Source: Sphingobacterium sp.
GTDB lineage: Bacteria > Bacteroidota > Bacteroidia > Sphingobacteriales > Sphingobacteriaceae
Assembly (NCBI GenBank): GCA_031277685.1
Contig: JAITLV010000011.1
Span: forward strand, 1 to 64,000
Length of the DNA stretch: 64,000 bases
Reading direction: 5' to 3'
The translations under genes and the position numbers were made by a program. Below the pieces are notes generated by a model. The model was given only the letters and a program-made list of their open reading frames with translations, did not search any database and was not told the DNA's origin. Positions within the stretch are counted from its first letter, which is position 1; each line of letters starts with the position of its first letter. Below are positions 1 through 64,000 of this stretch, piece by piece.

Positions 1-138
1 CTCACCTTTTTCATATAAAAGCACTCCTTCCTCAAAAGTGATACGCTCCTCTCGCAAAACTTTCTCCGCTATATCTCTCAACTCGACAGCTAAATTCTTA
101 TCGTTAATCAAGAAATTCAATTTATCTATTGCGTTCAT
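1..138 (-). CDS. Radical SAM futalosine-pathway enzyme (MqnC/MqnE/CofH-like), N-terminus only
   Basis: The reverse strand opens with ATG at 138 and stays in frame to the window edge, giving 46 residues. The segment REERITFEEGVLLYEKGE resembles the N-terminal helix of the CofH/MqnE/MqnC radical SAM family, where a short 'TFEEGLALYE'-type stretch precedes the CxxxCxxC cluster. Those proteins make or cyclise aminofutalosine in the alternative menaquinone pathway. The catalytic cluster lies outside the window, so the exact member cannot be decided. The call rests on one short motif. Confidence 0.5.
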   Translation of the reverse strand, partial: MNAIDKLNFLINDKNLAVELRDIAEKVLREERITFEEGVLLYEKGE

Positions 139-275
139 TAAATGTATCTCCTATCTTAAATCAAATGTACCGAAAAGGCAACAAAAGTTATAATAAAAAA
201 TGTGATAACACTCATTTCAGAGTGTATCAAGTTAGCTCTTGAAAAACAAGTAAAGACTCCTTAAATACAATACGC

Positions 276-2099
276 TTAATCGGTAAATTGCTGCATTTCG
301 ATCAACTTCCTATATAAGCCATCATGCTGTAGTAATTCGCTATGGCTACCCGTTTCAACAATTTTTCCAGCCTCAATCACCACAATCTTATCCGCATTCT
401 GAATCGTACTCAAACGGTGCGCAATCACTACTGTCGTCCGGTTATCCATCAATTTATAAAGTGATTCCTGAACGAGTTTTTCAGATTCAGTATCCAAAGC
501 GGATGTCGCTTCATCGAGTAGCATAATCGGAGGGTTTTTCAGCACAGCACGTGCGATACAGATCCGTTGACGTTGTCCGCCCGATAATTTTCCACCCCTA
601 TCCCCAATATTAGTCTGGTATCCATGATCTGTCTTTAGAATAAACTCATGGGCATTGGCTATTTTTGCTGCCGATTCGATCTCTTCCTGGCTCGCCGACA
701 AGTTAGCGAAGGCGATATTATTGAAAATCGTGTCGTTAAATAGAATGGACTCCTGATTGACAACACCAATCATACTACGCAAAGAATCCTGATCCAGTTC
801 CCTTAAATCCACACCATCAAACAGAATCTGTCCATCAGTGACATCCATAAAACGGGGAATAAGATCTACCAGCGTTGATTTACCACCACCAGAAGGGCCT
901 ACCAAGGCAACAACTTTTCCTTTCTCGATCGTCAGATCTATGCCTTGAAGGATCTTCTTATCTTTTGTATAGGCAAAATTTACATCCTTAAAAACAATAT
1001 GCTGTTCAAAGCTTTCAACACCTTTTGCATTGGGTCTGTTAGTGACTTCACTCCGTTCGTCGATTAACTCCAACACACGTTCACCCGCTGCAAGACCATT
1101 GTGAATACCACTAAAAGCATCTGTCAACGCTTTTGCAGGACGCATGACTTGTGAGAAAATAGCGATGTAAGCAATAAACGCCGGTGCCGTCAAACTTTGA
1201 TCGCCAGAAAGGACCAGATGACCACCATATAACAAGATGATCGCCACCATAATGACGCCCAACAGCTCTGACACTGGAGAGCTCAACTGTTGTCGCTTGG
1301 CCATCGCACGGCCAATATTGGCATAACGCTCATTTTCGTTGTGAAATCTATTTTTAATAAAAGAGACAGCATTGAAAGCTTTGATAATCTTGATCCCGGA
1401 CAGAGCCTCATCCAAATACGATATCATATTTCCATAAGACTCTTGGGCTGAACGGGCCTGGCTTTTCAGATTTTTCACTATTCTAGCAATAAAAAATCCT
1501 GAAATCGGAATAACCAATAAAGAAAAGAAGGTCAGTTTAGCCGAGATATTAAACAGCATTACAATATAGGCAACCAGTTGTAACGGCTCTTTGAATACGA
1601 CCTGTAAAGTACCTGTGACGGAATATTGTACAACCTGAACATCTGAAGCAACCTTAGAAACAATATCGCCCTTTCTTTGTCCTGTAAAATAACCAACATG
1701 CAGATCCATGACATTATCAAAGACAGCTCTACGAAGCTTTAACAAAGTATGTATACGAAAATTTTCCATAATCCGCTGACAGAAATAGCGGAAGAGATTA
1801 CTGATAAATACCGAAACCACGATAACGATACACACGTACTTTAATGCACCATAAGCACCTAACTGCTCATTTGCCATACTCGCATAGTAATTAAACCAAG
1901 CTAAAATATCAGTATATGTCTCTGGCTTTACAGCTTCAGCAGCAGCTTCACCAGTATTAAAAAGCGTATGGAGTAATGGAGCGAGTAATGCTAAATTTAA
2001 TGTGCTAAAAACAACCGTAATCAAGGTGCAAATTACATATGGAATTGCAAATTTCTCAATGGGTTTAGCAAATGATAAGAGCCTAAAATATGTTTTCAT
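276..2099 (-). CDS. MsbA-type ABC exporter, fused permease and ATPase
   Basis: A 607-residue half-transporter. The N-terminal half, roughly residues 15-340, holds about six membrane helices of the type I ABC exporter fold. The C-terminal half is the nucleotide-binding domain, with Walker A GPSGGGKST near residue 400, signature LSGGQRQR near 505 and Walker B with catalytic Glu (MLLDEATSALD) near 523. The family works as a homodimer in the inner membrane exporting lipids, lipid-linked sugars or drugs. MsbA-like lipid A-core flipping is one possibility, but the sequence does not fix the substrate. It stands alone, opposite in direction to the aminotransferase at 2370. Confidence 0.93.
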   Translation of the reverse strand: MKTYFRLLSFAKPIEKFAIPYVICTLITVVFSTLNLALLAPLLHTLFNTGEAAAEAVKPETYTDILAWFNYYASMANEQLGAYGALKYVCIVIVVSVFISNLFRYFCQRIMENFRIHTLLKLRRAVFDNVMDLHVGYFTGQRKGDIVSKVASDVQVVQYSVTGTLQVVFKEPLQLVAYIVMLFNISAKLTFFSLLVIPISGFFIARIVKNLKSQARSAQESYGNMISYLDEALSGIKIIKAFNAVSFIKNRFHNENERYANIGRAMAKRQQLSSPVSELLGVIMVAIILLYGGHLVLSGDQSLTAPAFIAYIAIFSQVMRPAKALTDAFSGIHNGLAAGERVLELIDERSEVTNRPNAKGVESFEQHIVFKDVNFAYTKDKKILQGIDLTIEKGKVVALVGPSGGGKSTLVDLIPRFMDVTDGQILFDGVDLRELDQDSLRSMIGVVNQESILFNDTIFNNIAFANLSASQEEIESAAKIANAHEFILKTDHGYQTNIGDRGGKLSGGQRQRICIARAVLKNPPIMLLDEATSALDTESEKLVQESLYKLMDNRTTVVIAHRLSTIQNADKIVVIEAGKIVETGSHSELLQHDGLYRKLIEMQQFTD

Positions 2100-2369
2100 T
2101 TATTTTGAACTAAGACAAATTAATTTGACACAACAAAATAATTTGTCGACCTCTCCTCTTCCATTAAAATTCTGTTATGAGAGGAAATTGAACAAAAATA
2201 ACAAATTAATCAAGAAAAGCACCCATTAGCCACTATTCCTTCAAATTGTTGCGGGTCACCCCATCATGATCAATACATTATTCGTTTGAAAAAACGACAA
2301 AAATAGCTGCTTTTTATAGATAATTCCCTAATTTAGCCTCATTAATATACCAAAATTATTAAAAATAAA

Positions 2370-3530
2370 ATGCAAATAGACGTTGCCAAAAGATTGCAGC
2401 AAACTGAAGAATACTACTTCTCAAAAAAACTCAGAGAAATAGATGAATTGAACAAGCAGGGCGCACGTGTAATCAATCTCGGAATTGGAAGTCCTGACCT
2501 ACCCCCTCATCCGGAGGTAATCGAGACATTGAGTCATAATGCCCAACTTCCAAATGTACATGGCTATCAAAATTACAAAGGAGCTCCAGCATTACGGCAG
2601 GCTGTCGCTGATTGGTATCAACGCTATTATCAAGCTACTTTTAATCCAAATACAGAGATTCTTCCCCTGATCGGGTCGAAAGAAGGTATTGTACATATCT
2701 GTATGACTTACCTTGAAGAAGGAGATAAAGCTTTAATCCCTAACCCTGGTTACCCGGCATATGCTGCGGCTGTCAGATTGAGTGGTGCAGAAGCAGTAAC
2801 ATATACACTAACACAGGAAAAAAATTGGCTGATTGATTTTGACGAACTCCGGAAACAGGACCTGTCGAATGTCAAATTGATGTGGATCAATTATCCCCAT
2901 ATGCCAACGGGCGCCTCGGCATCGGATACATTCTATAAAGAACTGATTGCATTTGCCAGAGAATACAATATCCTCATCTGCCATGACAATCCTTATAGTT
3001 TTATCCTGACGGATAAACCACGTAGTATCATGAGCGTGGAAGGTGCGAAAGATGTGGCAATAGAATTAAATTCGTTGAGCAAATCATCCAATATGGCTGG
3101 CTGGAGAATCGGGGTACTAGTTGGTGCTGAAGAACGCATCAATCAGGTGCTACGATTTAAAAGCAATATGGATTCCGGTATGTTTTTACCCGTACAATTA
3201 GCAGCAGCCAAAGCGTTACAACTTGATACATCCTGGTATCAGGATCTAAACAAGATTTACAGCGAACGACGTCATAAGGTATACGAAATCATGGATCTGC
3301 TGGGATGTTCGTACCAAAAAGATCAGGTAGGCTTATTTGTTTGGGCTCAGATTCCCAGCAACTATAGGGATGGTTATGCACTCAGTGACGCTGTTTTGAA
3401 CAATGCCCGTGTATTTATCACTCCCGGAGGAATCTTTGGGGATGGCGGTAATCTGTATATCCGAATCAGCCTTTGTGCCACAGTGGACATTCTTGACGAA
3501 TCCATTCAACGCATTAAAGATAGCTTTTAG
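2370..3530 (+). CDS. PLP-dependent class I/II aminotransferase, probably aromatic amino acid or diaminopimelate type
   Basis: A 386-residue fold-type I aminotransferase. Visible landmarks are the substrate loop GIGSPDLPPHP near residues 38-48, HGYQNYKGAPALRQA near 64-78, Asp206 and Tyr209 in HDNPYS, the Schiff-base lysine K238 in SLSKSSNMAGWRIG, and a C-terminal substrate arginine in YIRIS. The closest families I recognise are the LL-diaminopimelate/aspartate/aromatic aminotransferases. The next gene downstream on the same strand is a prephenate dehydrogenase, so transamination of prephenate, phenylpyruvate or 4-hydroxyphenylpyruvate in Phe/Tyr synthesis is likely. This is inferred from context. 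Confidence 0.88.
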   Translation: MQIDVAKRLQQTEEYYFSKKLREIDELNKQGARVINLGIGSPDLPPHPEVIETLSHNAQLPNVHGYQNYKGAPALRQAVADWYQRYYQATFNPNTEILPLIGSKEGIVHICMTYLEEGDKALIPNPGYPAYAAAVRLSGAEAVTYTLTQEKNWLIDFDELRKQDLSNVKLMWINYPHMPTGASASDTFYKELIAFAREYNILICHDNPYSFILTDKPRSIMSVEGAKDVAIELNSLSKSSNMAGWRIGVLVGAEERINQVLRFKSNMDSGMFLPVQLAAAKALQLDTSWYQDLNKIYSERRHKVYEIMDLLGCSYQKDQVGLFVWAQIPSNYRDGYALSDAVLNNARVFITPGGIFGDGGNLYIRISLCATVDILDESIQRIKDSF

Positions 3531-3652
3531 CTAAAAAAAATGATATTTCATATTGACTTTGAAAGAAAAATCAGGCTTAACAAGTTTATGGAATAAATGC
3601 GAATCAAGCATAAATACAATTGGAAATAAACACGAAGAATAATTATTCACAT

Positions 3653-4492
3653 ATGAATATTGCCATCGTAGGCGTAGGATTAATTGGCGGTTCAGTTGCC
3701 ATTCGCCTAAAAGAAACAAAGTTCTGCAGCAAGATCATTGGGGTAGATAAAAGTGAGAAGAATCTCGAGAAAGCCAAACAGATTGGTTTTATCGATGAAA
3801 TAATGTCTCTTGAAGAAGCAATAAAAAACTGTAAAGTACTCATATTGACCATTCCTGTTGACGCTATTTTACAGGTCGTTCCACAGATCCTTGATCAGGT
3901 CACGGATCAGGTTATCATTGATATGGGGTCGACAAAGACAAACATACTCAACAAAATCAAAGATCATCCCAATAGGGGACGTTATATTGCTGCCCACCCC
4001 ATGGCCGGTACAGAATATTCAGGTCCAGAAGCTGCCGTAGCAGGTCTATTTAAAACGAAGATGATGGTCTACGTCGAAGCTTTTCGAACAGATGAGGATG
4101 CTTTTGAAATTGCAGATGCGATTACGGATCAATTGGAAATGAAGACCTGTTTCATGAATGCAGATGAACATGATGTACATACAGCCTATGTTTCGCATAT
4201 CTCCCATCTCACTTCATTCGCTCTGGCCCTTACGGTATTGGAAAAGGAGAAATCTCAGGGACGTATCTTTGAATTGGCCGGTTCAGGTTTTGAATCTACT
4301 GTACGTTTGGCAAAAAGTTCACCCGATATGTGGACTCCGATCTTCAAACAGAACAGAGAAAATGTGCTAGAAGTCCTGGAAGAACATATCAAACAACTAC
4401 AGTCCTTACATGATTCAATCGCAAATGAAGATTATGACAAGTTACATAAACTGATCAAACGTTCAAACAAAATAAAACGTATTATTAAATAA
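3653..4492 (+). CDS. tyrA: Prephenate dehydrogenase (TyrA)
   Basis: A 279-residue NAD-dependent enzyme that converts prephenate to 4-hydroxyphenylpyruvate in tyrosine synthesis. The Rossmann glycine motif GVGLIGG sits at residues 6-12 and is followed by an acidic VDKSE strand end. The signature HPMAGTEYSGPEAA and the later HISHLTSFALA helix are typical of the family. A TTG-initiated extension from 3620 would add 11 unrelated residues. The ATG at 3653, directly before the dinucleotide-binding strand, fits better. There is no chorismate mutase or ACT domain. It lies about 120 bp after the aminotransferase and ends before a strong terminator. Confidence 0.92.
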   Translation: MNIAIVGVGLIGGSVAIRLKETKFCSKIIGVDKSEKNLEKAKQIGFIDEIMSLEEAIKNCKVLILTIPVDAILQVVPQILDQVTDQVIIDMGSTKTNILNKIKDHPNRGRYIAAHPMAGTEYSGPEAAVAGLFKTKMMVYVEAFRTDEDAFEIADAITDQLEMKTCFMNADEHDVHTAYVSHISHLTSFALALTVLEKEKSQGRIFELAGSGFESTVRLAKSSPDMWTPIFKQNRENVLEVLEEHIKQLQSLHDSIANEDYDKLHKLIKRSNKIKRIIK

Positions 4493-4560
4493 TAGCAGTC
4501 CATGGGTTATTCTAGTGACGGTAGACGAACTAGAATAACTAGAAGGCTGATATAGTAACA

Positions 4561-4596
4561 AAAAAGGTTCCTGTTTATAACAGGAACCTTTTTTTA
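4561..4596. terminator. Bidirectional intrinsic terminator
   Basis: The hairpin AAAAAGGTTCCTG / CAGGAACCTTTTTT with a loop of about 7 bases is flanked by A and T runs on both sides. It lies between the convergent tyrA and TPR genes, so it can end transcription from either side. Confidence 0.85.
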
Positions 4597-5814
4597 TTCG
4601 TCTTCCAATTCGTTAAACTTATCTATATCCAGTTTCGCACCTAAAGAATCTCCTAGTTTCTCTTTAATAGCTGCCCGATAGGAATATAAGTCCGAATAAT
4701 AAGGATTCAGTTCGATAGCTGTAGAGTAGTCGACTAGTGCTCCATGCATGTCCTCCAATTTTTCTTTGAGGTCTGCCCGTAAAGAATACACATAGAAATC
4801 TTCGGGATTCAGTTCGACCAAACGGTCAAAATCAGACAGCGCTTCAGGTAAACAGCCTAGGCGTTCGAATAATGAAGCCCGTTCTTCATATACAATAGAT
4901 GATTCATGATCATTTTCTTCTGCTTTCGCATAATCCTGTAGTGCTTTTTCGGAATAACGGTACGACTCAAATACCTTGGCACGGAACACATAGGCTGCAG
5001 TTTGTTGTTCATCAAGCTGAATCGCTAGATTAAAATCATGTAATGCAAGCTCAAAACAAGTTAATTTGAGATAAAGGCTTCCTCTAAAAACAAAAAGATT
5101 GCTATCACTGCTCTTATTTTTATTGATCGCTGTTGTGTACAGTTCGATCGCTTTCAAGTAATCATAACAATGTACATATTCTAGACCCAATGAATTTAAT
5201 TCTTCCGTACTGAGCTCTTTCTGTGTAGATTCGAGCTCTTGAATCACTAGATTTTCAGCTTCAAAATAGCCTATTTCTGCTTGATTTTCCTGCCACTCCA
5301 ATACGCTGTGGTAATTAAAATCTAATCTTTTGGCAATCTGATAATCATAGAATGCCCCCTCATCTTCGCCGATCAAACGATAGATCAGACATCGGCTGGC
5401 ATAAAAAAAAGGCTCTTCTTTAAAATTTTCAATAGCCCGGGTATAAACAGCTATCGCTTTTTCATAAGCTTTTATCCTAAAATAATAAAGCCCGAGATAA
5501 CTATAAGCCAATGCACTATTTGCTAATTCGATCACTTTTTCCAGAGGTTCCACTGGATTACCATCAGCGACAACCCCATTAATAAATGCTTCCAATAAGA
5601 GCTTTGTATCTTCTTGTTGAATTTGATCAAGCCTTTCCTTTGGCAAGGAAATGATATCCGTTGGAAAAAAAGATGAAATTGGCAAAAAAGAGAATTTAGC
5701 AAGCAATACAGGCACTGGAAGTTTAAAGTCCGCTTCTGTAAAAGCATTGCTACGAAAGGTAACAGATAGATTTGACATCATTTGCTTCATATCCAAAACT
5801 AAGCTAAATTTCAT
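4594..5814 (-). CDS. Tetratricopeptide repeat protein
   Basis: A 406-residue protein made mostly of TPR units. Repeats are clear near residues 85-120, 205-240, 243-275, 278-310, 312-345 and 347-380, each with the pattern of small residue at 8, Ala at 20 and Pro at 32 (for example SALAYSYLGLYYFR, ALQDYAKAEEND, ALSDFDRLVELNPED). There is no signal peptide, transmembrane segment or enzymatic domain, so a cytosolic scaffold role is likely. The partner is unknown. Internal Met codons at residues 9, 12 and 13 leave the start uncertain. Confidence 0.85.
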   Translation of the reverse strand: MKFSLVLDMKQMMSNLSVTFRSNAFTEADFKLPVPVLLAKFSFLPISSFFPTDIISLPKERLDQIQQEDTKLLLEAFINGVVADGNPVEPLEKVIELANSALAYSYLGLYYFRIKAYEKAIAVYTRAIENFKEEPFFYASRCLIYRLIGEDEGAFYDYQIAKRLDFNYHSVLEWQENQAEIGYFEAENLVIQELESTQKELSTEELNSLGLEYVHCYDYLKAIELYTTAINKNKSSDSNLFVFRGSLYLKLTCFELALHDFNLAIQLDEQQTAAYVFRAKVFESYRYSEKALQDYAKAEENDHESSIVYEERASLFERLGCLPEALSDFDRLVELNPEDFYVYSLRADLKEKLEDMHGALVDYSTAIELNPYYSDLYSYRAAIKEKLGDSLGAKLDIDKFNELEDE

Positions 5815-5866
5815 TACAAAAGAAATTTAACCACCTTTCATTCTGGTTTAAATAAATAGAAACGAT

Positions 5867-6250
5867 TTAATTCAGTTCTCCAGTCAGATAAAGATATTTG
5901 TATCGAACAATATCTCTAGAATTTGTAAATCTGACCAGTTTTTCACGCTTAAATACATAATTAGAAACCTTGTCTTCCATTAGACGCAAGAATTCAACAA
6001 ACTCAGCAAAAAAACTTTGGCGTTCACTAGCTGTAAACTGACTATTTTTTACAATCCAAAAAAATTGTGCTTCATTCACATGGAAAGACACTTCATTTTT
6101 CTTTTCTTTTCGAAAAATAAAAATCGGATCATTTTCTTGGTTAATAAATAAAGCAAAACCGGTATTTCCTCCATCCAAATTCACCACAAAAGCAGAAAAA
6201 TAAACGGTACCTATCTGTAAATTTTCCAGACAAATTAATTTATGCAACAT
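5867..6250 (-). CDS. Hypothetical protein
   Basis: About 127 residues if translation starts at the ATG at 6250. A longer reading from 6313 would begin inside the terminator hairpin of the neighbouring TonB gene and is less likely. The sequence alternates hydrophobic strands (VYFSAFVVNLDGGNTGFALFIN) with charged stretches and has no recognised domain, signal peptide or cysteine pair. It is followed about 50 bp later by the TPR gene on the same strand. I do not recognise the family. Confidence 0.6.
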   Translation of the reverse strand: MLHKLICLENLQIGTVYFSAFVVNLDGGNTGFALFINQENDPIFIFRKEKKNEVSFHVNEAQFFWIVKNSQFTASERQSFFAEFVEFLRLMEDKVSNYVFKREKLVRFTNSRDIVRYKYLYLTGELN

Positions 6251-6298
6251 CAGGTCGACAGTTAGATCACCTAAAAGTATTAAGTTTTTATTAAAAAA

Positions 6299-6330
6299 CA
6301 AAAAAAGACCCACAATAATGTGAGTCTTTT
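6299..6330 (-). terminator. Intrinsic terminator of the TonB receptor gene
   Basis: Read on the minus strand, AAAAGACTCACA-TTAT-TGTGGGTCTTTT forms a 12-bp stem with one G-T wobble and runs into T-rich sequence. It begins about 20 bases after the stop of the TonB-dependent receptor. Confidence 0.8.
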
Positions 6331-6349
6331 TATATTAAATAGGCTTTTA

Positions 6350-8950
6350 TTAGAACGTAAATTTCACAGAAGCATTCCAGGTTCTACCTAAACCAATCAA
6401 CACCGCGTTCGATGTATTGATTCCATTCCAATATTCATTCTTCTGATCAGCTTTCTCATTCACAAAGATATTTGTAGTCGCTTCAGAAATGTAGAATTTG
6501 TTCAATAAGTTATTGATATTAAATCTAAAACTTATTGCATTTTTCTCACTGACATCTATTTTATAAGAAACCCCAGCATCCACGAGTTGGTAAGAAGGCA
6601 ATTCCAATACGTTACCCTGACCAGCTTGTCTCGAAGAATATAAACGATCATAAGATCTCCAATCCCCGTCAACAGACAAACCTTTTGTAATAAAATACTT
6701 GGCACCTAAACCATAAGTTGTCTGTGCAGCATCGCCCACTTGACCACCAGTTAAATCGACTTTTTCCGTAGCCAGTTCTACACGATTTTCATTACGTACA
6801 ATTGAAACTGATTGACCATCGTATTTCCAGTCGCCTATAGATGCAAACCCTTTAACGGTCAAACCTCTGAACGGACGTGCAGCAAAATCCAATTCGACCC
6901 CTTTGTGATTTTGTTTTACACCGTAATTTGAAAAATAAAGATAATCACCTTCCACTAAGAGATTTGGATCATTTTTTGGATTGTATTTTTCAACATCTGC
7001 CTTTGAAGCATTTCTTGAACTACCAGTAACTCTGTTTTCCCAAGTCGTTTTATAGGCGTTCACATTCACATCAATGTATCTTGAAGCAAATTTATACCCT
7101 AATTCAAGACCTAATATCTTCTCATTCTCCGCAAAAGGATTCACGTCATTTCTATAGTTCATGAAGATATTATTCTGATAAGGCTGACGCGAGTAGTAAC
7201 CAGCATTTGCAAAAAGACTATGTTTGCCTAAGGTATAACTTACACCACCTTTGGTGTTGTAGCCAAAATTATTGACATTTTCCGATTTTGAATTCTCCGG
7301 TTTCTCCAGATAGTACTCTCTACGGCTATTTTGCTGTTGTGAAACCGAGCCCTGGAAAAATGCAGTAAAACCATTTTTAGCATACTCTAACTGGCCAAAT
7401 AAACCACCATAACGGATCATTTGCTCATAATCCCAGGCTAATCTATTTTCTGTTGTTTTAGGTTGGCTCGAGAATGCCTTCCATGGATTGGTTGAATAAG
7501 TTTCGGTAATAAACACATTATTACCCAAGTTTACGTTTCCCACGTTAGCAATTGATGACTGCCCCAACATATCGGTTACCTGACGATAATGTTCACCTTT
7601 ATAGTCGCGCAAATCGAATCCTACGTTGAAATTTAAGCTCTCACTTAATTTACGGTTATAGTTGGAAACAATGCCATACCATTGATGGTTGTTTACATCA
7701 GCCGCTAAGTAAGGACCTTTATTAAATTTATCTGTTCTTTTGGTTTGACCGCCACCACTCGCAACGGAAGCATAAACAACAGTAGACAAGGAAGACTTAT
7801 CATTGATTGTCCAATCCCAGTTGAAATTGGCTACTGGTTTATGGTAGTAATTTTTACGGTAGTTTACTTCCGCACCATTAACCATTTCCACATTGCTATT
7901 GTATCGTCTACCATTTTTCAAGTAGTTGTCCAATGTAGACGTGAAACCTTGATTATGCCATTGTGGAGCACCAGTAACCATTAGGTTAAAGTTGTGCTTC
8001 TCACTTGCTTTATAGCCTACAGACAAGAAATAATTTTGTCCCTGTCCTTGTGTACCATTCACATAACCATCACCGGACCAATGCGTAAACATTGCTGAAA
8101 CTGCAAAACCACTCTTCATCATTCCAGTGCTGTAACCAACAGTTCCCTTCATCAACATATCATTTCCAACTGTTGTACGCACAAAACCGCCTTCTTTCAT
8201 ATCTGTAGATTTGGTTACAAAGTTAATTGTTCCCCCTACAGAAGAAATGGCCAGTTTGGAAGAACCTAAACCACGTTGAATTTGCACCAAAGAGGCAATA
8301 TCTGTAAGACCAGACCAGTTAGACCAATATACACGACCATTGTCCATTCCATTCACCGGTTGACCGTTCAATAAAAATGCCGTATTGGATTGATCAAAAC
8401 CACGCGTAGTCATTGAAGATTCACCAAAACCTTTTGCCTGACCTGTAATGTAAACTGATGGCGTATTTGCCAAAGTTGAAGTGATGTCCTGTGCACCAAC
8501 TTTCTCTTCGATTTCAAGCTTATGAATTGTTGAAACTGCAATAGGTGTTTTTCTACCTGCAGCAATATCAATAACACCATGACCAACAATAACAACCTCA
8601 TCTAAATTTGTTGAAGCATCCGCCGAAAAAATAGGATTAATATTCAACGATTCGCCCGATTTCAACATGATGTTATCAATGACAACCGGCGTTTCACCAA
8701 TGTATGTCACCTCCACTTTGTAGGGACCACCTTCTTGAAGATTTGAAATTTGAAATTTTCCTTGAGCATCAGCTGAGCCGCTTACTACTTGTCCACTAGG
8801 GATGTGGGTGATTTTAATGGTTGCTCCTTTAACTGTCTGTCCAGTAGATTCTTTTACAACTCCTGAAACCGAACTAGTATTTGCCGTTTGTGCATGAACC
8901 GCTCCATAACTGGCAAAAACAAGTGCAAAAAAAAGTAAAGACTTTTTCAT
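6350..8950 (-). CDS. TonB-dependent receptor with carboxypeptidase-like regulatory domain
   Basis: An 866-residue outer-membrane receptor. Residues 1-20 are a signal peptide ending AVHAQ. Residues 26-115 form a CarboxypepD_reg-like beta-sandwich (VSGVVKESTGQTVKGATI). DEVVIVGHG near 117-125 resembles the TonB-box region that precedes the plug domain (about 140-250, with TRGFDQSNTAFLLNGQPVNG). The rest is a 22-strand-type barrel ending in the aromatic terminus ASVKFTF. Such receptors import siderophores, metals or organic ligands using TonB energy. No SusD gene or biosynthetic neighbour identifies the ligand. It has its own promoter region and terminator. Confidence 0.92.
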   Translation of the reverse strand: MKKSLLFFALVFASYGAVHAQTANTSSVSGVVKESTGQTVKGATIKITHIPSGQVVSGSADAQGKFQISNLQEGGPYKVEVTYIGETPVVIDNIMLKSGESLNINPIFSADASTNLDEVVIVGHGVIDIAAGRKTPIAVSTIHKLEIEEKVGAQDITSTLANTPSVYITGQAKGFGESSMTTRGFDQSNTAFLLNGQPVNGMDNGRVYWSNWSGLTDIASLVQIQRGLGSSKLAISSVGGTINFVTKSTDMKEGGFVRTTVGNDMLMKGTVGYSTGMMKSGFAVSAMFTHWSGDGYVNGTQGQGQNYFLSVGYKASEKHNFNLMVTGAPQWHNQGFTSTLDNYLKNGRRYNSNVEMVNGAEVNYRKNYYHKPVANFNWDWTINDKSSLSTVVYASVASGGGQTKRTDKFNKGPYLAADVNNHQWYGIVSNYNRKLSESLNFNVGFDLRDYKGEHYRQVTDMLGQSSIANVGNVNLGNNVFITETYSTNPWKAFSSQPKTTENRLAWDYEQMIRYGGLFGQLEYAKNGFTAFFQGSVSQQQNSRREYYLEKPENSKSENVNNFGYNTKGGVSYTLGKHSLFANAGYYSRQPYQNNIFMNYRNDVNPFAENEKILGLELGYKFASRYIDVNVNAYKTTWENRVTGSSRNASKADVEKYNPKNDPNLLVEGDYLYFSNYGVKQNHKGVELDFAARPFRGLTVKGFASIGDWKYDGQSVSIVRNENRVELATEKVDLTGGQVGDAAQTTYGLGAKYFITKGLSVDGDWRSYDRLYSSRQAGQGNVLELPSYQLVDAGVSYKIDVSEKNAISFRFNINNLLNKFYISEATTNIFVNEKADQKNEYWNGINTSNAVLIGLGRTWNASVKFTF

Positions 8951-9361
8951 GTTAGATGTGATTGTTTTGTTTTTTGTGCCGCAAAATTAGGAATTGATTG
9001 TCTTTTTAACTAATTTTAACACTAGCATTGCTATAAATACAGCATTTCTATTCCTTTCAAATTTTAATCTTCCACAGGTTAAACTTGGTTTCAGCATCAA
9101 AAAACCAACAGCTAAGTCACACTATTAACAAAAACACAACAAAAACATTATTTTCATACCAATACCCAAAAAATAATCAGAATAAAATTTTGTCTTATTT
9201 GAATAACTCAAATTATCGTTTCTTTTCCGTATTTTATTATTTAACTCCTTTCCTCATACCTCCCCTAACTTTTTTCTAGCATCAACATACACTCCTTTTA
9301 CAGTATACGTAAATGTTTCAATACGATTGAAATCGTTATATTTAAATAATAATAAAAAACT
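8951..9361. promoter_or_regulatory. Divergent intergenic promoter region
   Basis: This 411-bp AT-rich gap separates the divergent TonB receptor and Crp/Fnr genes. On the minus strand TAATTTTG at 8989-8982 matches the Bacteroidota -7 element TAnnTTTG, about 30 bp before the receptor ATG, but I see no clear -33 partner. On the plus strand a weaker TATATTTA lies shortly before 9362. No RNA gene or convincing ORF was found here. Confidence 0.4.
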
Positions 9362-9988
9362 ATGCTATCCATTGAACAAGCTTATGCAGGTGTTCTTGAA
9401 CCCGCATTGATTGAAGAAATCAAACAGATCGCGCAAGTCAAAACCTTCCGTGAAGGTGATCTCATCATCGATACCGCCCAATACATCAGAGCAATGCCTT
9501 TACTGTTAGAAGGTGCAATCAAAGTGGTTCGGGAAGACGAAGATAAGGGTGAACTCTTATTGTACTACCTCGAACAGGGACAGACCTGTACCATGTCCAT
9601 TGCCTGCTGTCTCGGCAATAAAAAAAGTGAAATTCGCGCCCGGGCAGAAAAAGATACAACTGTAGCCATGATCCCTAATGAACAGGTCAACGAATGGATG
9701 GGAAAATATCCTTCTTGGCGAAACTTCATTATATCAAGCTATTCCAGCCGTATGAATGAAATGCTTCAGGCCGTAGATAATCTTGCTTTCTCCAATATGG
9801 AAGAACGCATTATCAATTACCTAAAAGCTAAAGTGAACCTTACCAATGACAGGATTCTTACGCTCACTCATCAAGATATCGCTTCGGATCTGAATACTTC
9901 ACGTGTCGTCGTCTCCCGGATTTTAAAAAAACTGGAAAATGAAGACAAAATTGTACTGCTCAGAAATGAAATCAGAGTACTGATTTAG
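9362..9988 (+). CDS. Crp/Fnr family transcriptional regulator
   Basis: A 208-residue regulator. Residues 15-115 are a cyclic nucleotide-binding-like beta roll (FREGDLIIDTAQYIRAMPLLLEGAIKVV). Residues 145-205 are a winged helix with the recognition helix in LTHQDIASDLNTSRVVVSRILKKL, characteristic of the family. Cysteines occur in TCTMSIACCLGNKK, a segment often seen in Bacteroidota Crp-like proteins, but there is no N-terminal FNR-type Fe-S cluster motif. The effector is unknown. It is divergent from the TonB receptor gene, which it might control. Confidence 0.9.
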   Translation: MLSIEQAYAGVLEPALIEEIKQIAQVKTFREGDLIIDTAQYIRAMPLLLEGAIKVVREDEDKGELLLYYLEQGQTCTMSIACCLGNKKSEIRARAEKDTTVAMIPNEQVNEWMGKYPSWRNFIISSYSSRMNEMLQAVDNLAFSNMEERIINYLKAKVNLTNDRILTLTHQDIASDLNTSRVVVSRILKKLENEDKIVLLRNEIRVLI

Positions 9989-10141
9989 CATCAAAAATAA
10001 ATTCGCAGTCAACGGATTTCAACCTCATTAGTACAAATTTCAATACCTAACAGCCTTCCTTCGGTTTGCATCCTATAGATCCAAAAACATTTGTACCTTT
10101 ATTGCTAGGTGAATCTTTGATTTACATTAATGCAACATAAT

Positions 10142-10990
10142 ATGAAAACAGAAAACGTAGGATTTATAGGCTTAGGAAATATGGGCCATCCCATGGCGAA
10201 AAATTTAGAAAAAGCTGGGTTTCCACTTGCCGTTTACAACAGAGATATAGCCAAAACGAAAGACTTCGAAGCGCAGTCAACTGTTTACAAAGAAATCGTC
10301 GATTTGGTCAGTGACAATGCTATAATTTTCACGATGCTGACCAATGATGATGCCGTTCGGGAGGTTTACAGTAAAATTCTTGAATTGCCTATCAACGGAA
10401 AATTGTTTGTAGATATGAGTACCATCGCACAGGATGCGAGTATCAAGTTAGCCGATCAGCTAAAAGAAAAAGGGGCCACTTTCCTGGATGCACCTGTAGC
10501 CGGGAGCACCAAACCTGCCACGGAAGGCACATTGATCATTATGGTAGGTGGAGAACAAACTGACCTTGAACGCGCTAAGCCCTATCTTGAAAAGATGGGA
10601 AAAGCCATTAAACATCTTGGCGAGAATGGCAAGGGCCTTGCCGCAAAACTAGCCATCAATTACTTTTTATCTATAATTTACCAAGGTCTCGCAGAAACCA
10701 TCTTATTTTCGGATCAGTTGGGTATTGACCGCAGTGAGATGCTTGAAATCATCAACGATAGCGCCAGCGGTAGCGGCGCAACAAAAGTAAAGACGCCCCT
10801 ACTGGTGGAAGGGAATTATACCGCAGCATTTGCGCTCGATCTTATGTTAAAAGATATCCGTTTGGCACAACAAGCGGGAGCAGCTTACCCCTTGCTCAGT
10901 ACTTTGCTCGACACCTATCAAAACGCTCATGACAAAGGTTTAGGACAATTGGATGTGATCGGAATTATCGAGTCCATAAAACCTTCATGA
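10142..10990 (+). CDS. NAD(P)-dependent beta-hydroxyacid dehydrogenase (3-hydroxyisobutyrate dehydrogenase family)
   Basis: A 282-residue enzyme if started at the ATG at 10142, directly before the Rossmann motif; the ATG at 10130 would add only four residues. Landmarks are GFIGLGNMGHPMAKNL at the N-terminus, the substrate motif DAPVAGSTKPATEGTL, and the catalytic lysine segment GKGLAAKLAINYF near residue 170. The family reversibly oxidises 3-hydroxyisobutyrate, tartronate semialdehyde, glyoxylate or succinic semialdehyde type substrates. The neighbours do not settle which. It is probably cytosolic and monocistronic or loosely linked to the next hydrolase gene. Confidence 0.9.
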   Translation: MKTENVGFIGLGNMGHPMAKNLEKAGFPLAVYNRDIAKTKDFEAQSTVYKEIVDLVSDNAIIFTMLTNDDAVREVYSKILELPINGKLFVDMSTIAQDASIKLADQLKEKGATFLDAPVAGSTKPATEGTLIIMVGGEQTDLERAKPYLEKMGKAIKHLGENGKGLAAKLAINYFLSIIYQGLAETILFSDQLGIDRSEMLEIINDSASGSGATKVKTPLLVEGNYTAAFALDLMLKDIRLAQQAGAAYPLLSTLLDTYQNAHDKGLGQLDVIGIIESIKPS

Positions 10991-11137
10991 ATTTAAATTT
11001 GTTTATTAAAACAGGGAGGGAATTCTGTTAACAACAACAAAAGTACCTTTAATCCAGGCACAAACGATTGAATTAATCACAGCGAATATCAGATGAATTA
11101 TCTGGAGATCACAAGTCAACAAAAAAAATTTATACAG

Positions 11138-11881
11138 ATGAAAATAGCTTTGACATTATTTCTATTAACTATTGTTACCATGAGCACAAAAGCACAGGAG
11201 TTAAAACCGGTATCCTATAAAGACGGAACACAACAACTGAATGGCCTTATCACGTCCAATGCGACAAAAAATGGCCCTGCAGTACTTATTTTACCAGCAT
11301 GGAAAGGTATAGACAATGAAGCAAAACAGGCTGCTTTACAACTTGAAAAAGCGGGCTATATTGCGTTCATTGCAGATATCTATGGAGAAGGAAATATTCC
11401 AGCAGATAACACTGCTGCCTCAAAAATCGCGGGCCATTACAAAACAGATTACAAAGCCTATCAACAGCGTATTTCTGCAGCCTTGGAACAATTAAAGAAA
11501 TCTGGAGCAGATCCAAAGAGAATTGCTGTAATCGGTTATTGCTTCGGTGGCACAGGAGCACTCGAAACAGCACGTGCAGGTTTTCCTGTCGCTGCTGTAG
11601 TCAGTATTCACGGCGGACTCGCTAAGTCGCCGGAAAGACCACATGAATCAATCCATGCAAAAGTATTGGTTGAACACCCCGCAGCGGACAAAAGTGTATC
11701 AAAAGAGGATTATGACGGACTGGTCAAGGAACTAAACGAAGGAAAGGCGGACTGGCAAATCATTACCTATGCAAATTCTGGACATACATTTACCAATCCG
11801 GAATCACCAGAATATAATCCTGTGATGGCCAAACGTGCCTGGGAACATACTTTATTGTTTCTAAAAGAAGTACTAAACTAA
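11138..11881 (+). CDS. Secreted dienelactone hydrolase family protein
   Basis: A 247-residue alpha/beta hydrolase. Starting at the ATG at 11138 gives a clear signal peptide (MKIALTLFLLTIVTMSTKAQ); the longer reading from 11093 places 15 charged residues before it. The nucleophile elbow is GYCFGGTGALETA, with cysteine in place of the usual serine as in dienelactone hydrolases, and the catalytic His is in SGHTFTNP near the C-terminus. The likely acid is in the ADKSVSKEDYDGL segment. It is predicted periplasmic and the substrate is unknown. Confidence 0.88.
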   Translation: MKIALTLFLLTIVTMSTKAQELKPVSYKDGTQQLNGLITSNATKNGPAVLILPAWKGIDNEAKQAALQLEKAGYIAFIADIYGEGNIPADNTAASKIAGHYKTDYKAYQQRISAALEQLKKSGADPKRIAVIGYCFGGTGALETARAGFPVAAVVSIHGGLAKSPERPHESIHAKVLVEHPAADKSVSKEDYDGLVKELNEGKADWQIITYANSGHTFTNPESPEYNPVMAKRAWEHTLLFLKEVLN

Positions 11882-11911
11882 AGCATTTAAGCAAGCATCC
11901 TATTCGTTACA

Positions 11912-13177
11912 ATGAACTGTCATTCCAGATCAACTGTGTTTCGCCATACCATTTTCCAACTAATGGCACTACTATTCTGTGCAACCGCAGCAATGACTCA
12001 GGAGAAAAAAACAATGGAAATTGGTGCACCTACACAAGCTATTCTATTCGTTACCAATATAGCTGATAAATCCACCGATTTCTCCATGCGTCTCCATGAT
12101 CAAAAGGCAAATGAAATTATTAGACAGGTTCCCTATAGTACCACCAAACTCCTGGTCACGAAAACAGATGGTCAAAAATTTATTTTTGTTGTCAACAAGA
12201 GTAAGTGGACAGTGGATGTATCAGACCTCAAACAACGAAATGCCATGATCCTGTTTGATGGACAGAGTAGACCGAAAGTAATCTATGACAGTCAGACCTA
12301 TTTACAGGCCGCAAAATCGATATTAGCGAATAACAAGCAGACAAGTACAACTCAAAAAAAACTTAAATACGAGGCCAAACTGTTCTTTGATTCCATCGCT
12401 GCGATTCCATTTACACCATCCAAACAATATGCGGCGAAGATTATTTCCCGATCCAATATTCCGGTCTACTCCAGTCAAAAAAAAGGTTTATTTGACGGAA
12501 CCTATATTTCGCAGACTTTTACTGGAGAGCATCTCGAAAAGTCCAGCGGCATTATTACGACCGTATATCAGCAAGGCAAGGAACTCTCCACTAACAACCT
12601 GTCTAATGGAGTCAATTATTACACCCGATACTTCTACAACAAATGGGGATTAATCGATTCAATACAACAACTTCAAAACAGTAAATGGACTTACAGTACA
12701 TCTTATCAATACTTACCGCATGCTATTATCATCACCGATGCCGAACGTCGCTCCACCTCCATCTATCATTTAAATGATCAATATCAATTGGTTCGACAGG
12801 AGTCCATCCATTTTATTTACCAGCGGATGGACTGGGTCGACTACCGATACAATGAAAATGGACAGCTTATGGAGGAAGTTTCCGGGCAAAATGATACCAT
12901 CGAAAGCCGTAGGCTATATCACTATGATAATCCAAAAACAAGTGATTTCTCGTTGTGGCAGGCGTTTGACCCAACAGGGAAACTCACCGCCGAATCCAAG
13001 ATAACTGTGCAAGGTAATGAAACCACCTACCTATTTTATAGCAATGGGGCATTGGGAATGAAAATAGTCTCAAAAGATCTGGGCGATCACCAATATGAGA
13101 GCGTTATAGCTGACAAAAACGGTAAAGTCACATCCAAGACCATACAAAAAAAGGAACATTCTCCAATCGCTCAATAA
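11912..13177 (+). CDS. Exported protein of unknown function, YD-repeat-like
   Basis: A 421-residue protein with an N-terminal hydrophobic signal (LMALLFCATAAMTQ), possibly starting at the internal Met before it. The second half contains repeated short beta motifs with YD/YN-type spacing (YRYNENGQLMEEVSG, YHYDNPKTS, FYSNGALGMKIV), like those seen in RHS/YD-repeat or MORN-variant proteins. No catalytic motif is visible. It follows the hydrolase gene by 30 bp on the same strand and precedes the VanW-family gene by about 40 bp, so the three may be cotranscribed. Function not recognised. Confidence 0.7.
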   Translation: MNCHSRSTVFRHTIFQLMALLFCATAAMTQEKKTMEIGAPTQAILFVTNIADKSTDFSMRLHDQKANEIIRQVPYSTTKLLVTKTDGQKFIFVVNKSKWTVDVSDLKQRNAMILFDGQSRPKVIYDSQTYLQAAKSILANNKQTSTTQKKLKYEAKLFFDSIAAIPFTPSKQYAAKIISRSNIPVYSSQKKGLFDGTYISQTFTGEHLEKSSGIITTVYQQGKELSTNNLSNGVNYYTRYFYNKWGLIDSIQQLQNSKWTYSTSYQYLPHAIIITDAERRSTSIYHLNDQYQLVRQESIHFIYQRMDWVDYRYNENGQLMEEVSGQNDTIESRRLYHYDNPKTSDFSLWQAFDPTGKLTAESKITVQGNETTYLFYSNGALGMKIVSKDLGDHQYESVIADKNGKVTSKTIQKKEHSPIAQ

Positions 13178-13216
13178 CCAAACATCCCAACAGAACGAAA
13201 AGGAAATCATAACAAT

Positions 13217-14104
13217 ATGAGTAACCTTATTGTCAATACAATCAACAGTAATTCATCATTAGTGAAAAAACGAAAATTATTAAGCCAACGCCATCCCTTA
13301 CTGTATTCTTTTGCTGTCTGGGCTAGAAGAACACAACGAAAAATCATTTGGCTGTTGGACAGTAAAAAGTATACAAAAACAAGGTCTGCAGATACATTGC
13401 CATTTCGAATAAAAAAACACCAATCTGTATTGTTGAAAAAACTGGGTGAAAATAACAGGCAATTGCAGATCAACAAAGTAACAAACTTAAAGATCGCAGC
13501 AAAGCAGATCAATGGTATATTGATCCAGCCTGGTCAAACTTTTTCATTCTGTAAACTGGTTGGACAACCCACACAAAAAAAAGGATACCTTCCAGGCATG
13601 GAATTGTCTTTTGGGGAAGCTCGGGCCGGTATTGGCGGCGGCATTTGCCAGATCTCGAATCTGATCCATTGGCTCGTTATCCATAGCCCATTGACAGTCA
13701 CGGAACGCTATCACCATTCTTTTGATCCCTTTCCTGACGATGGACGTGTACTACCTTTCGGTAGTGGGGCTACTGTATTCTATAACTATCGTGACTATCA
13801 ATTTACGAACAATACACCCCATACGTTTCAGATCAACTTGTGGTTTACTGAAAAATGTCTTGAAGGTGAATTGAGAGTTGATCAGGAACTCGACTTCGCG
13901 TATCATGTCATTGAAAAAGAGCATCAATTCCTTAAAATCGGAGATCAATTTTATCGAAAAAATGAAATCTGGCGAGAAAAGTTTTTAAAATTTCAGGGCG
14001 GAAAGGTTATTGCTACGGAACTTTTGACTAAAAATTTCGCCCGGGTTACTTATACCCCACCGGACTATACGGAATTACCAACCGAAGACAATACAAGTTC
14101 TTAG
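13217..14104 (+). CDS. VanW family protein
   Basis: A 295-residue protein dominated by a VanW domain (residues about 105-230): GQTFSFCKLVGQPTQKKGY, then GIGGGICQISNLIHWL and RYHHSFDPFPDDGRVLPFG, all typical of the family. VanW proteins were named from vancomycin-resistance operons of Gram-positive bacteria, where their biochemical role is still unclear. No vanA/vanH/vanX partner is nearby, so a resistance role should not be assumed. There is no signal peptide. The N-terminal 90 residues are basic and match nothing I know. Confidence 0.85.
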   Translation: MSNLIVNTINSNSSLVKKRKLLSQRHPLLYSFAVWARRTQRKIIWLLDSKKYTKTRSADTLPFRIKKHQSVLLKKLGENNRQLQINKVTNLKIAAKQINGILIQPGQTFSFCKLVGQPTQKKGYLPGMELSFGEARAGIGGGICQISNLIHWLVIHSPLTVTERYHHSFDPFPDDGRVLPFGSGATVFYNYRDYQFTNNTPHTFQINLWFTEKCLEGELRVDQELDFAYHVIEKEHQFLKIGDQFYRKNEIWREKFLKFQGGKVIATELLTKNFARVTYTPPDYTELPTEDNTSS

Positions 14105-14448
14105 TAAGTAACCTAGCTACACGAGAACATTTTGACATCATCCTGTCATAGCTATCGGCTCAATCTATTTCTCTGCTGATATTGAAAATATCAGTCCAAT
14201 CGTGCACAGTCTTTTTTACTGTTCCGGGGATGAATAAAACACAGGTTACTAAAAAATGCTTTTTTTTGTTTAAGTTTGGTATGGCTTTGGGGGTATTCTG
14301 TATAGAATTGAGATAGTCCCTTCGAACCTGATTCGGTTTATACCGACGTAGGGAAAAGCAATCGCTTATTTGTATATCGAGATATACTGGACAGCCCATC
14401 TGTCTCTTTTCTTCCTGACAAAGCCACTTGCAAACATATAACAAAAAA
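14105..14448 (+). other. Leader region of the thiamin operon
   Basis: This 344-bp gap between vanW-like and thiM holds the TPP riboswitch and its presumed expression platform. Before the aptamer, AT-rich DNA at 14105-14280 probably carries the operon promoter, but no clear -33/-7 pair stands out. A minus-strand ORF across the region is a shadow and is not listed. Confidence 0.6.
14283..14360 (+). promoter_or_regulatory. TPP riboswitch (THI element)
   Basis: The aptamer core is plain: a GGGG-containing 5' strand, TTGAGATAGTCCCTTCGAAC at 14308-14327 and CCTGAT next to it, then CGGTTTATACCGACGTAGGGAA to close. GCTTT at 14284 can pair with AAAGC at 14355 as P1. It sits 90 bp before thiM, which heads a thiamin operon. 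A short perfect hairpin at 14372-14387 and a weaker one at 14390-14404 followed by a T-rich run could be the expression platform. That part is inference. Confidence 0.93.
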
Positions 14449-15252
14449 ATGGAAGATTTAATTATCGATCTGTTGGCACAGGTCAGACAACAAAAACCAC
14501 TTGTACATAATATTACCAATATGGTGGTCATGAACAATACCGCCAATGCACTGCTTGCGCTCGGAGCCTCTCCTGTTATGGTTCATAGTCCATCAGAAGT
14601 GCGTGAAGTCGTTGATATTGCGCAGTCGTTAGTTATCAATATCGGGACATTGAGCGAACTTACGGCCGAGGCTATGCTCGTCGCAGCGGAACATGCCAAT
14701 AACATTGGTCGCCCCTGGGTACTGGATCCTGTAGGAGCAGGGATATCTGCATTCCGCAATGACCTTCTAGCTAATTTATTGGAGCTAAAACCAACGGTTA
14801 TACGGGGAAACGCATCCGAAATTATGAGCCTCTATAATTTCAGCCAAGTCAATACCAAAGGGGTTGATAGTACGGCTGACAGCAAGGCTGCTGTTGGATT
14901 TGGCCGTGCATTACAGGAACAACTCGGATCAATTATCTGCATCTCTGGAAAAGTAGATTTTATCCTTTCAGCACACTATACGGCAGAGGTACACAATGGG
15001 CATTCCATGATGACCCAAGTTACTGGACTTGGCTGCAGCGCAACGGCACTCATCGGTGCATTTTTAGGTGTCACAGATCAGCCTTTTGAGGCAGCTACAG
15101 CTGGTGTATCGTTTTTGAGTCTTGCTGGTGAACTGGCGACAGCGCGATCTTCCGGTCCCGGTTCTTTACAGATGAACTTGTATGATGAACTCTATCATCT
15201 GGATGATAACCGTATCAAAGCGCATCTCAAGATGAAGTACTATGGCAATTAA
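14449..15252 (+). CDS. thiM: Hydroxyethylthiazole kinase
   Basis: A 267-residue salvage enzyme that phosphorylates 4-methyl-5-(2-hydroxyethyl)thiazole with ATP. Family landmarks are PLVHNITNMVVMNNTANALLA at the N-terminus with the substrate pocket, ASPVM, the PVGAG loop in LDPVGAG, RGNASEI, and the catalytic Cys in VTGLGCSATALIGAF near residue 195. The ATG at 14449 is used rather than the upstream one, because MEDLIIDLLAQVRQ is the usual start of the family. It is controlled by the TPP riboswitch and overlaps thiE by 11 bases. Confidence 0.96.
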   Translation: MEDLIIDLLAQVRQQKPLVHNITNMVVMNNTANALLALGASPVMVHSPSEVREVVDIAQSLVINIGTLSELTAEAMLVAAEHANNIGRPWVLDPVGAGISAFRNDLLANLLELKPTVIRGNASEIMSLYNFSQVNTKGVDSTADSKAAVGFGRALQEQLGSIICISGKVDFILSAHYTAEVHNGHSMMTQVTGLGCSATALIGAFLGVTDQPFEAATAGVSFLSLAGELATARSSGPGSLQMNLYDELYHLDDNRIKAHLKMKYYGN

Positions 15253-15874
15253 CCCTCAATTTCCCTATCCGCTGTATCTGGTTATCTCTGAACAGGACTG
15301 TTATCCGCAATCTTGGCTTCATGTTGCTGAAGAGGCCATACTTGGTGGTGTGGATATTGTTCAGTTACGTGAAAAGAACGAAACTCCAGCCCGATTGCTC
15401 GAAAAAGCCAAGAAGCTAAAGCAGATCACCGACCGTTATGGGATTCCATTGATCATCAATGATGCAGTCTCTGTTGCAATTGAAATCGAAGCATGGGGTG
15501 TACATGTCGGTCAAAAAGATTGTCCCCCCTTAGTGATCCAGGAAAAATATGGACATCAGCTTCAGATTGGCTGGTCGCTTGAAGATATTACCCAACTTAA
15601 TAGTGAACAGATGCCCGCTGTAGACCACCTGGGTGTAAGTCCTATTTTTTCGACAAAAACGAAAGCGGATACCATTACAGAATGGGGAATCGATGGATTG
15701 AAGCTTTTAAGAAAATCAACTGAAAAACCTTTGATTGCCATCGGACGCATGAATCTGGATACCATCGAAAGTACCTGGCAGGCTGGCGCCAATTCCATTG
15801 CTGTCGTCTCTGCAATCTGCCAAAGTAAAAATCCAAGACAATGTAGTGCCCAATTAAAAGAATTATTAACATGA
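15242..15874 (+). CDS. thiE: Thiamine-phosphate synthase
   Basis: A 210-residue TIM-barrel enzyme that joins HMP-pyrophosphate to thiazole phosphate to give thiamin phosphate. Motifs: the pyrophosphate-binding GGVDIVQLREKNE near residues 35-47, IINDAVSVAIE near 74, GVHVGQKDCPP near 88, and GVSPIFSTKTK with the phosphate-binding loops near 130. It overlaps thiM upstream and thiD downstream by the ATGA arrangement, indicating translational coupling in a single operon. Confidence 0.96.
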   Translation: MAINPQFPYPLYLVISEQDCYPQSWLHVAEEAILGGVDIVQLREKNETPARLLEKAKKLKQITDRYGIPLIINDAVSVAIEIEAWGVHVGQKDCPPLVIQEKYGHQLQIGWSLEDITQLNSEQMPAVDHLGVSPIFSTKTKADTITEWGIDGLKLLRKSTEKPLIAIGRMNLDTIESTWQAGANSIAVVSAICQSKNPRQCSAQLKELLT

Positions 15875-16710
15875 AAATAACGCAACAATATACTGTCCCC
15901 ACCGTCCTGAGCATAGCGGGCTTCGATGGTAGTGGCGGAGCAGGCATCCAAGCCGATACGAAAACCATATCAGCCCTGGGCTGTTATGCGATGAACGTCC
16001 TTACGGCATTACCGGTACAAAACACCCAAGGTGTACGGAATATTTATGAAATCCCTACGCAGGCTGTTCATGACCAGCTGGATGCAATCTTCGACGATAT
16101 TCATCCAGATGCGATCAAAATCGGGATGGTTCACAATATTGAACTAGTGGAACTGATCAGTTCTTATCTGAGCGATTACGATGGACCGATTGTATTTGAT
16201 CCCGTGATGGTATCAACCAGTGGGCACAAATTGATCCATGATGATACGATAAAAGCATGTGTGGATTTGCTTTTCCCACAAACAACGATCATCACACCCA
16301 ACCTGGACGAGGTTAGCGTACTGGTGGGAAAAACCGTAGACAGTGTACAAGAAATGGAGAAAGCCGGTGTTTCTCTCCTCGAAAAAGGATGTAAGTCTGT
16401 GCTTATTAAAGGAGGGCATCTCCAAACCAGCGAACTTACCTCCCTCCTCTTTCAGCAAAACGTTTTGCCACGGGCATTCAAATCACAAAAAATTGACAGC
16501 AAAAATACACATGGATCAGGTTGTTCGCTCTCTTCAGCCATCGCAAGTCAGTTAGCTCAAAAACACCCCCTCGATCAGGCTGTTGCGATCGCTTTAGATT
16601 ATGTCCACGAGGCAATTAAGGGCAGTAAAAACCTTGTTATTGGCAAAGGAAATGGGCCACTCAATCATTTTCACAATCCTATTAAACTTATTTTTCATGA
16701 AATGGACTGA
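15871..16710 (+). CDS. thiD: Hydroxymethylpyrimidine/phosphomethylpyrimidine kinase
   Basis: A 279-residue ribokinase-fold enzyme that carries out two phosphorylations from HMP to HMP-pyrophosphate. Visible are SIAGFDGSGGAGIQADTKT (substrate loop), ALPVQNTQGV, KIGMVHN, VFDPVMVSTSGHKL, TPNLDEVSVLVG, LIKGGH, and the anion-hole and catalytic segment THGSGCSLSSAIA near residue 210. It overlaps thiE by 4 bases and tenA by 14 bases. Confidence 0.96.
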   Translation: MKITQQYTVPTVLSIAGFDGSGGAGIQADTKTISALGCYAMNVLTALPVQNTQGVRNIYEIPTQAVHDQLDAIFDDIHPDAIKIGMVHNIELVELISSYLSDYDGPIVFDPVMVSTSGHKLIHDDTIKACVDLLFPQTTIITPNLDEVSVLVGKTVDSVQEMEKAGVSLLEKGCKSVLIKGGHLQTSELTSLLFQQNVLPRAFKSQKIDSKNTHGSGCSLSSAIASQLAQKHPLDQAVAIALDYVHEAIKGSKNLVIGKGNGPLNHFHNPIKLIFHEMD

Positions 16711-17350
16711 TAATGCCTGGGATGCTATAAGCCCAATCTATGCCGATATCTTAGCGATGCCTTTTATTTCTGAGCTGAGTAATGGCAGCCTACCCTTGGA
16801 CAAGTTTCAATTCTATATGCGTCAGGATGCTTTCTATTTGGAGGAGTTTGGACGTGTTTTAGCTTTTATCGGTGCAAAGAGTGCTGACAACCAGCAAGCA
16901 CTGGACTTCTTTGAGTTTGGACGTAATGCCCTTATTGTCGAAAAGGCACTCCATGAAAATTATTTTAAAGAATTTGGTCTAAATCCTGAAGAAAACAACA
17001 AGATTGAACCAATTTGTCATCATTATATCCATTTTCTCAAAAGTGTAGCCGCCTTTGAATCGGTTGAAGTCGCTATGGCTGCAACTTTGCCTTGCTTTTG
17101 GATTTATAAAGAAGTTGGGGATCACATTGTATCGATGACCAATGGCGACCAAAATCCCTACTCTAAATGGATTGATACCTATAGCGGAGTAGAATTTGCT
17201 GAAGGAGTGAACAAGGCCAAAAATTATGTTGATCAAATTTCTGAACAAAGTAGTGCAACAAATCGGGAGAAGATGCGACAAGTATTTATAACGGCCTCAC
17301 GATTGGAGTATTATTTCTGGCAGGCAGCTTACGAAAAAAGAATGTGGTAA
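16697..17350 (+). CDS. tenA: Thiaminase II / aminopyrimidine aminohydrolase (TenA)
   Basis: A 217-residue all-helical TenA protein that salvages aminopyrimidine from degraded thiamin for ThiD. The start at 16697 (MKWTDNAWDAISPIY) overlaps the end of thiD and matches the family; an upstream start at 16601 lies deep inside thiD. Key segments are FQFYMRQDAFYLEEFGR, the active-site Cys in AATLPCFWIYKEVG near residue 136, and SRLEYYFWQAAY at the C-terminus with its conserved Glu. With thiM, thiE and thiD it makes a complete salvage set; thiC and thiG are absent from the window. Confidence 0.95.
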   Translation: MKWTDNAWDAISPIYADILAMPFISELSNGSLPLDKFQFYMRQDAFYLEEFGRVLAFIGAKSADNQQALDFFEFGRNALIVEKALHENYFKEFGLNPEENNKIEPICHHYIHFLKSVAAFESVEVAMAATLPCFWIYKEVGDHIVSMTNGDQNPYSKWIDTYSGVEFAEGVNKAKNYVDQISEQSSATNREKMRQVFITASRLEYYFWQAAYEKRMW

Positions 17351-17582
17351 ACAACAAAACACTAGCAAAATGTCCGATAGCGAACACCCATTGTTCAAAA
17401 ATGACCAATGGAAGAAAATAGGATAATATAAAAAAACGTGTTTATCAGTGATTTACACGGTTTTTACATTTTGGCACCACAATTATATATAATTAAGCAA
17501 GGAAATGAGGCTACTTTTTGAAATGGAAACAAAATAAAAATTATTAGCGCATAAAATCGGAAATTAATAAATAGACAAAACA

Positions 17583-18326
17583 ATGAAAAGAATCTTAACC
17601 ATTGCCTTTATTTCATTTTTATATGTAGCTCAGGCCCAAGAACGTGAAACACGGAAGATTTCTGCCCCAGATGGTATCTCAGCCGCGACATCGTTACGTG
17701 TGGACTACGTTCAGTCCAACCGCAATGAAGTTGTTGTCGAAGCTGACAATGCAGCGCATCTCGCATTGATTGAGACAAATGTAAAAAATGGGATATTACA
17801 TGTACAATATAAACGAAATTCACAGATCAGAAATGCCAGAAATAATCGTGTTACGGTATATTCAAGCAAAATTCCGACAAGTTTTTCCGCATCTTCCAGT
17901 AGTTCGATCTACAGTAACGAAACCATCAAAGCCAACAAAATTTCAGTGGACGTATCTTCTTCTGCCAGAATTTCACTCAAAAAATTAGTTGCCGATGATA
18001 TCTCGCTTTCGACAAGTTCTTCTAGCAGATTAACGACCGAAGTAAGCGCTAAAAATTTAACGGTGAATTCGACAAGTTCTTCAAAACAAGAGGTTGCTGG
18101 AAGCGCAACAAATTTGAATTTAAGTGCCAACTCCTCCACATCAGTGGACATGGCCGCTTTTACAACAACCAATGCTCAGGTCGATGCCAGTACTTCCGCA
18201 GGTGTCACCCTAAGTGTTAAGGATAATCTGCAAGGTAAAGTTTCCACCTCAGCAAAGATCTCCTTAAAAAATCAGCCCCGAAATGTCCAAGTTGACAAAT
18301 CGACAAGTGGCCGAGTCGTTATGTAA
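17583..18326 (+). CDS. Exported DUF2807 (putative auto-transporter adhesin head GIN) protein
   Basis: A 247-residue exported protein with signal peptide MKRILTIAFISFLYVAQAQ. The rest is a serine-rich right-handed parallel beta-helix of the DUF2807 type, with repeated rungs carrying SSSS or STSS (SASSSSSIYSNE, VDVSSSARISLKK, TSSSSRLTTE, NSTSSSKQEV). Such proteins are widespread in Bacteroidota as periplasmic or surface proteins without a proven role. It lies alone between a 230-bp upstream gap and a strong terminator. Confidence 0.85.
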   Translation: MKRILTIAFISFLYVAQAQERETRKISAPDGISAATSLRVDYVQSNRNEVVVEADNAAHLALIETNVKNGILHVQYKRNSQIRNARNNRVTVYSSKIPTSFSASSSSSIYSNETIKANKISVDVSSSARISLKKLVADDISLSTSSSSRLTTEVSAKNLTVNSTSSSKQEVAGSATNLNLSANSSTSVDMAAFTTTNAQVDASTSAGVTLSVKDNLQGKVSTSAKISLKNQPRNVQVDKSTSGRVVM

Positions 18327-18382
18327 TTTTAGTTTAGGTCTTTAAAAAAGACTGTTTATTTATGTTTAATGTTTAGTTAGCT

Positions 18383-18415
18383 AAAAGTGGCGCCCTCCCC
18401 AGCGCCACTTTTCTT
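18383..18415 (+). terminator. Intrinsic terminator after the DUF2807 gene
   Basis: AAAAGTGGCGC at 18383 pairs perfectly with GCGCCACTTTT ending at 18412 around an 8-base loop and is followed by a T-rich run. The stem is symmetrical enough to work in both directions. Confidence 0.85.
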
Positions 18416-18529
18416 TATGCTCCACTGCCTAACTTTTTATCGTATTTGACCCCGAGCACACGACGCCCATATCCCTCGGGTTTTCGTATCTTGTCCTAAG
18501 AATCACAAGCACACATAACGCATAATCAA

Positions 18530-19060
18530 ATGGATAATTTTTTAGCAAGTAGCCTCAAGCAGTTTCGGGACTTCAAATCATTGGGTGACAAAACTTTCGA
18601 TCAATTAAGTGATGAGCAATTGTTTTGGCAATTTAATCCATCCAGTAACAGTATCGCTGTCATTGTAAAACATCTCAACGGTAACATGCTTTCACGTTGG
18701 ACTGATTTTTTACATTCTGACGGTGAAAAGGCAGGACGGAACCGTGATATGGAATTCGAAAACACAGCCATGAACAGAGAAGATCTTATCACACAATGGA
18801 ACGAAGGCTGGAATTGCCTATTTCATGCGCTTGAATCTTTAAATGAGCAAGATTTAACGAAAACAATCTTTATTCGGGGAGAAGGGCATACCGTATTGGA
18901 AGCTATCCATCGCCAGCTCGCCCATTACCCCTATCATGTGGGGCAAATTGTTTACATCGGGAAAATGTGTATGGATGAACAATGGACTTCGTTGTCTATT
19001 CCGAAAGGAAAATCCGTTGAATTTAATCAAGAAAAATTCAGCCAAAGCAAAAAGGTATAA
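18530..19060 (+). CDS. DinB-like DUF1572 protein
   Basis: A 176-residue four-helix-bundle protein of the DinB/YfiT superfamily, DUF1572 branch. Histidines placed as in metal-binding DinB proteins are visible in AVIVKHLNGNMLSRW near residue 46 and RQLAHYPYHVGQIVYIGK near 130-140. Related proteins bind a divalent metal and some act as thiol-dependent transferases. The reaction here is unknown. It is cytosolic and monocistronic. Confidence 0.83.
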   Translation: MDNFLASSLKQFRDFKSLGDKTFDQLSDEQLFWQFNPSSNSIAVIVKHLNGNMLSRWTDFLHSDGEKAGRNRDMEFENTAMNREDLITQWNEGWNCLFHALESLNEQDLTKTIFIRGEGHTVLEAIHRQLAHYPYHVGQIVYIGKMCMDEQWTSLSIPKGKSVEFNQEKFSQSKKV

Positions 19061-19079
19061 CATGTACCCATCTACTGTC

Positions 19080-19115
19080 GCTGTCCAATCCATAATTGGA
19101 CAGCATATATTCTTA
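19080..19115 (+). terminator. Probable intrinsic terminator
   Basis: GCTGTCCAAT at 19080-19089 pairs with ATTGGACAGC at 19095-19104 around a 5-base loop. The following sequence is AT-rich with a T run after about 8 bases, so termination is plausible but not textbook. Confidence 0.55.
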
Positions 19116-19204
19116 TTTTTTTCCATCGGGATGACATACTACAAAACAGTTTAAAACGTTACATGGAAGATACTGTTTTAGGTGTTCTTTCGTAAACAAT
19201 TGAT

Positions 19205-19212
19205 TATATTTG
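19205..19212 (+). promoter_or_regulatory. Possible Bacteroidota -7 element before the AraC regulator gene
   Basis: TATATTTG matches TAnnTTTG exactly and lies about 140 bp before the regulator start. The -33 region has only a weak TTT-containing partner, so this is tentative. Confidence 0.35.
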
Positions 19213-19349
19213 TATAATCTATCATGACTATTTCCCCAAGGACTCGATTGCTTGGGAATTAGCTTGCTAAGGGCTATAAAACAAAATGCAAGTGTAGAAA
19301 ACTCATTGATCCACTTGAGAATAAACAGGTAATAAATAATTATTTGCAG

Positions 19350-20237
19350 ATGAAAAATTCGATTAAGATCATCAACAATTACGAGTATAAAAAGTTATTC
19401 TTGCCTGATGTTTCTGAGCATAACCTATTTAACGAAAATAAAATTCAGGTCTATCGAATCGAAAATTATCTTCGGAGCATTTTAATGCCAGTCATTCCCT
19501 ATCGAACCACCTTCAATTTTCTTATTTTCGTAACAAAAGGATCCTTGACCCAGCATTTAGAATCAGCCTCCTATACACTTACGGAAAACCAAGTCATCAA
19601 TATCAAGCAAGGCAATATTACCGCAACACTTGCCATATCAGACGATGTCGAAGGTTTCTTTGTGGTGTATGAAAATGAAATTGTTACCGATATCGAACTA
19701 GGTATCAATGATATCAAGTTTTTTAATTCCCATCCCTTTACAACATTAAAACCACATGTCGCCAATTGGATTCAGCAAATGCTTATTCTTTTGGAAGAAG
19801 AGCTCTTCACCGAGGGCCGCGTGATGGAAGTATGCATCTCGATGATGCAATGTATCTTGTTAAAGGTTATCAAATCAGATATCGAAACAAAGGCCCCCAT
19901 GAGCAGGCAATTGGATATTGCATTTCGCTTTCGCGAATATGTCCAGAAATTCCATATTGACCATAAGAATGTATTGTTCTATGCGAATCTATTGCATATT
20001 TCCGAAAACTACCTCAACAAATGTGTGAAGGAAGCAACCAATAAACCACCGAAACAATGGATTACAGAAATCAGTATTTTGCACAGCCAGATCCTGCTGC
20101 AGGATGCGACAAGAGATATTGCGGGAATAGCATTTGAATTAAAGTTCCAATCTCCCTCTTATTTTACTAGACTATTCAAAAAAATCACCGGGTATTCACC
20201 CAGTGATTATCGAAAACATAAGTTTATGGCGGGCTAA
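19350..20237 (+). CDS. AraC family transcriptional regulator
   Basis: A 295-residue regulator with an N-terminal cupin-like sensory domain (residues about 25-140) and a C-terminal pair of helix-turn-helices (about 195-293). The AraC signature is seen in YANLLHISENYLNKCVKEATN and in IAFELKFQSPSYFTRLFKKITGYSPSDYRK (abridged). The inducer is not evident. Its stop codon overlaps that of the convergent DUF2490 gene at the end of the urease operon. Control of the urease/nickel island is possible but untested. Confidence 0.9.
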   Translation: MKNSIKIINNYEYKKLFLPDVSEHNLFNENKIQVYRIENYLRSILMPVIPYRTTFNFLIFVTKGSLTQHLESASYTLTENQVINIKQGNITATLAISDDVEGFFVVYENEIVTDIELGINDIKFFNSHPFTTLKPHVANWIQQMLILLEEELFTEGRVMEVCISMMQCILLKVIKSDIETKAPMSRQLDIAFRFREYVQKFHIDHKNVLFYANLLHISENYLNKCVKEATNKPPKQWITEISILHSQILLQDATRDIAGIAFELKFQSPSYFTRLFKKITGYSPSDYRKHKFMAG

Positions 20238-21040
20238 TGTTTTCTTTTTTGATAAGGTAGGTTCCAGATCAGATCAACGGCTAGATAATGTACACCAAAG
20301 TCCACTTGATTATAACCTTTGATCAAATCATTCATATACCCCAAATCCAAGCGTAAAGGTGTATTCGGAATATCTGTCATATAGTAGAAACCCAACCGTG
20401 TTTCCTTGTACCCAAAACTGGACCAGGTATCTGGTTCATTTTGTTTACTGATGGCAAAAAGCCCCTCAGCACTCAAAGCCAGTTCTTGCTTATTTCTATC
20501 CGATATTTTCAAATTCACCTGTGATTTCAAACGGGTCCTAAATTGAAAGTTTTCCTCCGTTTTATGAAAATCTGCTGTAAAAAATTTACGGAACTCCTGT
20601 CTTAGTGTATTTTTCCATTTCCATCGTTCCCCCAGCTTGAAAGTATACGCATAACGCCCATACAATCTGAATTCCTGTTCAACGCCTTCATTGTGGTAGG
20701 GAGCCATTTCATCATAAACATTCTGACGTCTATAGCTCAGTGCATAGCTATACTGCTGATTTGGGGCAAATTTGTGATAGACTTCATGGTTCAATACCCA
20801 GATCGCCTGTTTATGAAATGGATTGGAATCGTCGGGCGTACTTTTAGTGCCCAAACCGATATAAGTCAGTGCCTCCTTTGTTCCGGCACTATCCAGTTTA
20901 CGTCGTAGACCTAATACCGACCAAGAGGCGGTTTTGGCCTTACCCAGCCCTGGCGGGCTTACCTGCCCGTATACTGTATTTATATGAATTCCCAATAAGA
21001 GCATTATTGGGAATAGTTTTATGAAACGAAATTTCAACAT
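20234..21040 (-). CDS. DUF2490 outer-membrane beta-barrel protein
   Basis: A 268-residue protein. Starting at the ATG at 21040 gives signal peptide MLKFRFIKLFPIMLLLGIH and cleavage after VYGQ; the longer reading begins inside the urea transporter gene. The mature part shows alternating amphipathic strands with aromatic ends (YSYALSYRRQNVYDE, FRLYGRYAYTFKLGERWKWKN, LRLDLGYMNDLIKGYNQVDFGVHY), as in DUF2490 barrels. It is the last gene of the urease operon, 25 bp after the urea transporter. A role in outer-membrane passage is only an inference. Confidence 0.75.
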   Translation of the reverse strand: MLKFRFIKLFPIMLLLGIHINTVYGQVSPPGLGKAKTASWSVLGLRRKLDSAGTKEALTYIGLGTKSTPDDSNPFHKQAIWVLNHEVYHKFAPNQQYSYALSYRRQNVYDEMAPYHNEGVEQEFRLYGRYAYTFKLGERWKWKNTLRQEFRKFFTADFHKTEENFQFRTRLKSQVNLKISDRNKQELALSAEGLFAISKQNEPDTWSSFGYKETRLGFYYMTDIPNTPLRLDLGYMNDLIKGYNQVDFGVHYLAVDLIWNLPYQKRKH

Positions 21041-21065
21041 AGATAAAATTTTAGTAAAAAAAAGA

Positions 21066-21956
21066 CTAGGAAGTCTCGGTTGTTGCCGAAAATTTTGCAA
21101 CCAACCAATTGTCCAACCGCTTAACAGGTTCCATGGCCCACATCGCCACCACAAAAGGAAAAGTTAAGGTAGTCCAGCCATTATGGATCAGGAAGTGGTC
21201 AAAATAGGTTGCTATAATAACGGCAATCAGCACATATATACCATCTCTGACACGTTGCCCACTCAAGGCAATTCCACATAAGACAGCATTAAAACTAAAG
21301 ATACCGTTATTGGTCATATCCGTAGATTCATGTCCGTGGTGCGAAATATAAACACTGATGATAACTGCGGCAAATGCATATAAGGCGCCAATTGGTTTGC
21401 TGATAAAAACACCGATAAAAAAGATCAGACCTGCAATTAAGCTACCCTGGAATATAACCTGACCAAAGGCATGTCCTTCGATAAGAAAATCATCCATCTC
21501 CTGGATATCAACAAAATGATCAGGTACGGTACGCAAAGCGAGCTCCGGAATGCTTAATACATATAACGCGATCCAAGTAACCATGATAAAAGGAAAGGTA
21601 AATACAGGAATGTTTTTCCTAAGCGCCAAGCCCATCAGGATCGTGGTCAATGCAGAGCCAATGATCAAAGCAGCCCATACCCAGATATTAGCCTGAAAAT
21701 AAAATACCAGTGCAATTCCATAAAGTGTTGCATTGAATCCAAAAAGCCCATCGTTAATATGGTCCTCGTCAAACTTCATCAATTTAGCCGTTATTACCCC
21801 GATCAGATTTGCAAGGATCCCGGCGAATCCCATGAGTGCCGAGTCATAGATGATAGCCCCTATAAACAGGACGCCAGTCCAGCTATTACCCTGTAACATA
21901 ATCTGTCCAAATCCTTTAAAAAAAGCTTTAACAAAAGCTAGGATATTATTTTTCAT
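21066..21956 (-). CDS. Urea transporter
   Basis: A 296-residue UT-family channel with about ten membrane helices. The two-fold internal repeat is visible: INDGLFGFNATLYGIAL in the first half and NNGIFSFNAVLCGIAL in the second, each the conserved element lining the urea selectivity filter. It lets urea cross the inner membrane down its gradient toward the cytosolic urease. It follows ureD by about 40 bp in the urease operon, which supports the assignment. Confidence 0.93.
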   Translation of the reverse strand: MKNNILAFVKAFFKGFGQIMLQGNSWTGVLFIGAIIYDSALMGFAGILANLIGVITAKLMKFDEDHINDGLFGFNATLYGIALVFYFQANIWVWAALIIGSALTTILMGLALRKNIPVFTFPFIMVTWIALYVLSIPELALRTVPDHFVDIQEMDDFLIEGHAFGQVIFQGSLIAGLIFFIGVFISKPIGALYAFAAVIISVYISHHGHESTDMTNNGIFSFNAVLCGIALSGQRVRDGIYVLIAVIIATYFDHFLIHNGWTTLTFPFVVAMWAMEPVKRLDNWLVAKFSATTETS

Positions 21957-21998
21957 TAGAATAATTTGTTATTTAAAAATTGTATTCAGCCCCGTTAT

Positions 21999-22790
21999 TT
22001 AATTCAGGAATAATTTTTCCCATAAAGCGCTCTGCATTTCTTTAAAAAGAAGATAAAGCTGCTCTGCACCATAGCCCAGTACCCGCACCATAAAACCGTC
22101 ATGTTGCAATGCGCTAATACCAAATGCGACGTCTTTGGTATCACCGTATTTTTCATGGAATATCTCTATCCATTCATCTGGATTTAGTCCGGCGCTATTG
22201 AGGTAGATCAATGTTCCCTGATGGGTATATCCCTCCAGAATGCCAAGTTCCTGGATCGGCATACGGTCAGGCTGCAACAATACATTATCCTTTACGACCA
22301 ATCTCCCGTTCACATAGCACTCCGTCAAGTTTTGAAAATGATTGTACTGGAATTCTTCACCCGACATCTTTCTTCCACAAGTCACGATCTCACTTAGCAA
22401 TAAATGACAATCGGAAGCGAGATGAATAATATTGTGGCTTAAAAAATGGGAGGAATGTTGCGGTACAACAGGATGGGGTACATAGGAGAAAACTGAACCT
22501 TCCCCCAAAGTCACATTCATTGTTTGCGATGATTGCCCCTTCATATGAAACAGACGCTGGTAAGCCTGTGTCTGCAATTGCAACTTTGCTCCCGGTGCAA
22601 TGTCAACTTTAATCTGATGGTCATCTCCGTCCAGCAATCCCGGTGAAGAACTCATGATCATCAAATAAGCTGCATTATCTTTTTGATATTGTCCCACAGG
22701 GACAATGCGAAAAGGTTGAGTGACATAAGCATCCTTCATAAAGGACTTCCCTTCACGATGAGCTATTTTAACAGCTAAAGAACAAATCAT
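21999..22790 (-). CDS. ureD: Urease accessory protein UreD (UreH)
   Basis: A 263-residue beta-rich accessory protein that binds apo-urease together with UreF and UreG for nickel insertion. Family features are the N-terminal basic segment AHREGKSFMKDAYVTQPFRI, SSSPGLLDGDDHQIKVDIAPGA (abridged) and YVPHPVVPQHSSHF. Length matches the family. It lies 3 bases after ureG. The start at 22790 agrees with the usual UreD N-terminus. Confidence 0.95.
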   Translation of the reverse strand: MICSLAVKIAHREGKSFMKDAYVTQPFRIVPVGQYQKDNAAYLMIMSSSPGLLDGDDHQIKVDIAPGAKLQLQTQAYQRLFHMKGQSSQTMNVTLGEGSVFSYVPHPVVPQHSSHFLSHNIIHLASDCHLLLSEIVTCGRKMSGEEFQYNHFQNLTECYVNGRLVVKDNVLLQPDRMPIQELGILEGYTHQGTLIYLNSAGLNPDEWIEIFHEKYGDTKDVAFGISALQHDGFMVRVLGYGAEQLYLLFKEMQSALWEKLFLN

Positions 22791-22792
22791 AA

Positions 22793-23431
22793 TTAACGAA
22801 GTAAATTAGGCTCTTCAATATCTTGAAGTAATGCATATTTCTTTATCCAGCCCACAATCTCTTCCAGACCGTCACCAGTTTTTAAGTTAGAGAATAAAAA
22901 TGGAGCACCTTTGCGCATCATACGGGCATCATGTTCCATTACTTCCAAACTAGCACCTACATATGGTGCCAAATCCTTTTTATTGATTAATAGCAGATCA
23001 GAACGTGTAATTGCCGGTCCACCTTTGCGAGGCATTTTTTCACCTTCAGCGACATCGATCACAAAAATGGTGATATCTGCAAGGTCTGGGCTATAAGTAG
23101 ACGTTAGGTTATCACCACCACTTTCGATCAAAATAAGTTCAAGATCTGGAAAACGGCTAGCCAATTCGTCCACAGCTTCCAGGTTCATACTAGCATCTTC
23201 ACGGATCGCAGTATGCGGACAACCACCAGTTTCTACACCAATAATGCGTTCACGGGGCAATAAACTATTTTTCGCCATATACTCCGCATCTTCTTTTGTA
23301 TAGATATCATTTGTAATAACCGCCAGATCCAGCTCATTTGCAAGACGTCTACTCAATCTTTCCAACAATGCTGTTTTGCCCGACCCTACTGGACCACCAA
23401 CACCTATCTTAACATATTTTCTATTTTCCAT
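22793..23431 (-). CDS. ureG: Urease accessory GTPase UreG
   Basis: A 212-residue SIMIBI GTPase powering nickel delivery. P-loop GGPVGSGKT at residues 12-20, the invariant nickel-binding CPH motif at C71-P72-H73 in [14 protein letters not shown], and the base-recognition segment [10 protein letters not shown] are all present. There is no histidine-rich N-terminal extension. It lies 12 bp after ureF in the operon. Confidence 0.97.
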
Positions 23432-23443
23432 TTTTGTTTAATT

Positions 23444-24139
23444 TTAAGAGATATAAACCCTAGAATATAATCGTTCGTGTTGCATGCATCGGATATCAAA
23501 TCCAATATTGCATAGCCCCACTAAATTTCGTTCAACTGCTAAAGTCTCCTGACAGAGCTCAAGAATATCATCGTGTAGACCAAAAAGAACATCCTGACCA
23601 TCCAGTTGTCCAAGTGGCACGAGTTTAACCGCATTTGTCACCATCGTGATGGCTGCATTATAGTAAAAGCCATGTAATGCTTCTTCCAATGGAATTTCCA
23701 ATAGGGACGCCAACATACCATACATCAGGCAATAATGACTATCCACCGCCTTCCGCTGAATTAATTTCCCCCATTCAACAACAAAATCCTGCTGCTGATA
23801 ACGGCTAAATATCTTGTAAATACGGACACCTAATTTTTTACTGGCTTCCCGGATCTCTTTTGGGCTCTTCAATGCTGTACATTCCTGATCCAAAGCAATC
23901 AACGTGTTTAGATCCTGTGATGTAGTTGCTTCATAGGCCAATTTCATCAACGCGGCATCGTTATACTTCAGATTGTACCATAAATTATGGCGTACATATT
24001 TGTCAGTCGTTGCTTTATCACAGACTAAGCCCTTTTGCACATAGGTTTCCAGTCCATTGGAATGGGTAAACCCACCGATCGGCAATGTTGGATCTGCAAG
24101 ATGAAGCAACTTACCCAGAAAAGTATTTTTCATTGACAT
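23444..24139 (-). CDS. ureF: Urease accessory protein UreF
   Basis: A 231-residue all-helical protein that bridges UreG and UreD on apo-urease. Typical stretches are LLHLADPTLPIGGFTHSNGL at the N-terminus, VVEWGKLIQRKAVDSHYCLMYG (abridged) in the middle and NAVKLVPLGQLDGQ near residue 180. Length agrees with the family. The next gene, ureG, follows by 12 bp. Confidence 0.95.
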   Translation of the reverse strand: MSMKNTFLGKLLHLADPTLPIGGFTHSNGLETYVQKGLVCDKATTDKYVRHNLWYNLKYNDAALMKLAYEATTSQDLNTLIALDQECTALKSPKEIREASKKLGVRIYKIFSRYQQQDFVVEWGKLIQRKAVDSHYCLMYGMLASLLEIPLEEALHGFYYNAAITMVTNAVKLVPLGQLDGQDVLFGLHDDILELCQETLAVERNLVGLCNIGFDIRCMQHERLYSRVYIS

Positions 24140-24193
24140 AAATTATTTATTCATTGTTTGTTTACGCGACCTTCAGCGCGGTACCAATCCGCT

Positions 24194-24691
24194 CTATTCC
24201 TGAATGAATAGCGGAATGTTTTTTGTTGAAAATTTCAACTTTTGGTGATGCCTTGGATCCACATTCGCATTCAGTGGATGGAGCAGCTGCTGTACACAAC
24301 ATGCCGGAGCAAATCCATTTTTTGTCAGCCACTCGTACATGGAGCGTTCGTAAGGCATAAGCAATTCATTTGCCTCTACAAAGAGAGGCAAATGCTTGTT
24401 TCCGATTTCACTGCTAACAAAAGCAATCTGAAGGAAATCAATTGCCACCACTTTAATGACCTCACAAGCTTTGATGTTGACCACCACGATTTTTTCCTCA
24501 TCTTCATACAAGATATCGCCGTCCTGCAAGCAGGAAGTATTGCCCAATAGTTTTACGGCAATATCCATTCCCTCCGTTGTACGTAGACGTTGAATACGTT
24601 TGGTGGACTCATACCATTCAATCAAGAGCACATCATGACGCTTACTGATATGTTCACGATTGATATTCCTTGTGATTTCTGTGATAATCAT
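24194..24691 (-). CDS. ureE: Urease accessory nickel chaperone UreE
   Basis: A 165-residue nickel metallochaperone. Residues 20-75 form the peptide-binding domain and 76-145 the metal-binding domain, with the conserved metal-site histidine H100 in GNKHLPLF. The C-terminal tail holds further possible ligands, C131-C132 and H148-H149, but not the long polyhistidine run of Klebsiella UreE. It starts one base after the stop of the barrel protein gene. A second UreE-like gene lies at 34799. Confidence 0.94.
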   Translation of the reverse strand: MIITEITRNINREHISKRHDVLLIEWYESTKRIQRLRTTEGMDIAVKLLGNTSCLQDGDILYEDEEKIVVVNIKACEVIKVVAIDFLQIAFVSSEIGNKHLPLFVEANELLMPYERSMYEWLTKNGFAPACCVQQLLHPLNANVDPRHHQKLKFSTKNIPLFIQE

Positions 24692-24692
24692 T

Positions 24693-25280
24693 TTAATCCT
24701 TTATAAATAGATTTTTTGAAAGACCTATTCCGACTGTGGAACCGTTTATCCCGGTGATGACCTCGTGATTATTGGGAATAGCGGCATCCTTACTATGGGT
24801 CTTTTTATAAGACAATTCCGCAACTTTCGCTTTTAATGCCCAACCTTTTCCTAAAGCAATTCCCACCAGGGGATACACGCGGAACAAATAACCATTGTAT
24901 TTACCATCAACCATGGTTCCCCCAGCATCTACATGCTGATCGCCCCAGAGATAGTGTACATCCACTTGGCCAATTAACATGAAATGTTCACTCAGCGGCC
25001 AAGTATTACTATAAAATGGGCCAACTTCATGGGAATGATCCGTAAAATCCAATGCTTTATTTTTAGAAGAATTGAATCCGTAATTTAACCCCACGTTCAT
25101 ATTGTCATTGAAAAAGTACCCCACTCCCACTGGGGCAGCACTAAATTGATGTCCGGCAGTCGTCTCGTGGTAGTTGAGCGACCCATAAAGCATAATAGCT
25201 CCTTTTTGTGCATAAGCAGATGGCACCGAAAAGAACGCTATTGCCAAACAACAGCCTAAAAATATTTTTATTTTTTTCAT
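24693..25280 (-). CDS. Outer-membrane beta-barrel protein inside the urease operon
   Basis: A 195-residue protein. The ATG at 25280 gives a clean signal peptide ending SAYAQ; an upstream start at 25373 would add 31 residues before it. The mature sequence alternates short strands ending in aromatics (MLYGSLNYHE, PVGVGYFFNDNMNVGLNYGF, GYLFRVYPLVGIALG), as in small OmpA/OprF-like eight-stranded barrels. It sits between ureC and ureE, an unusual insertion in the standard gene order. A role in urea or nickel entry is conceivable but not shown by the sequence. Confidence 0.8.
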   Translation of the reverse strand: MKKIKIFLGCCLAIAFFSVPSAYAQKGAIMLYGSLNYHETTAGHQFSAAPVGVGYFFNDNMNVGLNYGFNSSKNKALDFTDHSHEVGPFYSNTWPLSEHFMLIGQVDVHYLWGDQHVDAGGTMVDGKYNGYLFRVYPLVGIALGKGWALKAKVAELSYKKTHSKDAAIPNNHEVITGINGSTVGIGLSKNLFIKD

Positions 25281-25437
25281 TAGCGTAAATCGTCTTTTGT
25301 CGATATTGAAGATTTCATAGATAGCCGTTATTCGCACGCCAGGTGCGTTGTAAGCCCATAATGACCTCATCAATATCGTTGTTTTTCATAGTTTATGGCC
25401 TGATACAGGACCAGGCCATAAAGAAGTAGTTATAGGG

Positions 25438-27159
25438 TTAAAACAAGAAATACAATTGTCCCAATGAAACTGTATCAATCGGTTGTGACCGCAAAATTTC
25501 GCCATCTAGACTTACTTCATAGTTTTCTGGATTAACAATAATCTCAGGAGTAGCATCGTTGTGAATCATATCTTTTTTGGAGATATTTCTACAATTTTCT
25601 ACAGGTAATAAGCCTTTAGCCAATCCATATTCCTCTTTAATTCCATTTTCGAATGAGATTTTGGAAACAAAGTTGTAACAAGTGTTATGTACTGCCTTAC
25701 CTAGACCACCGAACATTGTTCTTAAGATGATAGGCTGCGGTGTCGGAATAGACGCATTTGCATCACCCATTTTAGATGCGATGATCATACCACCTTTGAT
25801 AATCATTTCTGGTTTTGCTCCAAACAATGCTGGGCGCCAGATAACCATATCAGCAATTTTACCCGGTTCGATGGAACCCACGTATTTTGAGATACCATGT
25901 GCAATCGCAGGATTGATCGTGTATTTTGCCACATAGCGACGTGCACGGAAATTATCATTGTTTTTACCTTCATCCTCAGGAAGCGGACCCACCTGTTTTC
26001 TCATTTTATCAGCAGTTTGCCAAGTACGGGTGATTACCTCACCTACACGGCCCATTGCCTGCGAATCCGAACTCATGATACTGAATACACCACGGTCTTG
26101 CAAAACATCTTCAGCAGCAATAGTTTCTGGTCGGATACGTGAATCTGCAAATGCCACATCTTCAGGAATCTCTTTACTTAAGTGATGACAAACCATCAGC
26201 ATATCCAAGTGTTCATCAATGGTATTTTTTGTAAACGGACGTGTTGGATTTGTCGATGCAGGCAACACATTTGGATACATTGCCGATTTGATGATATCCG
26301 GAGCGTGGCCACCACCGGCACCTTCGGTATGGAACGTATGGATTACACGTCCGTTAATTGCCTGAATTGTATCTTCCAGGAAACCAGCCTCGTTCAAGGT
26401 ATCGGTATGGATAGCAACCTGAACATCGTATTTGTCGGCTACAGTTAACGCTCTATCAATTGTTGCTGGTGTTGCACCCCAATCCTCATGGATTTTGACG
26501 CCCAAGGCTCCAGCTTCAATCTGCTCGACAATCGGTTGTTCCGTTCCCACATTTCCTTTACCAAAAAAACCAAAGTTCATAGGCAGATCTTCCACTGCTT
26601 GCATCATACGACGGATATTCCACTTTCCAGGTGTTACTGTCGTTGCATTTGTTCCATCGGCAGGACCTGTACCACCACCGATCATGGTTGTAATACCACT
26701 GTATAAGGCTGTCTCTACCTGTGTCGGACTGATATAGTGAATGTGTGTGTCTATACCTCCTGGAGTTAAAATGTAACCAGATCCCCCATGAACCTCCGTA
26801 GAAGCACCAATAATCATATTGGGTGTAATGTTATCCATGGTGTCTGGATTTCCAGCACGACCTACGCCAACAATCTTACCATCCTTGATACCGATATCAC
26901 CTTTCACAATCCCCCAGTGGTCAATCACGATAGCATCTGTGATGACCATATCCAATGTACCCTCATCACGTGTGTGGACCGATGATTGACACATCCCATC
27001 ACGCACGGTTTTTCCACCACCAAATTTTGCCTCATCGCCATAATAAGCGTAGTCTTTCTCAACTTCGATAATGATATCGGTATCTCCTAAACGGATTTTA
27101 TCGCCACTTGTAGGACCAAAGATGGCGCTATAATTTACTTTGCTAACTTTCAAACTCAT
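25438..27159 (-). CDS. ureC: Urease catalytic subunit alpha
   Basis: A 573-residue catalytic subunit that hydrolyses urea to ammonia and carbamate. All expected dinickel ligands are visible: H139 and H141 in THIHYISP, the carbamylated lysine K222 in [13 protein letters not shown]251 in [10 protein letters not shown]277 in HTFHTEG and D365 in SSDSQAMG. The flap cysteine C324 and catalytic H325 appear in MVCHHLSK. The gene overlaps ureB by 4 bases. The enzyme should be active if nickel is delivered. Confidence 0.98.
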
Positions 27160-27530
27160 GATACTTTGTTTTTAAAGCCTTGTTCTTTCACTTTTTTCAT
27201 TGCATTTTCCTTCGCGACTTCGGTTTCGGTATCACCGTTGACCAAGTCATTGTGGCCGTAGATTCTTCTGGCACCCGCATACGGAACCAATTCAACCTCT
27301 TTGGACTCACCTGGTTCAAAACGTACAGCTGTACTTGCGATAATATTCAGTCGCTTGCCAAAAGCTTTTGCACGATCAAACTCCATCATCTTATTCACTT
27401 CAAAGAAGTGAAAATGTGAACCTACCTGAATGGGTCTATCACCTGTATTTGTTACGGTAATCGTCGTTACTTCTCTACCTTCATTACAGATGACATGGCC
27501 ATCTGCTATAAAAAATTCTCCTGGAATCAT
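27156..27530 (-). CDS. ureB: Urease subunit beta
   Basis: A 124-residue subunit. [20 protein letters not shown] at the start, [19 protein letters not shown] with the conserved histidines, and [19 protein letters not shown] are family hallmarks. It is separate from ureA, unlike the fused subunit of Helicobacter, so the enzyme has the usual three-subunit plan. It overlaps ureC by 4 bases. Confidence 0.97.
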
Positions 27531-27549
27531 AAATTCTATTTTTAAAAAA

Positions 27550-27852
27550 TTATCGAATCGGATTATGAACAGTTACTAATTTGGTTCCGTCTGGAAAGGT
27601 TGCCTCAATCTGTACATCGTGAATCATTTCCGGAACTCCATCCATGACATCTTCACGTGTCAATAAGGTGGCACCATACTGCATTAAATCAGCCACAGTG
27701 CGACCATCGCGAGCTGCCTCCAGCAGTTCGCTACTGATCAATGCAATAGACTCTGGATAATTTAATTTAAGTCCTCTAGCTTTACGTTTTTTCGCTAGTT
27801 CGCCTGCAAGATGAAGCAATAGCTTCTCTGTCTCTCTAGGTAATAAATGCAT
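27550..27852 (-). CDS. ureA: Urease subunit gamma
   Basis: A 100-residue subunit starting at ATG 27852 ([20 protein letters not shown]), which is the conserved start and length of UreA; the upstream start at 27888 adds a hydrophobic stretch that does not belong. [16 protein letters not shown] and [20 protein letters not shown] are characteristic. It is the first structural gene of the urease operon. Confidence 0.97.
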
Positions 27853-28010
27853 ATTAAATAGTATTAAAATTATTGTTATTTCAATCAAAACAAGTCATGA
27901 CACCTCCATACGAATCAGAAATTCGTTCGAAAAACATGACAAACGAAGCCCATAGCAAATGCTTACGGCATAGCGTTTTTAGTTCTCAGCGTTGTAAGAA
28001 ATGGAAAGGA

Positions 28011-28412
28011 TTATCCCTGAAATGGGATCTTTAGACTTTGGTAAAGAATATATTTTGGGGGTAGGATCAATCGATCCAAATAAGGTATTCTGTTATTCCG
28101 CATGTTGAGACATACAGGGTAACAAAATGTAAACAGGCAAATGTACAATACAGACCAACCGAGTAGCTTACTCCATTCATCTTTTAAGTCAACCTGTTCA
28201 GTGATATCATAAAGGTCATGATCATGTACTGCGGCAACTATATTCTCCCGTTCGGACTGCTCAGCAGCTTTGTTAATTTGGTTATGTACAGTGGAAAAAC
28301 CAAGCTGGACACTGGATTGCTTATGAACTGTAAGTTGCTCAGGAATAGTCATTCCTCTCAAGAGCAAGGTGCTCAAAAGAAAAACTAAAAAAACTAAACT
28401 ATGCCTAATCAT
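28011..28412 (-). CDS. Small exported protein with LKIPF C-terminus, upstream of ureA
   Basis: A 133-residue protein starting at ATG 28412; an upstream GTG at 28421 is possible. An N-terminal hydrophobic signal (SLVFLVFLLSTLLLRG) is followed by a polar region with HDHD and a second hydrophobic stretch with two cysteines (LYICLFTFCYPVC). The C-terminus YQSLKIPFQG resembles FEQLKIPF at the end of the protein at 36547, which heads the hypAB operon. It lies about 160 bp before ureA on the same strand. I do not recognise the family; a link with nickel or urease is inferred from position. Confidence 0.65.
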   Translation of the reverse strand: MIRHSLVFLVFLLSTLLLRGMTIPEQLTVHKQSSVQLGFSTVHNQINKAAEQSERENIVAAVHDHDLYDITEQVDLKDEWSKLLGWSVLYICLFTFCYPVCLNMRNNRIPYLDRLILPPKYILYQSLKIPFQG

Positions 28413-28546
28413 TAAATTCACAATCCTATTATTTGTTGTTCAAATTTACAACCAAAGCAGGCTATGTCACTAGTACAAATCTTGAATTAAATAGTCCAAA
28501 ATCGTCAAAAAAACCTACTTTGATTGTTTTTGTTTCATTTTTTCAG

Positions 28547-30985
28547 CTAAAAGGAATAACCAATGGAAACCATAATATTTCTTGGAGCACCTGCAAAGGC
28601 ACGTGTGTAGTCAAATCCACCTAAAAAATAATATTTATCAAACACATTGTTCAGATTGACCGCCATCTTCATTGCGCCGACGTGGTAATAAGCGGCTGCA
28701 TTCACAGTGGTATAAGATGGCCACTGTCCCCACAGCGCATTTCCTTCACCATCTTTTCCAATGCTATTGTCCATCCGCTTACTGTCTACATAATAAACTC
28801 CAGCACCGAACCCAAGTCCTTTAAGTGATGTATGGGAAAACACATATTTCAACCAAGCACTAGCCATATTTTTGGGTGCTCCTGGTAGCGCCTGCCCTAC
28901 TTCTGACGCAACAGAAGAAGCTTTCACTTCAGTGTGGTTAAAGGTATAATTTGCCATCACCTGAAACTCTTTGGTCAACTGTCCTCGAACATCTAGCTCA
29001 ACGCCCTGCGATAGTGCTTTTCCTGACTGTCTATATTCAGGTAGCCCAGAGTCATTGATTGCACCTGTTGCTATAAGCATATTTCTACGTTCGATCTGAA
29101 ACAAAGAAAGATCCATTTGCAGCTGATCATTGAAAAAGCCTGTCTTCAGTCCAGTTTCAATCTGAAAACTACGTTCAGCTTCAAAAGCCTTGTCTGCACC
29201 ATAATCCTTATAGTTCTGGATAAAATTGGCACCGACCGGAACAAAACCCTGTGAGTAACTTGCAAAATAGTTAATCTGTCTATTGATTCCATAGGTCAGA
29301 CCAAAGCGGGGTAATAACGCATTCTGTGTGGCATGAAAACGATTCTGTCCATCAATCGTCTCGGAAGAATAATGTTCGTGCCGCAAGCCCACAATTAGTT
29401 TCAGACGATCTGCAATGCTGATTTGATCCTGTATGTATTTTCCTGTCGTTTTATAAGGACTCAAAAAAGGGTACGCAACCTGTGTACGCCAGACATAGTT
29501 GGTCAGATCATGCGTCGTATAGGTCGGGTTGTTCAAATCAAAAGTCAGTGGAACCACTTTACCATCCACAGTTTGTTGTCGTGCTTCCCGCAATTGATTT
29601 TCCTTATCACCACGATATTGTGCAAAGTCGACCCCTGCGACAATATGATGATCAATTTTATCTCCTAGCAGATCCCATTTCAGATAGCCGACCACATTGT
29701 CGGTATAGTCACGACCATGACGGTCAAAAAACCGCATATTCATGATGGTATTATGAGGAGCATCCGCAAACGTATTTAATGTACGGTGTTCATTGACATC
29801 TTCCTGATAGATAGATTTCATATAACTTACATTCAGGCTTACATTTTCCGCTAGTCGTTGCGCCAATCGTCCACTGAGCGAAAAAGTTTTGGAATTATAA
29901 AAATCAGATGGCTGACTTAAGGTAAATGAACGTGGCAAAGCATAGAAATTATTTTCTTTTATCCCCATACCTCGATCCAGATAACCATTAAATTGGTTGT
30001 ATACCACATCGATATCCACGGTAGTCCCCGCAGCAGGTTTAAAAGTAAATGAAGGAGCCAGCATGATCCGCTTCTGGCGGTTCACATCACGAAAGGTTTT
30101 GCTATCCTCATATCCTGCATTAAAACGATAGAGAATCCTTTTTGCACTATCCAGAGGACCACCCAGATCTACCGTAGTACGCATGGTTTCAAAACTTCCC
30201 GCCGCAAAACTCACATGTCCCTTAAAATCCTCTAACGGCTTTTTGGTGGTCATATTGATGGTACCCCCTGGTACAATATCGCCAAAAAGTGAAGCACCCG
30301 GGCCTTTCAATACTTCAAGATTTTCGAGATTGATCGTTAGTGGCGAATTATAATAACTATTGCCATAACCATAGCCCGATCGAAGACCATTAACCAAGCG
30401 AACTCCAGTTTCGTAACCACTTTTAAAACCACGGATGACGACATCATCATAAGATGACGCCTCAGTTACTCCAGCCAGATCCTGAACCAAAGCTCCTGTT
30501 GTAAATGCTTGCTTATCCTCAATAAATTCCTTACTCAATACGGCTACGGATTGCGGTAAATCTTTCAGCTTGCCAGCGAACTTCCCACCCAATTCCATAT
30601 TATTTGTCAAATATGAATTATTTCGTCTTCCGGTCACCAATACTTCATCCAAGGTCTGATCCCCTTCTTCCATGAGCAGTCGAACACCTTTTTTAGGGTT
30701 CCAGGTTGTTTCATCAATAAGAACAAGCTGTGATTTGTAACCAATTGCTTCGGCACGCAATTGTACCGGAAAAGTTGCCGCGGCAGTAAATATAAATTCA
30801 CCGTTCTTACCCGTGCTAACCTTTTGCACCTGATCGCCTAGTGTTAAGGTTACCCCAGAAATCGGGTCCCCATTTTCATCTTGTATTTTTCCAAAGATCG
30901 TAAAGCTCTGCTGTGCGTAAACAGCCACTGGTGCCACTGCACTTGCTAATAATGCGAAAGCGAGTGCTTTCATCGTGTTTTTCAT
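28547..30985 (-). CDS. TonB-dependent receptor, siderophore-receptor type, probable nickel receptor
   Basis: An 812-residue outer-membrane receptor. It has a signal peptide (about 1-24, AVYAQ), a CarboxypepD_reg-like domain (30-110) and DEVLVTGRRNN as TonB-box-like segment. The plug contains LPQSVAVLSKEF and PGASLFGDIVPGGTINMTTKKP, both typical of siderophore receptors, and the barrel ends in MVSIGYSF. The ligand class cannot be read directly. It is encoded between urease and a FecBCD-like importer followed by hypAB, so transport of nickel or a nickel chelate is the best inference. Confidence 0.88.
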   Translation of the reverse strand: MKNTMKALAFALLASAVAPVAVYAQQSFTIFGKIQDENGDPISGVTLTLGDQVQKVSTGKNGEFIFTAAATFPVQLRAEAIGYKSQLVLIDETTWNPKKGVRLLMEEGDQTLDEVLVTGRRNNSYLTNNMELGGKFAGKLKDLPQSVAVLSKEFIEDKQAFTTGALVQDLAGVTEASSYDDVVIRGFKSGYETGVRLVNGLRSGYGYGNSYYNSPLTINLENLEVLKGPGASLFGDIVPGGTINMTTKKPLEDFKGHVSFAAGSFETMRTTVDLGGPLDSAKRILYRFNAGYEDSKTFRDVNRQKRIMLAPSFTFKPAAGTTVDIDVVYNQFNGYLDRGMGIKENNFYALPRSFTLSQPSDFYNSKTFSLSGRLAQRLAENVSLNVSYMKSIYQEDVNEHRTLNTFADAPHNTIMNMRFFDRHGRDYTDNVVGYLKWDLLGDKIDHHIVAGVDFAQYRGDKENQLREARQQTVDGKVVPLTFDLNNPTYTTHDLTNYVWRTQVAYPFLSPYKTTGKYIQDQISIADRLKLIVGLRHEHYSSETIDGQNRFHATQNALLPRFGLTYGINRQINYFASYSQGFVPVGANFIQNYKDYGADKAFEAERSFQIETGLKTGFFNDQLQMDLSLFQIERRNMLIATGAINDSGLPEYRQSGKALSQGVELDVRGQLTKEFQVMANYTFNHTEVKASSVASEVGQALPGAPKNMASAWLKYVFSHTSLKGLGFGAGVYYVDSKRMDNSIGKDGEGNALWGQWPSYTTVNAAAYYHVGAMKMAVNLNNVFDKYYFLGGFDYTRAFAGAPRNIMVSIGYSF

Positions 30986-31317
30986 CTATCTATTTTTTTT
31001 CATCGGTCAGATGGTACTTATCCAATTTAAAATTCACGTCTAGTTCGTCCATTACTATGCGATTTTAAATACAACAAGACCAACTGGAATTCTTTGCTAT
31101 TATCAACAATGAAGGCATTTGAGCGACTCTTTATTGCTTTGCGACCACTCATGATAGCTTCATCATTTTTCTATTTTAGTACTTATTTGAAAGGCAATTT
31201 ACCAACCTTTAAACAGTATTATCAAAGCGTATTATTGCTCGATTAAAGCGTTTTAGGCCTACTTTCAAGGTGAGTAACGACTATACTGCTTTCAAACAGA
31301 ATTCAGCTTGAGTTACC
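30986..31317 (-). promoter_or_regulatory. Upstream region of the TonB receptor gene
   Basis: This 332-bp gap contains no ORF or recognisable riboswitch; in particular I saw no cobalamin box. Two direct copies of AAAGCGT at 31224 and 31245 are spaced 21 bp, two helical turns, and may be a regulator site. It probably carries the promoter of the receptor gene. Confidence 0.35.
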
Positions 31318-31899
31318 TTATTTTGAAAGTTCCAATTCGGCTGAATATTTCATGTTAGCGACCTTCCCGATCAGAAGATCCATGTGAATTGTTGGAAAAC
31401 CAGATTCATCACAAAATTTACTGAGCTGAAATCCCTGTTTTAACCAAAATTCATGTGCTCCTTCCAAAAAAGGATGGGTATGCAGGTAAAGTCTTTCAAT
31501 TCCTTTCTTTTCTGCAACAGCTATCAATCGGCTAAATAGAGCCGTTCCAAGTCCCGACCGGCGATAATTGGGATCAACAAAAAGCCGTGCTACCTCAACA
31601 GTCCTCCGCGCATCTAAATCCAAATGCGGAAAGCGATAGTCGTAAGCGAGCATTCCGATTACACCAACTAATTTCCCATTAGGATCTTTAGCCTGTAGAA
31701 ATACCCCCACTTGATCATCGAGATATACCTGTTTAAAATCCCGTAGATCATTGGGGACCTTGTTTGGGTCGAGCATAGGAAACAGCTGCTTCCGAAATTC
31801 AATAACATAGGGTAACACCGTGTCCAGATCCAGCACAGTAACTACACTTATTGAGATATCTTGGAGAGGACCTGTTATTTGAGCACCTATTTTATTCAT
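31318..31899 (-). CDS. GNAT family N-acetyltransferase
   Basis: A 193-residue GNAT protein. The acetyl-CoA-binding motif A is VARLFVDPNYRRSGLGTALF around residues 104-122, with RRSGLG as the pyrophosphate loop. Strand beta-5 is ERLYLHTHPFL, and EGAHEFWLKQGFQ matches the usual C-terminal helix. The substrate is unknown. It lies between the TonB receptor and the ABC importer, 70 bp from the latter and on the same strand. A role in making or modifying a metal chelator is possible but only inferred. Confidence 0.85.
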   Translation of the reverse strand: MNKIGAQITGPLQDISISVVTVLDLDTVLPYVIEFRKQLFPMLDPNKVPNDLRDFKQVYLDDQVGVFLQAKDPNGKLVGVIGMLAYDYRFPHLDLDARRTVEVARLFVDPNYRRSGLGTALFSRLIAVAEKKGIERLYLHTHPFLEGAHEFWLKQGFQLSKFCDESGFPTIHMDLLIGKVANMKYSAELELSK

Positions 31900-31970
31900 A
31901 TTTTTTTCGTTTTTAGCCGCGATACCGCCACTACATGTATAAGCTTTTTGGCAAATGATTCTTCAGCCTA

Positions 31971-32798
31971 TTATAAGTTGCTATGTATTTCATCTGGAAC
32001 GGAGGATTTTAGTGAGGCGATGTTCTGTTCATGAAGCTTAGGCACAAACATCCATTTACCTTGGTTCTCTAAACTTATCAATGGCAATTGATAAGTCTCT
32101 TCCAATACCTCCCTGACCTGCTCTCTATTCATCTCTTGCAGATCGACCAAGGTATTATCCTGCATCAGATAAAAGTGATCACCAAAAAGGTAAGCCATAT
32201 TGGGATCATGCATAACACAGAGTACTGTTGTGCCCTCCATTGCTAGTTCTTTGGCAGTTCGTAAAACTGCAATCTGATATTTCAGATCAAGATGGTTGGT
32301 TGGTTCATCTAACAGTAATAGATCCGGCTGCTGCACCAATACACGGCAAAGCAATACCAACTGTCGTTCCCCGCCCGATAATGCCGTATATGGTTTGTGC
32401 TTTAGATGTGTTAGATTAAATTTGTCCAAAATCGTATCCACAGCCTCAAAATCTTCCTTTCTGGGCGAGAAACGGGAGAAAGACGCACGCCCGGTTAAGA
32501 TAACATCAGCCACTTTAAAAGGAAAAGTTGTCTGGTGAAACTGGTTTAAGAAACCCAATTTAAGTGCATTCGACTTACCTATTTTCCAGTTTCTACGCTC
32601 AGTATCACCGATCATTACTGATCCTTGATAATATTTCTCCAGTCCAGCGATAACATTAAACAATGTTGACTTGCCGCTACCATTCCTTCCCAGAATCACA
32701 GAAAGCTTTCCTTTGGGAAAAGAGACATTGATGTTCCTCAAAATGGTATCCTTGCCATAAGCAAAGGACAGCTTTTCGATATGGATGGATTTGCTCAT
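31971..32798 (-). CDS. ABC transporter ATP-binding protein, FecE/BtuD type
   Basis: A 275-residue ATPase: Walker A GRNGSGKST at residues 37-45, the Q-loop after LGFLNQ, signature LSGGERQ near 138, Walker B LLLLDEPTNHLD near 157 and the switch His in VMHD. It pairs with the FecCD-type permease directly upstream (4-base overlap) and the binding protein before that. Proteins of this group power import of chelated iron, cobalamin or other metals; here nickel is inferred from hypAB and urease. Confidence 0.92.
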   Translation of the reverse strand: MSKSIHIEKLSFAYGKDTILRNINVSFPKGKLSVILGRNGSGKSTLFNVIAGLEKYYQGSVMIGDTERRNWKIGKSNALKLGFLNQFHQTTFPFKVADVILTGRASFSRFSPRKEDFEAVDTILDKFNLTHLKHKPYTALSGGERQLVLLCRVLVQQPDLLLLDEPTNHLDLKYQIAVLRTAKELAMEGTTVLCVMHDPNMAYLFGDHFYLMQDNTLVDLQEMNREQVREVLEETYQLPLISLENQGKWMFVPKLHEQNIASLKSSVPDEIHSNL

Positions 32799-33811
32799 GA
32801 GTTCCAGTTAATTTCGTTTCGACGCATCAGATAGATAAAGAGTGGCGCACCGATGATCATCGTAAATACACCGATCGGAATTTCAAAAGGCATGACTGCT
32901 CGGGAAAAATCATCAATCAATAGCAAGAAGGTACCACCAATACTCATATTTGCCCACACGACAATATTGTTGTTTGGACCAAAAATCATCCGGCTGATAT
33001 GTGGAACAATGAGACCAAATAAGCTGATTACACCTACTGCGGCGACGGCTGATGCCGTTATCATTGTTGCGACACCGATCATCAGCAATTTCAATAGTTT
33101 CGGATTGACGCCTACTGCGATAGCTTCCTGATCTCCTAATGCCAACAAGTTCAGTTTCCAGCGCAATAAAATCAATATCACCAACCCGATTACGATTGGT
33201 AAAAAAGCATGCTGCACTTTTGACCAGGAGGCCGTATGGAGATTACCCATTGTCCACTGCACGATTGCCTGTAATTTATATGGATCACTGATGTATTGTA
33301 ACAAGGTAAGCATCGCTGTAAAAACTCCCGAAATAACCATACCCGCCAGGACCATTCCAATGATAGATGTTTTTAAACCTGCATTCGAGACAAAATAAGT
33401 CAAGGCTACAGCACAAACTCCAAATAGAAATGCCGAGACATTGACAGACAATAGCGGAAACAACATCGCCAAGGCCGCACCGAAAGCAGCCCCTGACGAT
33501 ATCCCCAAGGTAAAGGGATCGACAATAGGATTTCGAAAAATAGCCTGTAGTATCCCTCCAGATGAGGCAAGTGCAGCACCGACCATAAAGGTCAAAAGAA
33601 TTCGAGGCAAGCGTACCTGCCATAAAATGGTATCCATATTGCTCGACAATACCGTCGTGCCATTTCCTTGATAAAGGCCCAATTCCAGTCCGATACGTTG
33701 ACAAAGTTCAACAAAACCAATATTCTGACTGGAACCGATCAATAAAGACAACAGCAGCAATAACACTGGAAATATCACCAGCAATAACAACTTTTTTAAT
33801 TGAAATATCAT
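32795..33811 (-). CDS. FecCD-type ABC transporter permease
   Basis: A 338-residue membrane protein with about ten helices. Family hallmarks are RLPRILLTFMVGAALASSGG, FRNPIVDPFTLGISSGAAFGA (abridged), GLIVPHISRMIFGPNN and the C-terminal GVFTMIIGAPLFIYLM. It overlaps the ATPase gene and the binding-protein gene by 4 bases each, a tightly coupled importer operon. It works in the inner membrane, probably as a homodimer. Confidence 0.93.
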   Translation of the reverse strand: MIFQLKKLLLLVIFPVLLLLLSLLIGSSQNIGFVELCQRIGLELGLYQGNGTTVLSSNMDTILWQVRLPRILLTFMVGAALASSGGILQAIFRNPIVDPFTLGISSGAAFGAALAMLFPLLSVNVSAFLFGVCAVALTYFVSNAGLKTSIIGMVLAGMVISGVFTAMLTLLQYISDPYKLQAIVQWTMGNLHTASWSKVQHAFLPIVIGLVILILLRWKLNLLALGDQEAIAVGVNPKLLKLLMIGVATMITASAVAAVGVISLFGLIVPHISRMIFGPNNNIVVWANMSIGGTFLLLIDDFSRAVMPFEIPIGVFTMIIGAPLFIYLMRRNEINWNS

Positions 33812-34809
33812 TGAAGAAGTCCTGCTTTACCGTATAATTTTTCAAAAGCAACCGTCATATCCTGATCGAGCTGCTGCTTTGTATAACTAGGGAAGCACCA
33901 ATGCCGCACCTGTTTGGCAAAGAGCATAAACTTAACCGTATGAGGATCAAAAGGAAAAGAAGGTGACATCACGAATACCTGCTTATTTTTCACAGCCGGT
34001 AGTGCTGATAGCTCCTTTAATTTATAGACATCATCGCTTTTGGAATTCCATAGAATAATCAGATCGGGATTCCATTTATAGATAGTTTCAGCGCCTACAT
34101 TTGGAGCTTCCATTTCCAACGGACAGGCATTCGCAGCACCTGATAGACGGATCGCCATATCAATAAGACTTCCTCTTCCAGATGTTGAAAGCACCCGCCC
34201 TTTTGACCAGGCATAGTAAACTTTCTTTTGCTGTTGATCTACAGGAGCCGTCATCTTTTTGACCTCATCCCCTACAAATTTCACAATCTCTTCCGCACGT
34301 TCTTTCTTATCCAATAGTGTTCCTACACCTATAAGTTCATTAAAGATGCTTGTTTCATCTTTCGATGAAAATGTGAAGACAGGGATGCCCAGGTTTTCGA
34401 GCTGAGCAATATTATCTTGATCCGTATTGAATGTTAGTACAAGATCGGGGTTCAAACTCACGATACTTTCCACATTGTTGGCTTGTCCTCCGAAAGTGGG
34501 TGTTGCTATGCTTTTTTCAGCAATCCGTGGGTCCAGTTTGGATAAAAAAGCATAGGTATCTTCCATTTGATATACCTGTTCAGGAATACCGATGAGCCGA
34601 TCGCTCGCCTGTAACATATAGACCTCGTCCACAAGAGAAGGATAAAGGACAACAACACGTTTCGCGGCTTGATCCAGTGTGATCTCCTTGCCCCGACTAT
34701 CCTTGGCCTTTACCCCATTTTTATTTGTATTGGACGATTGGTTTTGGCATGCTTGTAGGCATGTAAACAAGATCAGCGACAACAGCAATGTATATGTTCT
34801 AATTTTCAT
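33808..34809 (-). CDS. Periplasmic metal-chelate binding lipoprotein, FecB/BtuF type
   Basis: A 333-residue substrate-binding protein. The lipobox LQAC at residues 18-21 predicts a lipoprotein. Two lobes joined by a long helix are indicated by AAKRVVVLYPSLVDEVYML, NVESIVSLNPDLVLTF and TIYKWNPDLIILWN. The histidine and cysteine residues near the end (KQVRHWCFPSY) are unusual and might matter for metal binding. Ligand identity is inferred from the nickel-related neighbours. The start overlaps the end of the UreE-like gene by 11 bases. Confidence 0.9.
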   Translation of the reverse strand: MKIRTYTLLLSLILFTCLQACQNQSSNTNKNGVKAKDSRGKEITLDQAAKRVVVLYPSLVDEVYMLQASDRLIGIPEQVYQMEDTYAFLSKLDPRIAEKSIATPTFGGQANNVESIVSLNPDLVLTFNTDQDNIAQLENLGIPVFTFSSKDETSIFNELIGVGTLLDKKERAEEIVKFVGDEVKKMTAPVDQQQKKVYYAWSKGRVLSTSGRGSLIDMAIRLSGAANACPLEMEAPNVGAETIYKWNPDLIILWNSKSDDVYKLKELSALPAVKNKQVFVMSPSFPFDPHTVKFMLFAKQVRHWCFPSYTKQQLDQDMTVAFEKLYGKAGLLQ

Positions 34810-35281
34810 TCTTTTTGTTATTCTTTAACTGTTGGCGAATCAAATTTTCAGACAGCAGTAATGCCTCTTCCAATTGAACAGACAAACCATATTTTGCTAC
34901 AACTTGTTCATAAAGCCTACCGTCATAGGGCAAACGAAATGATTGGCCCTGATCTACCTGAAAAATGGGCAAGTGTCTATTACCAACAAAATAACTAAAA
35001 TCTGCAAGCTGGACTAAATCTGTGGGATTAAACCTGATCGTCAAGGTCGGCTTAACAAGCACGACGGCCTGTAATTCCCCTTTACTATACAGCGCATCCC
35101 CATGATGCCATTCCTTTCCCTGTTCCAACTGCATCAGAATCATATGACCAGATGACGTATTTCGAGTCAAACGGCGCTTATGTATTTCAAACCATTCGAT
35201 ATATACGACATCGGTCGGTTCAGTATGCGATTGGAGTTGGGACACAATCCTATCTATTGGTACAGGCAATCTAGTCATCAT
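34799..35281 (-). CDS. Second UreE-like nickel chaperone
   Basis: A 160-residue protein with the two-domain plan of UreE. It aligns along its length with the operon UreE: VVYIEWFEIHKRRLTR matches LLIEWYESTKRIQRLR, HHGDALYSKGE matches QDGDILYEDEE, GNRHLPIF matches GNKHLPLF and LPYDGRLYEQVV matches MPYERSMYEWLT. The conserved metal-site histidine is H103. The tail lacks the Cys-Cys and His-His residues of the first copy and is instead rich in Asn and Lys. It lies between hypB and the importer genes, suggesting a hand-off from importer or HypB to urease. That role is inferred. Confidence 0.8.
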   Translation of the reverse strand: MMTRLPVPIDRIVSQLQSHTEPTDVVYIEWFEIHKRRLTRNTSSGHMILMQLEQGKEWHHGDALYSKGELQAVVLVKPTLTIRFNPTDLVQLADFSYFVGNRHLPIFQVDQGQSFRLPYDGRLYEQVVAKYGLSVQLEEALLLSENLIRQQLKNNKKNEN

Positions 35282-35369
35282 TATAGTAAGATATTTCGTT
35301 TATGCTTAACGATGAGATCAACAGCCATTTTATCTGATCGTTGATCCCATTTCATTCCGTTCGTATGTA

Positions 35370-36098
35370 CTATTTCGCTTCAGCCACGTTCCGTTGTTCT
35401 TTTTTTAACTGGACTTTTTCTTTCAACCAGTCACACCAAGTATCCAGTCCGTCGCCATGCAAAGTACTAATCGTAATTACGTCCAAATTCGGATTTACTT
35501 CACGCGCATCTTTTGTTACGGCATCAACTGAGAACGGCACGTAAGGTAATAAATCAGCTTTTGATACAAGCATCAATTCACTGGTCAGGAACATACGTGG
35601 GTATTTTTTTGGTTTATCGTCACCTTCGGTTGTCGCCAACAAAGTGACACGGTAATCTTCCCCTAAATCAAATGCTGAAGGACACAGTAAGTTGCCAACA
35701 TTCTCAATAAATAACAAATCAATACCATCAATATCGATGTGATCTAGCGCTTGTAAAATCATCTGAGCTTCGATATGACACATACCGCCAGTGACAATCT
35801 GCAAAGCATTTATACCGACCTCGCGCATACGCACCGCATCACGTTCGGTTTCAGGATCGCCCACCAAGACTGCAATGTTCAGATCCTTAGATAGACGCTT
35901 TCCAGTTTCTTGCATTAATGTTGTTTTGCCCGATCCTGGAGAAGAGCATACATTAATCACACATACATCTTTCAGTCTGTCGCGGATACTTTTGGCGACG
36001 TAATCATTTGCTTTTAGTAAATGTAGCGTTGTATTTTCACATTGAACCGAACCGACACGGTTGCCTAAACTTTTAGGACTTTGAGTATTGTCTGACAT
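35370..36098 (-). CDS. hypB: Nickel-insertion GTPase HypB
   Basis: A 242-residue SIMIBI GTPase. P-loop CSSPGSGKTT at residues 51-60, the G-domain metal site GGMCHIEA with C107 and H108, and FIENVGNLLCPS with C139 are all present. There is no N-terminal CxxCGC or polyhistidine segment, so it is the minimal form. HypB normally serves hydrogenase maturation; in Helicobacter pylori it also serves urease. With no hydrogenase gene here and urease nearby, urease is the likely client. It follows hypA by 12 bp. Confidence 0.95.
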   Translation of the reverse strand: MSDNTQSPKSLGNRVGSVQCENTTLHLLKANDYVAKSIRDRLKDVCVINVCSSPGSGKTTLMQETGKRLSKDLNIAVLVGDPETERDAVRMREVGINALQIVTGGMCHIEAQMILQALDHIDIDGIDLLFIENVGNLLCPSAFDLGEDYRVTLLATTEGDDKPKKYPRMFLTSELMLVSKADLLPYVPFSVDAVTKDAREVNPNLDVITISTLHGDGLDTWCDWLKEKVQLKKEQRNVAEAK

Positions 36099-36110
36099 GA
36101 TAAATGATTT

Positions 36111-36455
36111 TTAATCGTGTTTAAAAATTACTTTTGATATATAGAGTTCATTTCCTTGAACAATTGTACTCGAAGGCTGTCCACAGTCGCAGACAAATCG
36201 GTGAAAATGGACAGGAAAATTCTTCTGACAGTGTTCGCAATAGGCGATGATATCATTGACCACAACCTCCATCTCCATATCCCGATAATGGGTATTTTCC
36301 GTAATAAATGCGTCAAAAGCATTTTGGATCAATACAGGCTGCACATTGGACAATAGTCCTGCTGTCACCTGAATTTTCTGGATATCATCCACCCTGGTCT
36401 CGTAATGCGAGGTCAAGGTATCGAAGATATCTTTTACTATACTTAGCTCGTGCAT
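36111..36455 (-). CDS. hypA: Nickel metallochaperone HypA
   Basis: A 114-residue protein. The N-terminal nickel ligands MHE are present (MHELSIVKDIFDTL) and the zinc domain starts with CEHC near residue 73. The second half of the zinc site reads FVCDCGQPSS, that is C-x-C, whereas most HypA proteins have C-x-x-C. The reading frame is clean around it, so this is a real residue difference and not a sequencing artefact visible as a frameshift. It is the partner of HypB, and the first metal-chaperone gene of its operon. Confidence 0.93.
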   Translation of the reverse strand: MHELSIVKDIFDTLTSHYETRVDDIQKIQVTAGLLSNVQPVLIQNAFDAFITENTHYRDMEMEVVVNDIIAYCEHCQKNFPVHFHRFVCDCGQPSSTIVQGNELYISKVIFKHD

Positions 36456-36546
36456 TGGTATATTTTAAGAAATCAATAAAATAAAATTGAATTAGAAATT
36501 ACGAATTTTTGCGCTTTTTCTATCCGAAAAGAAAGCACAAAATGCG

Positions 36547-36945
36547 CTAAAATGGAATTTTCAATTGCTCGAAAAGCAAGAACCGTGCGATGGGAATCGG
36601 TTCAATATCCAGCATGTGTTGATAACGGTAGTCGTTCTGTAATGCCGAAGGCAGTATTTCATGCCAAAGCAAATCAACCATTATGATACAGCGATCTGTT
36701 AATGAATCCTGATTATTCTCAATATCCATTTCCGCGATAGACTGCACTGATGGATATAAAGGATCTAAATCTGGATTATTTATTTTTTGATGGGCTGAAA
36801 GCCGAAAGTTTACCTTGTTTGGGTTAGTTTTTAAGGAAAAAAGCGCCGGTTGAAAACTATCACTTTTCAGTACAATACTATTTGCATTTAAACTTTTAAA
36901 TGAAACAAACAGAACCGTAATCAGAAAAATAAAGTGCTTCCACAT
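36547..36945 (-). CDS. Small exported protein with LKIPF C-terminus, upstream of hypA
   Basis: A 132-residue protein with a short N-terminal signal (HFIFLITVLFVSF) and no other membrane segment. It ends FLLFEQLKIPF, closely matching the end of the protein at 28011 that precedes ureA. Middle residues include LLWHEILPSALQNDYRYQHMLD. It lies 90 bp before hypA on the same strand and seems to be the first gene of that operon. Function is unknown; involvement in nickel handling is inferred from the paired positions. Confidence 0.65.
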   Translation of the reverse strand: MWKHFIFLITVLFVSFKSLNANSIVLKSDSFQPALFSLKTNPNKVNFRLSAHQKINNPDLDPLYPSVQSIAEMDIENNQDSLTDRCIIMVDLLWHEILPSALQNDYRYQHMLDIEPIPIARFLLFEQLKIPF

Positions 36946-37140
36946 AGCTGCAAACTAACAAAGTAACAAGTCTTCCTTTGAAAACAATACAAAGTTACTA
37001 CCGATCAAATAACAAAAAGTAGCACAAATCTTGAATTTTATTTCACAAAATAGGAAAAGCCCAAAGAAAATTCCATAATTCTTCATATATTAAATTAAAA
37101 TTTGGTTAAAGGAAGATTAAAATGATCTTAGAGCCATAAA

Positions 37141-37887
37141 TTGACAGTTTTGACGCCAAAAATTAAAACAATTTTACAAGACTATGGGCATCGTCCGTGG
37201 CCTCCCCCAACTGGTCCCTGGCAATACTATCAGGACTGGCTTGATTTACTCTTTTTACATTTTCAAGTTGACTATGATTTGCTCCAGCCTCTCGTTCCGA
37301 CCCAGTTGAATATCGACCAGCATAGGGGTAAATGTTATGTTTCTTTGGTTGCCTTCAAAATGAAAAATATCCGGCCCAGAAATTTGCCTGCCTTCCCGCC
37401 ACTATCAGACTTTTATGAAATAAATGTACGTACCTATATCGATCAGGATGGAAAAAAGGGAGTGTATTTTATCAATATTGAAGCAAGTAAATATTTATCC
37501 GCATTGATCGCAAAAAAACTATCTGGTTTACCTTACGAAAAATCCAACATTTTACGGGATACGGCAGGATACAGTAACTTGAATCCTAAAAAGAATTTCA
37601 AATTGAAAACTACCTTTAGCGTGACCGAAGAAATTAAAGTAAAATCAAGTCTCGATCTTTGGCTTACGGAGCGCTATTGTCTTTACTTAGACAAACCGAA
37701 TGGAATATACTGTTTTGACATCCACCACGTTGAATGGCCATTATTCTCAGTACAACTGCAAGAATGCCAGTTGAGTTATGTAGCAGGGGATATTCAATTA
37801 CATCACGAAAATATTGACGCCATGCACTACTCCCCTGGTGTATCGGTTCTGGCATGGGAAGCCAAAACGATTCGTCCGGTCCTTTGA
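37141..37887 (+). CDS. DUF2071 (YqjF-like) protein
   Basis: A 248-residue cytosolic protein of the DUF2071 family, with WQYYQDWLDLLFLHFQVDYD near the N-terminus, LQPLVPTQLNIDQHRGKCYV and FYEINVRTYI as recognisable stretches. The chosen start is TTG at 37141; no ATG occurs before the conserved region, so a non-ATG start seems real. The family has no established reaction. It is transcribed divergently from the nickel island. Confidence 0.82.
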   Translation: MTVLTPKIKTILQDYGHRPWPPPTGPWQYYQDWLDLLFLHFQVDYDLLQPLVPTQLNIDQHRGKCYVSLVAFKMKNIRPRNLPAFPPLSDFYEINVRTYIDQDGKKGVYFINIEASKYLSALIAKKLSGLPYEKSNILRDTAGYSNLNPKKNFKLKTTFSVTEEIKVKSSLDLWLTERYCLYLDKPNGIYCFDIHHVEWPLFSVQLQECQLSYVAGDIQLHHENIDAMHYSPGVSVLAWEAKTIRPVL

Positions 37888-38091
37888 TTATGCATTGAAC
37901 ATAATAGTCATTCCTTTAATTTACTTTCCCCCAGAGGGAACAGACTTTTCCCTTAGGGGATCGCAAAAACTGCTTAAGGGAATTTGTTTTTCCCTTAAAT
38001 TCAGGCTAGCTAACAGGCTATTCTAAAATCAGCCCGCAGAACCATTAAACACACTTTCCAAGGAAATATTTATTCTAATTCAACAAAAATG

Positions 38092-38148
38092 AGGGGTAAA
38101 ATTCCGCCAAAAGAAGACTTATCAACTTTCTGGCGGAATTTTACCCCT
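38092..38148. repeat. Perfect 18-bp inverted repeat
   Basis: The arm AGGGGTAAAATTCCGCCA at 38092-38109 is matched exactly by its reverse complement at 38131-38148, separated by 21 bases. No T run follows on either strand, so it is not a simple intrinsic terminator. It may be a protein-binding site, a remnant of a mobile repeat, or an RNA hairpin in the 3' end of either neighbouring transcript. Confidence 0.85.
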
Positions 38149-38178
38149 ACTATCCCCCTTTAATTTTGTATGCAACAC

Positions 38179-38214
38179 AAAAAAGGCCTGTACAACTGAT
38201 CATGTACAGGCCTT
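38179..38214 (-). terminator. Intrinsic terminator of katG
   Basis: AAGGCCTGTACA and TGTACAGGCCTT form a perfect 12-bp stem with an 8-base loop, running into T residues on the minus strand. It begins about 70 bases after the katG stop. Confidence 0.85.
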
Positions 38215-38284
38215 CATATTATTAATCGCTTGTCAGGCGCCGCTACTGCTTTGAGATTACATTAGCGAGCGGTGCTCCACCCAG

Positions 38285-40681
<2,397 letters not shown>

Positions 40682-40837
40682 CTAAAATCTATAAATACAG
40701 CAACACGTTATAACAAACAACATAATAGATATCTCAATATACTTGATGTACTCCAACTGTTCCTGATAATTTTAAAAACAAAAAACGTGCTTTTTTTATT
40801 CTACTAATAATAGATAGAACCAAGTATCCATATTATC

Positions 40838-41419
40838 ATGGGGGAATTATCAACATATCTGGTCAGTGCTTTCATTGGTATTAGTTTAGCCGCTGCAACT
40901 GGCTTTCGAATTTTTATGCCTTTGTTTTTACTGAGCTTAGGTTGTCGTTTGGAACTATTTCAGGTAGGCAATGAATGGGCTTGGGCCGGTTCTAATTTGG
41001 TATTGATAAGTACAAGCATTGCAATGCTTATTGAAATTGCGGCCTACTATATACCGGTTGTAGACAATATACTGGATACGATCGCTATTCCACTAGCGAC
41101 TATTGCAGGAACATTACTTTTTGCGGTACAGTTTACAGATATTTCACCTTTTTTTCGCTGGTCAACAGCTATTATCGCCGGTGGGGGAACTGCAGCGACC
41201 ATCAGTACTGTTTTGGCAGGCACAAGGGCTGCTTCGTCCATTGGCACTGCAGGACTCGGAAATTTCATTATTTCAACGATGGAGACCATTGGTTCTACCA
41301 TATTGACCATTCTAGCCATATTCGTTCCCTTTATGGCTGTTCTCGTCGTTTTGGCTTTATTTTATTTCTTCGGGAAATTTGGAAAAAAGCAGCTGCAAAG
41401 GAAACTCAAAAAGACCTAA
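40838..41419 (+). CDS. DUF4126 membrane protein
   Basis: A 193-residue membrane protein with about five hydrophobic helices. LVSAFIGISLAAATGFRIFM at the N-terminus and PVVDNILDTIAIPLATIAGT after the second helix are the family signature. A glycine/alanine-rich stretch around GGTAATISTVLAGTRAASS follows. The role of the family is unknown. The stop codon at 41417 touches the left copy of the 115-bp direct repeat. Confidence 0.88.
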   Translation: MGELSTYLVSAFIGISLAAATGFRIFMPLFLLSLGCRLELFQVGNEWAWAGSNLVLISTSIAMLIEIAAYYIPVVDNILDTIAIPLATIAGTLLFAVQFTDISPFFRWSTAIIAGGGTAATISTVLAGTRAASSIGTAGLGNFIISTMETIGSTILTILAIFVPFMAVLVVLALFYFFGKFGKKQLQRKLKKT

Positions 41420-41533
41420 GATCAGGTTATATGCAAAAGGTCCGGTTTATTGACAAATCCGGACCTTTTCGCAGCTGCTATCAGCCTTTTACATCGTGTT
41501 CACCTAGTCAATGACAACTTCCTGCGGTCTTTT
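41419..41533. repeat. Left copy of a 115-bp direct repeat flanking hipBA
   Basis: This segment is identical to 43370-43484 except for one base (41525, C against T). It contains a complete terminator hairpin (AAAAGGTCCGG at 41435 with CCGGACCTTTT at 41459) and, on the minus strand, the last codons of an Hsp20 reading frame. Beyond 41533 the reverse strand still encodes NLDQIKRPQEVVID, a diverged version of the Hsp20 tail DLDKVKRPQEVVID. The hipA stop codon lies inside this remnant. Confidence 0.95.
41435..41472. terminator. Terminator hairpin in the left repeat copy
   Basis: AAAAGGTCCGG pairs with CCGGACCTTTT around a 13-base loop that can pair further through TTT/AAA. It separates the convergent DUF4126 and hipA genes and can serve both. 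Confidence 0.85.
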
Positions 41534-41541
41534 TATCTGGT

Positions 41542-42804
41542 CTAGGTTCTTGCTTCTGTTTTGAATGCAGATCTCATTAATTCTTGTTCAGCTCTCGAAA
41601 TTCCTATTTCTTTTGCTAAAACTTCCCATTTTTTTACAGAAGCTAATACTTCTGCTATGATATTATTCATTTGACTATCATTCAATCTAAAATATTCCCC
41701 CACACTCTTAGCTAGATCATAATCTAAAGCATTATTATGCATATCAATATTCAAAGCTAATCCATCTTTATCAATAGAAGGATTAAGATCATAAGCGGGA
41801 GATAATTTCCATCCTTCTTTATCTAAAATAAATCCATGATTACGAAGATGGTCATCCGTATTTGAAACCGCTATATTAAATATCATCCTTCGCCACAATT
41901 GTGTTAGATTTTCATTAACCTGAAATCCATTATCTTGTATGAATTCGACGATGTCTAAATAACTCGCTGGATTATCCTTTATTGTATCTTCATTATTTCC
42001 CGTCATCGTCATTGCTGATGAAAAATGTACCCGATTAGCTCCAACTCTATCAAAACGCTTAGTAAAAAATGTATGATAATTACCATTAACATTTTCCAAT
42101 CGACATTCCGCCATTTCTATACCAGCGTTAACGGCTAATTTATAGGTTAAATATTCCCATGCAGCCTTATCAATTGTATCATTCTTAGAAGGAAACTTCG
42201 CTATCCATATTTCATTGCTTTCATCCAGAATATTAGCTTTTGGTCTTGTTCCTCCTAGAGAAGAGCCTGGGGCAATAAGTAATTTTAACCATTTATTTAT
42301 AGCTTCATTTTCTTTATCGTTCTCATAGTGAACAACAGCTTGTTGTAATTCACGGATAGTTGACCATGGAGGAGTTGATTTTTCTATATCATTATCCAAA
42401 AAATCCCCATTAATATCAAGTTTGAATCGAAAAGCCCCCATTCTGGTTTCATCATACACGCCCAATAAGAAATCAATATCGTATAAGGTTTTGGCTTTCG
42501 TCCCACTGATTTTAGCAAGCTGAACTTCTCTACGTTTCATCAGTGTGCGCCCCCATGTATCAGGCATACTATCTAAAAAAATGCCAAAATTCTCTTTATT
42601 ATTCGGGAATTGTTGTCCAGCATAAAATTGAATATCAGGATCGATCAAACGTTGTTCTTTGGTCTTCAACCACTCTTTATCATATTCAAAGCTAAAAGCT
42701 TTACGCCCCTTTGCTTGATGGGCAGATAATATACCAATAAAAGTTGGCTGTGGTAAACCAAGCCAATCGGCATAAACATATATATCAATTTTATTAACCG
42801 CCAT
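41542..42804 (-). CDS. hipA: HipA family toxin kinase
   Basis: A 420-residue HipA-like Ser/Thr kinase, the toxin of a type II system. Features are the N-terminal HipA_N subdomain (about 5-140), a serine-containing loop S181-S182 in APGSSLGGTRPKA that corresponds to the autophosphorylation loop, the ATP lysine K203 in WIAKFPS, catalytic NTDDHLRN at 315-322 and the metal-binding D339 in AYDLNPS. All key residues are kept, so the kinase should be active. In Escherichia coli HipA phosphorylates glutamyl-tRNA synthetase; the target here is unknown. It follows hipB by 1 base. Confidence 0.93.
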   Translation of the reverse strand: MAVNKIDIYVYADWLGLPQPTFIGILSAHQAKGRKAFSFEYDKEWLKTKEQRLIDPDIQFYAGQQFPNNKENFGIFLDSMPDTWGRTLMKRREVQLAKISGTKAKTLYDIDFLLGVYDETRMGAFRFKLDINGDFLDNDIEKSTPPWSTIRELQQAVVHYENDKENEAINKWLKLLIAPGSSLGGTRPKANILDESNEIWIAKFPSKNDTIDKAAWEYLTYKLAVNAGIEMAECRLENVNGNYHTFFTKRFDRVGANRVHFSSAMTMTGNNEDTIKDNPASYLDIVEFIQDNGFQVNENLTQLWRRMIFNIAVSNTDDHLRNHGFILDKEGWKLSPAYDLNPSIDKDGLALNIDMHNNALDYDLAKSVGEYFRLNDSQMNNIIAEVLASVKKWEVLAKEIGISRAEQELMRSAFKTEART

Positions 42805-42805
42805 T

Positions 42806-43087
42806 CTACAATAAATCTAAATCTTGAAGTTTACGTCCAAAAACGTCATCTGATGCTAATTTCAAGAAATCATCTTGCAAACCTAAAACCCGTAACACAT
42901 TAAAATATGCCCCCATTGCGACACTAGCATCACCTTTTTCTATAAGGTATAAAGTAGAACGAGCAATACCAGCACGTTCAGCCACTTGTACAGCTGTTAG
43001 TTTCCTCCTTTTACGAGCGAGTTTAATATTCTCTCCCATTTGTTCCAATAAAATCTGAAACTTAGGTAAAACAAGTTGTTTCTTCAT
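42806..43087 (-). CDS. hipB: HipB-like XRE antitoxin
   Basis: A 93-residue DNA-binding protein with one XRE helix-turn-helix at about residues 18-75; the recognition region is VAERAGIARSTLYLIEKGDAS. It is encoded just before hipA and should both neutralise the kinase and repress the operon. A perfect inverted repeat starts about 10 bases upstream of the start codon and fits the operator. Confidence 0.92.
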   Translation of the reverse strand: MKKQLVLPKFQILLEQMGENIKLARKRRKLTAVQVAERAGIARSTLYLIEKGDASVAMGAYFNVLRVLGLQDDFLKLASDDVFGRKLQDLDLL

Positions 43088-43095
43088 AAAACGTC

Positions 43096-43136
43096 TGTTA
43101 TTTCAAACAAAAATAAGAATTATGTTTGAAATAACA
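43096..43136 (-). promoter_or_regulatory. Predicted HipB operator
   Basis: TGTTATTTCAAACA at 43096-43109 and its exact reverse complement TGTTTGAAATAACA at 43123-43136 form a 14-bp inverted repeat with a 13-bp spacer, so the centres of the arms are 27 bp apart. A third, weaker half-like TTTTATTTCAACAC lies just upstream of transcription at about 43143. This matches the usual multi-operator layout of XRE antitoxins. Confidence 0.75.
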
Positions 43137-43369
43137 AACATTTTTTATTTCAACACATATTCTTCCCAATACCAAAATCTTTATCAGCTGGAATTTGTAG
43201 AACATGACAATGTTTACCATCAATTATCGTCCAGAAAAAGGCTAAATGACTACCGAATAATAAGAGATGGTAGATAAGGAGTATAATGTAGTACTGCGTT
43301 GTTATGCCTGGTGTGAAACACCGAACAAAAAAGATTTACGTCCCATTGCAATCCTACAAATGGACGTTT
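43137..43369. other. Non-coding interval between hipB and the right repeat copy
   Basis: No supported gene. Short open stretches without homology that I can name occur on both strands, for example a run beginning MVDKEYNVVLRCYAWCE near 43269 on the plus strand. They could be decayed coding remnants brought in with the toxin module. Confidence 0.4.
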
Positions 43370-43484
43370 AGATCAGGTTATATGCAAAAGGTCCGGTTTA
43401 TTGACAAATCCGGACCTTTTCGCAGCTGCTATCAGCCTTTTACATCGTGTTCACCTAGTCAATGACAACTTCCTGTGGTCTTTT
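43370..43484. repeat. Right copy of the 115-bp direct repeat flanking hipBA
   Basis: It matches 41419-41533 with one mismatch. Here the minus-strand portion is the genuine 3' end of the intact hsp20 gene, and the hairpin at 43386-43420 is its terminator. Confidence 0.95.
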
Positions 43485-43907
43485 CACTTTGTCAAGGTCC
43501 TTCGGAAGAATCACAGTCAACACACCATCTTCAAAACTGGCATGTACATTATCTGTGAGTACTTGTTCATTTAATTGAAATTCACGCTCAAATGCGGCTC
43601 CCAAATGCTCCTTATAGATATATGCCACCTCATTGTTGGTATTTTCCGTACAGGAAATCGTTAAGATCCCCTCATTGATACTAACCTGAAATTGCTCTTT
43701 CTTCCGTCCGGCAGCAAAAACCTGTACTTCATAAAACTCGGAATTTTCAGCAATATTTACGGGAACAAATTGCTGTCCTACTCCACCCGCTCTGGCCTCG
43801 CCTTCAAAAAAATGCTGTTGAAATTTTTCAAAACGGTCTTTGAAATGCTGACCACAAAATTTATTATGATTTGAATGTCCGTTGGAATAATGATCTCTTT
43901 TAAACAT
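43455..43907 (-). CDS. Small heat-shock protein Hsp20
   Basis: A 150-residue chaperone starting at ATG 43907. The alpha-crystallin domain spans about residues 45-140: VPVNIAENSEFYEVQVFAAG, FQVSINEGILTISC, AAFEREFQLNEQV, and ASFEDGVLTVILPKD. The N-terminus is rich in His, Asn and Lys. The C-terminal KRPQEVVID carries the usual short hydrophobic I/V-x-I/V-type anchor (VVI). It prevents aggregation of unfolded proteins. Its last codons are duplicated at the far side of the hipBA module. Confidence 0.93.
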   Translation of the reverse strand: MFKRDHYSNGHSNHNKFCGQHFKDRFEKFQQHFFEGEARAGGVGQQFVPVNIAENSEFYEVQVFAAGRKKEQFQVSINEGILTISCTENTNNEVAYIYKEHLGAAFEREFQLNEQVLTDNVHASFEDGVLTVILPKDLDKVKRPQEVVID

Positions 43908-44012
43908 GTCTTTATTTTTTAGTAATAAGTATTCTGTGTGGCGTAATGAGTGGTCCAAAGGACTTCACTACTGTCTTTATTTTTGTTATTTGGTTTTCTA
44001 CCGGGTCTGATA

Positions 44013-44306
44013 TTAATATACCGGGACGATTGTCGCATTCTTGACCCGTTGTTGCTTGTGCAAAGGGACGATTGCATTATTCATCCTTGATTCAGCGTAC
44101 ATGCCTGGGTAGACTGGAGCTTTATCCATTTTAAAGGATCGCATTTCTCTCCGACGCATCTTGGCCATTGCAAAACTTCCTATCCCGAATAAGATTGTCG
44201 CAACTAACAGCAGCTTAAATACAGCTCCCATAATCAAGGTAGCTAGCCCCACTATCGCCGTCAATGCGATCAGACGTGGTAATATAAATCGAATTTTATT
44301 TTTCAT
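44013..44306 (-). CDS. Small membrane protein
   Basis: A 97-residue protein starting at ATG 44306 (MKNKIRFILPRLIALTAIVG). One long hydrophobic hairpin region (LTAIVGLATLIMGAVFKLLLVATILFGI, abridged) suggests two close membrane helices, followed by a basic loop KMRRREMRSFKM. No domain is recognised. It lies between hsp20 and a second small membrane protein on the same strand; all may be stress-related. Confidence 0.6.
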   Translation of the reverse strand: MKNKIRFILPRLIALTAIVGLATLIMGAVFKLLLVATILFGIGSFAMAKMRRREMRSFKMDKAPVYPGMYAESRMNNAIVPLHKQQRVKNATIVPVY

Positions 44307-44488
44307 TTTTTCTCTATTTAATTGTTTATTAAACCCAAAAACCGTCAATTTACTACTCAGTAATGTTATCCACCATTCTTTATACTTCCAGGGTTTGTCT
44401 TTACCACCCCAATATAATTCATTGCGTACATAAGTAACAGATCGTCAAATGCTGTCATTACTGTCGAAGTTTCTCTTCGGCTTCTGGC

Positions 44489-44520
44489 AAAAAAAAGGCG
44501 CCTTTATAGAAGAAGACGCC
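44489..44520 (-). terminator. Intrinsic terminator after the sigma factor operon
   Basis: On the minus strand GGCGTCTT pairs with AAGGCGCC (one wobble) around an 8-base loop and runs into eight T residues. It lies about 40 bases after the small membrane protein gene. Confidence 0.75.
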
Positions 44521-44558
44521 CGTACCCGGTTTTTACTTTAAAAAATTTTATCTTTTTT

Positions 44559-44897
44559 TCAGAATCCACATCGTCCATTGAAACGACGTTTCCATTCTTC
44601 ACGCAAGCGCTCCCTTTCCTCTTCTGAAAGATCTTGATGACGATCCATATCAGGAGGGAAGTTTTTACGGAATCCGCCCCTTCCGGGTTTACCAAATCCA
44701 CGTCCAAATAAAATGCGTGATAGCACAAATAGTCCGAAAGCCTGCCAGTAAGTGATCGTTTTCAAATTGAAAATATCACACATCAATGTATTCCACAGAT
44801 ATTGTAACAGTGCTACCAGCAAGAAAACCCCAATGACAATGGCAACAAACACAAAAGCAAATTTGCCTTTCCCCCGTCTTCTCATTCTTCTATTCAT
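44559..44897 (-). CDS. Small two-helix membrane protein cotranscribed with an ECF sigma factor
   Basis: A 112-residue protein with a basic N-terminus (RRMRRRGKGK), two hydrophobic segments (FAFVFVAIVIGVFLLVALL, TYWQAFGLFVLSRILFG), then an acidic-basic tail with LSEEERERLREEWKRRF. It follows the sigma factor gene by 10 bp. Position would suit an anti-sigma factor, but no zinc or FecR-like anti-sigma motif is visible. Start could be Met1 or Met5. Confidence 0.7.
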   Translation of the reverse strand: MNRRMRRRGKGKFAFVFVAIVIGVFLLVALLQYLWNTLMCDIFNLKTITYWQAFGLFVLSRILFGRGFGKPGRGGFRKNFPPDMDRHQDLSEEERERLREEWKRRFNGRCGF

Positions 44898-44907
44898 AGC
44901 TTTATTT

Positions 44908-45489
44908 TTAAAATTTTAATTCTTCATATAAGTTCCGCAAACGTAAACGCAGATGTTTTACGGCATAACCTTTTCTGCTTATTATCGTTTTGATATTTTC
45001 GTTCTCCATATCCGCAATCTCCTGCAATGTTTTATCCTCAATTTCATTGAGCATAAAAACCCGTCGTTGTTTCTCAGGTAACTCTTCCAGGGCTTTCATC
45101 AATTCATCCCAAAATATATCTTTAAATAATTTGAGTTCAGGATTGTGAGCATCATCGGCAAGCAAAAACTGGCGTATTGGAAAAGCTGTATCGACTTCTT
45201 CACCATCGGCCATTAAATCATCAAGCGATTCATCCTTTTTCTTTCGATAGCTATCCGTAATTTTGTTTCGGGTAACTGCATACAGCCATGCACCGGCATT
45301 TTCCAGTTCATCCATATTGGTCAAACGGCTGAACTGATACCAGACCTCCTGTAGGATATCTTCGGCATCTTCAGTCTTTTTGACTTTCCCTTTTACAAAA
45401 CGCAGCAATTGTCCCCCATAAGTCTTGACGATATCTGTAAATGATCTGGAGTTTTTTTCTGCCATATGATTTTGGTATGCAATGTCCAT
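44908..45489 (-). CDS. ECF RNA polymerase sigma factor
   Basis: A 193-residue sigma-70 family member with region 2 (AEDILQEVWYQFSRL, WLYAVTRNKITDSYR) and region 4 (LEELPEKQRRVFMLNEIEDKTLQEIA, abridged) joined by a 40-residue linker. It lacks regions 1 and 3, as in the extracytoplasmic function group. Starts at residues 1 and 9 are both possible. The downstream two-helix protein could regulate it. Target promoters are unknown. Confidence 0.9.
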   Translation of the reverse strand: MDIAYQNHMAEKNSRSFTDIVKTYGGQLLRFVKGKVKKTEDAEDILQEVWYQFSRLTNMDELENAGAWLYAVTRNKITDSYRKKKDESLDDLMADGEEVDTAFPIRQFLLADDAHNPELKLFKDIFWDELMKALEELPEKQRRVFMLNEIEDKTLQEIADMENENIKTIISRKGYAVKHLRLRLRNLYEELKF

Positions 45490-45540
45490 AGCTACATAGA
45501 CGAATCAACAAAGCTTTTACTCTAAATTATTTTCATCAAT

Positions 45541-46521
45541 TTACTTCCGCCTATCCCGGACAACCTTTCCTTTGTCTGTAATAAATATAAAACGATAATT
45601 TGGAAAATTACGGATTAATTTCTTCCCTTCTTTTTCCCCTAACACCATAATCGAGGTACTTAGTGCGTTGGCTAATTCTGCCGATGGCCCATAGATTGTT
45701 ACCGAAGTTAGTCCTGTGGCGGGATATCCTGTGACCGGGTTAATGATATGGGAATAACGTTTTCCGTCGATCTCGGCGTATTTTTCATAGCTTCCTGACG
45801 TTGCAACAGCCATCTCATTCAAACGAAGAACCGCTACCATTTGATGGGATTTGAATGGATTATTCACCCCAATTTTCCAGGGTTCACCATTTGGTTGGCT
45901 GCCCCAACTAGAAAGATCTCCGGAAGCATTGACGATGCCCGCAGGGATGCCACGGGCCTTCATGATGTCCCTTCCACGATCGGCGGCGTAGCCTTTTCCG
46001 ATGGATCCAAAGCCAATCTTCATGCCTGGCAGTTCCAAAAAAATAGTCGATGCTACACTATCCAGCAAAATATGCTCATAACCAACCTTCGTAACCGAAT
46101 TTCTGATCGCTTCTTCGGAAGGCATCCTTGTCATGCTACCATCAAACTTCCATATTTTATCTAATGCGATAATACTAATATCAAAGGCTCCCTGCGAGTT
46201 TCGCGCATACTGGATAGCTCTTTTTGTCAGCTCAAATACTTCCCGGTCAACTTGAACAGGTTTGATCCCTGCATTACGGTTGACCTCCGAAATCTGCGTA
46301 TAGGGCCGCCACTCGGAAATCAGATTTTCAATACGCTCAATCTCTGCTATCACTTCGGCAACATGTTGCCGGGCTTGTACGCTGTCCTGATCTACCAAGC
46401 TAATTTCAAAAATAGAGCCCATCAACGTGACCTGCTTTTTGAACAACACCTGTGAAAAACCACTTGAGACAACTGTCAACCAGAGGAGTGAAACCAGTAG
46501 ATACCGTTTACAATAGTTCAT
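45541..46521 (-). CDS. apbE: FAD:protein FMN transferase ApbE
   Basis: A 326-residue exported enzyme that attaches FMN from FAD to Thr or Ser of periplasmic flavoproteins. It has signal peptide MNYCKRYLLVSLLWLTVVSS. Motifs: MGSIFEISLV near residue 34, KIGFGSIGKGYAADR near 169, IVNASGDLSSWG and TSGSYEKYAEIDG, then RYSHIINPVTGYPA, all typical of the ApbE fold. It is the last gene of an operon with a PepSY-flavodoxin reductase and a DUF2271 protein, its probable substrate. Confidence 0.95.
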   Translation of the reverse strand: MNYCKRYLLVSLLWLTVVSSGFSQVLFKKQVTLMGSIFEISLVDQDSVQARQHVAEVIAEIERIENLISEWRPYTQISEVNRNAGIKPVQVDREVFELTKRAIQYARNSQGAFDISIIALDKIWKFDGSMTRMPSEEAIRNSVTKVGYEHILLDSVASTIFLELPGMKIGFGSIGKGYAADRGRDIMKARGIPAGIVNASGDLSSWGSQPNGEPWKIGVNNPFKSHQMVAVLRLNEMAVATSGSYEKYAEIDGKRYSHIINPVTGYPATGLTSVTIYGPSAELANALSTSIMVLGEKEGKKLIRNFPNYRFIFITDKGKVVRDRRK

Positions 46522-46568
46522 GACAACTTGTTAATTCATGCATAAGATGAAAGACTAGATAACCCAAA

Positions 46569-48761
46569 TTAATAACAATCGGTTAGAATCTGTCCATTTT
46601 CTTTATAAACGGCAATAGATTTACCTGTCCTTGCTAACAGTAATTTATTTAAGGCGGCTTCGACATCATGTTGCATACGCAGTGAACCACACAATAAGAT
46701 GCAGCCGTTCTGTTCAAGCAGCTCCGCGAAATAGTTTTCATCCCGGCGGATGAGATCCATCACATACTGTCCATTTTGTTCGCGTGAAAAAGCCAGCTGC
46801 ACATCTTTCAGTTGTCCAAGTTCCTTTTGTTCATCCGCAAATTGCAGATACTGCGCTGTGATCTCATTATTTTTGCGAAAGCCTGCGTAGAGCCTGACTG
46901 GTATCTTCGTCTTGTTTTCTGTAATCATACCCAAAAACGGAGCGATACCTGTACCATTTGCAATCAAGGCGACAGCATTTGCCTTTGTTGGAAAATGAAA
47001 ACTTGGATTGGCCATTACACGTGCTTCCAGAATCTGATTGTGTTTTAGTTGATACAGAAAACCCGACCCAAATCCTTCAGGAAAAAGTTTGACGACCAGT
47101 TGGATCATACCATCCTTCCATCCGATAGAATAAAATCGTTCACGTTGATCCTGTGCCGGATAGATTGCAAGCAAATCACCAGATTGCACTTTCATTTTTC
47201 GGAGCGGTTTTAATAAAAGTGTAAAAGTGCTGTTGTTCTCCGAAACATCGGATTTAGCAACCACCTTAAATTTCTTTAACCCCACAACACTGAAACTATA
47301 GATCGCAGGTGCCGAAGCTAAGGCAATATTGGTCTGTTCACTCCATCGGTGTATCCACGAAATCAGTTCATCGACACACTTATCATTGACAGTATGTAAG
47401 TCTATCAATCGCGAAGCCCATGCCTGCTTAGCAAGCAGCGTATCAACCAAATCAGCATAAGCGCAAAAATCCGGGTAAGCCTTCGATCCAAAACCAAGAA
47501 CGGAAAAATTGACTGGCTGTGCTTGCGGGAAGTCCAGTAATTTTCGCTCAAATTGCGTTGCATTGGATGGTGCTGTTCCTAAACCATAGGTGGAAGTAAA
47601 CAGCAGCAGATGTTTGGCTTGTGGAAAGCTTTGATACTGGTTCATCCCGAGCAAAAGTGATTTTTGACCATCAGCCAACAGCTGTTTGTGAATCTGATTG
47701 GCAAAAAACAGCGTACTTCCATTTTCAGTACCTACGAGAATAATAATTTCGGCATCCGCTGCTTTATATTTATTTTTAACTTTCGTCCGCGTGCGTTTGA
47801 AAGTAATGACAAAACCTGTATATATAAAAAACACAATATTCAGTGATGCAAGACCTAAAATTATGGCCCATATCATATTGGTTCTACCTGTATGAAGATC
47901 GAGAGAAAATTGCTCTGCAAGTGCGGTAAAGGGATACTTGACTTCTTTCTGTATCACACCGTTCAATTGATTCACGGTCAACTCCCGGTCTTTTAGTTTA
48001 AGCACATAATATTCATCAGGATCCCCTTCCATAAAAGGGAATTCTACCTTCACAATATCGTTAAGCTTCGTTTTCTTGAAAGTCGGAAAATCCGCTACAG
48101 CAAGTTCTTCAGTTTCCGTTACCGGATATTCGACTATCTGATTTGTTTTCTTGAACAATTCAATGCGAACCATAAACAGGTAGGTCCCCGTCAACGCCAA
48201 AATCAAGATAGGTATCAGAAATAACCTCCCGGAAACCACATGAAAGTATTGAGCGAAGAAATCCCGATTGATCTTGGCAAAGAAATGTCTAATGCCCTGT
48301 TGGCGTTTGATAATCAATACCAGGCCTGAAATTGTAATCAAAAATAACAGGAAAGAAGCTACACCAATAATGATACGTCCTGTTACTTTTAAGAATAAGG
48401 ACCGATGCAGGGCAGTGACCCATTGAACAAATTGCGTTTTATTCTTGTCTGCGCCCAGGTATTTACCGGTTTGTGGATCAATATACCCTTTTACAGTATT
48501 TCCCTCCGCATCGATCGCATCAATACGCACAAATTGATTGTGATCCACCGAAATCTCGATAATTTCAGGATAAACCTTTCGCAAACCAGTGATGGTCTGC
48601 GAAAGATCTAAAGAATCTATATGTTCTATTCGATATGATGGTATTTTTTCATTAACAGCATCAATTGCTAAAATGACTCCCGTAACCGATAGTAACAGTA
48701 AAAAGATAGAAGAAATAAGCGCTAAGGCTAAATGTGCATACCTCCAGACAGATACCAGCAT
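46569..48761 (-). CDS. PepSY transmembrane protein fused to flavodoxin and NADPH-dependent flavin reductase
   Basis: A 730-residue fusion. PepSY-TM part: helices at about 5-34, 127-152, 176-199 and 294-321, with histidines H10, H119, H173 and H290 near helix ends that could hold haem. Then flavodoxin (about 338-465, ILVGTENGSTLFF, TSTYGLGTAPSNA) and a sulfite reductase/FNR-like module with the FAD motif RERFYSIGW, NADPH loop ANGTGIAPFLG and CGSLRMQHDVE. The basic stretch after helix 4 places the flavoprotein part in the cytoplasm. It should move electrons from NADPH across the inner membrane. It begins 6 bases after the DUF2271 gene. Confidence 0.9.
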   Translation of the reverse strand: MLVSVWRYAHLALALISSIFLLLLSVTGVILAIDAVNEKIPSYRIEHIDSLDLSQTITGLRKVYPEIIEISVDHNQFVRIDAIDAEGNTVKGYIDPQTGKYLGADKNKTQFVQWVTALHRSLFLKVTGRIIIGVASFLLFLITISGLVLIIKRQQGIRHFFAKINRDFFAQYFHVVSGRLFLIPILILALTGTYLFMVRIELFKKTNQIVEYPVTETEELAVADFPTFKKTKLNDIVKVEFPFMEGDPDEYYVLKLKDRELTVNQLNGVIQKEVKYPFTALAEQFSLDLHTGRTNMIWAIILGLASLNIVFFIYTGFVITFKRTRTKVKNKYKAADAEIIILVGTENGSTLFFANQIHKQLLADGQKSLLLGMNQYQSFPQAKHLLLFTSTYGLGTAPSNATQFERKLLDFPQAQPVNFSVLGFGSKAYPDFCAYADLVDTLLAKQAWASRLIDLHTVNDKCVDELISWIHRWSEQTNIALASAPAIYSFSVVGLKKFKVVAKSDVSENNSTFTLLLKPLRKMKVQSGDLLAIYPAQDQRERFYSIGWKDGMIQLVVKLFPEGFGSGFLYQLKHNQILEARVMANPSFHFPTKANAVALIANGTGIAPFLGMITENKTKIPVRLYAGFRKNNEITAQYLQFADEQKELGQLKDVQLAFSREQNGQYVMDLIRRDENYFAELLEQNGCILLCGSLRMQHDVEAALNKLLLARTGKSIAVYKENGQILTDCY

Positions 48762-48767
48762 TCTTTC

Positions 48768-49253
48768 TTATTGTACTTTATTTAATTTGACTAGCTTAAT
48801 ATATCCCTTACCGCTCGCTTTTTCTGTGATTGCCTCTTTCGTTAATGGGATTTCTACATCTGCAGTATGATATTTCTGCTCCTCAACAGCAGACTCAAAA
48901 CGAAGTTTATAGCCTTTGTTAAATTTGGACTCATCAATTTCCAGGGTACGCATTACACGGTCACCACCACCAACAGAAGCTCCAGTTACAGCGCTTAGTT
49001 TTTCTTTGGTTTTAGCTTGAAATTTATACCACTCTTTAAGCGTATTATACCATTGCTTATCCGGCCCCAATACGGCAAGTGTTTTCTCGTAAGCTCCTTT
49101 CGGGTTGATTAATGAAATAACAACATAAGCCCCCTCTCCCTCATACGCATTCATCTGAATCATACATTTATACTTACCTGCTTGAGCAAATGTGCTTACA
49201 GAAGCTACAGAAAACAAAAGTGTGATTAGCGCGATCTTAATTATAGTATTCAT
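48768..49253 (-). CDS. DUF2271 periplasmic protein, probable flavinylated electron carrier
   Basis: A 161-residue exported protein with signal peptide ending TFAQ. The DUF2271 domain covers residues 26-140. The segment SAVTGASVGGGDR at 87-99 resembles the [DS]xx[ST]GA[ST] sites where ApbE attaches FMN; Ser93 sits at the acceptor position. ApbE and a PepSY/flavoreductase fusion are the next genes. DUF2271 proteins are reported in ApbE-associated redox loci; that this copy is flavinylated is inference. It follows the ankyrin gene by 5 bases. Confidence 0.82.
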   Translation of the reverse strand: MNTIIKIALITLLFSVASVSTFAQAGKYKCMIQMNAYEGEGAYVVISLINPKGAYEKTLAVLGPDKQWYNTLKEWYKFQAKTKEKLSAVTGASVGGGDRVMRTLEIDESKFNKGYKLRFESAVEEQKYHTADVEIPLTKEAITEKASGKGYIKLVKLNKVQ

Positions 49254-49258
49254 CTTTA

Positions 49259-50770
49259 TTATTTTAAAAAGTCCAATTGTACATTTCCTTTTGATAAAAA
49301 GTCATTTTCTTTTGCCAAATCGTATGCAGTTTCGTCAAATTCAGTTTTCAATTCCTTTTTTGCTCCCAAAGCGACCAATGTTTTTAACAAAGAATCATCT
49401 TTGGCGATCAAAGCAGCTTTATGTAATGCTGTGGTTCCCTCTTTATCCTGGGCATTGATATCCACGCCCAGTTCACTGGCTTTCTGGACCAAGTTGGCAT
49501 TTTCCTTTGCAACAGCCAAATGATAGAGTGTGCTACCGTTTTTCTGAGGTGCTACAACATCCAGTCCGCCCGACTTAAGTACAGCTAATTTTTCTTTAAA
49601 TTCATCCACCTGCGGTGTATTGGACTGTACTCCCTGTTGTTGACGTCCACCCTGCGGAGCCTCTCTAAAGGAATTGAACCAGTAAAAAGCCAAATTGTTA
49701 CCATCTTTATCCAATACTTTGGTATCGGCACCGTTTTTGATCAAGAGCGCCACAACCTCAGTAGTACCATTACCAACAGCTTTGGTCAATGCAGATTCAC
49801 CTTTTTCATTCACGGCATTGATATTCTTCGCTTTAGATAGTAGCAGTTCTACTAGTTTTGTGTCTTTACCGTTCGCCGCAATCATTAAGGCTGTGTTACC
49901 TTCATTATCCGCTTTGGCAACATCGACTCCTTTTTCTAAAAAGTAATTAATTACTGCCATATCAGGCCGACGCACCAATGCATGCAATAAAGTCGCACCA
50001 TCTTTATTTACCGCCTTGGGATCCAATTTCAACTTTTCGACCAAATAGGTATAGGTCTCCAAACCATTTGAAACCTGTCTTGACCCTTGGGTAGCAAAAA
50101 ACAAGGCATTATTTGTTGGTTTTACACCTCGGGCGATAAACTTTTCAACCAATGCCATATTTCCCAACTTCGCCGCATAATCTGTTACGACACGTCCGTA
50201 CTCGTCTTTATCTTGTATAGCAAGTCCTTTCTTGATAAAGTAATCCGTCAATGCAAGGTCTTTATCAGCAGAAGCTGCGAGCATCATTAAAGTTGCTCCG
50301 CCCTCATATCTTTGTTTCGGATTTATGCCTGCTTTAAACAAAGCATCATACACAGCGGTATTCGTATTCCCTGTTGAGGCAGCATAGGCAATGATTGGGT
50401 AGCCATGGCTATCTTGATAATTAACATCAGAACCTTTAGCGATTAAATAATCCACCAATTCAGCATTACCACTTGAAGCAGCCCAATGCAAGTAACTACG
50501 ACTATGGTGTGTTTTTTTTGAGACGCTGTTTCCTGCCTGTTCAATCATGAATTTAACAACATCTGTAGGCGCTCCATTTAAGATAGCCATCGTTACAGGA
50601 TCAAAAGATGCCGCATTCGCTTGCGATGGACTATTTCCTTTTGTAATCTCCTCCTTAACAGTAGCTAAAGTAGGTTTACCTTTCCAAAATTCACCATTCA
50701 TCAAAGAATTTGTCTGTGCCTGGGCGTAAGATGCCGCAAAAAGTAAAGCTGCTAAAAGTGTCTTTTTCAT
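49259..50770 (-). CDS. Exported ankyrin-repeat protein
   Basis: A 503-residue protein with signal peptide [19 protein letters not shown] and about eleven ankyrin repeats from residue 80 on ([58 protein letters not shown], abridged, and [19 protein letters not shown]). It is periplasmic by prediction. It heads the operon with DUF2271, PepSY-flavoreductase and ApbE. Periplasmic ankyrin proteins such as AnkB of Pseudomonas support catalase in peroxide defence, a possible parallel since these genes deal with redox. Confidence 0.87.
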
Positions 50771-51081
50771 TAGAACGTTTTTTTTATGGATAATGAAGCC
50801 ATCACGGCATGCGCTATTCCAAAATACCTGATTTGTGAATAGCGTATTGTTTTATGCTAACCTCAGTTGAATACTCATCATTAAACGGAAGAATTAACCT
50901 CTTATTTAAATTAATTCTAAATTATTGCAAATCTAAAAAATATTCCGATACTAAAAAATTAATAGGGTCGAAATTTATTCTTTATATAATGGCTACAGAC
51001 CAATTTTTAAGCAAAACAGAGCAGTTCACCTTGCAAATCCAACAAAATTATCTTAGTTTGCTTTGACATCAAATAAGCACC
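50771..51081. promoter_or_regulatory. Divergent intergenic region of the ankyrin operon and lipase gene
   Basis: A 311-bp AT-rich gap. An 8-bp inverted repeat CGCTATTC / GAATAGCG at 50812-50844 lies about 45 bp upstream of the ankyrin start and could be a regulator site. A 70-codon ORF on the plus strand (50854-51066) has low-complexity composition and no recognisable start context, so it is not called. Confidence 0.4.
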
Positions 51082-52032
51082 ATGATGAACGAGGTATCGT
51101 CCGATTTTTTTACGATAGGTTCTGTTGAAGGTAGTCCCGATCACAAACTATTTTACCGGGTCTATGAACCTGTAAACCAAAAGATATTCGCTACAATTGT
51201 TATTGTACATGGTATGCAAGAACACAGTGGCCGCTACCACGAACTCGCCAATCATTTCGCCGACCGAGGTTTTACGGTGCTGACTTATGATCAATTGGGA
51301 CATGGAAAAACAGCAATCAATCGTACTGAATTGGGCTATTTTCAACAGATTAAGCCCGTAGAGCAGCTTATCCAGGATGCGATCACAATGAGCGCTGTCT
51401 TGCAGCAACGTTATCCTGATCAACCGCATTTTATATTAGGGCATTCGATGGGATCTTTTGTGACACGCTGTGTGTTGCAGCAGGCTGGAGAACGCTTTAA
51501 AGGGGCAATAATTGTGGGGACGGGCGCACGACAAAAGGGCTCCATGCTATTTCGTATACTTTTGGGCCTACTCAATTCAATTGCGCCAAAAAAACGGAGT
51601 AAATTAATCAATCAGCTATTTGATAAACAGAATAATGCCCGGTTTAAAGATGAAGTCAATCAAAATAACAGCAATTGGCTGAGTGTTAATAAAGCTAACC
51701 GTATTGCTTTCATTGAAGATCCATTATGTGGTGGTTTATTTACCAACAATGGTTTCTATACTGTGCTGAGCCTCTCACTATGGGCAACGGATAGACAGCG
51801 GACAAAACATATTCCAAAAAACTTACCTCTTCTATTTATTAGCGGTCAGGATGACCCCATTGGTGATTTTGGTACTGGTGTGGAACAGACGGTAGCACAA
51901 CTGCGTCAACAGGGACAGCAAGATATCAATATAAAATTGTACAAGGGTATGCGCCACGAAATACTCAATGAAGACTGCAAAGACGATGTCTTTCAATTGA
52001 TCGACCAATGGCTTGAGCAGCATTTAATTTAA
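51082..52032 (+). CDS. Alpha/beta hydrolase, monoacylglycerol lipase-like
   Basis: A 316-residue serine hydrolase of the Hydrolase_4 (lysophospholipase/monoglyceride lipase) group. HGMQEHSGRYHELANHFADR is the typical oxyanion and cap entry region, YDQLGHGKT follows, and the nucleophile is in GHSMGSF near residue 120. Asp and His of the triad are in SGQDDPIGD and KGMRHEILNED. No signal peptide is visible. The 3' end overlaps the convergent acyltransferase gene by 9 bases. Start could be Met1 or Met2. Confidence 0.9.
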   Translation: MMNEVSSDFFTIGSVEGSPDHKLFYRVYEPVNQKIFATIVIVHGMQEHSGRYHELANHFADRGFTVLTYDQLGHGKTAINRTELGYFQQIKPVEQLIQDAITMSAVLQQRYPDQPHFILGHSMGSFVTRCVLQQAGERFKGAIIVGTGARQKGSMLFRILLGLLNSIAPKKRSKLINQLFDKQNNARFKDEVNQNNSNWLSVNKANRIAFIEDPLCGGLFTNNGFYTVLSLSLWATDRQRTKHIPKNLPLLFISGQDDPIGDFGTGVEQTVAQLRQQGQQDINIKLYKGMRHEILNEDCKDDVFQLIDQWLEQHLI

Positions 52033-53085
52033 TCGTCGAAAAAGATATTTCCGTAGGGGCTCATCCAAATATTTAAGAACTAAATATGAAAAAACAATCA
52101 ACAACATTGTACCCAGTGTAATTATCATAGTCATTTGGGGCAAACTAGGATGCTTTAATGCTACATAACTCATAAATAACCAAATAAATGGATAGTGAAT
52201 GATATAAAGTGGATAAGAAATATCTCCTAAAAACTTACAGCAAATCTTTACCATACCTTTTAGGGATCCCGCTCCGATCCCCAATAGAATCAACAATGGA
52301 AAATAGAAAATAACCAGCACCGGATCTATAATTTTCCCATATTCTTCCGAAAAAGGAATAAAAAAGATAAGGGTCAATAAGCCGATAATCAGGAAAGAAG
52401 GTAATTTATTCTTGATTACCCAATTCGATCTGAAGATGAGTAAGCCCATAGAAAACGAAAAACCTAAACGGATTCCACCAGCCCAAAAATTATCTGCACC
52501 GAAGCCCACCGCTAAATAACCGGATTGAAATGCTTCCAAACACAAGGCCAATGCAGCCAGCAGAACCAGCCCCCATAGTGCTTTATTGGAAAGACGTACA
52601 AGCAAAAGTGCATATAGGATATTTGCAATATACTCCCAAAACAGAGACCAGGTGGGTGGATTTAAATGAAATAGATTAAAATACCGTTCAGGGACCGCTG
52701 GATAAGGTACCAGTGTGATACTACTCAAAAACATGCCTAATTTTTGAAGTCCCGAAAACGATGCTGCGAGATGACTAAAAGGATCGTAGATAAATGCCAG
52801 TATGCCGATCAGACTTCCGATCACAACCAAAGGATGTAGCCTAATCAAACGTAGCGCAAAAAAACGTTTGAGGCCAATGGAAGCAAGTTTGCTATCATAG
52901 GCATAGGCAATTACGAAACCAGATAAACAGAAGAAAAAATCGACTGCAAGATAACTACGTGGAATAAAATTATTTCGGTAATCTGGTTGAGCGATCTCCA
53001 TAAAGTGAAATAAAACGACTGCTATCGCCGCTATTCCACGCATCCCATCCAGCAATTCAAAATGTTTTTTTGTTTGATGCAGCAT
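52024..53085 (-). CDS. Acyltransferase family 3 (OafA/YrhL-like) membrane protein
   Basis: A 353-residue integral membrane O-acyltransferase with about ten helices. The family marks are LLDGMRGIAAIAVVLFHF with its conserved Arg and His near residues 13-30, FFCLSGFVIAYAY, FFALRLIRLHPL (the usual RxxRxxP segment) and a late YIIHYPFIW. Such enzymes acylate sugars of surface polysaccharides or glycans. The acceptor is unknown. Nearest neighbours are the glycosidase genes. Confidence 0.92.
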   Translation of the reverse strand: MLHQTKKHFELLDGMRGIAAIAVVLFHFMEIAQPDYRNNFIPRSYLAVDFFFCLSGFVIAYAYDSKLASIGLKRFFALRLIRLHPLVVIGSLIGILAFIYDPFSHLAASFSGLQKLGMFLSSITLVPYPAVPERYFNLFHLNPPTWSLFWEYIANILYALLLVRLSNKALWGLVLLAALALCLEAFQSGYLAVGFGADNFWAGGIRLGFSFSMGLLIFRSNWVIKNKLPSFLIIGLLTLIFFIPFSEEYGKIIDPVLVIFYFPLLILLGIGAGSLKGMVKICCKFLGDISYPLYIIHYPFIWLFMSYVALKHPSLPQMTMIITLGTMLLIVFSYLVLKYLDEPLRKYLFRRLN

Positions 53086-53156
53086 GTATATTTTTCTCCG
53101 AGGAACTGTAATGGCGACAGTATATCGGCCTAATTACAGTTAAAGATTAATCAGAA

Positions 53157-54251
53157 TTATTTAAAGATGGGTGAGTTTTTTTCCACCGTACTACTTGTTT
53201 CGCCTTCAATGGTAGGCCAACCGTTTTTCCAGATTACCTTATCCAATAATAACATGCGACGATTACCCCCTGTAGAAACGCGTGGCCGCTTGGGATCCAT
53301 GGCATGATAAAGTAGCCAATCATTGCCTTGGTCATCGGTAATAACCCGAGAAGTATGCCCCGTTCCGACAAACTTATCATTCCCTTTGAGCATCACCGTT
53401 CCATTTCCTCTTTGGGCTAAATCTCGTCCTTCACGATCCAAATAAGGACCTTTCAAATTTTTCGATCGTCCAACAAGTACGTGATAAGTACTTTTCTCTC
53501 CTTCACAACAGGATCCCTTTGACCCAATAAAGTAATAATATCCTTTTCTTTTATGGATCACTACAGCTTCAAAATCACCCGCTGCAACCTTAAATTTTTT
53601 ATTCAGATCAGGTACCTTAGTCCCATCACTACTCAACAGTACACCATATGTCCCCTGTGTACTAGCATCACTGAAGCTTCCCCAAAAAAGATAATTATGT
53701 CCTTTTTCCGCAAAGAAATAAGGGTCTATTGAATTAGGGACATCAATAGACTTGCTATCGAAAAGCTTGCCCTGATCCACGAATGGTCCTTCGGGGCCAT
53801 CGGCTAATGCAACACCAATTCCGGGATTGGGATCGCCCCAAGTTGAGTAGGCATAATATAGCAGATATTTCCCATTCACTAAAACAACATCAGGAGCCCA
53901 AATTCCACCCTCCGACTTCCAGCTTGGTTTGGACGAAAATGCCGTTCCGATCCAGGTCCAATGTACTAGGTCTTTTGATTGCAAAATAGAAACCAGGCGC
54001 TGTCCGGAACCATCGCCCCAGTTGTCGGCTGTTCCATAAGCATAAAATAAATTATTTTGAGGATTTCGCACAACCGTAGGATCTGCGAGTATCGGTTCAA
54101 AGACAGGATTTGTATAAGTCTTGCTCTTTGCAGAAGAACCTATAGTCTGAACTTGTTGCTTACCTGAACCCGAAGAACTTCTACAGGAGTTCAACAGGCT
54201 CAGGATTACAACTACTCCAATCCAATATTTTAATAGCATCGAATGCACCAT
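53157..54251 (-). CDS. GH43 family glycosidase lipoprotein
   Basis: A 364-residue five-bladed propeller hydrolase of family GH43. Lipobox LLNSC ending at C23 predicts a lipoprotein. The catalytic base D57 is in LADPTVV, the pKa-modulating D176 in NSIDPYFF and the proton donor E228 in DFEAVVIHKRKGYYY. GH43 enzymes cut alpha-L-arabinofuranosides or beta-xylosides, releasing arabinose or xylose from plant polysaccharides. Next to GH2 and GH127 genes, arabinose-containing side chains are likely. It lies 100 bp after the GH2 gene. Confidence 0.9.
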   Translation of the reverse strand: MVHSMLLKYWIGVVVILSLLNSCRSSSGSGKQQVQTIGSSAKSKTYTNPVFEPILADPTVVRNPQNNLFYAYGTADNWGDGSGQRLVSILQSKDLVHWTWIGTAFSSKPSWKSEGGIWAPDVVLVNGKYLLYYAYSTWGDPNPGIGVALADGPEGPFVDQGKLFDSKSIDVPNSIDPYFFAEKGHNYLFWGSFSDASTQGTYGVLLSSDGTKVPDLNKKFKVAAGDFEAVVIHKRKGYYYFIGSKGSCCEGEKSTYHVLVGRSKNLKGPYLDREGRDLAQRGNGTVMLKGNDKFVGTGHTSRVITDDQGNDWLLYHAMDPKRPRVSTGGNRRMLLLDKVIWKNGWPTIEGETSSTVEKNSPIFK

Positions 54252-54350
54252 TTTATCAAGTTTAATTTATCCCGGCACTTTCACACAAACGTAGCTCGGA
54301 AAACGATCTTTCCATCAATACAATACCCTTCAATAGAAGCTGTATATTGT

Positions 54351-56195
54351 CTATTTGGTTGGCGCAGAATATAAGGCCTGATGAACAGTGTTCAACTCTG
54401 CTTCAGGCATTTTAACCACTTTGCGATCGTAAGTCATCAACCCATTGGTTTCAACCTCTACATCTGTAGTTTGCGTATAAACTGCGGCCGACAATCCCAT
54501 GGGGATAAGTCGCGTCAAATCGCGGATCAACTGCTTGTAGCGTTCCAACAGTTCGGTTTTATTTTTAAAACTTTGGTATCCCCAGTTGTCCTTTTGCTGC
54601 CAGGAATGGCCATCGATAGGGAGTCCCAGTCCACCAAATTCACCAAGCGCCAGCACTTGTTTAGCACCGAATAATTTTGGATCTGGCATTGCCGCATCAG
54701 GATAATTATGGATATCCAATAGATGACCTGTTTCCATAAAATTACCACCGCTCGCACTGTTTACCAAACGGGAAGGATCATTGGCCATCGTCCATTCGGT
54801 AATCTCTTTCGTCTTAAACTGCCCCCAAGCTTCATTGAAAGGTACCCATATGACAATACTAGGGTAATTATGCAATACATCCATGATGGTCTTCCATTCC
54901 TTCCGATAATATCCTTCAGACTCCTGTGAACGTACTTTATCCCGATTTCCACCGGATATTTTTCCAGGCTGCATATCCCAATGGTTACCTCCCAGATCAC
55001 CGCTTGGCATATCTTGCCAAACAAGCATACCGATACTATCACAATAGCGATACCAACGTGCAGGTTCAACCTTAATGTGCTTGCGGATCATATTGAAGCC
55101 CATTTCTTTTGTCTTAATCACATCAAATTTGAGGGCTTCATCTGTCGGCGCTGTATGCAGACCATCTGGCCACCAACCTTGATCAAGTGGTCCATACTGA
55201 AATGTAAACTTATTATTCAATAGGAGCCGTTGTATGCCATTCTCATCTTTTGCCATTGAAATTTTACGCATGGCAAAATAGCTTTTGGCCTGATCAATAA
55301 TCTTCCCTTTCCGCAGTAATTGAATCTCTAGATCATACAGTTTGGGATTACTTGGCGACCAAGCTTCTAGATTTGGAACAGCAAAATCAAAAGCTGTATT
55401 TGGCTGCCCTATTTGCTCCTTGATTACCTGACCACCATTCAAAGCCCGAACTTTGATTTCATCACCGGGCTGACTACCCGCTATCGTTGCCTGGAAAGCA
55501 AGCACTCCTTCATCCAACCGTGGTGTTTGTGTTGTTTTCACAATATAAGATTGTGGCACACTTTCCAACCATACTGTCTGCCATATTCCAGTGACCGGGG
55601 TATACCAAATACCATTGGGACGATTGACCTGTTTACCTCTCGGCTGCGGGCCATCGTCTGTAGGATCCCATACCCGAATGGCGATTTCCTGTTTGGCGCC
55701 CTTTTTTAGAAAACGGGTCACATCCATCGAAAAAGGATCAAAACCACCTTCATGTCTACCGACCAACTGATTATTGACGTAGACATCACATTGCCAGTCT
55801 ACAGCTCCAAAATGAAGCAACACATTATTTTTGTTGACAGACTTATCTAACGTAACCATATTGGTATACCACAGGGCTTTATCCTTACCAACTTCCTTCC
55901 CTACGCCGGAAAGTGCAGATTCGATCGCAAATGGAACCAAGATATTTCCATCCCATTGCTGCGGAATTTCTTTCACATTTACCGGGGTAATGGCATATTT
56001 CCATAAACCATTTAAATTTTGCCAGTTATTGTTTCTGACCAGTTGTGGTCTTGGGTATTCTGGATGTGGCTTTTGTGGGGTCACTTTTTCACCCCAGGAG
56101 GTCAATATATGCGCACCTGCAGGCTTCCACTCCTGCGCAAAGTTCAATTGCGCAGCCATCATCAAGCTGGCTAAAAATAAGGTTTTCTTCATCAT
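54351..56195 (-). CDS. GH2 family exo-glycosidase (beta-galactosidase-like)
   Basis: A 614-residue exported hydrolase: signal peptide (LFLASLMMAAQLNFAQ), N-terminal jelly-roll sugar-binding domain (about 45-210), immunoglobulin-like domain (215-315) and TIM barrel. Acid/base E455 is in WVPFNEAWGQF and nucleophile E519 in LALGEFGG. GH2 enzymes include beta-galactosidases, mannosidases, glucuronidases and arabinopyranosidases; the specificity cannot be read here. It follows the GH127 gene by 30 bp in a GH127-GH2-GH43 run. Confidence 0.92.
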   Translation of the reverse strand: MMKKTLFLASLMMAAQLNFAQEWKPAGAHILTSWGEKVTPQKPHPEYPRPQLVRNNNWQNLNGLWKYAITPVNVKEIPQQWDGNILVPFAIESALSGVGKEVGKDKALWYTNMVTLDKSVNKNNVLLHFGAVDWQCDVYVNNQLVGRHEGGFDPFSMDVTRFLKKGAKQEIAIRVWDPTDDGPQPRGKQVNRPNGIWYTPVTGIWQTVWLESVPQSYIVKTTQTPRLDEGVLAFQATIAGSQPGDEIKVRALNGGQVIKEQIGQPNTAFDFAVPNLEAWSPSNPKLYDLEIQLLRKGKIIDQAKSYFAMRKISMAKDENGIQRLLLNNKFTFQYGPLDQGWWPDGLHTAPTDEALKFDVIKTKEMGFNMIRKHIKVEPARWYRYCDSIGMLVWQDMPSGDLGGNHWDMQPGKISGGNRDKVRSQESEGYYRKEWKTIMDVLHNYPSIVIWVPFNEAWGQFKTKEITEWTMANDPSRLVNSASGGNFMETGHLLDIHNYPDAAMPDPKLFGAKQVLALGEFGGLGLPIDGHSWQQKDNWGYQSFKNKTELLERYKQLIRDLTRLIPMGLSAAVYTQTTDVEVETNGLMTYDRKVVKMPEAELNTVHQALYSAPTK

Positions 56196-56225
56196 ACAAA
56201 TCGTTAAGTCATTTATATCTTTTTG

Positions 56226-58271
56226 TTATTTTACTGTGGGAAAGGCTGCAATACGTAAGCGGGCTGCTCCCATTGGAATCAATTCGACCTCCTGTACTGG
56301 TGCTTGACTTTCGACAGGACTCAATGGCAATACCCCGGTCAATCCATTTTCATCTATTTTCCAGCCTGTAATTTGCTTCGCTTTTACCATGATAGCTATC
56401 GGCACGGCATCTGCCTCAAATGGAAAGCCATCTTTTGGCCAATTCCGTTTGACAACCTTCAATTGGTCTAGTGCTAGCAATTGATTTTGAACAAGACCAT
56501 AATTCCAATCACTTGCTGGGAGAATTTCGTATGAAGGCCATTTCGTCGGATCTGCAGTTTCCTGCCATTTTGAGTCACCGATAGCAGAAGCTTTACTATC
56601 CTTTTTTACATAATTTTCCTTAATTTTTAAAGCATAAGTCAATGGTCCTCGCTGAATGCTCACCGCATTTTTATTCGCTGTCCAGGTATTCAGTTCGATA
56701 GTCATGGGTAGTAAAAGCTCTACCTGATCGCCATCTTTCCATTTTCGTTCAATCCGGATATATTTTGCACTGGATTCAATAGGCTGTACTTTTCCGTTTA
56801 TTTTAACCTGCGCCTGTTTTGCCCAGGCTGGAACGCGCAGATAAAATGGAAAATCAACAGTCTTTCCATTTGTTCCTATGGCAAAACGAATCGATTCTTC
56901 AAATGGATAATTAGATGTTTGCTCAATCTGAATTTTTTGATTATTTCCGACCTTAATAGCTGCATTAGATGCGGCGTATAATACTGCAGCAACGCCATTG
57001 TCATTTGTCGCCATATACAGATGCTCCGCATAGTATGGCCAGCCTTGACTATGGTTATGCTGGCAACAGCGTGAACTAAAGGGGTTCATCATCAAGAATG
57101 GACCATTATTATCAATGCCTGGCGCATGATTGTGGCTATCACTAATGCTCATATTAGGGCTTGTGATATAACGTAAGGCTTTAAAATCTGCGGTGACTGC
57201 CGCGGGATAAGTATTGAATGCGACATCTTCGGCATGGTCTGCCCAAAATGGATCACCTGTTATCCCCAATAGAATTTCATTGGATGCCATCTGCTCAACC
57301 ATACCACAGGTTTCCACTCCCTGCCGTGGATCTGTATACCCAGGACGGGCGTTTTCGTCTGCACCAAACATCCCACCCGGCACTTGCCCGAACACCTGTC
57401 TGACAAAATGAAAATTTGCATAAGTTGCCTTCAGATCTTCTGTTGACTGACTCTTCAGGTAATAGGTTGCAGGTTCTCTGAAACATTGTGCGACATTGAC
57501 ATTATGCCAGTTTGGCAAATCGTCTTTTTGCCGCCAATTGGCAGTATTCCGGTGGATCTTATCCGCGAGATCCATCAGCCACTCATTGCCCTCTGTCCTG
57601 TTATAGAGCCAATAAACCGATAAAAGATTATCTCCACCCCGACTATTCTCCCAATAGTCTTTCAGAAAAAAACTATCGGGCAGATTTGCCTGCCATTTAA
57701 AATAATTCGTCATTAATGTCAGGACACGCTGATCCCCACTATATTCATAGTAGGATTGAAGGCACCAAAGCATGATCATATTTCCCCATAAATCCGGCTT
57801 ATTATTGCGGAGGATCAAGGGGCCAAAATAACCATCGGGCCGTTGACTCTTAATCGCTGCCTCCAACCATATTTTTGATTCTGCTATTATTTGGGGATCC
57901 TTTAGGATATAGCCTAGATTCGCATAACCTTTCAGCCAATAGGGAACTTCCTCCCAACCATATTCCCCTTTTCCATCTGTACTCAGCCAGGCATTATTTT
58001 TCTTGGATAACCAAGCACTAATTTCACCCAGATGACCTGTAAGACCATTTTTTTGTAAGTCCAGATATTTCCCTAACCAGCCTTGAGGAACAATACTTCC
58101 CACAGGTAATTTTAAGAGCACATTTTGTTTTAAGGGCAAACGGTTGTTAACATAATTTGGATTTTTACCTTCTGCCGGCAGCTGCTCAACAGTGGTTACC
58201 ACAGTATTTTGAGCTGAACTTAGAAAGCAAATTCCAATTAAATAAGATAATAGACCTATTCTTTTTGTCAT
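56226..58271 (-). CDS. GH127 family beta-L-arabinofuranosidase-like protein
   Basis: A 681-residue exported protein (signal peptide ending LSSAQ) with a six-helical-hairpin barrel (about 45-440) followed by beta-sandwich domains. The zinc site and cysteine nucleophile of GH127 are visible as E320 and C322 in GVETCGMVE and C402-C403 in SRCCQHN, spaced as in Bifidobacterium HypBA1. Known members remove beta-L-arabinofuranose from arabinooligosaccharides or hydroxyproline glycans. It begins the three-gene glycosidase run after a terminator behind the epimerase gene. Confidence 0.9.
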   Translation of the reverse strand: MTKRIGLLSYLIGICFLSSAQNTVVTTVEQLPAEGKNPNYVNNRLPLKQNVLLKLPVGSIVPQGWLGKYLDLQKNGLTGHLGEISAWLSKKNNAWLSTDGKGEYGWEEVPYWLKGYANLGYILKDPQIIAESKIWLEAAIKSQRPDGYFGPLILRNNKPDLWGNMIMLWCLQSYYEYSGDQRVLTLMTNYFKWQANLPDSFFLKDYWENSRGGDNLLSVYWLYNRTEGNEWLMDLADKIHRNTANWRQKDDLPNWHNVNVAQCFREPATYYLKSQSTEDLKATYANFHFVRQVFGQVPGGMFGADENARPGYTDPRQGVETCGMVEQMASNEILLGITGDPFWADHAEDVAFNTYPAAVTADFKALRYITSPNMSISDSHNHAPGIDNNGPFLMMNPFSSRCCQHNHSQGWPYYAEHLYMATNDNGVAAVLYAASNAAIKVGNNQKIQIEQTSNYPFEESIRFAIGTNGKTVDFPFYLRVPAWAKQAQVKINGKVQPIESSAKYIRIERKWKDGDQVELLLPMTIELNTWTANKNAVSIQRGPLTYALKIKENYVKKDSKASAIGDSKWQETADPTKWPSYEILPASDWNYGLVQNQLLALDQLKVVKRNWPKDGFPFEADAVPIAIMVKAKQITGWKIDENGLTGVLPLSPVESQAPVQEVELIPMGAARLRIAAFPTVK

Positions 58272-58367
58272 TATTGGCTTGATTAGTTTTATAACTGATT
58301 ATTCAAAAATAAGATTTAATCAATGAGTTGGATGATTGATTTTTCTCAAAAAACTGCCTATTTGTAT

Positions 58368-58402
58368 CAAAAAAGAAAGCACATCTCTACAGAGATGTAC
58401 TT
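58368..58402 (-). terminator. Intrinsic terminator after the aldose epimerase gene
   Basis: On the minus strand AAGTACATCTCT and AGAGATGTGCTT pair with one mismatch around a tight 2-4-base loop, then T-rich TTTCTTTTTTG follows. It separates the epimerase gene from the GH127-GH2-GH43 group, which therefore likely has its own promoter at 58272-58367. Confidence 0.75.
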
Positions 58403-58428
58403 CCAAAACCAATCATTACTATTATGTA

Positions 58429-59592
58429 TTATTTTACCGAAAAACGATACAGGGATTTTGTTTGGTAGATCTCTCCGGGACTTACCACTGTAGTCGGAAA
58501 GCTTGGTTGATTCGGGGCATCGGGGAAATGTTGGGGCTCCAGACAGAAAGCTGTTCGGAATGAATCTTTTTTCCCATTCTTCAGCCGCACCTGTTCGTTC
58601 ATAAAATTGCCACTATAAAACTGAATACCTGGCGCAGTGGTCAGAATATCCATTATGATACCTGACTTATCCCCCACAACATGTGCCGCTTTATACCACT
58701 CTCCTTCTTTTTCTTTGCTCAACACAAAATTATGATCATACCCTTTCCCATAGCTAAGCTGCTGGTTATTGGCATTGATATCTTTCCCAATTGGCTTCGC
58801 AACAGTAAAATCGAATGGAGTTCCTTTGACATCTGCCAATTGACCCGTGGGTATTAGGGTGCTATCTACTGGTGTATATTGATTGGCAAACAATTGAAGT
58901 TGATGGTCTAAAATTGTTCCGCTCCCCTCACCATTCAAATTAAAGTAAGCGTGATTTGTTAAATTAATGACTGTTTTTTTATCCGTTTCAGCGCGATAAG
59001 CAATCATCAATTCATTGTTATCATTCAGTGTATAGGTCACTTCCATCTGGATATTACCTGGGAACCCTTCGTGGCCATCCGGTAATGTATAGGCAAAAGT
59101 AAGGGCTGACTGATCGGCCTTCTTTAAGATCCAATGTGCGAAATGCACCCCTTTAAAACCACCATGCAATGTATTAGGCCCATTATTGACAGCCAAAGTA
59201 TAGTTCGTGTCATCCAACTTAAATTTCCCTTTCGCTATCCGATTACCAAAAGGCCCTACAATTGTTCCAAAAAATGGTTCTTTGGAGTTATTGTAGTCAC
59301 TAGCTTTCGAAAATCCTAAAACCACATCACATAATTTCCCATTATTATCCGGCACCCACAAACCCACCAGCCGTGCACCAAAATTCGTAAAATAGGCCTG
59401 TACCCCATTTTTATTGGTCAATTCGTATAAATAAACTTTTTTAGTGTCTATCGTTGTACTAAATGAGGAAGTGTCCATCAAAGCTGTGACCGTGTCGTTG
59501 TGGGTGGTTTTCGAACCATTGGTTTGCTGACAAGATAAACAACAATAGGTAAGTATTCCAGAAATACCCAGCAACATCAATTTTCCGTTCAT
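58429..59592 (-). CDS. galM: Aldose 1-epimerase (galactose mutarotase)
   Basis: A 387-residue mutarotase with a lipoprotein signal (LTYCCLSC). It interconverts the alpha and beta anomers of aldohexoses or arabinose. The substrate-binding and catalytic residues are seen in VNNGPNTLHGGFKG, NLTNHAYFNLNGEG with the catalytic His, YDHNFVLS and the catalytic Glu in AFCLEPQHFPDAPNQPSFP. It is predicted periplasmic, where anomers released by the neighbouring glycosidases would be balanced. It is divergent from the sensor kinase gene. Confidence 0.93.
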   Translation of the reverse strand: MNGKLMLLGISGILTYCCLSCQQTNGSKTTHNDTVTALMDTSSFSTTIDTKKVYLYELTNKNGVQAYFTNFGARLVGLWVPDNNGKLCDVVLGFSKASDYNNSKEPFFGTIVGPFGNRIAKGKFKLDDTNYTLAVNNGPNTLHGGFKGVHFAHWILKKADQSALTFAYTLPDGHEGFPGNIQMEVTYTLNDNNELMIAYRAETDKKTVINLTNHAYFNLNGEGSGTILDHQLQLFANQYTPVDSTLIPTGQLADVKGTPFDFTVAKPIGKDINANNQQLSYGKGYDHNFVLSKEKEGEWYKAAHVVGDKSGIIMDILTTAPGIQFYSGNFMNEQVRLKNGKKDSFRTAFCLEPQHFPDAPNQPSFPTTVVSPGEIYQTKSLYRFSVK

Positions 59593-59767
59593 TTGTTATG
59601 ATTTAAATGGTTTATAATCCTAATAGAAATACAACTCTCGTTGTTTTTCTATATTTTTTTTTAATTTTATTGGTTACAATACAAATACTAAAATCCTCTT
59701 TTTTTTTATTTTTTTGGGATTAAATTGTTTCAATTTTAAGCTATTTTGTATCAACAACCAAACAATC

Positions 59768-62700
59768 ATGATCAACCTGAAACTGCTACATTTTCTATTT
59801 TTCTTGCTGCTGTTCCCTATTGTAACCCTTGCACAGCCCTATTACTTCAACCATTATCAGATTAATGAGGGACTTTCAAACAATGCGGTGATTTGTAGTA
59901 TGCAAGATAGTTACGGATTCCTGTGGTTTGGCACCAAGGATGGCTTAAATCGCTTTGACGGAAATAGTTTCAAACATTTTGATAGGTCTGCCTCTGGGGA
60001 AAATAGTCTGGGTGGCAATAATATTATCTCCCTTAAAGAAGATTTCAAAAAAAGAATCTGGATCGGTACCGATCAGGGAATCTATTGCTATAATCCCATC
60101 GATGAACAGTTTAGGTTATTAAGTAAACAGTTTGAAAATGCTGATGTACCCGTTATCATCACCGATCAGAAAAACAGGATCTGGTTCATATCCAATGGCG
60201 TACTTTACTACCATCATTTGGTCAATAACCAGATTAAGCAAATTACCACTTCTGACCTTTATATTACCGCTGTCAGCTGTACCCAAAATGGAACTATTTT
60301 CTTTGGTACCCCCGAAGGAAAAATTTTCCAAATCAATAATGCCGATAAACCCGTACTTCTATTGGATTTTCAGGTAAAATATGGCGCAAAAGATTGGTTC
60401 AGTATTGAAAAAATTAAGGAAAACCGGAAGGGAGAATTAATGATCGGAACCTCCAAATCCGGCGTTTATGTGTACGACCTAAAGGAAAAAACCTTGAAAT
60501 CCATCTTAGGGCCAGATCGTTTAAAACAATTTCTCTACGTTCGGGATATTCTACAGCCCAATGACACTGAATATTGGTTTGCGACTGAATCTGGTCTATT
60601 TATTTATCAAATTGCTGATCAAAGCTATATCAATATTCAAAAAGAGCAGGAAAATCCCTGGGGTATTTCGGATAATGCCGTTTATAACATCCTACAGGAT
60701 AAGGATCAGGGAATCTGGATCGGCACTTATTTTGGAGGTATTAACTACTATCACAAAAACAACAGTATTATCGAAAAATTCCTACCAAAAGATAAACCTG
60801 GGAGTCTGAAAGGTTCTGTTGTACGTATCATTACCAAAGATCCAATAGGTAACATATGGATCGGAACCGAAAACGGCGGTTTGTCCAAGCTTGATCCGAG
60901 CTCCGGTAAAATCATTAATTTCTCCGAAAAACAGGGAAATCTGGCGAACAACAATATCCATGGAATTCTTCCGTTCGACAATAAAATATTGGTTGGAACT
61001 TTCGTCAACGGTCTGGATATTTTTGACCCCAAACTAGAGAAAGTTGTTTACCATATCGATCGAAATAGTTACGCTAATCCAGATCTACAGAGCAATTTTC
61101 TTTTTTATTTGTATAAAACGAAGAAAGGAGATATTCTAGCGGCCTCCACACGGGGCTTGTATCGTTTTGACTTCGCCAATAAATCCTTCCGTTTGATTCG
61201 CAACGTTCCAGAGTATATGTTTTATACAACAGTACTTGAGGATAAACAGGGAAATATCTGGTTAGGAACCTGGCGGGATGGTCTATTTTGCTACAATCCT
61301 GAAAACAACGCTTTCAAACATTATACGCATCAAACAGTCGATCCAAGCTCACTGCCCAACAACCGCATCAATAGTCTATTTGAAGATTCCAAAAAACAGA
61401 TCTGGGTTGCCACAGAAGGTGGTATGGCAAAAAAACTGGCTACTGGCAACGGTTTTGAAAAGATTGGTATCAAAGAAGGTATGCCCAGTAATGTAATCCT
61501 AGCGATTCTTGAAGACCAGCAAAATAATCTCTGGGTAAGCACCTCCAAGGGCTTGGTTCGTTATCACCCTTCGAATGGAAAAAAACGAATATTCAATTTA
61601 GAATCCGGCTTGCCGTCCATCCAGTTCAATTACAATTCCGCTTTTGATGATCACGAGGGAAATTTTTACTTCGGCACAATCAATGGCTTGATCCGTTTCG
61701 ATCCTAAAAAACTCAATCAGATCAATTACAATACCCGAATACCAATCTATATTACTAATCTTTATATCAATAACAAAACGATCAATCAGCATACCGACAG
61801 CACAATCTTGTCCAGATCAATCTTGTTTACACATGAGATCCGGCTGAAACATGATGAGTCATCATTTAGCCTCGATTTTGCTGCACTTCATTACCAGGCC
61901 CCCCACTCTATCCATTACAGTTATAAGATGGAAGGTCTTGACAACAATTGGGTGGATATTACGAGTAATCAACGGGCGTATTTCACGAAACTTGCACCGG
62001 GAACTTATGTTTTTACGGTCAAAGCTGAGGATCCCAATGGCAATGTCATCCCCGCCGCCGCAAGTCTCAAAATCATTATTCTTCCACCTATTTGGGCAAG
62101 TATACCTGCTTATATCTGTTATGCCTTAATTCTTATCGGCCTCGTTATCTTTATTATTTATCATTTTAATGAAAAAATAAAACAACGAAACCGCCAACAT
62201 CTGCTGACTGTACAGAATCTTCGAGAACAGGAACTTTATCGCTCAAAAATCAATTTCTATACAGATGTAGTACATGAAATACGTACACCATTAACGTTGA
62301 TTAAAGCACCGTTGGAAAAACTCATGGACAAAGTAGAACGCAATCCCGTAACAGACAAACTATTGTTGACCATGCAGAACAATACAGAAAAATTAATTGG
62401 GCTCAGTAATCAGCTACTGGATTTTCGGCAGGTCGAAACAGAAGGCTTTAAATTACATTTCGAATTAGCAAATATCAGTCAGACAACACAGAACATTATA
62501 AATGATTTCGCCGTCACCGTTCAGGCACAGGGGAAAAATATGCAGATTAGAATCAGTCCCGATATCATCGCATCTGTTGATATAGATGCTTTTGAAAAAA
62601 TCTGTTATAATATCTTCAATAATGCCCTGAAATACTCGTCAACTAGGATTGAGGTGAATTTAAGCACAGATAAACAGAAAAATATTGCTATATTGACCGT

Positions 62701-62923
62701 GAAAAACGACGGTGCTTTAATTCCTTCGGAGGAAAGGGAAAGAATTTTTGAACCATTCAATCGATTAAGACATAATAAGAGTATTCCCGGAAGTGGTCTG
62801 GGCCTGGCGCTGACAAGATCCTTGGCCCTAAAACACCGCGGTAGTCTCGTATATCATGTTGAGAATTTTCAATGGAATGTTTTCCGCTTGACTTTACCCC
62901 TAAATCACAGTTCAAACCAATGA
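59768..62923 (+). CDS. Sensor histidine kinase with two-component propeller and Y_Y_Y domains (split hybrid system)
   Basis: A 1051-residue protein. The start at ATG 59768 gives signal peptide MINLKLLHFLFFLLLFPIVT; the upstream start adds unrelated residues. Periplasmic part: about fourteen reg_prop propeller repeats (QDSYGFLWFGTKDGLNRFDG, EDKQGNIWLGTWRDGLFCYN), then a Y_Y_Y domain ending near 780. TM is at about 785-805. The HisKA phospho-His H836 is in VVHEIRTPLTLI, and the HATPase has N-box NNALKYS and G-boxes GSGLGLALTRS. It resembles the hybrid glycan sensors of Bacteroidota but ends after the ATPase domain. The response regulator follows with overlap. Confidence 0.93.
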   Translation: MINLKLLHFLFFLLLFPIVTLAQPYYFNHYQINEGLSNNAVICSMQDSYGFLWFGTKDGLNRFDGNSFKHFDRSASGENSLGGNNIISLKEDFKKRIWIGTDQGIYCYNPIDEQFRLLSKQFENADVPVIITDQKNRIWFISNGVLYYHHLVNNQIKQITTSDLYITAVSCTQNGTIFFGTPEGKIFQINNADKPVLLLDFQVKYGAKDWFSIEKIKENRKGELMIGTSKSGVYVYDLKEKTLKSILGPDRLKQFLYVRDILQPNDTEYWFATESGLFIYQIADQSYINIQKEQENPWGISDNAVYNILQDKDQGIWIGTYFGGINYYHKNNSIIEKFLPKDKPGSLKGSVVRIITKDPIGNIWIGTENGGLSKLDPSSGKIINFSEKQGNLANNNIHGILPFDNKILVGTFVNGLDIFDPKLEKVVYHIDRNSYANPDLQSNFLFYLYKTKKGDILAASTRGLYRFDFANKSFRLIRNVPEYMFYTTVLEDKQGNIWLGTWRDGLFCYNPENNAFKHYTHQTVDPSSLPNNRINSLFEDSKKQIWVATEGGMAKKLATGNGFEKIGIKEGMPSNVILAILEDQQNNLWVSTSKGLVRYHPSNGKKRIFNLESGLPSIQFNYNSAFDDHEGNFYFGTINGLIRFDPKKLNQINYNTRIPIYITNLYINNKTINQHTDSTILSRSILFTHEIRLKHDESSFSLDFAALHYQAPHSIHYSYKMEGLDNNWVDITSNQRAYFTKLAPGTYVFTVKAEDPNGNVIPAAASLKIIILPPIWASIPAYICYALILIGLVIFIIYHFNEKIKQRNRQHLLTVQNLREQELYRSKINFYTDVVHEIRTPLTLIKAPLEKLMDKVERNPVTDKLLLTMQNNTEKLIGLSNQLLDFRQVETEGFKLHFELANISQTTQNIINDFAVTVQAQGKNMQIRISPDIIASVDIDAFEKICYNIFNNALKYSSTRIEVNLSTDKQKNIAILTVKNDGALIPSEERERIFEPFNRLRHNKSIPGSGLGLALTRSLALKHRGSLVYHVENFQWNVFRLTLPLNHSSNQ

Positions 62924-63693
62924 TTATGAATGCAAAAGCCAATTTATTAGTAGTAGATGATCACGCTGAATTACTTGAATTTATCGCAGATGACCTCAAT
63001 GAAGATTACCATATCACCACCAGCACAAATGGCAATGAGGCCTTGACCTTGCTGGCATCCGAATACTTCGATTTAATTATCAGTGATGTCATGATGCCCG
63101 AAATGGATGGTTATGAACTCTGTCAGAAAATTAAGGAAGATATCGCCTACGCCCATATTCCAGTCGTTTTATTAACGGCAAAAAACAGTATAGAATCCAA
63201 AATACAAGGCTTAGAATTTGGTGCTGATGCTTATATTGAAAAACCATTTTCGCCTGCATTTCTCAGAGCACAGATTGCAAGTTTGCTGAAAAACAGAATT
63301 AAAGTCAAGGAATTTTTCGTCAAGAATCCCATGTCTCAAATACAGCAGATTGGCCAAAATCAGAGCGACCAGGATTTTTTACTTCGGATAGAAGAAATCA
63401 TTATGGAACATTTGGATGACCCACAATTTAATGTCGATAGAATGGCGGACATACTCTGCATGAGCAGACCGACCTTGTACCGAAAAATCAATCTGGTGTC
63501 TAGTCTTTCTCCAAATGAACTGATCAATCTAACGCGGCTTAGAAAAGCAGCGGAACTTCTTAGCCTACGCCAATACAAAATCTATGAAATTTCAAATTTA
63601 TTGGGCTACAGTTCAGCAACACACTTTTCCAGAAATTTTCAAAAGCAATTTGGATTAAGTCCTACTGAGTTTCAGGACTCACAATCAAAATAA
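62920..63693 (+). CDS. Response regulator with AraC DNA-binding domain (partner of the propeller kinase)
   Basis: A 257-residue regulator. The ATG at 62920 overlaps the kinase stop (ATGA); a second ATG at 62926 also fits. Receiver: D13-D14 in VVDDHAE, phosphoacceptor D56 in ISDVMMPEMDGYE, and lysine in LLTAKNS. A linker of about 60 residues leads to the AraC domain (about 155-255, MADILCMSRPTLYRKINLVS and LLGYSSATHFSRNFQKQFG). This is the usual C-terminal half of a hybrid two-component system, here encoded separately. Likely targets are the divergent glycosidase genes. Confidence 0.92.
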   Translation: MIMNAKANLLVVDDHAELLEFIADDLNEDYHITTSTNGNEALTLLASEYFDLIISDVMMPEMDGYELCQKIKEDIAYAHIPVVLLTAKNSIESKIQGLEFGADAYIEKPFSPAFLRAQIASLLKNRIKVKEFFVKNPMSQIQQIGQNQSDQDFLLRIEEIIMEHLDDPQFNVDRMADILCMSRPTLYRKINLVSSLSPNELINLTRLRKAAELLSLRQYKIYEISNLLGYSSATHFSRNFQKQFGLSPTEFQDSQSK

Positions 63694-63836
63694 ATGACCT
63701 TTCGGACGGCAACTTTCATCTATAAAAAGCGACCATGGCATAATTGGATTCAAAGAACCGTATTCAAAAAAAGACAAGGTATCTTACAGAAGATCAGTCG
63801 AAAAAAAAATGTTCCCGCAACTTAAATGCAGATTGA

Positions 63837-63887
63837 TTATCAAAAGAAGAACCAGATTCACGACAAATCTGGTTCTTCTTTTGATAA
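63837..63887. terminator. Bidirectional intrinsic terminator
   Basis: A 22-bp stem (arms 63837-63858 and 63866-63887) with a 7-base loop contains AGAAGAACCAGATT and AATCTGGTTCTTCT. A/T-rich ends on both sides allow it to end the regulator transcript and the convergent gene at the window edge. Confidence 0.85.
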
Positions 63888-63908
63888 CTAATAAGGCCAC
63901 CTGCTATG

Positions 63909-64000
63909 TTACCACTTCAACTTAGCAAAACTACTCTTGACAATACCCAATTGATCACACTGAAAATCAATCGGATCCCCACATATTACCATTGGATATC
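63909..64000 (-). CDS. C-terminal fragment of an unidentified protein
   Basis: The minus strand is open from the window edge to a TAA at 63911-63909, giving YPMVICGDPIDFQCDQLG and then IVKSSFAKLKW as the last 29 residues. It ends close to a strong terminator, as a real gene should. The fragment is too short to name; I do not recognise it. Confidence 0.45.
   Translation of the reverse strand, partial: YPMVICGDPIDFQCDQLGIVKSSFAKLKW

What the first reader, a model, noticed from the sequence alone, without database searches (positions are those of the whole stretch)
41419..43484. hipBA module inserted at the hsp20 3' end, bracketed by a 115-bp direct repeat that duplicates the gene's tail and terminator
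41419-41533 and 43370-43484 are 115-bp direct repeats with one mismatch, and hipBA fills the space between them. The right copy is the real end of hsp20 plus its terminator. The left copy carries the same terminator, and beyond the identical block its minus strand still encodes a diverged Hsp20 tail (NLDQIKRPQEVVID against DLDKVKRPQEVVID) overlapping the hipA stop. Removing one repeat unit (1951 bp) restores a simple DUF4126-terminator-hsp20 junction. Rebuilding the end of a target gene is how many integrative elements enter, yet no integrase or transposase is seen. A recombination-borne toxin module using the hsp20 end as its landing site would be a compact, little-described route.
Basis: partly seen in the sequence, partly recalled or inferred. 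Interest (0 to 1): 0.7.

Follow-up and report, generated by a model that had tools for sequence, protein, structure and literature searches.

The report
Toxin pair between duplicated gene ends
A bacterial toxin-antitoxin gene pair (hipBA) sits between two copies of a neighbouring gene's end and terminator, nine related species lack the pair at that spot, and the pair likely moved in from another species by DNA recombination and not with an enzyme of its own.

Summary
In detail: 41419-41533 and 43370-43484 are a 115-bp direct repeat with one mismatch, the only direct repeat found in the 64 kb. It duplicates the hsp20 3' end and terminator and brackets hipBA. At the hsp20-DUF4126 site 3 of 12 genomes read carry hipBA and 9 lack it. 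Synonymous divergence window-G027 is 0.26-0.29 for hipBA against 0.62-1.16 for six flanking genes, which indicates transfer between species into this same site. In G027 the two repeat copies match different relatives; a second site (mscS end, G016) shows the same. Other hipBA pairs lie between duplicated ends of dnaK, a thioredoxin-like gene, tRNA-Asp and others. Different sites share little beyond operator and genes, no element ends; the window's contig has no tyrosine integrase. Best reading: recombination anchored in shared gene-end sequence with an imprecise second join, then homogenisation or loss through the repeats. It resembles 'insertion with long target duplication', described for restriction-modification genes. 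A dedicated landing site is not supported: sites vary, most hipBA loci show no repeat, and a ParE control does not show hipBA to be special.

The parts
40838..41419 (+). DUF4126 gene, left neighbour; its 3' end faces hipA and, in empty sites, hsp20
   Evidence: PF13548 E 4.6e-43; orthologue next to hsp20 in relatives
41419..41533 (.). left copy of the 115-bp repeat: hsp20 tail end, terminator, intergenic region
41435..41469 (.). terminator hairpin in the left copy (arms 41435-41448 and 41456-41469)
   Evidence: inverted repeat I7
41534..41551 (-). diverged extra hsp20 tail beyond the near-identical block; overlaps the hipA 3' end and supplies its stop
   Evidence: 6 of 18 nt differ from the right copy; reading
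41542..42804 (-). hipA toxin kinase gene, 420 aa
   Evidence: PF07804 E 4.2e-51 and PF13657; PDB sequence matches 8ezr, 7vkb, 7wcf at E<=1.3e-11
42806..43087 (-). hipB antitoxin gene, 93 aa, HTH
   Evidence: PF13560/PF01381
43088..43144 (.). palindrome, presumed HipB operator; the upstream stretch usually shared by hipBA pairs at different sites
   Evidence: inverted repeat I3; about 50-60 bp shared in most between-site pairs listed
43198..43369 (.). 172 bp of unrelated DNA between the hipB promoter and the right repeat; not found in G027 or G073
   Evidence: G027 homology stops at 43197; two weak matches in 93 genus genomes besides itself, one in a frame that looks by eye like a pseudouridine synthase; none in plasmids
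43370..43484 (.). right copy of the 115-bp repeat, with terminator at 43386-43420
43455..43907 (-). intact hsp20 gene
   Evidence: PF00011 E 3e-13; orthologues in relatives

Best explanation
The hipBA pair sits between two copies of the hsp20 gene end and its terminator, and it likely reached this site from another Sphingobacterium species by homologous recombination anchored in that gene-end sequence, with an imprecise join on the other side, and not through an integrase of its own. Shown: the repeat, the empty sites, the lower divergence of hipBA than of its flanks, and the mixed ancestry of the two copies in G027 (hsp20 site) and G016 (mscS site). Inferred: donor DNA carrying hipBA plus a gene end pairs with the same gene end in the recipient on one side, while the other side joins by short or no homology. 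That leaves one incoming and one resident copy of the gene end around the pair and keeps both neighbour genes intact. Inferred: later recombination between the copies homogenises them (window: both one type; G073: both another type) or deletes hipBA and leaves a single copy, as in the empty sites.
For: No hipBA between hsp20 and DUF4126 in 9 of 12 genomes read. dS of hipA/hipB 0.264/0.293 (window-G027) and 0.269/0.293 (window-G073), against 0.62-1.16 and 0.62-1.06 for six flanking genes. Identity window-G027 is 92.3-94.7% in the four 300-bp bins wholly inside hipBA; flank bins range from 72 to 93%. In G027 copy 1 is closest to empty-site G025 (81.4%), copy 2 to G017 and the window (68.9%, 67.6%), and the two are 50.4% alike. 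At the mscS site of G016 one copy is closest to G107 (84.5%), the other to G026 (88.7%), 77.8% alike; 14 of 21 mscS loci read are empty. Imprecise junctions: hipA borrows its stop from the hsp20 tail, and the hipB-side join in G027/G073 lies in the DUF4126 tail at a 6-8-nt match. No shared element ends. Sharp homogenisation edge, p 1.7e-5. Repeats across hipBA at 6 of 16 sites (14 genus, 2 others) against 2 of 288 random positions, one-sided Fisher p 2e-7.
Against: 11 of 19 loci, 10 of 14 family loci and 62 of 69 wider loci show no such repeat at E<=1e-10. Not every counted repeat is a gene end: G013 is unexplained, G200 and G219 look dispersed. The control is random positions, not other accessory modules; against ParE-type toxin loci hipBA is not significantly enriched (5 of 33 against 2 of 26, p 0.32). 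Near-identical copies at dnaK in Chryseobacterium potabilaquae (97.6%) and tRNA-Asp in G235 (94.5%) fit a plain target duplication equally well. A lower synonymous rate in hipBA from codon constraint was not modelled. The donor was not found and the 172 bp is unaccounted for. The microhomology is too short to test. DNA uptake by these bacteria was not tested.
Confidence: 0.52

Rival explanations
1. Circle model: recombination between the two repeats pops out a 1951-bp circle with hipBA and one gene-end copy, and the circle enters another genome by a single homologous crossover at the same gene end.
For: Predicts the flanking direct repeats and the mixed ancestry of the copies; G027's repeat spans both gene tails. 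A like idea was proposed for transposed Arabidopsis genes (PMC2869330, passages).
Against: The window's repeat does not include the DUF4126 tail that is duplicated in G027/G073, so a window-type circle alone does not give their hipB-side join. No circle was looked for in reads.
Confidence: 0.2
2. [quoted passage not shown]
For: Variable duplications of 70-205 bp; near-identical copies at dnaK (97.6%) and tRNA-Asp (94.5%); Ku in 83 of 93 genus genomes including the window's; same pattern named for restriction-modification genes.
Against: In G027 and G016 the two copies match different lineages; G088 has the repeat but no Ku match. hipBA is less diverged than its flanks yet at one shared site in three genomes.
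Confidence: 0.16
3. A cis-mobilisable remnant: hipBA lies between attachment sites at gene or tRNA 3' ends and is moved by an integrase supplied in trans.
For: Gene 3' ends, tRNA ends and terminators are usual integrase targets (general knowledge); two loci lie at tRNA-Ser and tRNA-Asp ends; the assembly holds 11 tyrosine-integrase domains.
Against: None on the window's contig; no conserved ends across sites; homology reaches into both neighbour genes in G027; hipA's own stop is lost at the join; many unrelated targets.
Confidence: 0.1
4. Assembly artefact or chimera.
For: The window's assembly is 8.4 Mb with 9% contamination; in G073 a 100-N gap lies at the repeat.
Against: Two other genomes carry hipBA at the same site with an hsp20 tail joined to the hipA end; the repeat is shorter than a usual read (general knowledge).
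Confidence: 0.02

Closest known systems
Insertion with long (variable) target duplication of restriction-modification systems (Nobusato 2000; Furuta 2010: not held here, recalled, and seen as cited in passages of PMC3031569, PMC1643837 and PMC3154945)
   Same: Small addiction-type module, long flanking direct repeat, single-copy empty site in relatives, no integrase in the module.
   Different: Cargo is a toxin-antitoxin pair; at two sites the two copies are of different lineage, which points to interspecies recombination and not simple duplication.
Homology-facilitated illegitimate recombination (PMC3240628, start of abstract in a search listing; PMC2884548, passages)
   Same: One homologous anchor, an imprecise other end, foreign DNA trapped next to the anchor.
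   Different: Inferred here from natural genomes; no transformation or conjugation shown.
Vibrio cholerae T6SS effector-immunity module displacement (PMC5361080, passages)
   Same: Toxin/immunity modules thought to enter by a shared anchor and to leave displaced pieces downstream.
   Different: There an effector gene or its end is displaced; here both neighbour genes are kept whole by duplication.
hipBA type II toxin-antitoxin systems
   Same: HipA_C kinase plus HTH HipB with upstream palindrome.
   Different: My literature searches listed no account of this flanking pattern for hipBA.

Membership tests
Insertion with long target duplication | Empty single-copy site in close relatives | tested here: met
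   9 of 12 genomes read at the hsp20 site; 14 of 21 loci read at the mscS site
Insertion with long target duplication | Long direct repeat of target sequence around the insert | tested here: met
   115 bp, about 175 bp, 205 bp at hsp20; 144 bp at mscS; 169 bp at dnaK
Insertion with long target duplication | Both copies are resident sequence | tested here: not met
   G027 and G016 copies match different lineages; open for dnaK and tRNA-Asp, where copies are 94-98% alike
Insertion with long target duplication | Cargo is a restriction-modification system (as described in print) | tested here: not met
   Cargo is hipBA
Homology-facilitated illegitimate recombination | Incoming DNA anchored by homology on one side, with foreign cargo | tested here: inconclusive
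   dS contrast and mixed copies fit; a circle would look alike
Homology-facilitated illegitimate recombination | Other end joined at short or no homology | tested here: inconclusive
   6-8-nt match at the hipB-side join in G027; too short for a test
Homology-facilitated illegitimate recombination | Occurs during uptake of DNA in this host | not testable with these tools
   Needs experiments
Cis-mobilisable or integrative element | Conserved element ends | tested here: not met
   Loci at different sites share mostly only the operator and the two genes
Cis-mobilisable or integrative element | Integrase in the element or near it | tested here: not met
   No PF00589 match on the window's contig; 11 elsewhere
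hipBA toxin-antitoxin system | HipA_C kinase next to HTH antitoxin with upstream palindrome | tested here: met
hipBA toxin-antitoxin system | Toxin neutralised by antitoxin | not testable with these tools
   Needs expression assays

The most novel reading that the evidence does not exclude
hipBA is an enzyme-free mobile module: a bare operon that travels between Bacteroidota species by carrying a copy of a host gene end and terminator as its homology arm, enters the same gene end in the next genome by homologous recombination while keeping both neighbour genes whole, and leaves again by recombination between the two copies. Long target duplication of addiction modules would then be a by-product of interspecies recombination and not of a transposition-like break.
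Probability: 0.27. Interest if true: 0.74.

Novelty: new variant of a known kind. Interest (0 to 1): 0.52.

Why it matters
How chromosomal toxin-antitoxin pairs without a mobile element get in and out of genomes is poorly explained: a review calls them highly mobile and says that how acquired ones become fixed is not yet understood (PMC2654758, conclusions section read). Here filled sites, empty sites and mixed-ancestry copies are found in one genus at two loci, which makes the route testable. If the two copies come from different lineages at most young sites, the old 'long target duplication' pattern of addiction modules gets a mechanism that uses only general recombination.

Tried and rejected
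Site-specific element: looked for shared ends between 33 hipBA loci (17 genus, 14 other genera of the family, 2 of other families) and for tyrosine integrases on the contig; neither found. Lost second hsp20 gene: G027 and G073 carry a like short tail remnant against hipA, so a decayed full gene is unlikely, not excluded. Vertical inheritance alone: spoken against by dS. hipBA-specific behaviour: not supported; with 1.2-kb flanks 5 of 33 hipBA and 2 of 26 ParE-type toxin loci have a repeat (p 0.32), one of the two ParE cases (L294) with several dispersed copies. Counting rule: a match at E<=1e-10 between 3 kb upstream and 3 kb downstream on the same strand. Short flanks kept in the counts: G088 (208 bp upstream, contig end), G032 (926 bp upstream), G055 (2111 bp downstream), G151 (337 bp downstream). 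Dropped: 8 of 80 wider loci as duplicates of genus loci and 3 for short flanks; G001, which has only part of hipA. Of 22 genus genomes with the hsp20 orthologue I read the site through in 12; in three more (G005, G016, G026) no HipA match lay within 1.5 kb of hsp20; 7 were not read. Of 30 mscS loci returned I read 21. The 172-bp stretch was searched in 93 genomes and in plasmids with no clear origin. G114's inter-repeat ORF, first guessed by eye to be RteC, is a Met-zincin-like piece.
Full report
OBSERVATION. The 115-bp repeat is as described: 41419-41533 and 43370-43484, one mismatch, spacing 1951. It runs on to 133 nt at 95%. Six of the seven mismatches lie in the last 18 nt (p 1.7e-5), so a sharply bounded block has probably been made alike or exchanged recently. 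It is the only direct repeat at E<=1e-4 in the 64 kb, and a 181-bp query around it matched no third place in the assembly. The block holds the hsp20 tail end, a terminator hairpin and the intergenic DNA up to the DUF4126 stop codon. Between the copies are hipA, hipB, their presumed operator palindrome and 172 bp of unrelated DNA (43198-43369).

THE SAME SITE IN RELATIVES. Of 93 genus genomes searched (the window's own included) 22 hold a close hsp20 orthologue (E<=1e-60). I read the site through in 12 of these 22. hipBA is present in 3 (window, G027, G073) and absent in 9, with 56-734 bp between the ends of the hsp20 and DUF4126 matches. In G027 the repeat is about 175 bp: some 42 nt at the hsp20 end and 42 nt at the DUF4126 end are kept, and the two copies have different intergenic cores. 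In G073 the repeat is 205 bp at 97.6%, next to a 100-N assembly gap and a third partial copy, so the copy number there is uncertain.

HIPBA IS LESS DIVERGED THAN ITS FLANKS. On a six-gene tree the window's genome branches first in the close group (support 82 for the rest). Synonymous divergence (own Nei-Gojobori script) from the window to G027 is 0.264 for hipA and 0.293 for hipB, against 0.62-1.16 for hsp20, DUF4126, katG and three others; to G073 it is 0.269 and 0.293 against 0.62-1.06. Between G027 and G073 hipA is 0.020, hsp20 0.073, DUF4126 0.151 and katG 0.392. Identity along the locus, window to G027, is 92.3-94.7% in the four bins wholly inside hipBA and 72-93% in the flank bins. This indicates that the pair moved between species into the same site. 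A slower synonymous rate in hipBA was not modelled.

MIXED ANCESTRY OF THE COPIES. Intergenic cores fall into types. One: G027 copy 1, both G073 copies, G103, G025. Two: both window copies, G027 copy 2, and empty-site G017. Three: G097, G015, G008, G022. G027 copy 1 is 81.4% like G025. Copy 2 is 68.9% like G017 and 67.6% like the window. The two copies are 50.4% alike. The window and G073 then look homogenised in opposite directions, and G017, G025 and G103 look like sites that kept one copy. That last step is inferred; they may never have had hipBA.

IMPRECISE JOINS. In the window hipA ends KTEART and in G027 and G073 KTET, with the stop made by out-of-frame hsp20 tail. Eleven loci at ten other sites end in a few other residues. 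On the other side, G027 and G073 join hipB's upstream DNA to the DUF4126 tail at a 6-8-nt match.

OTHER SITES. At the mscS 3' end, 37 of 93 genomes have the gene at E<=1e-120. Of 30 loci returned I read 21: 14 empty, 3 with hipBA (G016 whole; G005 and G089 with an internal deletion in hipA), 4 in which neither hipBA nor the usual neighbour was found in reach. G016's two mscS-tail copies match different relatives (G107 84.5%, G026 88.7%; 77.8% to each other). Repeats at E<=1e-10 within 3 kb on either side occur at 8 of 19 hipBA loci (17 of the genus, 2 of other families; all 8 in the genus), that is 6 of 16 sites if the hsp20 trio and the G033/G094 pair, which share flanks, are each counted once. 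Random positions in 32 twenty-kb stretches of eight genus genomes gave 2 of 288, both in one stretch (p 2e-7 by sites). Gene ends are clear at hsp20, mscS, a thioredoxin-like gene (G114, Sphingobacterium yanglingense), an unnamed gene (G088, S. rhinopitheci) and the tRNA-Ser end (G072). G013's repeat is unexplained. Of 14 loci from other genera of the family 4 have a repeat: G235 at the tRNA-Asp end, G257 unassigned, G200 and G219 apparently dispersed. Of 69 wider loci 7 have one, including the dnaK end plus the start of the next gene in Chryseobacterium potabilaquae, 169 bp at 97.6%. Others of the 7 are a paralogue tail (L213), a gene-like piece in Belliella alkalica (L252) and four not assigned. 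The dnaK case shows that the duplicated stretch can span a gene end and the next gene's start.

CONTROL THAT LIMITS THE CLAIM. With 1.2-kb flanks, 5 of 33 hipBA loci and 2 of 26 ParE-family toxin loci have a repeat (one-sided p 0.32). So this is not shown to be special to hipBA.

MECHANISM. Between different sites the loci share mostly the operator (about 50-60 bp, at times to about 160 bp, in one pair 235 bp at 67%) and the two genes, with no fixed ends; a few family pairs share more and may be at one site. The window's contig has no tyrosine integrase; 11 lie elsewhere. This argues against a site-specific element. The mixed ancestry argues against a plain target duplication at the two sites where it was tested, though Ku is common in the genus (83 of 93) and near-identical copies at dnaK and tRNA-Asp fit it. 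I favour homology-anchored recombination with an imprecise second join, of the type called homology-facilitated illegitimate recombination (PMC3240628 in a search listing; PMC2884548 and PMC5361080, passages). A circle variant stays open.

KNOWN OR NEW. 'Insertion with long target duplication' is described for restriction-modification genes (passages in PMC3031569, PMC1643837, PMC3154945; of the original papers one was asked for and not held). Literature searches listed no report of this pattern for hipBA; I judged by titles and starts of abstracts, and most subscription papers are outside that library. I rate it a new variant of a known kind.

Noticed in passing
L084 14885-15714: Sphingobacterium arenae (G013) has a second, broken hipBA about 9 kb from the intact one and in opposite orientation.
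   Followed up: partly
L153, L154: G005 and G089 carry hipBA at the mscS site with the middle of hipA missing, residues about 106-396 of the G016 protein.
   Followed up: partly
L078 3401-3500: A 100-N gap lies at the G073 repeat with a third partial intergenic copy beyond it; tandem copies of the module cannot be excluded.
   Followed up: partly
L286: A ParE-type toxin locus in G031 is flanked by a 315-bp direct repeat at 91%, perhaps the same kind of event.
   Followed up: partly
window 43198-43369: 172 bp of unidentified DNA with stops in every frame; about 30 residues weakly recall, by eye, a pseudouridine synthase.
   Followed up: yes
G000 assembly: The window's assembly is 8.4 Mb with 9% contamination, larger than its nine nearest relatives at this site (5.8-6.9 Mb), so it is probably mixed.
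   Followed up: no
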